A DNA stretch of 27,999 nucleotides from a virus. The notes beneath the pieces were generated by a model. That model did no database searches, was not told the DNA's origin, and saw nothing but the letters and a program-made list of their open reading frames with translations. This document shows, in pieces, positions 1 to 27,999 of this stretch (position 1 is its first letter; each line of letters begins with the position of its first letter). The stretch is taken from positions 1 to 27,999 of the IMG/VR virus record IMGVR_UViG_3300029893_000055. The stretch is one strand, 5' to 3'. A program made the position numbers and the translations under genes.

Positions 1-57
1 AGCTTCCGAGTTCGTCATAACGGTCTGAACCGGCTTGCTTTTTTGGGGTAAGTGCAA
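1..57 (-). CDS. Start of a leftward gene, probably the phage repressor (partial)
   Basis: An open frame runs leftward off the window. It can start at TTG 57-55, with GGAGG (73-69) eleven bases ahead, or at ATG 18-16, which has no clear ribosome binding site. At most 19 codons are visible (MHLPQKSKPVQTVMTNSEA), too few to recognise a family. In Mu and its relatives the lysogeny repressor is transcribed divergently from ner, and this frame sits exactly there across a repeat-rich gap. The repressor identity is therefore inferred from position only. Confidence 0.33.
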   Translation of the reverse strand, partial: MHLPQKSKPVQTVMTNSEA

Positions 58-69
58 GGCGCTGCGCGC

Positions 70-142
70 CTCCGAACCCGGAAGCGCTTTTGACCTTGCC
101 TCGAACCCAAAAATGGGTTCATACTCTTTGTACGTTCGTACA
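70..142. promoter_or_regulatory. Early control region: inverted repeats and possible ner promoter
   Basis: Between the leftward frame and ner there is an inverted repeat GAACCC-AAAAAT-GGGTTC (103-120). Just beyond it is the palindrome TGTACGTTCGTACA (129-142). Further GAACC half-sites lie at 74-79 (GAACCC) and 27-33 (GAACCGG). A weak rightward promoter can be read as TTGCCT (96-101), 18 bases, CATACT (120-125), so the first repeat would lie between and over the promoter elements. In Mu this interval holds the repressor operators and the Ner site. Assigning these repeats to repressor and Ner is inference. Confidence 0.5.
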
Positions 143-197
143 TTGGACACCCCACAAAAACCGGCCTGGCGGGGCCGGTGGTAGGAGCGAGGGACGC

Positions 198-494
198 GTG
201 ACGAAGCCGAAGGGCCTCTCCCCGGCCGAGATCAAGTTCAAGCTGGCGCAGCGGCGGGTCACCTTCGCCGAGCTGGACCGGCAGCACGAGCTGCCCGCGG
301 GCACCTGCCGCAACGCGGCCCGGCGCCCGCACCAGCGTGGCGAGGAGGCGATCGCCGAGGCGCTGCGCATGCGCCCTCGTTCGATCTGGCCGGATCGATA
401 CCGCGCCGACGGCAGCCGCATCGTCCCACAACCTGCGGACAACTATAGGCCCCGCCCCACCTACGGTCACCGTCAAAAGGAAGCGAGGGCATGA
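198..494 (+). CDS. ner: Ner-like DNA-binding regulator
   Basis: This 98-residue protein is the first gene rightward of the control region. The N-terminal 75 residues look like the Ner/Nlp (SfsB) helix-turn-helix family. The sequence around SPAEIKFKLAQRRVTFAELD, followed by LPAGTCRNAARRPHQRGEEA and then a PRSIWPDRY segment, matches the family pattern in which the last motif is conserved (IWPSRY in Mu-type Ner). Ner in Mu turns down early and repressor transcription after induction. The start is GTG 198, preceded by GGAGCGAGGG. A TTG at 90 would extend the frame but has no ribosome site and would run through the operator repeats. The stop overlaps the next start (ATGA at 491). Confidence 0.85.
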   Translation: MTKPKGLSPAEIKFKLAQRRVTFAELDRQHELPAGTCRNAARRPHQRGEEAIAEALRMRPRSIWPDRYRADGSRIVPQPADNYRPRPTYGHRQKEARA

Positions 495-892
495 ACACGT
501 CGAAGGATACTGGACTTTCGGTGCTGCACGTCGCGCAGCTCGACCTGATGGTCGCCGGCCCGGACGGCAAGCCGGTGCGGCCCTACATCGCCGTGGTGGT
601 CGATCCCGGTGGGCAACTGGCCAACGCCGCGCAGGCGGAGCGCCTGCGGACCGCAATCGCCGAGGCGGTCGCCGGGTGGGGCCTGCCGGCGCGGATGGAC
701 ATCGACGGCGCCGTCGTTTTGGACGGTGATCGCGTCGACGTCGACCTGGTGCGGCTGGTCGGCGCAAGTCAGGTCGTCATCCGGCCGGCTACGGCCGTCG
801 GCCGCCACTCGTCCCGCCTGGAGAACGTTGCTAGGGCCCTTCGGCAGGGTCGGGACTGTCTCGCCCAAGGCGCCGCAGGAGATCGTTCATGA
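491..892 (+). CDS. Hypothetical early protein (133 aa)
   Basis: I do not recognise this protein. It starts in an ATGA overlap with ner, so it is probably translated by coupling. It is an acidic, soluble-looking protein with beta-rich stretches such as LMVAGPDGKPVRPYIAVVVD and a helical segment near residues 45-65. It has no signal peptide or membrane segment. Its last 20 or so codons (831-892) overlap the 3' end of the converging gene on the other strand. Codon composition is like its neighbours, which supports coding, but the exact C-terminus is constrained by the overlap. Confidence 0.7.
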   Translation: MNTSKDTGLSVLHVAQLDLMVAGPDGKPVRPYIAVVVDPGGQLANAAQAERLRTAIAEAVAGWGLPARMDIDGAVVLDGDRVDVDLVRLVGASQVVIRPATAVGRHSSRLENVARALRQGRDCLAQGAAGDRS

Positions 893-1148
893 TCGTGAAC
901 CGCGCGGTCTCGGTATGCCCGAAGGCGCCGCTACTGCTCTCCAGCAGGTCGATCGCCATCTCGATCGGCCGGTTCGCCTTGGAACCGGGCTGCAGGTCGG
1001 CAAACGTCCGCAGCGTGTGCACGACTTGTTCAAGCGAGATGGCACCAGCGTCGATCAGTGCTGAGGCCAGGGCGGTCGTGAGCATCACGTTGCCCACGGT
1101 CATTGCGCCAAGCTCGTCCAATTCGGCGGCAAGTTCCTCGTCTTTCAT
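831..1148 (-). CDS. Counter-oriented small protein (105 aa), unknown function
   Basis: This is the only complete gene I accept on the minus strand. It starts at ATG 1148-1146, with GAGAGGGGAAG just upstream on that strand. The protein begins MKDEELAAELDELGAM, is rich in Leu, Ala and Glu, and reads as an amphipathic all-helical soluble protein. A segment near residues 23-50 (TTALASALIDAGAISLEQVV) and PIEMAIDLLESS near 61-72 look like natural protein. The opposite reading (889-1254 on the plus strand) is Ser/Ala/Pro-rich and looks like a shadow. It lies inside the early operon, between the ner-linked gene and parB, facing against them. A possible role as a moron or immunity or control gene is inference from orientation only. 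Confidence 0.72.
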   Translation of the reverse strand: MKDEELAAELDELGAMTVGNVMLTTALASALIDAGAISLEQVVHTLRTFADLQPGSKANRPIEMAIDLLESSSGAFGHTETARFTIMNDLLRRLGRDSPDPAEGP

Positions 1149-1198
1149 TTCGGCTTCCCCTCTCGGTTTGGTTGCGCTTCCGAGCATAGGGGAAAACC

Positions 1199-1228
1199 GG
1201 CCGGCCGCCATCCCCTCGGCGGCCGGCC
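1199..1228. repeat. 11-bp perfect inverted repeat in a divergent promoter gap
   Basis: GGCCGGCCGCC (1199-1209) is repeated inverted as GGCGGCCGGCC (1218-1228) around an 8-base loop. It lies between the leftward gene 831-1148 and the rightward parB-like gene. A TATGCT motif on the minus strand (about 1189-1184) next to it could be a -10 for the leftward gene. No T-run follows on the plus strand. On the minus strand CCGGTTTT follows the repeat, so a weak terminator or an operator are both possible. Confidence 0.45.
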
Positions 1229-1250
1229 ACACCTGCGCCGGAGGTCGGCA

Positions 1251-2120
1251 ATGAAGTTCCTGGGCAACCAGAGCCTGAAGGTCGACGACATCGACGTCAG
1301 CGACCGCCTGCGCGCCATCGACGAGGGGCATGCGTCGCTGCTGGCGGAGAACATCCGGGAAACCGGGCGCCTTCGGCATCCGATCGAAGTGCGCAAGCAC
1401 AAGGCCCGCAAGGGCAAGAAGCCCTTCGGGCTGATGGCGGGCGGCCATCGTTGGTGGGCGGTCGCCCGCATCCTCGGCTGGGAAGAGATCGAATGCGCCG
1501 TGTTCGAGGCCGACGACGACGAGGCGCGTCTGGCCGAGATCGACGAGAACCTGGTGCGGCACGACCTCAATCCCCTGGATCGCGCGGTCTTCCTGGCCGA
1601 GCGCAAGGCGATCTACGAGCGCCTTCACCCGGACACGGTCGCCGGTGTCGCCGGCGGCAAGGCCCGCCAGGGGACAGCAACGGAAATCATTTCCTTTGCT
1701 CGGGACACCGCCGAGCGCTGCGGGATTACCGACCGCACCGTGCGGACGGCGGTGATGATCGCCAACAGCCTGCCACCCGAAATCCGGACGCGGCTGGCCG
1801 GCACCAAGCTGGCCAAGAACCAGTCGGAGCTGGTGGCCCTGACGCGAATTCCAGCGATGCAACGGCTGGCGGCGATCGACCTGGTTCTGGACGAGACGTC
1901 GAAGATCAACAGCGTCAAGGCCGCAGCACGCGAGCTGGACGGCGCCGCCGACCCGGTCTCCGACGACCGGCAAAAGAAGATCGACGCCCTGAACGGCGCC
2001 TGGAACCGGGCCAAGCGGCCGGGCCGCAAGGCGTGGCTGGCGCAGCTTCGGCCCGCCGAGCTGGCCGAGCTGCGCGAGCTGCTGGCGGAGATCGACGCCG
2101 GCACGGCTAAGGCCGCCTGA
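1251..2120 (+). CDS. ParB/Srx-like nuclease-domain protein
   Basis: This 289-residue protein has a ParB N-terminal type domain in residues 1-110. Box I is LLAENIRETGRLRHPIEV (about 30-47), box II AGGHRWWA (63-70) with the conserved Arg67, then ENLVRHDLNPLDRA (99-112). A helix-turn-helix follows at about 150-170 (AERCGITDRTVRTAVMIAN), then a charged C-terminal half. ParB-family proteins bind DNA and many hydrolyse CTP or cut DNA. Copies between ner and the transposase are known in transposable phages of alphaproteobacteria, where the role is unclear. The start is ATG 1251 with GGAGGT (1240-1245). The next gene begins two bases after its stop. Confidence 0.85.
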   Translation: MKFLGNQSLKVDDIDVSDRLRAIDEGHASLLAENIRETGRLRHPIEVRKHKARKGKKPFGLMAGGHRWWAVARILGWEEIECAVFEADDDEARLAEIDENLVRHDLNPLDRAVFLAERKAIYERLHPDTVAGVAGGKARQGTATEIISFARDTAERCGITDRTVRTAVMIANSLPPEIRTRLAGTKLAKNQSELVALTRIPAMQRLAAIDLVLDETSKINSVKAAARELDGAADPVSDDRQKKIDALNGAWNRAKRPGRKAWLAQLRPAELAELRELLAEIDAGTAKAA

Positions 2121-2122
2121 CC

Positions 2123-2578
2123 ATGGCGCCGCGCGATACCCGCACACTCGACCTCTTGGCCTGGCGGCCGCCGGAGCCGCCGGCGGTGCGCTATCGCGAG
2201 CCGGAGGCGATCCGCGCGGCCAGCATCGCCGCCAGCTTCATCCGCGCGATGAAGCTGGCCGAGGACTTCTCGGGCAAGAGCCGCGACGAGATCGCGGCCG
2301 AGATGGCCGACTACCTGGGGGACGGCACGACCAAGAACGTGCTCGACCAGTACATGTCGGAGGCGCGCGACTACACCATCAACGTCGTCCGCTTCCTCGC
2401 CTTCATCCACGCCACCAGGGACTTCCGGCTGCTGTCGCTGCTGGCGGCGCCGTTCGGCCTGGCGGTGATCGAGGAGAAGTACCTGGGCGCCGTCGAAGAG
2501 GCGATGTGCGCGGCCGAGATCGAGGCGCTGGGCAACCGCAAGGCGCTGGCCCGGCGCAAGTGGAAGGGGGGAGCATGA
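2123..2578 (+). CDS. CII-like small DNA-associated protein (151 aa)
   Basis: The central part resembles phage CII-type regulators: SRDEIAAEMADYLGDGTTKN (about 52-71), a VLDQYMSEAR segment, then VRFLAFIHATRDFRLLSLLA (about 87-106). That pattern (helix-turn-helix, then a helical bundle ending in FxLLxLLAxPxGL) is commonly seen just before the transposase in alphaproteobacterial Mu-like phages. The C-terminal end is basic (ALARRKWKGG). It starts two bases after the parB stop and ends in an ATGA overlap with the transposase. A role in transposition control is inferred from position. The family match is from memory and moderate. Confidence 0.7.
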   Translation: MAPRDTRTLDLLAWRPPEPPAVRYREPEAIRAASIAASFIRAMKLAEDFSGKSRDEIAAEMADYLGDGTTKNVLDQYMSEARDYTINVVRFLAFIHATRDFRLLSLLAAPFGLAVIEEKYLGAVEEAMCAAEIEALGNRKALARRKWKGGA

Positions 2579-4542
2579 GCGACGACTGGCAGTGGCTCTC
2601 GGCCGCCGCGATGGCCAAGGCGCTGGGCATCACATCCCGGGCTTTCAACGATCGCGTCGACGAGAACGGCTGGCGGGCTTCTGGACTGCGCTTCAGCCCG
2701 TCCAATCCGAACGGAACCTGGCGCCGGCGTCGCGGCAATGGCGGCGGCTTCGAGTATCACTACCGCCTGCTGCCCGACCGCCTGCGCCTGGCCTGGCAGA
2801 CCAAGCATCAGCCGAAGCCGGCGGACCCGACCGCCGACCGCGCGCAACGCAAGGCGGTGCTGGCGCGCGACGAGGCCTGGCGGTTCTACGATTCCTGCAC
2901 CGACAAGAAGAAGGACAAGGCCAAGCACAAGCTGGCGATCCTGCTGCAGGTCGACGAGGCCGAGCGCCGCGGCATGGGCACCGAGCAGGCCGTCGCCGAG
3001 ATCGCCGCCGAGCACGAGGTCGGGCGCAGCACCGTCTTCCTGTGGAAGCAGGAGGTCGCCGGCATCCCGCGCGAGGACTGGCTGCCGTACCTGGTCGACC
3101 GCCGCGGCGGCCGCCAGCCCTCGGCCGAGATGAGCGAAGACGCGTGGGAGGTCTTCAAGGCCGACTACCTGCGCGCCGAGGCGCCGACGGCGGCCGAGTG
3201 CTACAACCGGCTGCGCCCCGTGGCCGAGGCCAAGGGCTGGGCGCTGCCGAGCCTGAAGACCGTGCAGCGCAAGATCGAGCGCGACATCGATCCCAAGACG
3301 CTGGTGTGGTGGCGCGAAGGCCCCGAGGAGTACGAGCGCAAGTTCCCGGCGCAGCGCCGCGACAAGAGCGTCTTCCATGCCCTGCAGGCCGTCAATTACG
3401 ACGGCCACAAGCTGGATCTGCGCGTGACCTGGCCGGGGATCGACAAGCCGACCCGCGCCTTCCTGCTGGGTTTCCAGGACATCATGTCCGGGATGATCTT
3501 ATCCTGGCGGCTGGACATCAGCGAGAACGCCTACGCGTTTCGCCTGGCCTACGGCGACATGATCGAGAGCCATGGCGTCGCCGATCTGGTGTTCTCGGAC
3601 AACACGATGGCGGCGGCGGCGAAGGAGAACACCGGCGGCTCGCGCTATCGGCGCCGGTTCAAGATCAAGGACGACGACCCGATCGGCCTGTTCCCGCAGA
3701 TCGGCTCGGAGGTGCGTTTCACCAAGCCGGCGCACGGCCAGTCCAAGCCGATCGAGCGCGCCTTCGGGACGCTGTCGCGCTACATCTCGAAGGCCCCGGA
3801 ATGCGCCGGCGCCTATACCGGCAACAGCACCGAGAACAAGCCGCACAATTACGGCCAGGCGGCGATCGCGATGGCGGACCTGGTCAAGGTCGTCGAGCGC
3901 GAGATCCACCGCTTCAACCACGACCCGGCGCTGAACCGGACCAACGGCAAGGGCCGCTCGCGCGCCGAAGTCTTCGCCGAATCCTACGCCAAGAGCCCGA
4001 TCCGCACCGCCGACGGCCTGCCGCCGGAGAAGCGCCGCATGTGGCTGCTGGCAGCGCAGGGCGTGACCTGCCGCGCCCCGAGCGGCGAGGTGCATCTGTA
4101 CGGCAACCGCTATTGGCACGAGCGGCTGATCGGCCTGATCGGCAAGAAGGTCGTGGTCTGGCACGACCCCGACCACCTGCACGATCGGCCGGTGCATGTC
4201 TACCGGCTGGACGGCTCCTACGTCTGCGCCGCCGAGTGCATCGCCGATACCGGCTTCGACGACGTCGCCGGCGCCAAGGCGCACGGCGCCGCGGTCAAGA
4301 CCTTCGTCAAGGCCGGCAAGGCGCTGGCCCAGGCCGAACGCACGCTGGACCACCGCGACGTCGCCGCCCTACAGGCCGATCCCGAGGACGCGCCGCTGCC
4401 CGAGGCCAAGGTGGTGCGGCCGTTCTTCGGCATGGCCGGCAACGCCGCCTTGAAGCCGGTGGCCCAGGCCCTGCCGAACGACGACGACGACGATCCGTTC
4501 TTCACCAACATCGCTCGCGCCTTTGCGCGGGCAAAGGAATAG
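2575..4542 (+). CDS. A: Mu A-type DDE transposase
   Basis: This 655-residue protein catalyses strand transfer of phage DNA into target DNA, for integration and replicative transposition. Residues 1-70 form the Mu N-terminal winged DNA-binding domain (WQWLSAAAMAKALGITSRAF). The core carries the DDE triad as D276 (AVNYDGHKLD), D342 (LVFSDNTMAA) and E394 (GQSKPIERAFG). Around it are segments close to MuA: WRLDISENAYAFRL, KIKDDDPIGLF, AGAYTGNSTENKPHNYG. The Mu transposase C-terminal beta-barrel follows (about 490-560), ending in an acidic tail. Length is close to MuA (663). The start is ATG 2575 in an ATGA overlap, with AAGGGGGG ahead. It is intact, with all catalytic residues present, so likely functional. 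Confidence 0.97.
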   Translation: MSDDWQWLSAAAMAKALGITSRAFNDRVDENGWRASGLRFSPSNPNGTWRRRRGNGGGFEYHYRLLPDRLRLAWQTKHQPKPADPTADRAQRKAVLARDEAWRFYDSCTDKKKDKAKHKLAILLQVDEAERRGMGTEQAVAEIAAEHEVGRSTVFLWKQEVAGIPREDWLPYLVDRRGGRQPSAEMSEDAWEVFKADYLRAEAPTAAECYNRLRPVAEAKGWALPSLKTVQRKIERDIDPKTLVWWREGPEEYERKFPAQRRDKSVFHALQAVNYDGHKLDLRVTWPGIDKPTRAFLLGFQDIMSGMILSWRLDISENAYAFRLAYGDMIESHGVADLVFSDNTMAAAAKENTGGSRYRRRFKIKDDDPIGLFPQIGSEVRFTKPAHGQSKPIERAFGTLSRYISKAPECAGAYTGNSTENKPHNYGQAAIAMADLVKVVEREIHRFNHDPALNRTNGKGRSRAEVFAESYAKSPIRTADGLPPEKRRMWLLAAQGVTCRAPSGEVHLYGNRYWHERLIGLIGKKVVVWHDPDHLHDRPVHVYRLDGSYVCAAECIADTGFDDVAGAKAHGAAVKTFVKAGKALAQAERTLDHRDVAALQADPEDAPLPEAKVVRPFFGMAGNAALKPVAQALPNDDDDDPFFTNIARAFARAKE

Positions 4543-4571
4543 GGCGGGCCGCCTGATCCGCGGTCCCGCCC
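4542..4571 (+). terminator. Strong hairpin between transposase and ATPase genes
   Basis: GGGCGGGCCGC (4542-4552) pairs with GCGG-T-CCCGCCC (4560-4571) around the loop CTGATCC. That gives an 11-bp, nearly all G-C stem with one bulged T. It begins on the last base of the transposase stop codon. No T-run follows, so it is not a classical intrinsic terminator. It could stabilise the upstream 3' end, attenuate, or mark a processing site that sets the A to B ratio. Confidence 0.4.
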
Positions 4572-4603
4572 CTGGGCACAACTGAACTGGGGGACATTCT
4601 ATC

Positions 4604-5560
4604 ATGAACATGCTCGCCACCGAAACCGCGCTGTCCGATGACGAGATCGAGCGCATCCGCGCCGCCGCCAAGGAAGCGGCCGCCGGCTTCCCGACCATCA
4701 AGGCCGCGGCCGACGACGCCGGCATTCCCTACCAGACCTTCCACGGCTTCCTGAACGGCAAGTACCAGGGCAACAACGCGGCCCAGGCGCGGCTCCTCCA
4801 GAAGTGGCTGTTCGCCCTGCAGGAGCGGGCCGAGAGCGCCTTCGTGCTGCCCGAGCTGCCCGGCTTCCAGCCGACGCCGACGGCCAAGCGCTTCTGGTCG
4901 GTGCTGCAGTACGCCCAGCAGCTCGGCCGCATCGGCGTGATCGCCGCCGGCGCCGGCGTCGGCAAGACGACGACCCTGGAGACCTACGCCGCCCAGCACC
5001 CCAATGTGTGGCTGGCGACGATGGACCCGAGCACCGCCGGCGTCGGCACGATGCTGCGCGAGCTGGTCGACGTGATGGGCCTGGCCGAGAAGACGTCGAC
5101 CGGCCTGGTGCGGGCGGTCGGCGCGGCCGTGAAGGGCAAGCGCGGGCTGATCCTGATCGACGAGGCGCAGCACCTGTCGGCCGCGGCGCTGGAGACCCTG
5201 CGCAGCCTGAACGACCGCTTCAAGGTCGGCCTGGTGCTGGCCGGCAACGAGACCGTCTACGCCCGACTGGAGGGCGAAGGCCGCAAGGCCACCTTCGCCC
5301 AGCTCTTCAGCCGCATCGGCATGCGCGTGACCCGCACCAAGCCGACCGACGGCGACGTCGACGTGCTGCTGCAGGCCTGGGGTGTGGCCGACCCGCAGGA
5401 AGTCCGGCGGCTGAAGGGCTACGCCGCAAAGCCGGGCGCGCTGCGCGGCATGACCTACTGCCTCGAGCAGGCGACGCTGGACGCGGCCGGCGCCGGCGTG
5501 CCGCGCACGATCGAGCACATCACGGCCGCCTGGACGCGCCTGACCAACGAGCCTGGCTGA
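4604..5560 (+). CDS. B: Mu B-type AAA+ ATPase, target DNA activator
   Basis: This 318-residue protein is the partner of transposase A. In Mu, B coats target DNA in an ATP-dependent way, delivers it to the transpososome and gives target immunity. An N-terminal helix-turn-helix region is visible (FPTIKAAADDAGIPYQTFHG, about 29-48). Then come Walker A GAGVGKTT (116-123), Walker B LILIDEAQ (182-189) and a sensor-like LVLAGNE (about 210-216). Length matches MuB (312). The start is ATG 4604 with GGGGGA upstream; ATG 4610 is a second choice. It is separated from A by 61 bases that hold the hairpin. Confidence 0.94.
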   Translation: MNMLATETALSDDEIERIRAAAKEAAAGFPTIKAAADDAGIPYQTFHGFLNGKYQGNNAAQARLLQKWLFALQERAESAFVLPELPGFQPTPTAKRFWSVLQYAQQLGRIGVIAAGAGVGKTTTLETYAAQHPNVWLATMDPSTAGVGTMLRELVDVMGLAEKTSTGLVRAVGAAVKGKRGLILIDEAQHLSAAALETLRSLNDRFKVGLVLAGNETVYARLEGEGRKATFAQLFSRIGMRVTRTKPTDGDVDVLLQAWGVADPQEVRRLKGYAAKPGALRGMTYCLEQATLDAAGAGVPRTIEHITAAWTRLTNEPG

Positions 5561-5570
5561 GGAGGCGCAG

Positions 5571-5771
5571 ATGCTGTCCCGAGATCTCGCCCATCTCGCC
5601 GCCGCCGTCGCCGAAGCCGGCGCCGGCGGCCGCCTCACCATCGAGTATGCCGACCGGCTGGCGCTCCAGCTCGCCGACATGGCGATCCAGGCCGCCGCCC
5701 TGGAGGCGGGGCGGCCCGGCTTGGAATTCTCAGCGCCGCCGCTGCGGCTGATCGAAGGCGGTGCGTCATGA
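5571..5771 (+). CDS. Small hypothetical protein (66 aa)
   Basis: I do not recognise it. It starts ten bases after the B stop with a strong GAGGAGG ribosome site. It reads as a small, mostly helical soluble protein (HLAAAVAEAGAGG, then ALQLADMAIQAAALEAG) with no membrane segment. It ends in an ATGA overlap with the next gene. Its place between B and the DnaA-like gene suggests an early accessory role, nothing firmer. Confidence 0.7.
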   Translation: MLSRDLAHLAAAVAEAGAGGRLTIEYADRLALQLADMAIQAAALEAGRPGLEFSAPPLRLIEGGAS

Positions 5772-6106
5772 CCGCCGCCCCCAACGCCGCCACCCTGTAC
5801 CGCTGGCCCGAGGGCCGCGAGCAGGTTCTCGCGCGGCCGATCGCCTATGTCGGCGTCCGCGAGGGCTGGCGCGTCCTGGCCCGCGACGGCGCCGAGCGCC
5901 TGCATGTGCTCGACGTCGACGCCGCCGGGGCCGCCCACCTGGTCGCCGGGCCGGTGACCCTGGCCGAGGCGATGGACGCCGCCGATCGGGTGGTCGCCGG
6001 CGTCGCCGATCACGGCTCGGTCACCACCCTAGTGCAGACGCTGGCGGTCGGCATGCTGGCGATGGCGGCCGACCGCGAGGCGGAGGAGGGCGCGTCATGC
6101 ACGTGA
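5768..6106 (+). CDS. Hypothetical early protein (112 aa)
   Basis: No family is recognised. The first half looks beta-rich (GREQVLARPIAYVGVREGWR, then LHVLDVDAAGAAHLVAGPVT). The second half is helical and alanine-rich (AEAMDAADRVVAG, then a short hydrophobic stretch LVQTLAVGMLAMAADRE). The hydrophobic stretch is too short and interrupted for a confident membrane segment. It overlaps both neighbours: ATGA with the 66-residue gene upstream, and about 10 bases with the DnaA-like gene downstream, consistent with coupled translation. Confidence 0.7.
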   Translation: MTAAPNAATLYRWPEGREQVLARPIAYVGVREGWRVLARDGAERLHVLDVDAAGAAHLVAGPVTLAEAMDAADRVVAGVADHGSVTTLVQTLAVGMLAMAADREAEEGASCT

Positions 6107-6561
6107 GCCCGGTCGTGACCATCGCGCTGATCCAGCGCATAACCTGCGAGCAGTTCGGCCTGTCGCTCAACGAGCTGAGGGGGCATCGGCGGGCGCGCCA
6201 GTTCGCGCGGCCGCGGCAGATGGCGATGTCCCTGGCGATGGAGCTGACGCGCTGCAGCCTGCCGGCCATTGGCCGGCAGTTCGGCGGCCGCGATCACACC
6301 ACCGTGCTGCACGCGCGCCAGAAGGTCGACCAGCTCTGCCACGAAGACGGCGCCTTCGCACACCGCTACGTCGGGCTGCGGGCCGCGATCCTGGCTGAAA
6401 TCCCGACCGCCGATGGCGGCGCCGTGGTGCTGGCCAGCCACATGGCCGAGGCGCTGGCCGCCGGCTTCACCCGCGCCCTCAACGACCTGGTGCGCCGCGA
6501 TCCGCTGCAGGCCCTGGCTGCGATGCGGCCCCTGGCCAAGACGCTGGGGGTGGAGCTGTGA
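6097..6561 (+). CDS. Stand-alone DnaA domain IV-like DNA-binding protein
   Basis: This 154-residue protein matches the C-terminal DnaA-box-binding domain of the replication initiator but lacks the AAA+ part. The match begins near ITCEQFGLSLNELRG (15-29). It continues through RPRQMAMSLAMELT (38-51) and the DnaA signature GGRDHTTVLHA (63-73), which contacts DNA in the family. Residues after about 85 form an unrelated helical tail. Such proteins could bind host DnaA boxes or the phage ends, and thus steer replication or repress host initiation. The role is inference. The start is ATG 6097 after GGAGGAGGG. Confidence 0.88.
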   Translation: MHVSPVVTIALIQRITCEQFGLSLNELRGHRRARQFARPRQMAMSLAMELTRCSLPAIGRQFGGRDHTTVLHARQKVDQLCHEDGAFAHRYVGLRAAILAEIPTADGGAVVLASHMAEALAAGFTRALNDLVRRDPLQALAAMRPLAKTLGVEL

Positions 6562-6668
6562 TCCGCGCCTTCCTCGCCTTCCTGTTCGGCCGCCGCCGCG
6601 GCCTCGCCCATCCCGAGCGGCTGGTGCTCGGGAATGCCTTCAACCAACCGAAACCCCTGGGGGACTGA
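6558..6668 (+). CDS. Possible 36-aa miniprotein
   Basis: A GTG at 6558 overlaps the previous stop (GTGA) and opens a 36-residue frame. It begins with a short hydrophobic run (MIRAFLAFLFG), then a basic patch GRRRG and a polar tail ending NQPKPLGD. Its 3' end contains the ribosome site (CTGGGGGA) of the following DUF3164 gene, which starts two bases after its stop. It fills what would otherwise be a 109-base gap. Too short for a family call; it may be only a coupling leader. Confidence 0.4.
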   Translation: MIRAFLAFLFGRRRGLAHPERLVLGNAFNQPKPLGD

Positions 6669-6670
6669 TC

Positions 6671-7309
6671 ATGTCTGAGACCACCGAAACCACCACCGCG
6701 CCGGCGATCCCGCCGGGCTACATGCCGGACGCCAAGGGCCGCCTGGTGCCCGAGCTCCTGGTCAGGGCCGAGGACAAACTCGAAGACCAGCTCGTCCGCA
6801 AGATCATGGGTTATGCCGACGAGTTGTCGGCGCGCATCGCCCGCTTCAAGGGGCATACCTTCGACGACATCGGCGCCTTCATGGCGCTGCTGGCCGAGAA
6901 GTACGGCGCCTCGAAGGGCGGCGCCAAGGGCAACGTGACCTTCACCAGCTACGACGGCACGCTGAAGGTGCAGGTCCAGGTGTCCGACACGCTCACCTTC
7001 GGCCCCGGCCTGCAGGTCGCCAAGGAGCTGATCGACGCCTGCATCGCCGACTGGGCCGACGGGGCGCGCGACGAAATCCGCACCCTCGTCCAACACGCCT
7101 TCCGGACGGACAAGGAAGGCCTGGTCAACCGCGAGGCCATCTTCGCGTTGCGCCGGATCGAGATCGCCGACGAGCGCTGGCAGCGAGCGATGGAGGCGAT
7201 CACCCAGTCGATCCGGGTCGCCGGCTCGAACACCTACGTCCGCTTCTACCGCCGCGCCGACCCGCAGGCGAAGTGGGAAGCCGTGACGATCGACCTGGCC
7301 GCGGCGTGA
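6671..7309 (+). CDS. DUF3164 family protein
   Basis: This 212-residue protein is recognised from conserved blocks: DAKGRLVPELLVRAEDKLED (about 20-39), ARFKGHTFDDIGAFMALLAE (about 56-75), KGNVTFTSYDGTLKVQVQVS (about 85-104), KELIDACIADW, FRTDKEGLVN and DERWQRAMEAI. The family is found in nearly all Mu-like phages in the early region after B. Its biochemical role is unknown; some databases wrongly call it a sulfate transporter. The start is ATG 6671 rather than an earlier in-frame codon, because the ribosome site GGGGGA lies just upstream and the family begins here. Confidence 0.9.
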   Translation: MSETTETTTAPAIPPGYMPDAKGRLVPELLVRAEDKLEDQLVRKIMGYADELSARIARFKGHTFDDIGAFMALLAEKYGASKGGAKGNVTFTSYDGTLKVQVQVSDTLTFGPGLQVAKELIDACIADWADGARDEIRTLVQHAFRTDKEGLVNREAIFALRRIEIADERWQRAMEAITQSIRVAGSNTYVRFYRRADPQAKWEAVTIDLAAA

Positions 7310-7320
7310 GGGAGGCCGAC

Positions 7321-7872
7321 ATGATCAAGTCGTACCACCTGGAAGCCGTGCGCTATCCCGACGAGCCCGAGGCCGCGACGGTGCATCTGGTCGACGTCCT
7401 CAGCGAGATTGCCGGCGAACGGCGCCGCCAGATCGACATGGGCTACGACGCCGCGCACGACGACGCGCGCACCGCCTTCGAGCAGGGCGAGGTGCTGATG
7501 CGGCGCATCTATGCCGTCGTCCAGGCCGGCACGGTCCCGGAGCGTCGCCGGCGCCTAATCGAGCTCGCCGCCGTTTCCACCGCCTTCGTGCAGTCGATCG
7601 ACCGCCTCGCGGCGCCCGGCGAGGCCGGCGAGGTGCCGGAGGCGAAGGTGGTGCGGCCGGCGGTGGCCACCGCCGCCGGCGCCGCCCTGTCGATGCCGGT
7701 CGGCGTCACGCCGCCGCTGGAGATGGTGGCCGCGTGCCGCGAGGGCATCCCGGCGCCCGAGGTGGTCTACGGCCCGACCGAGAAGTGCCGGGCCGACTGC
7801 GAGTTCGGCTACCTCTGCAAGGAGACCTGCCTGCTGCAGGGCCAGGATCTCGACAGCAGCATGGGAGGCTGA
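7321..7872 (+). CDS. Hypothetical protein with a cysteine-rich C-terminus (183 aa)
   Basis: Residues 20-60 contain a motif often seen in small phage proteins (EIAGERRRQIDMGYDAAHDD), with a regular helix after it. No enzyme assignment is safe. The last 30 residues hold CRADCEFGYLCKETC, a four-cysteine cluster that could bind a metal. The next gene encodes an even more cysteine-rich miniprotein, so the two may work together. The start is ATG 7321 with GGGAGG ahead. The in-frame start at 7273 would overlap the DUF3164 gene without a ribosome site. Confidence 0.75.
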   Translation: MIKSYHLEAVRYPDEPEAATVHLVDVLSEIAGERRRQIDMGYDAAHDDARTAFEQGEVLMRRIYAVVQAGTVPERRRRLIELAAVSTAFVQSIDRLAAPGEAGEVPEAKVVRPAVATAAGAALSMPVGVTPPLEMVAACREGIPAPEVVYGPTEKCRADCEFGYLCKETCLLQGQDLDSSMGG

Positions 7873-7874
7873 CG

Positions 7875-8039
7875 ATGTGCAACGCCTGCGGAAACCAGTG
7901 CTGCGGGTCGGATGCCTTCGAGGGCTGTGGGTGCGACTGCAGCCACGACGGTTGCGCCGCTTCGTGCGACCTGTGCGGACACCCCGAGGACGAGTGCGCC
8001 TGCGGCTGGGATGCCGGAGAGGACGACTGGGATTGGTAG
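7875..8039 (+). CDS. Cysteine-rich miniprotein (54 aa, 12 Cys)
   Basis: The protein has cysteines at 2, 5, 9, 10, 18, 20, 22, 27, 31, 34, 41 and 43, with histidines at 24 and 36, then an acidic and Trp-rich tail (AGEDDWDW). CxxC pairs occur at 2-5 and 31-34. The pattern suggests a small metal-binding (zinc or iron) protein or a metallothionein-like sink. No known family is recognised. It starts two bases after the upstream stop with TGGGAGG as ribosome site, and follows a gene whose own C-terminus is cysteine-rich. The other two frames in this stretch are low-complexity. Confidence 0.7.
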   Translation: MCNACGNQCCGSDAFEGCGCDCSHDGCAASCDLCGHPEDECACGWDAGEDDWDW

Positions 8040-8045
8040 GCGAAA

Positions 8046-8068
8046 CGCCGGCGCCACGCGCGCCGGTG
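8046..8068 (+). terminator. Hairpin after the cysteine-rich gene
   Basis: CCGGCGC (8048-8054) pairs with GCGCCGG (8060-8066) around CACGC, extended by one wobble and one more pair to 8046-8068. There is no T-run. It sits in the 85-base gap before the next gene, one of the few real gaps in the early operon, so it may act as an attenuator or RNA stabiliser. Confidence 0.3.
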
Positions 8069-8124
8069 TCGGCGGAGGGCTGGCCGCCCCGCCCTGACGA
8101 GCCAGGCCAGAGAGGGAAGAATCC

Positions 8125-9117
8125 ATGAACAAGCCTCTGATGGGAGCCGAGCTGAAGCTCCACCTCGTGGAGTTGTTCGTGCGTAACCAGGTCGCCGATC
8201 CGGTGCTGCAGGCGGTCTCGGCCTATGACTGGATCACCGACGAGAGCGCCATCGAGCAGAGCTCGGCGCCGGCGCCGATCGCGGCGGCCGAGCCGGACCA
8301 AGCCCCGGCGCCGGTCGACCAGGTCGAGCCCGAGCCGGCCCAGGAAGAACCTGCGCCCGCGATCGCCGTGCACCGGCACACCTCGCCGGTGCTCGATGCC
8401 GAACCGCGGGCCGCGCTGGACGACGACCAGGTCGCCCTGGCGCTGGCAGTCCAGCCGTCGAGCGAGCGGGCGATGGCGGCGCGCGACGTGCCGGCGGGCC
8501 AGTCCTGGGCGTTCCGCGAACACCGCACGCTGGCGGAGGTGGAGCCCGCAGCGGCCGCGCCGGCGACCCTGCAGGTGGCGATCGAGCGCGACGGGCGCGG
8601 CCGCATCGTCTGGACGCAGGCGTTGCGTGACGAGCTGGCGCGGCTGGCACGGGAGGGGCACGACCTGGAGGCAATCGCGGCGGCGTTCGGCGGGGCGAAG
8701 ACGACGTCGATGCAGGCGCAGATCTCGATCCTGGGCCTGACCGCCGATTGGCGCGCGGCGCAGCGACGCCGCGCCGAAGCGGCTTCCGTGCCGACAGACG
8801 ATGGCGGCCCCCAGCTGCCGGCCTCGGTCCTGGCCTCGCGGGCGGCGGATAAAGAGCGCCAGCGCCAGATCGAGGAATTCTTGCGCACTAGGGGCGTCAC
8901 CACAGCCGTCGACTTCGGGCCCGACCAGCCCGCCGTCGACGAGATGCGGGCCGCCGGTCACATCGTCGCGCGGCCCAATTCCCAAAAGCGTGGTCGGCCC
9001 GGCGACTTCCTGGTCGACGGCTACGTCGTCAAACAGGAGGCGCTGTGGAAGCGCGCCAACAAGCTGCGCAAGGAACGCGGCCTGCCGCCGCTGACGCGTG
9101 CGAAGGAGGCCGCATGA
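8125..9117 (+). CDS. Putative DNA-binding protein, GcrA-like segment (330 aa)
   Basis: I recognise no full-length family. Residues 1-40 form a helical head. Residues 45-80 are a Pro/Ala/Glu-rich linker (SAPAPIAAAEPDQAPAPVDQ). A helix-turn-helix-like block at about 165-210 (DELARLAREGHDLEAIAAAF, then a turn and SMQAQISILGL) resembles the GcrA/SANT-type pattern in which a second helix ends in xxLGL. The C-terminal 90 residues are basic (RPNSQKRGRPGDFLVDGYVV). A regulator or DNA-associated role is inferred. The start is ATG 8125 after GAGAGGGAAG. It ends in ATGA overlap with the next gene. Confidence 0.75.
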   Translation: MNKPLMGAELKLHLVELFVRNQVADPVLQAVSAYDWITDESAIEQSSAPAPIAAAEPDQAPAPVDQVEPEPAQEEPAPAIAVHRHTSPVLDAEPRAALDDDQVALALAVQPSSERAMAARDVPAGQSWAFREHRTLAEVEPAAAAPATLQVAIERDGRGRIVWTQALRDELARLAREGHDLEAIAAAFGGAKTTSMQAQISILGLTADWRAAQRRRAEAASVPTDDGGPQLPASVLASRAADKERQRQIEEFLRTRGVTTAVDFGPDQPAVDEMRAAGHIVARPNSQKRGRPGDFLVDGYVVKQEALWKRANKLRKERGLPPLTRAKEAA

Positions 9118-9413
9118 CCGCCCTGCCCATCACTGCCCTGTCGCTGGATCTGGACTGCGCCGCACGACGACTCGAGGGGGCGTTGGGGCGCGGTCCCTAC
9201 AGCCACGGCGTCCGCGCCGCCGCCCGCGAGGTGCGCCGGGTCGCCGCCCGCTTGGCGGCGGCGGAGATCGCCGAGGCGGCCGCGGCGCTGCGGCCCGGCG
9301 ACGACCCGGTCGAGCTGGTGCGCCTGGTCGCCCAGGCGGCGCTCGACGCCGGCGCCGCGTGGCCGGACGTGGTGGCGGCGGTCAACCAGGTGCGTGAGCG
9401 GAGGGCAGGCTGA
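9114..9413 (+). CDS. Hypothetical Ala/Arg-rich helical protein (99 aa)
   Basis: It is not recognised. The chain is strongly helical with alternating Arg and Ala (VRAAAREVRRVAARLAAAEI, about 37-56), then LRLVAQAALDAGAAWPDVVA-like sequence near the C-terminus. It starts at ATG 9114 in an ATGA overlap and ends in a TGATG overlap with the following gene. The in-frame start at 9045 lies inside the upstream gene and lacks a ribosome site. Confidence 0.65.
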   Translation: MTALPITALSLDLDCAARRLEGALGRGPYSHGVRAAAREVRRVAARLAAAEIAEAAAALRPGDDPVELVRLVAQAALDAGAAWPDVVAAVNQVRERRAG

Positions 9414-9904
9414 TGGGCTGGCAGGCGAAGGTCTACCCGCTGATCATCGCGCATGGCGACGGCACCACGTCGGGGCCGCGGGCCAAGGCGAACCCGTGGC
9501 AGCTGGCGAGGATCTGGCGCCATGGGTGCGGCACGCCCGGGATCTACTTCCTGGACGTCGTCGAGCAGCTCGACAACGCCTTGAAGCCCTACGACTACGA
9601 CGTCCTGGCCTACCGCGAAGGCGGCACCATCGTGCTGGAGACCGCCGACGGCCTGTGGCGTTTCAGGCTCCGCACCGCGGACGACGCCCCCGACGCCATT
9701 CCGCCCGGGCCCGATGTGCCGTTTTCGCAGCTTGTCTTTCAGCAACGAAACCCGGGGGGCGGCTTTCGGCTGCTGCCCAACGGCCCCGACGGCCCGCAGC
9801 TGTCCGAGCAGGAGCTGAGGCTCCTCGCCGAGCTGGGGGGCGACGAATGGCTGCGCCTCTGGGCAGAGCCGGCCGCCGTTGCCCCCTGCGGTCACGCCAC
9901 TTAG
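9413..9904 (+). CDS. Hypothetical protein (163 aa)
   Basis: No family is recognised. The first 90 residues look like a compact mixed alpha/beta domain: WQAKVYPLIIAHGDGTTSGP, then GIYFLDVVEQLDNALKPYDY, then an aromatic beta stretch (TADGLWRFRLRTAD). The C-terminal part is loop-rich. It starts at ATG 9413 in a TGATG overlap. Aromatic and charged content suggests a soluble folded protein. Confidence 0.7.
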   Translation: MGWQAKVYPLIIAHGDGTTSGPRAKANPWQLARIWRHGCGTPGIYFLDVVEQLDNALKPYDYDVLAYREGGTIVLETADGLWRFRLRTADDAPDAIPPGPDVPFSQLVFQQRNPGGGFRLLPNGPDGPQLSEQELRLLAELGGDEWLRLWAEPAAVAPCGHAT

Positions 9905-9918
9905 CGAAGGTAACAGAC

Positions 9919-10311
9919 ATGGTCGCCTACAGCTTCAAACGCCGGTTCGTCGCGCCGATCGAGGCGCGGACCAAGCTCCAGACCATCCGCCGCGAGCGGC
10001 GCCGGCAAGCCCGACCGGGGGAGGAGCTGCAGCTCTATCAGGGCATGCGCACCCGCCAGTGCCGGCTGATCGGCCGGCCAGTGTGCCGCTCGGTGCTGCC
10101 CCTCATCATCGACATCGCCGATGGCGGAATCACGATGATCGACGTCGGCGGCCAAAGGCTCGCTCCCAACGAGATGCATTCCTTCGCCTGCGCCGACGGC
10201 TTCTCCGACTTGGCCGACATGAGCCGCTTCTGGCTGGAGGAGCACGGCGCCGGCAGGTTCACCGGCGTACTGATCACCTGGGATTGGCCGGAGGCGCAGA
10301 GCAATGGCTGA
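9919..10311 (+). CDS. ASCH/PUA-like domain protein
   Basis: This 130-residue protein has the pattern of a phage ASCH family: AYSFKRRFVAPIEARTKLQT (3-22), then RRERRRQARPGEELQLYQGM (about 24-43), RTRQCRLIG, a beta stretch VLPLIIDIADGGITMIDV, and a C-terminal DMSRFWLEEHG followed by FTGVLITWDW. ASCH domains resemble PUA domains and are thought to bind RNA or modified nucleotides. Related proteins are common in phages of alphaproteobacteria. The start is ATG 9919 after GCGAAGG. Its C-terminal codons overlap the next gene by 8 bases. Confidence 0.78.
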   Translation: MVAYSFKRRFVAPIEARTKLQTIRRERRRQARPGEELQLYQGMRTRQCRLIGRPVCRSVLPLIIDIADGGITMIDVGGQRLAPNEMHSFACADGFSDLADMSRFWLEEHGAGRFTGVLITWDWPEAQSNG

Positions 10312-10786
10312 CAAGAGCGGAATCGTCTGGACCGACAAGGTCACGTGGTGCTTCTTCGGCCGCGAGCAGGACGTGCTGGTCGCCGAATACGTCTACGATG
10401 TGATGCGCGCCGCCTGCGCCGCCGCCCTGGCGCAGTTCCGGCAGACCGAGCTCTACCGGCGCCGGCGCACCGCGAAGACCCGTGCCGCGGCCGTGCGCGC
10501 CTTCCAGGAAGGACTGGCCGACGCCCTGGTCCGCAAGCTTCGGCTGGGCCTGTGGCGCCGTTACGGTGGCGGCGACCGCGGCTGGGCGCTGATCCGCGCC
10601 ACCGGCGCCGAGTTGGATGCCGTGCGTGATCGTCGCGGGAAGAACTTCCGCGACAGCCGCCCGATCGCGCAGGCCAAGGGCCGGTTCAAGGATGACGGCA
10701 AGATTGCCGGCCAACGCGCCGGCGCCGAGATCGACGTTGTCGCCGGGGTCGCCGGTGGGGTCCCGGTGCGAGGTCTGCTGCGATGA
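10304..10786 (+). CDS. DUF2786/DUF7168-like protein, C-terminal part only
   Basis: The first 100 residues resemble the second domain of DUF2786 proteins: WTDKVTWCFFGREQDVLVAE (9-28), YVYDVMRAACAAAL, then RAAAVRAFQEGLADALVRKL (about 60-79). The usual N-terminal DUF2786 helical domain (typically LRKLLALAxS...) is absent, so this is either a shortened family member or a remnant. The C-terminal tail includes a basic stretch (RRGKNFRDSRPIAQAKGRFK). Function unknown. It starts in an 8-base overlap and ends in an ATGA overlap with the methyltransferase. Confidence 0.6.
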   Translation: MADKSGIVWTDKVTWCFFGREQDVLVAEYVYDVMRAACAAALAQFRQTELYRRRRTAKTRAAAVRAFQEGLADALVRKLRLGLWRRYGGGDRGWALIRATGAELDAVRDRRGKNFRDSRPIAQAKGRFKDDGKIAGQRAGAEIDVVAGVAGGVPVRGLLR

Positions 10787-11484
10787 TCCAGAACCGCTCC
10801 TCCGCCGTCATGGCCCAGCGCCGCTCGCCGCCGAAGGCGCTGGACTATTTCCCGACGCCGCCCTGGGCGACCAGGGCCTTGCTGGAGACCGTCAACCTGG
10901 CCGCCGCCACGCCCTGGCCGCTGTCGGGCATGTCGGTCTGGGAGCCGGCCTGCGGCGAGCTGCACATGGCGCGGCCGCTGTCGGAGTACTTCGGCCAAGT
11001 CGTCGCCTCGGACGTCTTCGACTACGGCGTCGGCGCCCACGTGCACGACTTCCTCGCCGACGACCTGGCCGGGCGGCCGGCGCCGATCCCGAGGCCGCAC
11101 TGGATCATCACCAACCCGCCGTTCTCGGTAGGCCTGCAGTTCGTCGAGCGTGCGCTGGCGATCGCCGAGATCGGCGTCGCGGTGCTGGTGCGCACCGCCT
11201 TCCTGGAGAGCGCCGAGCGCTACGCCTTCTTCCAGCGCCGGCCGCCCAAGGTGGTGGCGCAGTTCGCCGGCCGCGTGCCGATGGTGATGGGCCGCCTCGA
11301 TCGCGCCGCCTCCAGCGCCACCGCCTATTGCTGGATCGTCTGGCGCACCGACCTGCTGCGCCACTTCGCCGACCGGCCGCAGGCGCTGTCCACCACGCTG
11401 ATGTGGATCCAACCCGACGCCCGCGCCCGCTGGGAGCGCGAGGGCGACTACCCCGAGGCCGTGCTCGAGGGAGGGCTGCTGTGA
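10783..11484 (+). CDS. Phage DNA N6-adenine methyltransferase-like protein
   Basis: This 233-residue protein carries the SAM-binding motif I region VWEPACGELHMARPL (52-66) and catalytic motif IV NPPF (111-114, in HWIITNPPFSV). These are hallmarks of gamma-class adenine-N6 methyltransferases. The segment DYFPTPPWATRALLE (21-35) is typical of phage-borne members. No restriction partner or target-recognition domain is seen, so it is likely an orphan enzyme protecting phage DNA or changing expression. Mu's mom gene modifies DNA by unrelated chemistry, so this may fill the same niche. It starts at ATG 10783 in an ATGA overlap. Confidence 0.85.
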   Translation: MIQNRSSAVMAQRRSPPKALDYFPTPPWATRALLETVNLAAATPWPLSGMSVWEPACGELHMARPLSEYFGQVVASDVFDYGVGAHVHDFLADDLAGRPAPIPRPHWIITNPPFSVGLQFVERALAIAEIGVAVLVRTAFLESAERYAFFQRRPPKVVAQFAGRVPMVMGRLDRAASSATAYCWIVWRTDLLRHFADRPQALSTTLMWIQPDARARWEREGDYPEAVLEGGLL

Positions 11485-11515
11485 ACCCGCGCGACATGCT
11501 CGACGAGGTGAAAGC

Positions 11516-11965
11516 ATGAAGCGTTTCCCGGCCATTACCGTCGCACTTGACCTGGGCGAGGCCGACCTCGTCCCGGTCATCGCCGAGGCGGTCGGCCCGT
11601 TCGCCGTTCATCCGGTGGACGGCGTGCGCCCGGAGTTTCCCCGCCTTCCCCAGTACTGGGTCGTGACCCATGTAAGAACAGGTCTGCGCTTGCCCGGCTT
11701 CTACGAGAGTCGGATCGACGCGCTCGGCGCCGCGATGCAGATCCAGGGCACCGTCGATTTCGATGATGTCGTCGACCTGGTCGTCGCCGCCCCGGATGTG
11801 GCCGGCCTGGTCGCCCTGATCGACGGCGTCTGGCCGACGCTGGCCGAAATCATCACGCGATGGGGCGATGACCTGGTCGAGCCGTCGCCCACCACCGCAG
11901 ACGATGCCCTCGCGCACCGAGATCAGATCACGGCCTGCCTCGAACGACGGAGCATCCGAGCATGA
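11516..11965 (+). CDS. Hypothetical protein (149 aa)
   Basis: It is not recognised. The N-terminal part has a beta-alpha look (KRFPAITVALDLGEADLVPV). It is followed by a beta segment QYWVVTHVRTGLRLPGFYES (about 45-64) that resembles small phage proteins holding a conserved WxVTHxxTG motif. The C-terminal half is acidic. A tiny frame (11481-11519, 12 codons from GTG) joins the methyltransferase stop to this start and may couple their translation. It overlaps the next gene by ATGA. Confidence 0.7.
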   Translation: MKRFPAITVALDLGEADLVPVIAEAVGPFAVHPVDGVRPEFPRLPQYWVVTHVRTGLRLPGFYESRIDALGAAMQIQGTVDFDDVVDLVVAAPDVAGLVALIDGVWPTLAEIITRWGDDLVEPSPTTADDALAHRDQITACLERRSIRA

Positions 11966-12219
11966 GCAAACCGCTGAACAACCTGACCAGGCAGCAATTG
12001 GCCGAAGCGATCGACGCCGCCACGGTGAATGGCCGACCCGCGGCGCTGGTCAGGATCATCAAGGGGCTTCCGGCGAGTGCATGGGAAGAGGCGCTGCGCT
12101 GCCATCCAAACCACTTCGGCAGGGCCCTGGTCCACGCCGCTTTCGTCAAGATCGAAGCGAACGAAATCCGGCAGAACACGCTGCGCTTCACGGCCCGTAT
12201 CACCGGGAGCGAGTCATGA
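11962..12219 (+). CDS. Hypothetical small protein (85 aa)
   Basis: No family is recognised. The sequence is helical and amphipathic (LTRQQLAEAIDAATVNGRPA, about 8-27), with a WEEALRCHPNHFGRALVHAA segment near residues 41-60 that looks like a folded small domain. It starts and ends in ATGA overlaps with its neighbours, directly before gemA, so it is co-translated with the end of the early/middle block. Confidence 0.68.
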   Translation: MSKPLNNLTRQQLAEAIDAATVNGRPAALVRIIKGLPASAWEEALRCHPNHFGRALVHAAFVKIEANEIRQNTLRFTARITGSES

Positions 12220-12935
12220 CCGCCACCGCCAAGAAGACCACCGATCCCCGCCGCAAGGCGCTGCTGGCCAAGGTGCACGTCGCCAAGGCGCAGCTGCGGC
12301 TCGACGACGAGACCTACCGCGAGATCGTCGCGCGGCACGGCAAGGGCGCGAGGTCGTCGGCCGAGTTGAGCGTCGGGCAGTTGATCGACCTGGTGCAGGA
12401 GCTGAAGGCCAAGGGCTGGAAGGACAAGGGCCGGGCGCCGAAGCGGGCCGGCAAGCTGCGGCCGGTGGTCAACGACGTCCAGGCGAAGGTGCGCGCGGCG
12501 TGGATCGCGGCCTACTGGCTGGGCGTCGTCCAAGACGCCTCCGAGGAGGCTCTCGGAGCCTTCGTGAAGCGGCAGGCCAAGGTCGAAGCGCTGCAGTGGC
12601 TGAAGGCCGAGCAGGCGCCGGCGGTGATCGAGGCGCTGAAGGCGATGATGGCGCGCAGCGCCGGCGTCGTCTGGCAGCCCTATCGCTTCTTCGGGATGCC
12701 GCCGCAGCACGCGCCCAAGGCGCGGGTGATCGAGGCGATGTGGCGGCTCCTCAACGAGGCCGGTGTGATCCATCGCGGCGATCACGACGCGCTCGCCGGC
12801 TGGCTGGAGCTGGCCGGAATCCGGGTGGCGCGCGAGGCCGGGGCGCTGGCGCACGTCTTCCTCGAGGAGCCCGAAGCCGACCGGGCGATCATCGCCCTCG
12901 GCAAGCTGGTGCGGAAGGCGCGCGGCCATGGCTGA
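12216..12935 (+). CDS. gemA: GemA/gp16-like regulatory protein (DUF1018)
   Basis: This 239-residue protein has the DUF1018 core: RKALLAKVHVAKAQLRLDDE (13-32), YREIVARHGKGARSSAELSV (34-53), LIDLVQELKAKGWK (55-68). The C-terminal part has WIAAYWLGVVQDASEEALGA and WQPYRFFGMPPQHAPKARVI. In Mu, GemA (gp16) modulates host gene expression and DNA supercoiling functions and lies just before mor, exactly as here. The start is ATG 12216 in an ATGA overlap with the upstream gene. Upstream in-frame codons lie inside other genes. Confidence 0.88.
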   Translation: MTATAKKTTDPRRKALLAKVHVAKAQLRLDDETYREIVARHGKGARSSAELSVGQLIDLVQELKAKGWKDKGRAPKRAGKLRPVVNDVQAKVRAAWIAAYWLGVVQDASEEALGAFVKRQAKVEALQWLKAEQAPAVIEALKAMMARSAGVVWQPYRFFGMPPQHAPKARVIEAMWRLLNEAGVIHRGDHDALAGWLELAGIRVAREAGALAHVFLEEPEADRAIIALGKLVRKARGHG

Positions 12936-13326
12936 GGACGTGAAGATGTTCCTGCCGGCCCTGCTGCGCGATCTGGCAGACGCGCTGGGACTGCCGGCGG
13001 CACTGCGGCTGGCATCCGAGTTCGGCGGCGACAAGCTTTACCTGCCGGCCGAAGCCGATCCGGAGCATCAGATCGCCAAGCGCTGCGGCATTGACGTGCT
13101 GCGCTGGCTGCTCGACACCTACCGGGGTGGGGAAGCCGTCCTGGTCCCGCTCGGCCCTCTGTCGCCGTATAACAAGCGCATCGCCTATATCCGCAATGCG
13201 TTGATCGCCGGCGAGAAAGGCTCCACTATCATTCGCGCCGCCGGCTGCCATGAACGGACGGTGCGTCGTCACCGCAAGACGTTGCGGGGGCGCCAGGGCG
13301 ACGACAAGCAAGGCAAGCTGCTGTAG
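12928..13326 (+). CDS. mor: Mor-family transcription activator
   Basis: This 132-residue protein is close in length to Mu Mor (129). The N-terminal dimerisation domain includes LPALLRDLADALGLPAALRL (9-28) and FGGDKLYLP (32-40), the family's GGxxxYxP block. The C-terminal helix-turn-helix is STIIRAAGCHERTVRRHRKT (99-118). Mor-type activators bind dyad sites just upstream of weak promoters and recruit RNA polymerase. No second activator (Mu C) is seen in the window. The palindromic sequence that starts 23 bases after this gene, and its copy at 20974, are the obvious candidate targets. It overlaps gemA by 8 bases. Confidence 0.9.
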   Translation: MAEDVKMFLPALLRDLADALGLPAALRLASEFGGDKLYLPAEADPEHQIAKRCGIDVLRWLLDTYRGGEAVLVPLGPLSPYNKRIAYIRNALIAGEKGSTIIRAAGCHERTVRRHRKTLRGRQGDDKQGKLL

Positions 13327-13348
13327 TGCGCACTCGCCGCACCGACTG

Positions 13349-13369
13349 ACCGGACAGGTGTCCGGGTTA
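13349..13369. promoter_or_regulatory. Late operator 1: palindromic activator site
   Basis: The core CCGGACAGGTGTCCGG (13350-13365) is a perfect 7-2-7 palindrome. One flanking base on the left and four on the right are also shared with the second copy at 20974-20994. It lies 23 bases after mor and 62 bases before the endolysin start. In Mu, the Mor site is centred about 43 bases before the transcription start; that rule would place the start near 13401 here, with no good -10 or -35 match, as expected for an activator-dependent promoter. Binding by the Mor-like protein is inference. Confidence 0.7.
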
Positions 13370-13426
13370 GACGCCCCTACCTCTTCCGTCACAGTACCTC
13401 CGTCGCATACGCGCGGAGGTCGCACC

Positions 13427-14005
13427 GTGTCCAATCTCAACCAGCTCAGCAGCCCGCAGCCGCCGGCCACGGACATCGGCTGGCAGGCGGCGCTCGCCGT
13501 CGTCATGGAGCACGAGGGCGGCTTCGTCGACGACCCCAACGACCCCGGCGGCGCCACCAAGTACGGCGTCAGCCTGCGCGAACTGCGCCGTCTCGGTGAT
13601 CTGGACTTCGACCTGGACGGCGACGGCGACGTCGACGCCGACGATATCCGCGCCCTGACCCCCGACGCCGCGGCCGCCTTCTACCGCAAGCATTTCTGGG
13701 ACCGCCACGGCTACGGCCGGTTTCCGGATCTGTTCGTCGCCACCAAGGTCTTCGACCTGGCCGTCAACATGGGGCCGGGACAGGCGCACAAGTGCCTGCA
13801 GCGGGCCTGCCGCGCCGCCGGATCGCCGCTGATCGACGACGGCATTCTCGGCCCGAAGACCCATGCCGCCGTCGCGGCCCTGCACTTCAAGGGCCTGCTG
13901 CCCGCCATCCGCTCCGAGGCCGCCGGGTTCTACCGCGGCCTCGTTATCGCCAAGCCGGTTCGTGGCAAGTACCTCGCCGGCTGGCTCAACCGTGCCTACT
14001 CGTGA
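13427..14005 (+). CDS. Endolysin, GH108 muramidase with peptidoglycan-binding domain
   Basis: This 192-residue protein cuts peptidoglycan glycan strands at lysis. The GH108 signature is at residues 28-48 (EHEGG, then DDPNDPGGATKYGVS), with E30 the expected catalytic acid. Residues 62-73 (DLDGDGDVDADD) are a perfect EF-hand/dockerin-type calcium loop. The C-terminal part (about 100-192) fits PG_binding_3: FPDLFVATKVFDLAVNMGPG and WLNRAYS. No signal peptide is present, so export needs a holin, which the next gene may provide. The start is GTG 13427, with GGAGGT seven bases ahead. It is the first gene of late unit 1, as lys is in Mu. Confidence 0.92.
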   Translation: MSNLNQLSSPQPPATDIGWQAALAVVMEHEGGFVDDPNDPGGATKYGVSLRELRRLGDLDFDLDGDGDVDADDIRALTPDAAAAFYRKHFWDRHGYGRFPDLFVATKVFDLAVNMGPGQAHKCLQRACRAAGSPLIDDGILGPKTHAAVAALHFKGLLPAIRSEAAGFYRGLVIAKPVRGKYLAGWLNRAYS

Positions 14006-14013
14006 GGATCGGC

Positions 14014-14604
14014 ATGAACAATCCCAAGCCCTGGTACCTGTCCCGCGGCGTGGTCGGCGGCCTGGTCGCCGCCGTGCTGCCGCTGCTCGGCCTGTTCGGC
14101 GTCAGCCTGAGCGCCGAGGACCAGCTCCAGCTCGTCAACGTGATCGTCGCCCTCGCCACCTCGGTCGCCGGCGTGGTCGCCATTGTCGGCCGCCTGAAGG
14201 CCGACCGCCCGATCGGCAAGGCCGACGACGGCTTCCCCGCCGGATTCGGCCACGGCCTGGCGGTGCTGCTGATCGCCGTCACCATGGTCGGCTCGCTGTC
14301 GGCCTGCGCCGTGCAGCAGGCCGAGACGCCGGCCCAGAGGGTGTTTGCCCTGCAGGGCCAGCTCAACGGCCTGCTGGCCACCGTCGACCATTACGTCCAT
14401 TCGCCCGACGCCGCGGCCAGGCCCGAGGTCAAGGAGGCGCTGCAGCGCGCCACCGTGACCGCCGTCGCCGCCGTCAAATCCGCCCAGGCCGCCGTGCGTT
14501 CGGGGCGCGATCCCGCCATCCCGGCGGCGCTCGCCGCGGCTGGTGCCGCCGTGGCCGAGCTGTCGGCCGCGATCGCCAAGCACAACCTGCTCGAGGAGAA
14601 CTGA
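14014..14604 (+). CDS. Holin-like membrane domain fused to a lipoprotein domain
   Basis: In this 196-residue protein, residues 12-30 (VVGGLVAAVLPLLGLFGV) and about 40-60 (VNVIVALATSVAGVVAIVGR) are two membrane segments in the layout of small alphaproteobacterial phage holins that begin PWYLSRGVxGGLVA. A third hydrophobic stretch (79-97, GHGLAVLLIAVTMVGSLSA) ends in a lipobox LSAC with Cys98. It is followed by a helical, alanine-rich, periplasm-type domain (ETPAQRVFALQGQLNGLLAT). In related phages a holin and a lipoprotein of this kind are usually separate genes. The start is ATG 14014, nine bases after the endolysin stop. A role in lysis is inferred from these features and position. Confidence 0.78.
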   Translation: MNNPKPWYLSRGVVGGLVAAVLPLLGLFGVSLSAEDQLQLVNVIVALATSVAGVVAIVGRLKADRPIGKADDGFPAGFGHGLAVLLIAVTMVGSLSACAVQQAETPAQRVFALQGQLNGLLATVDHYVHSPDAAARPEVKEALQRATVTAVAAVKSAQAAVRSGRDPAIPAALAAAGAAVAELSAAIAKHNLLEEN

Positions 14605-14605
14605 C

Positions 14606-14797
14606 ATGGCCGCCTCCGCCGCCATCATGCTCGGCATCAAGATCGCCGAGGCCGTCGCCCGCGGCATCCCCGCCGCCATCGAAGCCAAGAACTCGATCGA
14701 ACGCATGGTCGCCGAGAAGCGCGATCCGACGCCCGAGGAATGGGCCGAACTGAACGCCATCACCGACGGCCTGGCGGCCAGCATCGCCGAGGCGTGA
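14606..14797 (+). CDS. Small helical protein (63 aa)
   Basis: It is not recognised with certainty. The N-terminal half is moderately hydrophobic (ASAAIMLGIKIAEAVARGIP). The second half has the segment KRDPTPEEWAELNAITDGLA (40-59), a pattern common in small proteins of phage lysis blocks. It starts two bases after the upstream stop, preceded by CGAGGAG, and ends in a TGATG overlap with the zinc-finger gene. Confidence 0.7.
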   Translation: MAASAAIMLGIKIAEAVARGIPAAIEAKNSIERMVAEKRDPTPEEWAELNAITDGLAASIAEA

Positions 14798-15015
14798 TGG
14801 CCGACACCGTCGACCTGGCGCAGGCGCACGAGGAGCGCCTGCGCGCCCAGGCCGTCGAAGCCGCCGTCGCCGCCGCGAAGATCGGCGGCGACGGCGCGCA
14901 GGACTGCCAGCTCTGCGGCGACGAGATCCCGCCGGCCCGCCGCGCGGCGAACCCGGGCGCCCTGACCTGCATCGACTGCCAGCAGCGGCTCGAACGCGCC
15001 ATGGGAGGGCGCTGA
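14797..15015 (+). CDS. DksA/TraR-type C4 zinc-finger protein
   Basis: This 72-residue protein has an N-terminal helix (QAHEERLRAQAVEAAVAAAK) and a four-cysteine zinc finger, C37xxC40 and C58xxC61, in the TraR/DksA arrangement (CQLCGDEIPPARRAA, then GALTCIDCQ). TraR-like proteins bind the RNA polymerase secondary channel and mimic DksA plus ppGpp. Many Mu-like and P2-like phages carry one in the lysis/late region. It could tune host transcription during late expression. The start is ATG 14797 in a TGATG overlap. Confidence 0.9.
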   Translation: MADTVDLAQAHEERLRAQAVEAAVAAAKIGGDGAQDCQLCGDEIPPARRAANPGALTCIDCQQRLERAMGGR

Positions 15016-15019
15016 CCCG

Positions 15020-15397
15020 ATGGAAGACTTCGTCCGCACCTGGTGGCCGTTGGCCGCCTTCTTCGTCAACGCCGTGGTGCTGTGGGCGGCGTGGTCGCTG
15101 CGCCGCGGGTTCGTCACCAAGGAACAGTTCGACGCCTATCGCGACGAGCATGACGAAGAGCACGACGCGCTGATCGGCCGGCTCAACGCCGGCGACGTCC
15201 GTTTCACGCGGCTGGAGACCATCCTCGAGCACATGCCGACCAAGGAAGACGTCGACGCGCTGATCGCGCGCCTGGGGCAGACCGGCATAGAGATCGCCGG
15301 GCTGCGCGGGGACATCAAGGCCATCAACGCCGTGATCCGCGCCGTGCAGCGCGACAACGACCTGCTGGTCGAAGGACACATGGAGGTGAAGCCGTGA
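15020..15397 (+). CDS. DUF2730 membrane-anchored coiled-coil protein (Mu gp25-like)
   Basis: This 125-residue protein has one N-terminal membrane segment (WWPLAAFFVNAVVLWAAWSL, 8-27), a basic RR just after it, then a long helical coiled-coil region (EQFDAYRDEHDEEHDALIGR onward). DUF2730 proteins occur in this position in Mu-like phages, before the gp26/gp27 genes. Their function is not established; the layout resembles an inner-membrane spanin (Rz-like), which is only a suggestion. It starts four bases after the zinc-finger stop and overlaps the next gene by ATGA. Confidence 0.8.
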   Translation: MEDFVRTWWPLAAFFVNAVVLWAAWSLRRGFVTKEQFDAYRDEHDEEHDALIGRLNAGDVRFTRLETILEHMPTKEDVDALIARLGQTGIEIAGLRGDIKAINAVIRAVQRDNDLLVEGHMEVKP

Positions 15398-15699
15398 GCA
15401 AGTCCGCCGCCGTCGCCGCCACCTTCGCGGCCGACCGCCGCCTGGTCATCCTGCGCCTGCTGATGGAGACCGGCGCCGGCATCAACACTTCGGCCCTGGA
15501 GAAGGCGGTCTACCAGTTCCACCGCACCGTCGACCGCGACATGATCCGCGACGACGCCCGCTGGCTGTCGGGCCGCGGCCTGGTCGAGCTCGAGGAGCTG
15601 ACCGCCGACCTGTGGGTGGTCTCGATCACCACCAAAGGCGAGCGCGTCGCCCGCGGCGAGATCCGCGTCGAAGGCGTCGACCGGCCGACGAGGGCGTGA
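15394..15699 (+). CDS. Winged-helix protein, Mu gp26-like
   Basis: This 101-residue protein reads as a winged helix. RRLVILRLLMETGAGINTSA (15-34) is followed by VYQFHRTVDRDMIRDDARWL (39-58), and a beta wing VVSITTKGERVARG (74-87). It matches the small conserved protein that precedes gp27 in Mu-like phages. The DNA or RNA target is unknown. It starts in an ATGA overlap with DUF2730 and ends in a TGATG overlap with the small terminase gene. Confidence 0.8.
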   Translation: MSKSAAVAATFAADRRLVILRLLMETGAGINTSALEKAVYQFHRTVDRDMIRDDARWLSGRGLVELEELTADLWVVSITTKGERVARGEIRVEGVDRPTRA

Positions 15700-16259
15700 T
15701 GCCGATCCCGTCGAGCCTGAAGACCCTGCCGCCGGCGGTCCTCGCCCAGGTCAACTTCATGATCACCGAGGGCGGCTGGACGATCGACCAGATCGTCGGC
15801 TACCTCTCGGAGGCCGGGCACCCGCGCTCGCGTTCGGCCGTCGGCCGCCATGCCCGGAACGTCAACGAGGTCGCCGCCAAGCTGCGCGAGAGCCGCGAGG
15901 TGGTCGACGCGCTGGTGCGCGAGATGGGACCGCAGGCGACCGAGGGGAAGCACGGCCGGCTGCTGGTCGAGATCCTGCGCAAGCTCGCGTTCGATTCGTT
16001 GCTGAAGAAGATGGACGGCGAGGGCGAGGACCTCGAGAGCCAGGACTTCTTCTTCTTCGCCAAGGCGATGAAGGAACTCTCCTCGTCCGTTCGCCTGGAG
16101 CAGGACTACGTCCACAAGGAACGTGACCGCATCCGCGCCGAGGAAGCCGAGAAGCTCGAGCGCGGCGTCAAGGCGGTGGAGGACGAGGCCAAGGGCGGCA
16201 AGCTGACGCCCGCCGAGGCCCTGGCCCGAGTGCGGGCGATCTACCGGGGCGAGGCATGA
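15699..16259 (+). CDS. Terminase small subunit-like protein (DUF3486, Mu gp27)
   Basis: In this 186-residue protein, residues 1-60 hold a DNA-binding helix-turn-helix (FMITEGGWTIDQIVGYLSEA, then SAVGRHARNVNEVAAKLRES). The middle is helical (LLVEILRKLAFDSLLKKM, FFFFAKAMKELSSSVR) and the C-terminal part is a charged coiled coil (VHKERDRIRAEEAEKLERGV). This is the DUF3486 layout of Mu gp27, thought to recognise phage DNA for packaging. It sits directly before the large terminase (ATGA overlap at 16256), which supports the role. Confidence 0.87.
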   Translation: MPIPSSLKTLPPAVLAQVNFMITEGGWTIDQIVGYLSEAGHPRSRSAVGRHARNVNEVAAKLRESREVVDALVREMGPQATEGKHGRLLVEILRKLAFDSLLKKMDGEGEDLESQDFFFFAKAMKELSSSVRLEQDYVHKERDRIRAEEAEKLERGVKAVEDEAKGGKLTPAEALARVRAIYRGEA

Positions 16260-17644
16260 GCGCCGGAATCCTGCACCTCTACCAGCGGCGCTGGCTGGAG
16301 GACAAGGCGCGCTTCAAGATCGGCATGTTCGCACGCCAGACCGGAAAGACCTTCACCACCACCCTGGAGATCGTCGACGAGTGCATGGAGGCCGAGCTGC
16401 TCGGCCGCAAGGAACGCTGGGTCATCCTGTCGCGCGGCGAGCGCCAGGCGCGCGAGGCGATCGAGGAAGGCGTCAGGCTGCACTGCAAGGCCTATGGCCA
16501 AGCCTTCGAGGCCAGCGAATACGACTTCGTGGCCCAGCACGGCAAGGTGTCCTACAAGGCGGTGGAAGTGACGTTCCCCGGCGGTTCGCGCGTCACCGCG
16601 CTGCCGGCCAACCCCGATACGGCGCGCGGCTTCTCGGCCAACGTGTTCCTGGACGAGTTCGCCTTCCATCAGGACAGCCGCAAGATCTGGACGGCGCTGT
16701 TCCCGGTGATCTCGAAGCCCGGCCTGAAGCTGCGCGTCACGTCGACGCCGAACGGCAAGGGCAACAAGTTTCACGACCTGTGGACTGGCAAGGATGCCGT
16801 CTGGTCGCGCCACAAGGTGGACATCTACCAGGCCGTTGCCGAAGGACTCGAGCGGGACATCGACGAGCTGCGCGCCGCCCTCGGCGACGACGACGCCTGG
16901 CGCCAGGAGTACGAGCTGGAGTTCCTCGAGGAGGCGTCGGCCTGGTTGTCCTACGACCTGATCGCGGCCTGCGAGCACGAGGACGCCGGCAGGCCCGAGC
17001 TGTACCAGGGCGGCAGCGTCTTCATCGGGAACGATATCGCCAGGCGCAAGCACCTGTGGGTGGCGTGGGTCTGGGAGGAAGTCGGCGACGTGCTGTGGAC
17101 GCGCGAGATCCGCACGCTGCAGAACGCCACCTTCGCCGAACAGGACGCGGTGATCGACGAGCTGATGGCGCGCTACCGCGTGACCAGGCTGTCGATGGAC
17201 CAGACCGGCATGGGCGAGAAGCCGGTCGAAGACGCCCAGCGCCGGCACGGCACGGCCCGGGTCGAAGGCGTCCTGCTGGCCGGATCGCGGCCTCTGGATA
17301 TCGCCACCGCCGCCCGACAGCGGTTCGAGGATCGGCGGCTGCGCATACCGGCCGGCGATCCCGTCCTGCGCGCCGACCTGCACAAGCTGAAGAAGGTCAT
17401 CGGTCCGACAGGGCACCCGCGCCTGGTCGCCGATGATGATTCGGAAGGGCACGCCGACCGCACCTGGGCGGCGTTCCTGGGGATCGCCTCGGCCGAGGGC
17501 GGCGGTCAGCCGCCGGCCGGCGCCAACGTCGCCAAGTCGGACAGCAGCTACCGGCCGGCCGGGCGGCCGGCGGTCAACCAGGGCCGCCCGCTGATCGCGC
17601 GGCCGTTCGAGGGGGGGATCCATGGGCGTCATCGCCGCCGTTAA
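16256..17644 (+). CDS. Terminase large subunit (Mu gp28-like)
   Basis: This 462-residue protein is the ATPase motor and headful nuclease for DNA packaging. Walker A is ARQTGKT (26-32) and Walker B is VFLDEFAF (130-137, D133/E134). A coupling segment RVTSTPNGKGNKFHDLW follows. The C-terminal nuclease half contains the expected acidic positions in FIGNDIARRKH, SMDQTGMGEK and GHADRTWA. Mu-like phages package host-flanked DNA by a headful mechanism. Its last 23 bases overlap the portal gene, which is normal for this pair. Confidence 0.94.
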   Translation: MSAGILHLYQRRWLEDKARFKIGMFARQTGKTFTTTLEIVDECMEAELLGRKERWVILSRGERQAREAIEEGVRLHCKAYGQAFEASEYDFVAQHGKVSYKAVEVTFPGGSRVTALPANPDTARGFSANVFLDEFAFHQDSRKIWTALFPVISKPGLKLRVTSTPNGKGNKFHDLWTGKDAVWSRHKVDIYQAVAEGLERDIDELRAALGDDDAWRQEYELEFLEEASAWLSYDLIAACEHEDAGRPELYQGGSVFIGNDIARRKHLWVAWVWEEVGDVLWTREIRTLQNATFAEQDAVIDELMARYRVTRLSMDQTGMGEKPVEDAQRRHGTARVEGVLLAGSRPLDIATAARQRFEDRRLRIPAGDPVLRADLHKLKKVIGPTGHPRLVADDDSEGHADRTWAAFLGIASAEGGGQPPAGANVAKSDSSYRPAGRPAVNQGRPLIARPFEGGIHGRHRRR

Positions 17645-19067
17645 GAGGCTGTTCGGAGCCGGCGCGGAGACCGCGTCCGCGCCGCCGCCGGCCGCGCTGC
17701 GCGAAGCCGCCGGCGCCACCATCGATCGCGACGAGGCCGAGTGGCGGCGCCTGACCGGCGACGCCCGCCGGGACCTGGCGCCGCTGACCCAGAAGCGGAT
17801 GCAGGATCTGGCGGTCTATCTGTGGAAGGCCAACCTGCTGGCCAACCGCATGGTCGAGCTGCCGGTCGCCTATCTGCTGGCCGAGGGCGTCAGCCTGTCG
17901 GCGCCGGACCCCGAGGCACAGGGCTGGCTGGACGCCTTCTGGCGCGATCCGATCAACCGGCTCGACCTCAAGCTGCCGAAGAAGGTGCGCGAGCTGGCGC
18001 TCTATGGCGAGCAGTGCTGGCCGGTGTTCGTCAACGAGTTCGACGGCATGGTGCGCCTGGGCTACGTGGACCCCGGGCTGATCGAGACGGTGGTCACCGA
18101 TCCCGACAACATCGAGCAGCCGATCGGCATCGTCACGGTGCGCGACAAGCGCGGCAAGGCCCGGCGCTACCGGGTGATCGTCAACGGCCCCGAGACCGTG
18201 TTCAGCCGCCGCACCCAGGAAATCCGCGCCAGCTTCGGCGACGGCGAGTGCTTCTACTACGCCATCAACGACCTGTCGAACGCCACCCGGGGGCAGTCCG
18301 ATCTGATGCCGGCGATGGACTGGCTGGACGCCTACGACGAGGCGCTGTTCGGTGAGCTGGAGCGCTGGAATTACCTGCGCGCCTTCATCTGGGACGTCAC
18401 CCTGAAGGGCGCGACGCAGGAGGAGGTCAACCGGCGGGCCGCCTCGATCGTGGTACCGGAGGCCGGCGGCATCCGCGTGCACAACGATTCGGAGGAATGG
18501 GACGCCGTGTCGCCGGAAATCAAGTCCTACGACGCCGGCGCCGCGGCGCGGCTGTTCCGCAATCACGTCCTGGGCGGCGGCTCGATTCCCGAGCACTGGT
18601 ACGGCGGCGGCGGCGACGTCAACCGCGCCACCGCCGGCGAGATGGGCGAGCCGACCTTCAAGATGTTCTCGATGCGCCAGGCGCTGTGGAAGGCGATCCT
18701 GGAGGAGATCGGCACGTATGTCGTCCGACAGCGCGCCAAGGCGCTGTACGGCCGCGAGCCCGACCCTGCCAATCAGGCCGACACCGAGGCCTATGCGGTC
18801 ACCGCCAACTTCCCCGAGCTGACGGCGCGCGACACCACCAAATACGCCGCCGCCCTGGGCCAGGTCGTCGCCGCCGGCGCCCAGGCGATCACCGAGGGCC
18901 TGCTGTCGAAGAAGACCGTCACGGCGATCGTCGCGTCGATCGCCGGCCGCCTGGGCGTGGAGATCGACGTCGACGCCGAGCTCGAGACAGCGCTCGACGA
19001 GGCCGCCGCCAAGGCCGAGCGCGACGGCTTCCCCGACTTCCCGGAGGACGACGGAGAGCCGGCATGA
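17622..19067 (+). CDS. Portal protein
   Basis: This 481-residue protein lies directly after the terminase and forms the ring through which DNA enters the head. It looks like a general siphophage portal rather than the DUF935 portal of Mu itself. Recognisable parts are YLWKANLLANRMVELPVAYL (about 67-86), VRELALYGEQCWPVFVNEF, YVDPGLIETVVTDPDNIEQP, YYAINDLSNATRGQSDLMPA and a late segment PEHWYGGGGDVNRATAGEMG. The C-terminal region is helical and acidic. The start is ATG 17622 with GAGGGGGG ahead. It ends in an ATGA overlap. Confidence 0.9.
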   Translation: MGVIAAVKRLFGAGAETASAPPPAALREAAGATIDRDEAEWRRLTGDARRDLAPLTQKRMQDLAVYLWKANLLANRMVELPVAYLLAEGVSLSAPDPEAQGWLDAFWRDPINRLDLKLPKKVRELALYGEQCWPVFVNEFDGMVRLGYVDPGLIETVVTDPDNIEQPIGIVTVRDKRGKARRYRVIVNGPETVFSRRTQEIRASFGDGECFYYAINDLSNATRGQSDLMPAMDWLDAYDEALFGELERWNYLRAFIWDVTLKGATQEEVNRRAASIVVPEAGGIRVHNDSEEWDAVSPEIKSYDAGAAARLFRNHVLGGGSIPEHWYGGGGDVNRATAGEMGEPTFKMFSMRQALWKAILEEIGTYVVRQRAKALYGREPDPANQADTEAYAVTANFPELTARDTTKYAAALGQVVAAGAQAITEGLLSKKTVTAIVASIAGRLGVEIDVDAELETALDEAAAKAERDGFPDFPEDDGEPA

Positions 19068-19291
19068 TCCCGGCCCGCCGGGTGATCGTGCTCGCCATCG
19101 CGGTGCCGCTGGCCATCGACGTCCCGCGGCGCCTGGACGTTCGGCTGGCGCGCATGCAAACCGAGCCGCCGAATCCGCGACGGAGTAGCGGCAGGATCAC
19201 GGCGGCGCGCGTCGCCGCCTTCCGCCGCAGGCTGGCGGCGCGGCGCGGGCGGATCGGCGCCTGGTGGTGGAGGCTGCTGCCGTGCCGATGA
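19064..19291 (+). CDS. Possible small basic protein between portal and MuF (75 aa)
   Basis: A frame opens in an ATGA overlap with the portal stop. The N-terminal 20 residues are hydrophobic (RRVIVLAIAVPLAIDVPRRL is the core). The remainder is very rich in Arg, with WWWRLL near the end. It overlaps the MuF start by up to 28 bases. Without it the portal-MuF gap would be about 200 bases, unusual in this packed region, which favours coding. No family is recognised; a small membrane or nucleic-acid-binding protein is possible. Confidence 0.5.
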   Translation: MIPARRVIVLAIAVPLAIDVPRRLDVRLARMQTEPPNPRRSSGRITAARVAAFRRRLAARRGRIGAWWWRLLPCR

Positions 19292-20658
19292 CGAAGGCCG
19301 AGCGCGACGCCGCCTTCCGCAAGGCGCGATCCGAGCAGCTCAAGCGCCTGGTCGGGCTGCAGCGCCGGGCGGCCGAGGAGGCGATCGCGCTGCTCGATGC
19401 GGCGGCGGTCGAGATCCGCGGCAAGCTGGCCGGCGCCTCCGAGTTCGAGGCCTGGCGGCTGGCCGGCGTGCAGCGCCAGGTCGACGCCCGCCTCGACGAG
19501 CTGGGCGCGGCGCTGGCCCAGGCCGGCACGGCGGCCGCCGGCGAGGCCTGGGCCGCCGGCGTCGAGCTGGTCGACGCGCCGATCGCCGTCGGCGGCGTGC
19601 AGCTCGGGGGCGTGCTGGGCGAGATCGATCCCGGCCAGCTCATGGCCATGCGCAGCTTCATGACCGACCGGCTGAAGGACGTGGCGGCCGAGGCCGGCGC
19701 CAGGATCAAGACCCAGCTTGGCCTGGTCATGACCGGTGCGGTCAATCCCAACCAGGCGCTGGACGCGATCGCCGCCAGCCTGACCAGCGGCGGCCGCGGC
19801 CGCGCGATCACCATCATGCGCACCGAGCTGGGCCGCGCCTATTCGACGGCGGCGCACGAGCGGATGAGCCAGGCCGAGAAGGTGCTGGTGTCGCCTTCGG
19901 GCAAGCCGCTGCTCAAGAAACAGTGGCGGCGGTCCGGCAAGCGCCGAAGCCGTCCGAGCCACGACCTGGCCGACGGCCAGATCAAGGCCATCGACGAGCC
20001 GTTCAAGGTCGGCGGCACGGACATCCTGTTTCCGCGCCACCCCTCGGCGCCGGCCAGGCACAGCGTCAACTGCGGCTGCGTCAGCCTGCCCTACATGGAC
20101 GACTGGGAGCTGCGCCATCCCGGCGAGCGGCCGATCGGCGAGGAGGAGCGCGGCGATCCGGGCAAGCTGACGGTCGAGGACGCCCGCGCCCAGGGCTTCG
20201 CCCGCTGGGCCAAGCGGCTGGATTCGGGGAAGCTGACGCCGGGCGGCCATTGGGAGACCGTCGCCGCCCTGCCGCGGGCGCTGGATCAGCCGCTGGCCGC
20301 GCGCGGCATCCAGCCGCTGTCGCCGGACGTCGGCATCTCCGACCGCAAGATCGCGCGCATGCGCCGGGAATCGAAGAAGCATCCCCTGCCGATGTCGATC
20401 ATCGAGACGCTGCCCGACGTCATCGCCCGGCCGAAGGCGGTGCTGCGCCATGTCGGCGCCGGCGCGTCCGGCCGGGACCTGGTGTTCGTGGCCGATGTCC
20501 CGGGCGAGGACCGCCTAGCCAAGATCGTCGTCAAGCTGGGCAGCGACAACGCCCGCGCCCGCCGGCGCCGGCACAACTGGATCCTGTCGGGCAAAATGGA
20601 GACACGCGATATCCTGGCCAACGAGGGCCAGTTCGAGCTGCTGACGGGAAGCTTGTGA
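19264..20658 (+). CDS. F: MuF head protein fused to a probable PBECR-type nuclease
   Basis: This 464-residue protein has the MuF (SPP1 gp7-like) domain with ITIMRTELGRAYSTAAHERM (about 182-201) and the Cys/His end HSVNCGC (266-272). MuF proteins are minor head proteins attached to the portal and can be injected. Residues about 357-464 look like a phage-Barnase/EndoU/ColicinE5-D/RelE (PBECR) nuclease: MSIIETLPDVIARPKAVLRH (377-396), then RDLVFVADVPGEDRLAKIVV (404-423), and a basic end before GQFELLTG. Such C-terminal toxins occur on MuF proteins of many phages. No immunity gene is obvious. Start choices are GTG 19264, GTG 19282 or ATG 19288. The nuclease call is by pattern and not proven. Confidence 0.82.
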   Translation: MVEAAAVPMTKAERDAAFRKARSEQLKRLVGLQRRAAEEAIALLDAAAVEIRGKLAGASEFEAWRLAGVQRQVDARLDELGAALAQAGTAAAGEAWAAGVELVDAPIAVGGVQLGGVLGEIDPGQLMAMRSFMTDRLKDVAAEAGARIKTQLGLVMTGAVNPNQALDAIAASLTSGGRGRAITIMRTELGRAYSTAAHERMSQAEKVLVSPSGKPLLKKQWRRSGKRRSRPSHDLADGQIKAIDEPFKVGGTDILFPRHPSAPARHSVNCGCVSLPYMDDWELRHPGERPIGEEERGDPGKLTVEDARAQGFARWAKRLDSGKLTPGGHWETVAALPRALDQPLAARGIQPLSPDVGISDRKIARMRRESKKHPLPMSIIETLPDVIARPKAVLRHVGAGASGRDLVFVADVPGEDRLAKIVVKLGSDNARARRRRHNWILSGKMETRDILANEGQFELLTGSL

Positions 20659-20973
20659 CCGCCGGGCGGGGTGCGCGACGTCCCCGACCACACTACGGCG
20701 CCCATGCCGGCGCCGGCGGGCCGCTCCCCTCACGGGGCGAGCGGGCTGAAATCGCCTTCTCAGCACGCCCGGCGGTCATGCACTCAGTATAGGCCCGTCG
20801 ATCCGGCGGCGAAAGCCCCTGCGCGGGCCGCACAACGGACATAGCCCTTTCGGGGGCTCGGTCGTACCCCGGAATGGGTAGACAGGCCTCCTGGCGCTCT
20901 CAGGCGCTCTCAAGCCGCTCTCAAAGCGGGGGGAGAAAACCAGGTCGCCGTTTCGTGGGAGGGCGGCGCGTCT
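20659..20973. other. Non-coding stretch between the two late units
   Basis: I see no gene here. It holds a hairpin (20722-20743: arm CGCTC-CCC, arm GGG-c-GAGCG) after the MuF stop, without a T-run. There is a TATAGG motif at about 20790-20795. Three direct copies of CGCTCTCA lie at 20895-20902, 20905-20912 and 20916-20923, and the last forms a small stem with AGCGG (20925-20929). This is the longest gap in the window and separates the two late transcription units. Confidence 0.55.
20893..20923. repeat. Three direct copies of CGCTCTCA
   Basis: The copies begin at 20895, 20905 and 20916, spaced 10 and 11 bases apart, which is one helical turn. The first two are identical over ten bases (GGCGCTCTCA). 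They end 51 bases before late operator 2. Helical phasing is typical of a regulator array, but chance or slippage could also explain it. Confidence 0.5.
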
Positions 20974-20994
20974 ACCGGACAGGTGTCCGGGTTA
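20974..20994. promoter_or_regulatory. Late operator 2: second copy of the palindromic site
   Basis: The core CCGGACAGGTGTCCGG (20975-20990) and five flanking bases are identical to the copy at 13349-13369. It lies 87 bases before the first gene of the head/tail unit. Placing the start about 43 bases from the dyad centre gives a start near 21026, with CATAGG (21013-21018) as a weak -10. Sharing the site with the unit that follows mor suggests one activator drives both late units. Confidence 0.7.
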
Positions 20995-21081
20995 TCGACC
21001 TCGCGCCGTCTCCATAGGCTGGCACCACATCGGCCGCGGATCAAGGCCGACGAAATCCCCGAGCCCCGGAGACGAACCGAC

Positions 21082-21333
21082 ATGCCGAACGAACCCGCCG
21101 CCGTCCAGCCCGACGCCATCGCCATCGCCAAGGCCCTGAAGGCCGCCGGCATCACCGTGCGCGTCCACAAGACGGATCGCGACGGCAATCCGGTGAAGGA
21201 CAAGGAGACCGGCCGCCAGATGGTGATCGAGCGCGCGGCCGCCGCCGCCGACGTCATCGCCGCCCGCGTGCTGGACGGCGGCAAGCTCCGCCTGGTGACG
21301 ATCGACGGCCGCAAGCACGAGGTCGCCGCGTGA
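21082..21333 (+). CDS. Hypothetical small protein heading the head unit (83 aa)
   Basis: I do not recognise it firmly. Residues 12-30 form a helix (AIAIAKALKAAGITVRVHKT). The second half is a beta/alpha stretch ending LRLVTIDGRKHEVAA. It starts at ATG 21082, with CCGGAGACG as ribosome site, and is the first gene after late operator 2. Its stop overlaps the protease-capsid start (GTGATG). A head-related accessory role is inferred from position. Confidence 0.75.
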   Translation: MPNEPAAVQPDAIAIAKALKAAGITVRVHKTDRDGNPVKDKETGRQMVIERAAAAADVIAARVLDGGKLRLVTIDGRKHEVAA

Positions 21334-23657
21334 TGGGCGATGCCATCGTCGATCTGCGCGAGGCCCAGGCCGGCGGCGCCGCGCTACCGGCCCTCGGCCT
21401 GATCGGCGAGACGGCGATCCGCGAGGCCTTCGCCGGCGACTTCATGCAGCTGGGCGACCTGCTGCGGGTGTCGCTGCGGCAGCTCCTGAAGCTGCAGGGC
21501 GATGCCGATCCCTACCCCTTCATTCGCGCCGTCTTCGCCGACAGCATCGTCGTCGAGCGGGACGGCGGTTTCTGGCGCTACCCCTACACGGTCGACGGCA
21601 CCGCCGTGACCTTCGGCGCCGCCGAGCGGGTCATCCAGAGCTACGAGGCGCCGGGTGCGGCCGCCGCGGTCATGGAAGCCGCCGGCGCCTTCCTCGAGGC
21701 GAAGTCCGAGGGCAAGGGCGCGACGGCGTTCCGGGTGCGGATCATCCGCGCCGGCCTGTCCGGCAACGGCAACTACTATCCCGACGCGGTGCTGCGCGAG
21801 GCGGCGCCGTTGTTCGAGAACGCCAGGGTCTTCGTCAAGTCGGACGAGGAGCACCTGGCCGGCAAGGGCAAGGACGTGCGCAACCTGGTCGGCCGGCTGG
21901 CCAATGTCGGCTTCGTCGAAGGCCAGGGCACGGATACCGGCGAGCTGCAGGGCGAGCTGCAGATGCTGCAGCCGGCCGGCGACGTCGCCGTCAAGCTGCG
22001 CGAGGCCTGGGACCGCGGCATGGCCGGGCTGTTCGGGTTCTCGATCGACGCCAAGGCGCAGGCGCGCCGGCTGACCGTCGGCGGCCGCAGCGTCCAGCGC
22101 GCCAGCAAGTTCGTCAAGGTGAACTCCGTCGACCTGATCGTCGAGCCCGGCGCCGGCGGCGAGGTCATCGACTGCATCGAGGCCGCCCACGGCGGCGAAG
22201 AGGGAAAGAAGCTCATGGATCGTGAACAGATCATCAGCCTGCTCGAAGCGCAGCGCCCCGACCTGCTGGCCGGCAAGGATGTCCATGCCATTTCCGACGG
22301 CGACCTGCAGGCGCTGCTGCGCGAGGCCGTCGTCAAGCCGGCCGCCCCGAAGGAGCTACCGGACAGCACCAGCGCCGACCCCGCCGCCGACGCGGTGCGC
22401 GTTGTCGAGGCTCGCTTCGCCGCCCGCGACGCCGTCGCCGGTTCCGGCCTGCCGCCGGCCGCCCAGACCCGCGTGCTGCGGCTGATCGAGGCCGCCGGCG
22501 ACTACGGCCCGGCCGCCGTCGGCGCCGCGATCAAGGGCGAGAAGGAGTACCTGGCCAGCTTCACCGAGTCCGGCGCCGTGCGCGGTCTGGGCATGCGGAT
22601 CGAGCCCGGCGAGAGCCGCGATCAGAAGGTGGCGCAGATGCTGGAGGCCTTCTTCGATCCGAGCCACAAGGATCACGGCCAGGCACGCAGCTTCAAGGAG
22701 TGCTACGTCCAGATCACCGGCGACCGCCTGGTCACCGGCCTGCGCCGGCACTGCGACGAGGCGCTGATGCGCGAGGCTCTGGGCACCGCCGAGCTGTCGG
22801 ACGTGCTGGGCAACGCCATCCACCGCCGGATGATCGCCGACTATCGCACCCCCGACGTCTACGGCGCCTGGCGCCAGGTCGTCACGGTCGGCAACGCCGT
22901 CGACTTCCGCAGCCACGAGCGGGCGCGCGTCGGCGGCTACGGCGACCTGCCGGCGGTGGCCGAGGGCGCCGACTACACGGCCCTGACCAGCCCGAGCGAC
23001 GAGAAGGTCTCGATGGCGGTCACCAAGCGCGGCGGGCTCGAGACCCTGACGCTGGAGGCGATCAAGAACGACGACGTCGGCATGATCCGCATGATCCCGC
23101 TGCGGCTGTCCCGTGCGGGCAAGCGGACCCTGGCGAAGTTCGTCTTCGACTTCATCCGCACCAACCCGGTGATCTACGACGGCACCAACCTGTTCACCGT
23201 CGGCCATGGCAACCTGGGATCGGCGGCGCTGGCGGCTGCGAGCTACGCGGCGGCGCGGCTTGCGATGATCAAGCAGACCGAGCTGGACGACCACGACACG
23301 GTCGGCGTCGGGCCGAAGTTCCTGCTGGTGCCGCCGGACCTCGAGGAGACCGGGGCCGACCTGTTCCGCCGCAACACCGAGCAGGACAAGACGTTCCTGC
23401 AGAGCCTGAGCCCGACCATCATCCCGGTGTGGTACTGGTCGGACGCCAACGACTGGGCGGCGATGGCCGATCCGCTCGACGTGCCGACCATCGAAATCGC
23501 CTTCCTGGACGGCAACGAGGAGCCCGAGCTGTTCGTCCAGGATGCGCCCAACGCCGGCTCGATGTTCGCGGCCGACAAGATGACCTGGAAGATCCGCCAC
23601 ATCTACGGCGGCGCGGTCACCGATTTTCGCGGCGCCTACAAGGCCGTGGTGGCCTGA
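21333..23657 (+). CDS. Fused prohead protease and major capsid protein
   Basis: The 774-residue product has three parts. Residues about 55-100 form a small beta domain (VFADSIVVERDGGFWRYPYT). Residues about 130-285 resemble phage prohead proteases: AGLSGNGNYYPDAVLREAAP, a candidate His (SDEEHL, about 174) and Ser (GLFGFSIDA, about 237). From about 295 a scaffold-like helical linker leads into an HK97-fold capsid (from about 400), with TVGNAVDFRSHERARVGGYG, KRGGLETLTLEAIKNDDVGM and a C-terminal RHIYGGAVTDFRGAYKAVVA. Fused protease-capsid genes are known in some siphophages. Start is ATG 21333; GTG 21330 is possible. An in-frame ATG at 22215 may make the capsid part alone. Confidence 0.88.
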   Translation: MGDAIVDLREAQAGGAALPALGLIGETAIREAFAGDFMQLGDLLRVSLRQLLKLQGDADPYPFIRAVFADSIVVERDGGFWRYPYTVDGTAVTFGAAERVIQSYEAPGAAAAVMEAAGAFLEAKSEGKGATAFRVRIIRAGLSGNGNYYPDAVLREAAPLFENARVFVKSDEEHLAGKGKDVRNLVGRLANVGFVEGQGTDTGELQGELQMLQPAGDVAVKLREAWDRGMAGLFGFSIDAKAQARRLTVGGRSVQRASKFVKVNSVDLIVEPGAGGEVIDCIEAAHGGEEGKKLMDREQIISLLEAQRPDLLAGKDVHAISDGDLQALLREAVVKPAAPKELPDSTSADPAADAVRVVEARFAARDAVAGSGLPPAAQTRVLRLIEAAGDYGPAAVGAAIKGEKEYLASFTESGAVRGLGMRIEPGESRDQKVAQMLEAFFDPSHKDHGQARSFKECYVQITGDRLVTGLRRHCDEALMREALGTAELSDVLGNAIHRRMIADYRTPDVYGAWRQVVTVGNAVDFRSHERARVGGYGDLPAVAEGADYTALTSPSDEKVSMAVTKRGGLETLTLEAIKNDDVGMIRMIPLRLSRAGKRTLAKFVFDFIRTNPVIYDGTNLFTVGHGNLGSAALAAASYAAARLAMIKQTELDDHDTVGVGPKFLLVPPDLEETGADLFRRNTEQDKTFLQSLSPTIIPVWYWSDANDWAAMADPLDVPTIEIAFLDGNEEPELFVQDAPNAGSMFAADKMTWKIRHIYGGAVTDFRGAYKAVVA
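22200..22217 (+). promoter_or_regulatory. Possible internal ribosome site and start inside the protease-capsid gene
   Basis: GAGGGAAAGAAG (22200-22211) precedes an in-frame ATG (22215-22217) that begins MDREQIISLLEAQRPDLLAG, a typical scaffold/capsid N-terminus, directly after the protease part ends. Initiation here would give a 480-residue product made of linker and capsid. Mu itself uses an internal start in its protease gene I to make scaffold Z, so the layout has a precedent. The spacing from GAGGG to ATG is somewhat long. Confidence 0.45.
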
Positions 23658-23666
23658 GGCATCGCC

Positions 23667-24347
23667 ATGGCGCTGGCCGACTTCCAGGATCTGGTCGACG
23701 CCCTGGTGCGCGACTCCGCCGGCATCATCGCCACGGCGGAGCGCGATCAGGCGATCGCCCTGGCCGTCACCCGCTACTCCTCGGACCGGCCGCGCGCCGT
23801 CGCCGAGGACGTGGCGGCCGACGGCACCAAGCTACTGGCGCTGCCGCCGGCCTGGGAGGACGGCTTTTCCCGCGTCACCGGACTCGAGTCCCCGCCGGAC
23901 GAGGTGCCGCCGACCTGGATCGAACCCGCGGACTGGGGTCTGTACGAGACGCCGGCGGCGGTCAAGATCGCCCTGGCATCGCCGCCGGCGGCCGGCGCCT
24001 CGGTGCGGGTGCGCTTCACCCGGGCGCACCAGGTCGACGCCGGCGTCGACACGGTGCCGGTGAAGGACCGCGAGGCGGTGGCCAACTGGGCGGCGGCGCT
24101 GCTGCTCGACCAGCTCGCCGCCGCCCATGCCGGCGACCGCCAGCCGACCATCCAGGCCGACAGCGTCGACCACGCCTCGAAGTCGGGCGACTACGGCCGC
24201 CGGGCCAATGCCTGCCGCAAGCTGTATTTCGACCATCTCGGCATCGACCCGAAGCGCACGGTCGCCGCCGGCGCCGTCACCACGCTGACGCCGACCGACA
24301 GCCGCGGCCAGCCGCGCCTGCTGCGCGGGCGCAGGGGGCGGCTGTGA
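23667..24347 (+). CDS. Head-tail connector-like protein (226 aa)
   Basis: Placed directly after the capsid gene, where the neck adaptor of siphophages sits. Residues 1-40 are helical (FQDLVDALVRDSAGIIATAE, then ERDQAIALAVTRYSSDRPRA). A beta-rich middle follows (VKIALASPPAAGASVRVRFT), then helices VANWAAALLLDQLAAAHAGD and RRANACRKLYFDHLGI. This helix-beta-helix layout fits gp6/gp16-type adaptors, but the match is structural in style and not a firm family hit. It ends in an overlap with the next gene (GTGA). Confidence 0.72.
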   Translation: MALADFQDLVDALVRDSAGIIATAERDQAIALAVTRYSSDRPRAVAEDVAADGTKLLALPPAWEDGFSRVTGLESPPDEVPPTWIEPADWGLYETPAAVKIALASPPAAGASVRVRFTRAHQVDAGVDTVPVKDREAVANWAAALLLDQLAAAHAGDRQPTIQADSVDHASKSGDYGRRANACRKLYFDHLGIDPKRTVAAGAVTTLTPTDSRGQPRLLRGRRGRL

Positions 24348-24847
24348 CCGAATTCGGCCTGGAGATCCTGGGCGCCGAGCGCGTCGAGCAGGCGCTGGCC
24401 GGGGCGGCGGAGATCGCCCGCGCCGAGCTGGAGCGCGCCGGCTGGGAAGCTTCGCTGCTGCTGCAGCGGGAAATCCAGGAACTGACGCCGTCCGGCATCG
24501 GCGGCGGCGGCGGCCTGAAGGGCTCGATCGCCGCGCAGGAGCCGGTTGTGCTGGGCGATTCGGTGATCGGCATCGTCGGCACCAGCCTGGCCTATGCCGT
24601 GCCGGTCGAGATGGGCACGAAGCCGCACATGCCGCCGATCGAACCGCTGCAGGACTGGGCCAAGCACAAGCTGGGCCTGTCCGAGGACGAGGCCAAGGGC
24701 GCCGCCCGCGCCATCGCCATGAAGATCAAGGCCCGCGGCACCGAGGGCGCGCACATGTTCGAGAAGGCGTTCGCGGCCAACCGCGGCCAGGTCGAGACCA
24801 TCTTCGAGCGCGCCGCCGCCCGCATCCCGGGAAGGATCGCCGAATGA
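24344..24847 (+). CDS. HK97 gp10-like tail completion protein
   Basis: This 167-residue protein starts with EFGLEILGAERVEQALAGAA (3-22), a long helix. It then has SLLLQREIQELTPSGIGGGG and the family hallmark YAVPVEMGTKPHMPPIEPLQ (about 84-103) followed by DWAKHKLGLS. HK97 gp10-like proteins join the finished tail to the head neck. The start is GTG 24344, overlapping the previous stop (GTGA), with CAGGGGG ahead. It ends in an ATGA overlap with the tail terminator gene. Confidence 0.87.
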   Translation: MTEFGLEILGAERVEQALAGAAEIARAELERAGWEASLLLQREIQELTPSGIGGGGGLKGSIAAQEPVVLGDSVIGIVGTSLAYAVPVEMGTKPHMPPIEPLQDWAKHKLGLSEDEAKGAARAIAMKIKARGTEGAHMFEKAFAANRGQVETIFERAAARIPGRIAE

Positions 24848-25296
24848 GCGATCTGGCCACCATCCGCGCTGCGATCGTCGCCAAGCTGCAGGGCGTTCCG
24901 GGCATCGGCCTGGTGCACGATTACGAGCGCTTCGCCAAGAGCAACAGCGACTTCCAGACCCTGTACACGACCGCCGGCGCCCTGCTGGGCTGGCACGTCC
25001 GGCGGGTGCGGACGGTCGAGCGCGAGCGCGGCATCGGCACCTACACCACCGACCATCTGTGGCGCATCGCCGGCTTCATGGCGCTGGTCGACGGTGCCGC
25101 CAGCGAGAAGGCCTTCGACGACCTGGTCGAAGCGATCCGCACAGCCTTCCGCGCCGACGACGAGCTGGGCGGCGTGGTCGGCACCTGCATCCACGAGGAG
25201 TTCGCCGGGATCCGGCTGGACGACAGCGGCCCGGTGATGTTCGCCGGCGTGCTGTGCCACGGCGCCCGCATGAGCCTGTTGACCCGCGTCTACTAA
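24844..25296 (+). CDS. Tail terminator-like protein (150 aa)
   Basis: Position after the gp10-like gene and before the tail tube, plus size, fit a tail terminator (lambda U type). The sequence begins SDLATIRAAIVAKLQGVPGI, has a beta core (YTTDHLWRIAGFMALVDGAA), a helix KAFDDLVEAIRTAFRADDEL and ends in a strand FAGVLCHGARMSLLTRVY. That alpha/beta order matches terminator folds. I am fairly sure of the role, less of the exact family. Confidence 0.75.
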   Translation: MSDLATIRAAIVAKLQGVPGIGLVHDYERFAKSNSDFQTLYTTAGALLGWHVRRVRTVERERGIGTYTTDHLWRIAGFMALVDGAASEKAFDDLVEAIRTAFRADDELGGVVGTCIHEEFAGIRLDDSGPVMFAGVLCHGARMSLLTRVY

Positions 25297-25308
25297 GGGA
25301 GAGCGCGC

Positions 25309-25497
25309 ATGAACCCGAGGCAGGGCGGCAGCTACGCCGCCGACAAGCCCGGCGCCAAGCCGAAGCTGCAGCACCGCACCAACCAGCCCGTCAAGGGCAA
25401 CGCGCCGCGCGCCGCCGACGGCCGCCGGCTCGACCGTCCGGACCAGACGGCGCCCGAGGAAAGCCCCAAGCCGGCGGCGAAGAAGGAGAAGGAATAG
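25309..25497 (+). CDS. Small disordered basic protein (62 aa)
   Basis: It is low in hydrophobic residues and rich in Lys, Arg, Pro and Gly (MNPRQGGSYAADKPGAKPKL at the start, KPAAKKEKE at the end), so probably disordered. It has a GGGAGAG ribosome site and lies 12 bases after the terminator gene and 3 bases before the tail tube. Small proteins like this are common between terminator and tube genes in related phages; function unknown. Confidence 0.68.
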   Translation: MNPRQGGSYAADKPGAKPKLQHRTNQPVKGNAPRAADGRRLDRPDQTAPEESPKPAAKKEKE

Positions 25498-25500
25498 GCC

Positions 25501-26436
25501 ATGGCCCGCAAGCTGAAATGGCGCAAGAAGGTCATCGTCGCCAAGGTCGAGACGACCTACGGCGTCGACGCCACCCCGACCGGCGCCGCCAACGCCATCC
25601 AGATCTCGGACGCCACCATCACGCCAATGGAATACCAGGGCGTCAGCCGCGGCTTGGTGCGCCCGACCATGGGCTCGGAAGGCGAGCTGCCGGTCGGCCT
25701 GCACGTGGTGATCGACTTCGCCACCGAGATCGCCGGCAGCGGCGCCGCCGGCACGGTGCCGAAGTGGGGCGCTCTGATGCGCGGCGCCGGCATGTCGGAG
25801 ACCATCTCGGCCGGCGTCGACGTGACGTATCAGCCGGTCTCGGAGAACCACGAGAGCCTGTCGATCTACTTCAATCAGGACGGCACGCTGCACAAGCTGC
25901 TGGGGGCGCGGGGCAACTGCACCATCGAATTCGACAGCCAGGGCGTGCCGCGCTACCGCTGGCGCTTCGTCGGGCTGTGGGCCGACCCGGCCGCGGTGGC
26001 GCTGCCGGCCGCCGACTTCACCGGCTGGCAGGTCCCGAAGGCGGTGTCGAACGCCAACACGCCCGACTGCCTGCTGCACGCCTACGCCGCGGTGGCCAAG
26101 AAGCTGTCGATCGACCTGGGCAACCGCGTCGAGCACCGCGACCTGGTCAACGACGAGTCGGTCGAGATCAGCGACCGGCAGGGCAAGGGCAGCATCTCGA
26201 TCGAGGCGCCGCCGGTCGACACCCAGGACTTCTTCGCGATCGTCAAGGCCGCCACCGCCGGCGCCCTGCAGTGGGTGCACGGCACCGCCGCCGGGCACAT
26301 CGTGCAGATCGACGCGCCGGCGGTGCAGCTCGCGCGGCCGAAGTACTCCGAGGACCGCGGCGTCACGATGCTGGACATGGACCTGATCCTGCAGCCCAGC
26401 GCCGGCGACGACGAACTGGTCATCACCGCGAAGTAA
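25501..26436 (+). CDS. Major tail tube protein (siphovirus type)
   Basis: This 311-residue protein resembles the Phage_tube_2 family: VAKVETTYGVDATPTGAANA (13-32), MEYQGVSRGLVRPTMGSEGE, a beta strand VVIDFATEIAGSGAAGTVPK, then WGALMRGAGMSETISAGVDV, SLSIYFNQDGTLHKLLGARG and a later LSIDLGNRVEHRDLV. It forms the non-contractile tail tube. No sheath gene follows, so the virion should have a long flexible tail, unlike Mu. ATG 25501 is used, three bases after the preceding stop. Confidence 0.9.
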   Translation: MARKLKWRKKVIVAKVETTYGVDATPTGAANAIQISDATITPMEYQGVSRGLVRPTMGSEGELPVGLHVVIDFATEIAGSGAAGTVPKWGALMRGAGMSETISAGVDVTYQPVSENHESLSIYFNQDGTLHKLLGARGNCTIEFDSQGVPRYRWRFVGLWADPAAVALPAADFTGWQVPKAVSNANTPDCLLHAYAAVAKKLSIDLGNRVEHRDLVNDESVEISDRQGKGSISIEAPPVDTQDFFAIVKAATAGALQWVHGTAAGHIVQIDAPAVQLARPKYSEDRGVTMLDMDLILQPSAGDDELVITAK

Positions 26437-26451
26437 GGAGGGGGCATTCCG

Positions 26452-26802
26452 ATGAAGTTCTCGATCACCGGCAAGCACACCGTCGAGTGGCCGGTCACCG
26501 CCTATGTGCCGCTGGACGGCGGCAAGAAGGGCATCCTCAAGTTCCAGGGCACGTTCGAGATCCTGCCCCAGGAGGAGCTGGACGCGATCCCGGTCGGCGA
26601 CGAGTCGCCGGATCCCAAGCCCTATGACCTGCGGGTGCTCGACCGGGTGCTGCAAGGCTGGCGCGATCTGCCGGGCGAGGACGGCGCGCACGTGCCGTAC
26701 TCGGAGGAGAACAAGGCGGCGGTGCTGCGCTGGCCCTTCATGCGTCTCGGCCTTATGGACGCGTACAAGACGGCCGTGTCGGGGCGTAAGGAAAAAAACT
26801 GA
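26452..26802 (+). CDS. Tail assembly chaperone (lambda G-like)
   Basis: This 116-residue protein lies between the tail tube and tape measure genes, the invariable place of the tail chaperone. It has a beta-rich start (KFSITGKHTVEWPVTAYVPL) and an acidic middle (QEELDAIPVGDESPDPKPYD), then a helical end with WPFMRLGLMDAYKTAVSGRK. It ends KEKN, encoded over the slippery heptamer A AAA AAC just before TGA, so a fraction of ribosomes should shift -1 into the DUF1799 frame and make a 244-residue G-T type product. ATG 26452 follows AAGGAGGGGG. Confidence 0.88.
   Translation: MKFSITGKHTVEWPVTAYVPLDGGKKGILKFQGTFEILPQEELDAIPVGDESPDPKPYDLRVLDRVLQGWRDLPGEDGAHVPYSEENKAAVLRWPFMRLGLMDAYKTAVSGRKEKN
26793..26799 (+). 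promoter_or_regulatory. Programmed -1 frameshift site A AAA AAC
   Basis: In the chaperone frame the codons are GAA AAA AAC TGA, so the canonical heptamer A AAA AAC (26793-26799) lies directly before the stop. After a -1 slip the next codons CTG ACG GCC GCG continue open to TGA 27183-27185. A very GC-rich stretch directly downstream (about 26803-26870) could form a stimulating hairpin. Frameshifting at this exact gene junction is conserved in siphophages. Confidence 0.85.
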
Positions 26803-27185
26803 CGGCCGCGGCGCGGGCGTGGGCGCTGGGGCCGCAGGCCCTGGGCCGCGCCGGCGCCGCGGGATTGTCGGCCGCAGAGCTGGAAGACCTGACGGTCTTC
26901 GGCATGGCCGAGGAGGAGCTGGAGCGGCTGCGCCGCGAGTCCGAGCCGGATCCTGGCGACGTCTTCGAGGTGCACGACGACTGCTGGCCCAGCTTCGAGG
27001 TGTTCCTGGCCGCCGACACGCAATGGCGGGTCGGGCCGGGCGGGCCGGTCGGCCTGGACTACCAGGGCGTGCTGGCGGCGATGCGGTTCCTGGGCCGGCG
27101 GCCGACCAAGGAGCTGCTGATGGACCTGAAGGCGATCGAGCACGCCGCCCTGGCGGCGATGCGCGAGCGGCAGGAGAACGAGTGA
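26799..27185 (+). CDS. DUF1799 frameshift partner of the tail chaperone (T-like)
   Basis: This frame has no good start of its own (first possible codon TTG 26865, no clear ribosome site) and is reached by a -1 shift from the chaperone. The recognisable DUF1799 part is HDDCWPSFEVFLAADTQWRV (about 26973-27032), GGPVGLDYQGVLAAMRFLGR and LLMDLKAIEHAALAAMRERQ. In siphophages the G-T fusion binds tube and tape measure proteins while G alone does not. The 128 codons after the slip join 116 before it. If a database calls this gene separately it will probably use 26865-27185. Confidence 0.85.
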   Translation: MTAAARAWALGPQALGRAGAAGLSAAELEDLTVFGMAEEELERLRRESEPDPGDVFEVHDDCWPSFEVFLAADTQWRVGPGGPVGLDYQGVLAAMRFLGRRPTKELLMDLKAIEHAALAAMRERQENE

Positions 27186-27189
27186 GGCC

Positions 27190-27999
27190 ATGAACGACCT
27201 GGCGCTGTCCATCCGCATCACCGGCGACGCCAAGGGCCTGCGGGCCGAGGTGGTCGGCGCCGAGGGCGTGCTGAAGGATCTCTCGGCGGCCGGCGGCAAG
27301 GCCGGAAAGGGCCTCGAGGAGATGGGCCGCGACGCCGACAAGGCGGGGCGCGAGATGCGCGAGTTGGGCCAGCAGAGCGAGGGCCTGGCCGCCTCCTTGC
27401 GCATCCTGCCCGGGCTGATCGCCGCCATCGGCCTCGGCGCCCTGGCCGGCAACCTGGTGGCCACGAACCGCGAGTTCCAGTCGCTGGCCGCCAGCCTCAA
27501 GACGGTGACCGGCTCGACCGAGGCCGCCAAAGCGGCGATGGCGGAGATCGAGAGGTTCGCGACGCAGACCCCGTACCAACTGCAAGAGGTGGTGCAGGCG
27601 TTCATCAAGCTGAAGGCGGCTGGACTTGATCCGTCGATGGAGGCATTGCGTTCCTACGGCAACACGGCCTCGTCAATGAGCAAGACGCTCGACGATTTCA
27701 TCGAGGCCATTAAGGACGCGACTCGGGGCGAGTTCGAACGGCTGAAGGAATTCACGGTCGACGCCTCGAAGCAAGGCGATCAGATCGCATTCACCTTTCA
27801 GGGCATCACCACCGTTGTCCGGAAGAACACGAAGGAGATCGAAGGCTATCTCCGAAGCCTGGGCGAAGCCAACTTTGCTGGGGCAATGGCTGCTCAGATG
27901 GAGACCATTGGAGGCAAGCTCTCGAACCTCGGCGACTCCATCTCGCAGTTCTATCGCGCAGTTGGCGACGCCGGCTTCAACACCGCCCTGACCGAGGTC
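27190..27999 (+). CDS. Tape measure protein, N-terminal part (runs off the window)
   Basis: The first 270 codons are present. The start is ATG 27190, with GTGAGG ahead. The opening (NDLALSIRITGDAKGLRAEV, then GAEGVLKDLSAAGGKAGKGL) and a helical coiled region lead to a hydrophobic stretch (ILPGLIAAIGLGALAGNLVA, about 74-93). This is followed by the tape measure N-domain SLAASLKTVTGSTEAAKAAM, FATQTPYQLQEVVQAFIKLK and ALRSYGNTASSMSKTLDDFI. It sets tail length and helps DNA entry. Base composition falls somewhat after about 27600 (more A/T, e.g. 27700-27960), suggesting a differently derived segment. Confidence 0.92.
   Translation, partial: MNDLALSIRITGDAKGLRAEVVGAEGVLKDLSAAGGKAGKGLEEMGRDADKAGREMRELGQQSEGLAASLRILPGLIAAIGLGALAGNLVATNREFQSLAASLKTVTGSTEAAKAAMAEIERFATQTPYQLQEVVQAFIKLKAAGLDPSMEALRSYGNTASSMSKTLDDFIEAIKDATRGEFERLKEFTVDASKQGDQIAFTFQGITTVVRKNTKEIEGYLRSLGEANFAGAMAAQMETIGGKLSNLGDSISQFYRAVGDAGFNTALTEV

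What the first reader, a model, noticed from the sequence alone, without database searches (positions are those of the whole stretch)
20332..20658. Toxin-type nuclease domain at the C-terminus of the MuF head protein
Residues 357-464 look like a PBECR-family domain (Barnase/EndoU/colicin E5-D/RelE fold), with a short helix, KAVLRH strand, LVFVA and KIVVK strands and a basic cluster. MuF proteins can be packaged and injected, so the phage could deliver an RNase into a new host at infection, for competition or host takeover. No immunity gene is evident next to it; the small protein 19064-19291 and the gap after it are the only candidates.
Basis: partly seen in the sequence, partly recalled or inferred. 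Interest (0 to 1): 0.65.

Follow-up and report, generated by a model that had tools for sequence, protein, structure and literature searches.

The report
MuF head protein, altered RNase-fold tail
A bacterial virus related to phage Mu carries, on the end of a head protein that sits at its DNA portal, a swappable domain with the fold of RNA-cutting toxins, but the histidine expected in the active site has become an arginine, so it is a member of a known family whose cutting activity is doubtful here.

Summary
The C-terminal domain is real. A profile built from other Mu-type MuF C-terminal domains, window excluded, matches residues 344-464 at 48.6 bits; the best of 20,000 shuffles scores 9.6. It is the MuF_C domain (PF18819), which Iyer et al. 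2017 class among the PBECR (predicted RNase, BECR-fold) families. AlphaFold2 gives a confident helix-plus-five-strand model (pLDDT 89, pTM 0.84) that matches viral MuF_C and nuclease models but no solved RNase. The phage is Mu-like (MuA, MuB). Among 52 non-redundant MuF proteins with the same head module, 39 end after MuF, 7 carry MuF_C, and others carry ADP-ribosyltransferase, phosphoribosyltransferase, metallopeptidase-like or unassigned cassettes. This fits a swappable, virion-carried effector. However, the predicted catalytic histidine, kept in all six other MuF_C domains of this head family and in 18 of 22 domains compared, is Arg365 here. The domain also evolves faster than its backbone. 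The strand-4 Ser442 and neighbouring R, K, H and N remain. No immunity gene was found. Best reading: a MuF_C effector domain, probably delivered with the DNA, with altered or lost RNase activity. Toxin activity is unproven.

The parts
19264..20658 (+). MuF minor head protein with C-terminal MuF_C cassette (ATG start more likely at 19288)
   Evidence: ORF; Phage_Mu_F E 4.4e-9; phrog_2468 head morphogenesis 7.5e-27
19768..20082 (+). Phage_Mu_F domain (residues 169-273)
   Evidence: Pfam PF04233
20197..20655 (+). C-terminal cassette, linker (F312..W315) plus MuF_C core, residues 312-464
   Evidence: linker shared with other MuF_C bearers and absent in short MuF relatives
20293..20655 (+). MuF_C (PBECR-type, BECR fold) core, residues 344-464
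   Evidence: own profile 48.6 bits; AlphaFold2 model pLDDT 89.4; viral fold matches
20356..20358 (+). Arg365 (CGC) in the N-terminal helix, at the column that is His in 18 of 22 aligned MuF_C domains
20587..20589 (+). Ser442 in strand 4, the conserved alcohol residue (Ser/Thr in all rows compared)
20572..20577 (+). His437-Asn438, conserved HN before strand 4 (N in all rows except Mu; HN in the head-family members)
17622..19067 (+). portal protein, upstream neighbour
   Evidence: phrog_10963 portal 9.7e-71
19064..19291 (+). 75-codon ORF between portal and MuF, ATGA overlaps at both ends; not shared with relatives
21079..21333 (+). 84-codon head-module gene between MuF and capsid; found with and without a cassette, so not a dedicated immunity gene
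21330..23657 (+). protease-scaffold/major capsid fusion protein, used as anchor for the survey
   Evidence: Phage_capsid_4 3.2e-45; NF045541
2506..4542 (+). Mu-type transposase (MuA)
   Evidence: DDE_2 2.8e-33
4604..5560 (+). Mu-type transposition protein B
   Evidence: Phage-MuB_C 2.5e-17; phrog_296 1.2e-66

Best explanation
The feature is a MuF_C domain (PBECR type, BECR nuclease fold) carried as a replaceable C-terminal cassette on the portal-associated MuF head protein of a Mu-like transposable phage. Shown: family, predicted fold, cassette swapping in relatives, loss of the predicted catalytic histidine. Inferred: MuF brings a few copies of the domain into the procapsid through the portal and the domain enters the new host with the DNA, where the ancestral form acts on RNA (host or phage mRNA, or RNA-based defences). 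In this phage the helix His is Arg365 and the domain evolves fast, so catalysis is most likely lost or changed. The remaining surface with Ser442, His437 and the basic cluster would then bind nucleic acid, or cut it weakly by an arginine-based mechanism.
For: Profile without the window: 48.6 bits against at most 9.6 in 20,000 shuffles. The Pfam MuF_C signal is of the same strength in the Mu-type relatives, with weak PBECR2/PBECR3 matches in some. Model pLDDT 89.4, pTM 0.84, helices then five strands. BFVD matches with probability 1.00 to a 'Phage MuF C-terminal domain-containing protein', a phage nuclease and polyvalent proteins. Cassette survey: 52 non-redundant MuF proteins, 39 short, 7 MuF_C, 6 other. 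The MuF tree needs 9 changes of tail type, with MuF_C, ART and no tail inside one supported group. His to Arg at residue 365, with R, K, HN and Ser kept. Tip length of the cassette 1.28 against 0.53 for the backbone, ratio 2.4 against a tree mean of 1.13. MuF_C as PBECR, the His plus Ser/Thr configuration, an Arg-bearing sixth family, and inactive MuF-C in Mu: Iyer et al. 2017 (PMC5512222). Portal targeting and proposed delivery: SPP1 review (PMC6316719).
Against: No solved structure matches significantly by fold or sequence, so the link to tested RNases rests on published family assignment and topology. No MuF_C activity was found in the papers searched. Delivery of this protein is not tested. 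An Arg-type PBECR family exists, so Arg365 may not abolish activity. Only one sequence carries the Arg variant.
Confidence: 0.7

Rival explanations
1. Active injected RNase effector: the domain cuts RNA in the newly infected cell, with Arg365 standing in for His as in the Arg-bearing PBECR family.
For: BECR topology. Ser442, His437-Asn438, Arg368 and Lys371 kept; in the degenerate domains L019 and JBD18 the helix Arg and Lys are lost together with His. Iyer et al. report one PBECR family with Arg in place of His.
Against: All six other MuF_C domains of this head family, including the three that group with the window in the MuF tree, keep His. The Trp-Asp after AVL is also changed to Arg-His. 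The domain has the fastest relative rate of the set.
Confidence: 0.2
2. Structural or nucleic-acid-binding tail: a former nuclease domain kept for head assembly, DNA piloting or RNA binding, as proposed for the inactive MuF-C of phage Mu gp30.
For: His lost separately in Mu, JBD18, L019 and the window. Iyer et al. suggest RNA binding for Mu MuF-C. No immunity-like gene next to the MuF_C versions, whereas L044, L049 and L051 have a small ORF overlapping the MuF stop by 4 bases.
Against: 39 of 52 relatives with the same head lack any tail, so it is not needed for assembly in general. Tails are exchanged for enzymes.
Confidence: 0.35
3. Polymorphic toxin in the strict sense: a toxin for killing competitors with a cognate immunity gene, as in Firmicutes MuF toxins.
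For: Cassette polymorphism and the published MuF toxin family (PMC5576092).
Against: No immunity gene: the downstream gene is shared by cassette-free phages; ORFs in the 420-base gap lack the codon-position GC pattern of the genes around them. His lost.
Confidence: 0.08
4. Chance resemblance or non-functional read-through after the MuF domain.
For: Weak direct Pfam score (15 bits, below cut-off).
Against: Profile score far above shuffles, third-position GC 0.92 as in real genes, confident fold, intact homologues in the same position.
Confidence: 0.01

Closest known systems
Phage Mu gp30 (MuF) C-terminal domain, MuF_C PF18819
   Same: Same place behind a MuF domain, same motif order (LP..A.P.AVL, strands, end of chain), Mu-like phage
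   Different: Mu lacks the His-bearing helix motif altogether; the window keeps the helix with Arg365 and keeps HN and Ser; its backbone belongs to another head module with a protease-capsid fusion
MuF_C domains of Pseudomonas phage B3, a Rhizobium lusitanum Mu-like locus (L008) and L027/L028-type viral contigs
   Same: Clear homologues, about 26-38% identity over the domain where measured; L027 has the same head module (67% capsid identity)
   Different: They carry His where the window has Arg365
PBECR1-5 domains of polyvalent proteins (Iyer et al. 2017)
   Same: Predicted BECR fold, strand-4 Ser/Thr; one family there has Arg in place of His
   Different: Only weak profile matches to PBECR2/PBECR3 in relatives, none in the window
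MuF polymorphic toxins of Firmicutes temperate phages (Jamet et al. 2017)
   Same: MuF N-terminal part with exchangeable C-terminal domains
   Different: Mu-like transposable phage; no adjacent immunity gene; the short MuF form is the commonest state

Membership tests
MuF_C (PF18819) | Sequence profile match | tested here: met
   Pfam score 15 bits is below the 27.6 cut-off, but Mu gp30 scores 21 and other Mu-type tails at most 17; own profile of nine MuF_C domains, window excluded, 48.6 bits
MuF_C (PF18819) | C-terminal to a MuF domain in a head gene cluster | tested here: met
   Phage_Mu_F at residues 169-273, between portal and capsid genes
[quoted passage not shown]
   AlphaFold2 model: helices then strands at 56-60, 69-75, 82-88, 102-110, 121-126 of the modelled 128 residues
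[quoted passage not shown]
   Arg365 at the His column; His absent, but Arg is the published alternative
PBECR / BECR RNase | Ser/Thr in strand 4 | tested here: met
   Ser442 in strand 438-446
PBECR / BECR RNase | Structural similarity to solved BECR RNases | tested here: not met
   No PDB match at E <= 0.001 for the window or the L027 domain
PBECR / BECR RNase | RNA cleavage | not testable with these tools
   needs biochemistry
MuF polymorphic toxin | Exchangeable C-terminal domains on a constant MuF part | tested here: met
   52 non-redundant proteins, seven tail states, at least 9 changes on the tree
MuF polymorphic toxin | Adjacent small immunity gene | tested here: not met
MuF polymorphic toxin | Packaging and injection of the protein | not testable with these tools
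   inferred from SPP1 gp7 and proposals cited in PMC6316719

The most novel reading that the evidence does not exclude
The window's domain is an arginine-type variant of an injected phage RNase, with changed specificity or a binding role, in a Mu-like phage head family that exchanges several different virion-carried effector enzymes behind one MuF scaffold.
Probability: 0.2. Interest if true: 0.55.

Novelty: new member of a known kind. Interest (0 to 1): 0.38.

Why it matters
If MuF tails are injected, this head family offers a natural series (no tail, His-type MuF_C, Arg-type MuF_C, ART, phosphoribosyltransferase, metallopeptidase-like) on nearly the same backbone. That would let one ask directly what virion-carried effectors do at the start of infection, and whether MuF_C, named since 2017 but without a reported activity in the papers searched, is an RNase.

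Tried and rejected
Single-protein scan of viral contigs with the C-terminal domain found no confirmed relatives, two alignments gave no or poor patterns, and both genome-contig scans found none. Tblastn of the domain in the phage collection gave only chance matches in Pseudomonas lysis genes. The best plasmid match (Rhizobium, E 0.02) turned out to be a true Mu-like MuF_C protein. The idea that the L032/L074 tails are a second PBECR type is not supported (hhalign 0.2% probability, no Pfam match). Top PDB fold matches are noise; a Serratia contact-dependent inhibition protein ranks third at probability 0.20 only. The 75-codon ORF as immunity gene: no relatives in the fetched loci, no convincing family. 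The 84-codon gene as immunity gene: it also occurs in phages without any cassette. PADLOC gave nothing useful.

Full report
What is there. The window is a whole IMG/VR virus record of 27,999 bases. It encodes a Mu-type transposase (2506-4542, DDE_2 E 2.8e-33) and transposition protein B (4604-5560), a late activator, a glycosyl hydrolase 108 lysis enzyme, terminase, portal, MuF, a protease-capsid fusion and minor tail protein genes. It is therefore a Mu-like transposable phage. ORF 19264-20658 has a Phage_Mu_F domain at residues 169-273.

Is the C-terminal domain real. Pfam gives MuF_C (PF18819) at 15 bits, below its cut-off of 27.6, but phage Mu gp30 itself scores only 21 and most other Mu-type tails tested 15 to 17, some with weak PBECR2 or PBECR3 matches. 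A profile of nine such tails without the window (Rhizobium locus L008, B3, AFS-2018a, JBD18 and five viral contigs) matches residues 344-464 at 48.6 bits (E 3.3e-17 for one sequence); the best of 20,000 shuffles scores 9.6. Most of the viral contigs were fetched with a twelve-residue motif that fits the window and L008, a mild bias that does not explain a match over the whole 120 residues. Third-position GC (0.92) equals that of neighbouring genes. The module begins near residue 312, where a linker shared with other MuF_C bearers starts.

Fold. AlphaFold2 on an alignment of 12 natural sequences gives mean pLDDT 89.4 and pTM 0.84, with short helices followed by five strands. The His-bearing relative L027 gives the same order. 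Foldseek against viral models finds a 'Phage MuF C-terminal domain-containing protein', a phage nuclease and polyvalent proteins with probability 1.00. Against the PDB nothing is significant, and a profile search of PDB sequences finds nothing. The BECR assignment therefore rests on Iyer et al. 2017 (PMC5512222), who place MuF-C among the PBECR families and describe the core as an N-terminal helix plus four or five strands, with a helix histidine and a strand-4 Ser/Thr.

Active site. The helix reads SDRKIARMRRESK here against SDRQVLHMLREAK in L027. The histidine column is His in 18 of 22 aligned domains (some rows nearly identical), Arg in the window, Glu in L019, Ser in JBD18 and absent in Mu. 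In L019 and JBD18 the neighbouring Arg and Lys are lost as well; in the window they remain (Arg368, Lys371), as do His437-Asn438 and Ser442. Iyer et al. report that one PBECR family has Arg in place of His and that Mu MuF-C is inactive. The window's domain is also the one with the largest rate excess: on a common topology its tip is 1.28 against 0.53 for the MuF backbone, a ratio of 2.4 against a tree mean of 1.13; L027 comes next at 2.0. L027, L048 and L090, which group with the window in the MuF tree (support 87, not starred), all keep His, so the change is most simply a loss in the window's lineage.

A swappable cassette. A capsid-anchored scan returned 80 loci with the same head module. 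Of 52 non-redundant MuF proteins, 39 end within 67 residues of the MuF domain, 7 carry MuF_C, and 6 carry something else: ADP-ribosyltransferase in L044 (E 5.4e-10), phosphoribosyltransferase in L086 (E 0.004, below Pfam's cut-off), an HETGH-bearing metallopeptidase-like tail in L051 and a JAB-like tail in L049 (both from motif inspection), and an unassigned tail in L032 and L074. The MuF tree needs 9 changes of tail; MuF_C, ART and no tail occur inside one supported group, L095, L044 and L080. Such fusions are known for MuF proteins (PMC5512222, PMC5576092). SPP1 gp7, the best-studied MuF protein, is brought into the procapsid by the portal, and toxin delivery by fused tails has been proposed (PMC6316719).

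Immunity. The downstream gene at 21079-21333 has relatives at the same place in phages without any cassette. The ORFs in the 420-base gap do not show the codon-position GC of the surrounding genes. The 75-codon ORF 19064-19291 overlaps its neighbours by ATGA at both ends but has no relative in the fetched loci. [quoted passage not shown] The numbers are small.

Conclusion. That this copy is an active RNase toxin is not shown, and the loss of the predicted catalytic histidine speaks against it. The most likely role is a virion-carried domain of RNase ancestry with altered or lost catalysis. Delivery and nucleic-acid binding are inferred.

Noticed in passing
19064-19291: A 75-codon Arg-rich ORF sits between portal and MuF with ATGA overlaps on both sides; L027, L028, L042 and L048, relatives in the same head family, have no such insert.
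   Followed up: partly
L044 4909-5130, L049 3722-3946, L051 5083-5232: Small ORFs overlap the MuF stop by four bases behind ADP-ribosyltransferase, JAB-like and HETGH tails: candidate immunity or partner genes for those cassettes.
   Followed up: no
20659-21078: About 420 bases between the MuF and the next head gene without a coding-like ORF.
   Followed up: partly
2506-4556: Two long overlapping forward frames (2506-4542 and 2592-4556); only the first is the Mu transposase, the second has no family match and is likely spurious.
   Followed up: yes
L010, L011: Mu-type MuF proteins in other viral contigs end in different tails: by eye a GNAT-like tail in L010 and an unassigned tail in L011.
   Followed up: no
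L018 6453-6830: A MuF_C-like stretch without the helix histidine lies inside a 3,275-residue open frame that looks like a polyvalent protein.
   Followed up: no
L032 3512-4909 and L074 2481-3863, MuF C-termini: A shared tail of about 130 residues, 36% identical, with no Pfam match; its MuF carriers are not neighbours in the tree.
   Followed up: partly

Follow-up and report, generated by a model that had tools for sequence, protein, structure and literature searches.

The window analysed here, a stretch of 27,999 bases with about 71% G+C, is the whole of the virus record IMGVR_UViG_3300029893_000055. Pfam searches identified a Mu-type transposase (DDE_2, E 2.8e-33, with the Mu DNA-binding and C-terminal domains), and a MuB C-terminal domain, GemA, a Mu F-like protein and Mu Gp27 were also found in the window. 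The presence of these genes indicates that the label of transposable phage, given in a preliminary description of this DNA, is right. As shown in Table 1, the tail genes lie in the order tail tube, chaperone, DUF1799 and tape measure according to Pfam profiles, so that the chaperone pair is flanked by PF18906 upstream and TMP_3 downstream.

Table 1. Features of the tail-gene region, in positions of the window.
Feature	Position	Strand	Evidence
Tail tube (major tail) protein gene	25501..26436	+	PF18906 Phage_tube_2, E 1.8e-14; phrog_290
Tail assembly chaperone ("G" product), 116 aa	26452..26802	+	phrog_569, E 1.7e-13; between tail tube and tape measure
Slippery heptamer A_AAA_AAC, -1 phase	26793..26799	+	Direct reading; X_XXY_YYZ in 102 of 104 DUF1799 loci
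Zero-frame stop TGA, abutting the heptamer	26800..26802	+	Direct reading
Predicted RNA hairpin, probable stimulator, 6 nt past the heptamer	26806..26862	+	-54 kcal/mol, z -4.01
-1 extension with DUF1799 ("T" domain), 128 aa	26799..27185	+	PF08809, E 2.3e-15; phrog_680, E 1.2e-22
Tape measure protein gene, truncated at the record end	27190..27999	+	PF20155 TMP_3, E 2e-16; phrog_1716, E 5.2e-63

The junction of the two frames was read directly. The chaperone frame ends with GAA AAA AAC TGA (26791-26802), and the heptamer therefore lies directly before the stop and in phase for a -1 shift, as had been described. Position 26752, at which that description began the feature, is not a boundary of anything. 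The -1 frame opens at 26790, after a TAA at 26787-26789, and closes at the TGA at 27183-27185. The overlap of the two frames is limited to 13 bases (26790-26802). With the -1 frame closed upstream of 26790, a shift must occur inside 26790-26799. The predicted fusion has 244 residues (116 + 128), with base 26799 read twice. The A7 run at 26792-26798 is the sole A7 on both strands of the window, and an A7 was present in 6 of 100 dinucleotide shuffles. This uniqueness is by itself only suggestive, and it is the conservation of the site among DUF1799 loci that decides.

Translated in the -1 frame from 26799, the extension matched DUF1799 (PF08809) with 57 bits against a curated cut-off of 26, in agreement with the earlier assignment. 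The chaperone of the window matched no Pfam family at E 0.1, and it did not reach the cut-off of Phage_TAC_4 (PF08748). Among ten upstream proteins of relatives, nine matched Phage_TAC_4 at E 0.1 or better, eight of them above the curated cut-off and one (L049) just under it, and the tenth (L004) was unmatched. Eight further upstream proteins all matched Phage_TAC_4, one of them (L103) below the cut-off. When the profile of the window's chaperone family was compared by hhalign with the profile of the TAC_4 relatives, the probability was 98.7% (E 1.7e-16), and the window chaperone alone gave 84% (E 7.5e-6). Those members of the TAC_4-relative set that were sent to Pfam (L009, L029, L041, L043 and L087) matched PF08748 directly. 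The structural models of the chaperone (pLDDT 76) and of DUF1799 (pLDDT 90) gave no PDB fold match below E 1.2 and E 0.57, respectively, and PDB sequence searches returned nothing meaningful.

The slip site was compared among 104 loci, which comprised the window, 7 named phages obtained via the chaperone, 40 and 38 virus contigs obtained with two DUF1799 queries (the window's and that of S-CBS1), 2 bacterial contigs and 16 named phages. The latter were hand-picked for diversity among 60 listed of 142 records matching DUF1799. Both DUF1799 queries begin past the heptamer, so these 78 loci were collected without selection for it. The genome contigs searched yielded 2 loci only. No relative was found among viral contigs with the chaperone protein as query, and none was found with the DUF1799 of Rhodovulum, unlike those of the window and S-CBS1.

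The heptamer pattern allowed any XXX with AAA or TTT after it, and where several heptamers were in phase the one nearest the stop was taken. A phased X_XXY_YYZ heptamer leading by -1 into DUF1799 was present in 102 of the 104 loci, as A_AAA_AAC in 58, G_GGA_AAC in 42, A_AAA_AAT in one (L087) and G_GGA_AAA in one (phage MK21). An A-run was absent from the 42 loci with G_GGA_AAC. With A_AAA_AAC common to 58 of the 102 loci, the site is not unusual, contrary to what had been claimed. The heptamer abutted the stop in 84 of the 102 loci and was one codon away from it in the other 18, whichever stop codon was used. Its first three bases were identical (AAA or GGG) in 102 of the 104 loci and mixed in two, and such identity is expected if both tRNAs must re-pair. 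The two exceptions, Taid (L097; CAA AAG TAA) and Jk06 (L102; GCA AAG GTC TAA), keep an A_AAG tetramer at or near the chaperone stop, possibly for a different slip mode; for want of a heptamer they were excluded from the clustering, hairpin and coding tests. No heptamer was found at 0 or 3 nt from any of 439 distinct ends of other same-strand open frames of at least 100 codons, a control drawn from the same loci and including frames that are not genes.

The 102 heptamer loci formed 45, 36, 16 and 6 single-linkage clusters at 90, 70, 50 and 40% protein identity, respectively. Locus counts retain redundant rows with the same sites, namely L002 and L049 (30,332-base records, S-CBS1) and L046 and L088 (34,795 bases), and this redundancy is corrected in the cluster counts. 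Chaperone extraction dropped 6 of the 102 loci, which had no start in range. An in-frame fused chaperone-DUF1799 relative was not found among the 104 loci. Nor had any of them traded the slip site for a conserved DUF1799 start, the pattern that the preliminary description had named as contrary to frameshifting.

We examined coding constraint in the first 16 codons past the heptamer by counting substitutions at each -1-frame codon position; the counts are pairwise, and the pairs are not independent. In a 28-member cluster, 74, 109 and 545 differences were found at positions 1, 2 and 3, and in a 12-member cluster the numbers were 19, 22 and 115. An 8-member cluster gave 0, 15 and 29, and a 16-member cluster 21, 16 and 34, a weaker bias. 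The constrained stretch precedes most possible starts, and the simplest explanation is therefore that it is read by ribosomes coming from the chaperone frame. In 45 of 102 loci the first ATG of the DUF1799 frame is found at 150 nt, and in the others its position varies. These results indicate that coding in the second frame begins at the slip site and that this frame lacks a conserved start of its own.

Taken literally, the statement that DUF1799 has no start of its own does not apply to the window, in which TTG 26865 and ATG 26904 are in-frame candidates. Neither of these has a good ribosome site. The best anti-Shine-Dalgarno pairing of DUF1799 candidates in the first 60 codons was -2.5 kcal/mol, compared to -12.6 kcal/mol for the chaperone and -7.4 kcal/mol for the tape measure gene. 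Across the family, pairing at -4 kcal/mol or lower was seen for 64% of 102 DUF1799 frames (best of many candidates), compared to 68% of 99 chaperone genes and 86% of 100 tape measure genes. With the best of many DUF1799 candidates taken, such scores fail to tell candidate starts of DUF1799 from real starts in the family as a whole.

The downstream RNA is very GC-rich, as had been noted, and its predicted stability exceeds what its composition would give. The RNA at 26805-26864 was predicted to form one long hairpin (Table 1), and 0 of 200 shuffles were as stable. Alternative cuts of the downstream RNA, longer and shorter, gave z -2.50 and z -1.21, the latter with the stem truncated. In 36 cluster representatives, the 60 nt after a 5-nt spacer had a mean z of -1.61, compared to -0.34 (19% below -1.5) and -0.25 (8%) in two control stretches. 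The hairpin is not universal, as half of the 36 representatives fall below z -1.5 and half fall short of it. Clear hairpins were predicted for the named relatives nearest the window and for several virus contigs. In most of the sampled enterobacterial siphophages they were weak or missing, and spacing and loops vary across lineages. A downstream RNA stimulator is a common, not an obligatory, part of such sites, and the predicted hairpin of the window is a probable stimulator. The sequence AAGGA at 26788-26792 was also considered as an upstream stimulator like that of dnaX, and it was dropped since it touches the heptamer and is not common to relatives.

At the level of sequence, the two frames, the heptamer, the stop, the hairpin potential, the conservation and the -1 coding constraint are established. 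We consider it very probable that in this Mu-like phage the locus encodes a tail assembly chaperone pair of the G/GT type, of which the fusion would be produced by -1 ribosomal frameshifting. This reading had been proposed from the window alone, and it is supported by the phase of the heptamer, the conservation, the coding constraint, the hairpin, the gene order and the marking of the site in records of relatives. Most ribosomes would read the chaperone to the TGA at 26800 and release the 116-aa protein. A minority, probably held up by the downstream hairpin, would move back by one base on A_AAA_AAC and read on to 27182 to produce the 244-aa chaperone-DUF1799 fusion. The chaperone and the fusion may then coat the tape measure protein and recruit the tail tube, as described for lambda gpG and gpGT (PMC5009743). 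As in the window, the lambda chaperone and its -1 fusion are encoded just before the tape measure gene. The suggested likeness in function comes from place, frames and slip site, not from homology with lambda, as the hhalign probabilities of lambda G and T against the window families were 0.1% and 0.4%, in a weak test with single lambda sequences.

Reinitiation could instead express DUF1799 as a separate gene, from CTG 26799, TTG 26865 or ATG 26904. The CTG overlaps the stop as CTGA, and AAGGA (26788-26792) sits 6 nt upstream of it. In the annotations of relatives, DUF1799 starts about 60 nt past the chaperone stop, and the family Shine-Dalgarno scores do not exclude internal starts. However, the first -1 codon after the heptamer among relatives is CTG, CTA, CTC or CTT, and one of the last three, which encode Leu and are not starts, is found in loci that end with TAA or TAG or that have their stop one codon further on. 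As a general rule, this excludes a CUG start that overlaps the stop. Furthermore, reinitiation does not need the first three bases of the heptamer to be identical, and the coding constraint begins ahead of the downstream starts, of which the first ATG varies in place. We therefore regard reinitiation as very unlikely.

A run of seven A residues is in principle also a possible site of RNA polymerase slippage, by which bases would be added or dropped and the fusion translated from an altered mRNA. This is highly improbable, since the 42 of 102 loci with G_GGA_AAC contain no run longer than three at the site and the X_XXY_YYZ phase is kept throughout; transcript slippage cannot explain an architecture that these loci share. 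One gene might also have been split by a sequencing error or by a frameshift mutation, in an assembly artefact or a decaying prophage, as errors are common in homopolymer runs and the sequence comes from an IMG/VR virus record. The same split is found at the same place in independently sequenced phages such as RcapMu, S-CBS1, vB_PeaS-P1 and Vibrio phage ZX4290, with both frames conserved, and the probability of such an error is negligible.

Returning to ribosomal frameshifting, the preliminary description had called the slip site strong, which is doubtful. Previous reports describe A_AAA_AAC as a poor -1 site in E. coli, far less shift-prone than A_AAA_AAG (PMC5009743; PMC4066793), and the level in the host of this phage could thus be low. 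The rate of frameshifting at this heptamer, which we infer here, would probably be at most a few per cent. A low level would be in keeping with the function, given that the two lambda products are reported at a molar ratio of 30 to 1 (PMC5009743). In an HK97-like tail chaperone cluster, 6 and 7% were reported for two genes in reporter tests (PMC3711429).

The distance between slip site and stop averages 26 nt in actinophage training data, as reported (PMC10885494). The lambda heptamer G_GGA_AAG has the same phase as that of the window, but it lies 15 nt before the G stop. The abutting stop is therefore a trait of the DUF1799 group. Since a C-ending heptamer that is weak in E. coli stays next to the stop or at a distance of one codon, irrespective of the stop codon, the stop itself may be part of the signal, with slow termination, and the stop in the A site, driving or tuning the shift. 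We judge this unlikely; if it were true, the ratio of chaperone to fusion would follow the supply of release factor. C-ending heptamers strictly placed at the stop in many lineages provide a natural set for the study of how heptamers with weak activity in E. coli are used by bacterial ribosomes.

A frameshift site of this kind is already noted in records of RcapMu and Smarc2 and in publications on KL1 and Loki. The Rhodobacter phage RcapMu (genes 49/50, JN190960) is also Mu-like, and its chaperone is about 31% identical to that of the window. Its DUF1799 likewise lies in the -1 frame with a slippery heptamer abutting a TGA, although the heptamer is G_GGA_AAC and not A_AAA_AAC. The record carries the remark "potential -1 frameshift" at this site and describes the gene that follows as DUF1799-containing. 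In the Serratia phage Smarc2 (MT980831), the chaperone and DUF1799 are annotated as one joined CDS, a "pre-tape measure frameshift protein", with the site GTA AAA AAC TGA; unlike the window's, its chaperone matches Phage_TAC_4 directly. Such a heptamer abutting the stop is also given in the published descriptions of Burkholderia phage KL1 gp18/gp19 (PMC3483164) and Acinetobacter phage Loki gp12/gp13 (PMC5313236). Both of these, as described, differ from the window by an extra gene ahead of the tape measure gene, and neither publication is a report on a transposable phage.

For PaMx73 and the D3112-group Pseudomonas Mu-like phages, and for Mu, a tail-gene frameshift is predicted or cited in one report (PMC4378225). 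Unlike the window, PaMx73 is described there with T_TTT_TTC at 43 codons before the stop, and Mu with a -2 shift. In KS10, a tail-gene frameshift was reportedly looked for in vain (PMC2628397). A family-wide rule that a C-ending heptamer stands against the stop before DUF1799 was not found stated in the mainly open-access literature searched. Where DUF1799 was mentioned in that literature, frameshifting was not brought up. Apart from the annotation and the question of the abutting stop, the case is routine.

With regard to annotation, DUF1799 in this setting should be given as the C-terminal half of a tail chaperone, encoded by way of a frameshift, rather than as a separate gene or a tape measure protein. 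PHROGs labels both phrog_569 and phrog_680 "tail length tape measure protein", and several public records use the same name. This name is misleading, as the families are the chaperone and its frameshift extension. The chaperone of the Synechococcus phage S-LBS1 (L007, 1501-1881) bears the name of an ABC-transporter ATPase component (FepC), apparently in error.

In the 775-aa frame of the window at 21330-23657, the major capsid domain (PF25209) is limited to residues 479-772, and Pfam gave no match for the N-terminal part of about 480 residues, which may be a protease or scaffold fused to the capsid protein. A lysozyme (Glyco_hydro_108 with a peptidoglycan-binding domain) is encoded at 13250-14005, ahead of the DksA/TraR zinc-finger and packaging genes, which places the lysis gene before those of the head. 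Antisense to the tail genes, an open frame of 997 codons extends over 24592-27585 on the minus strand and is probably a by-product of the high G+C content.
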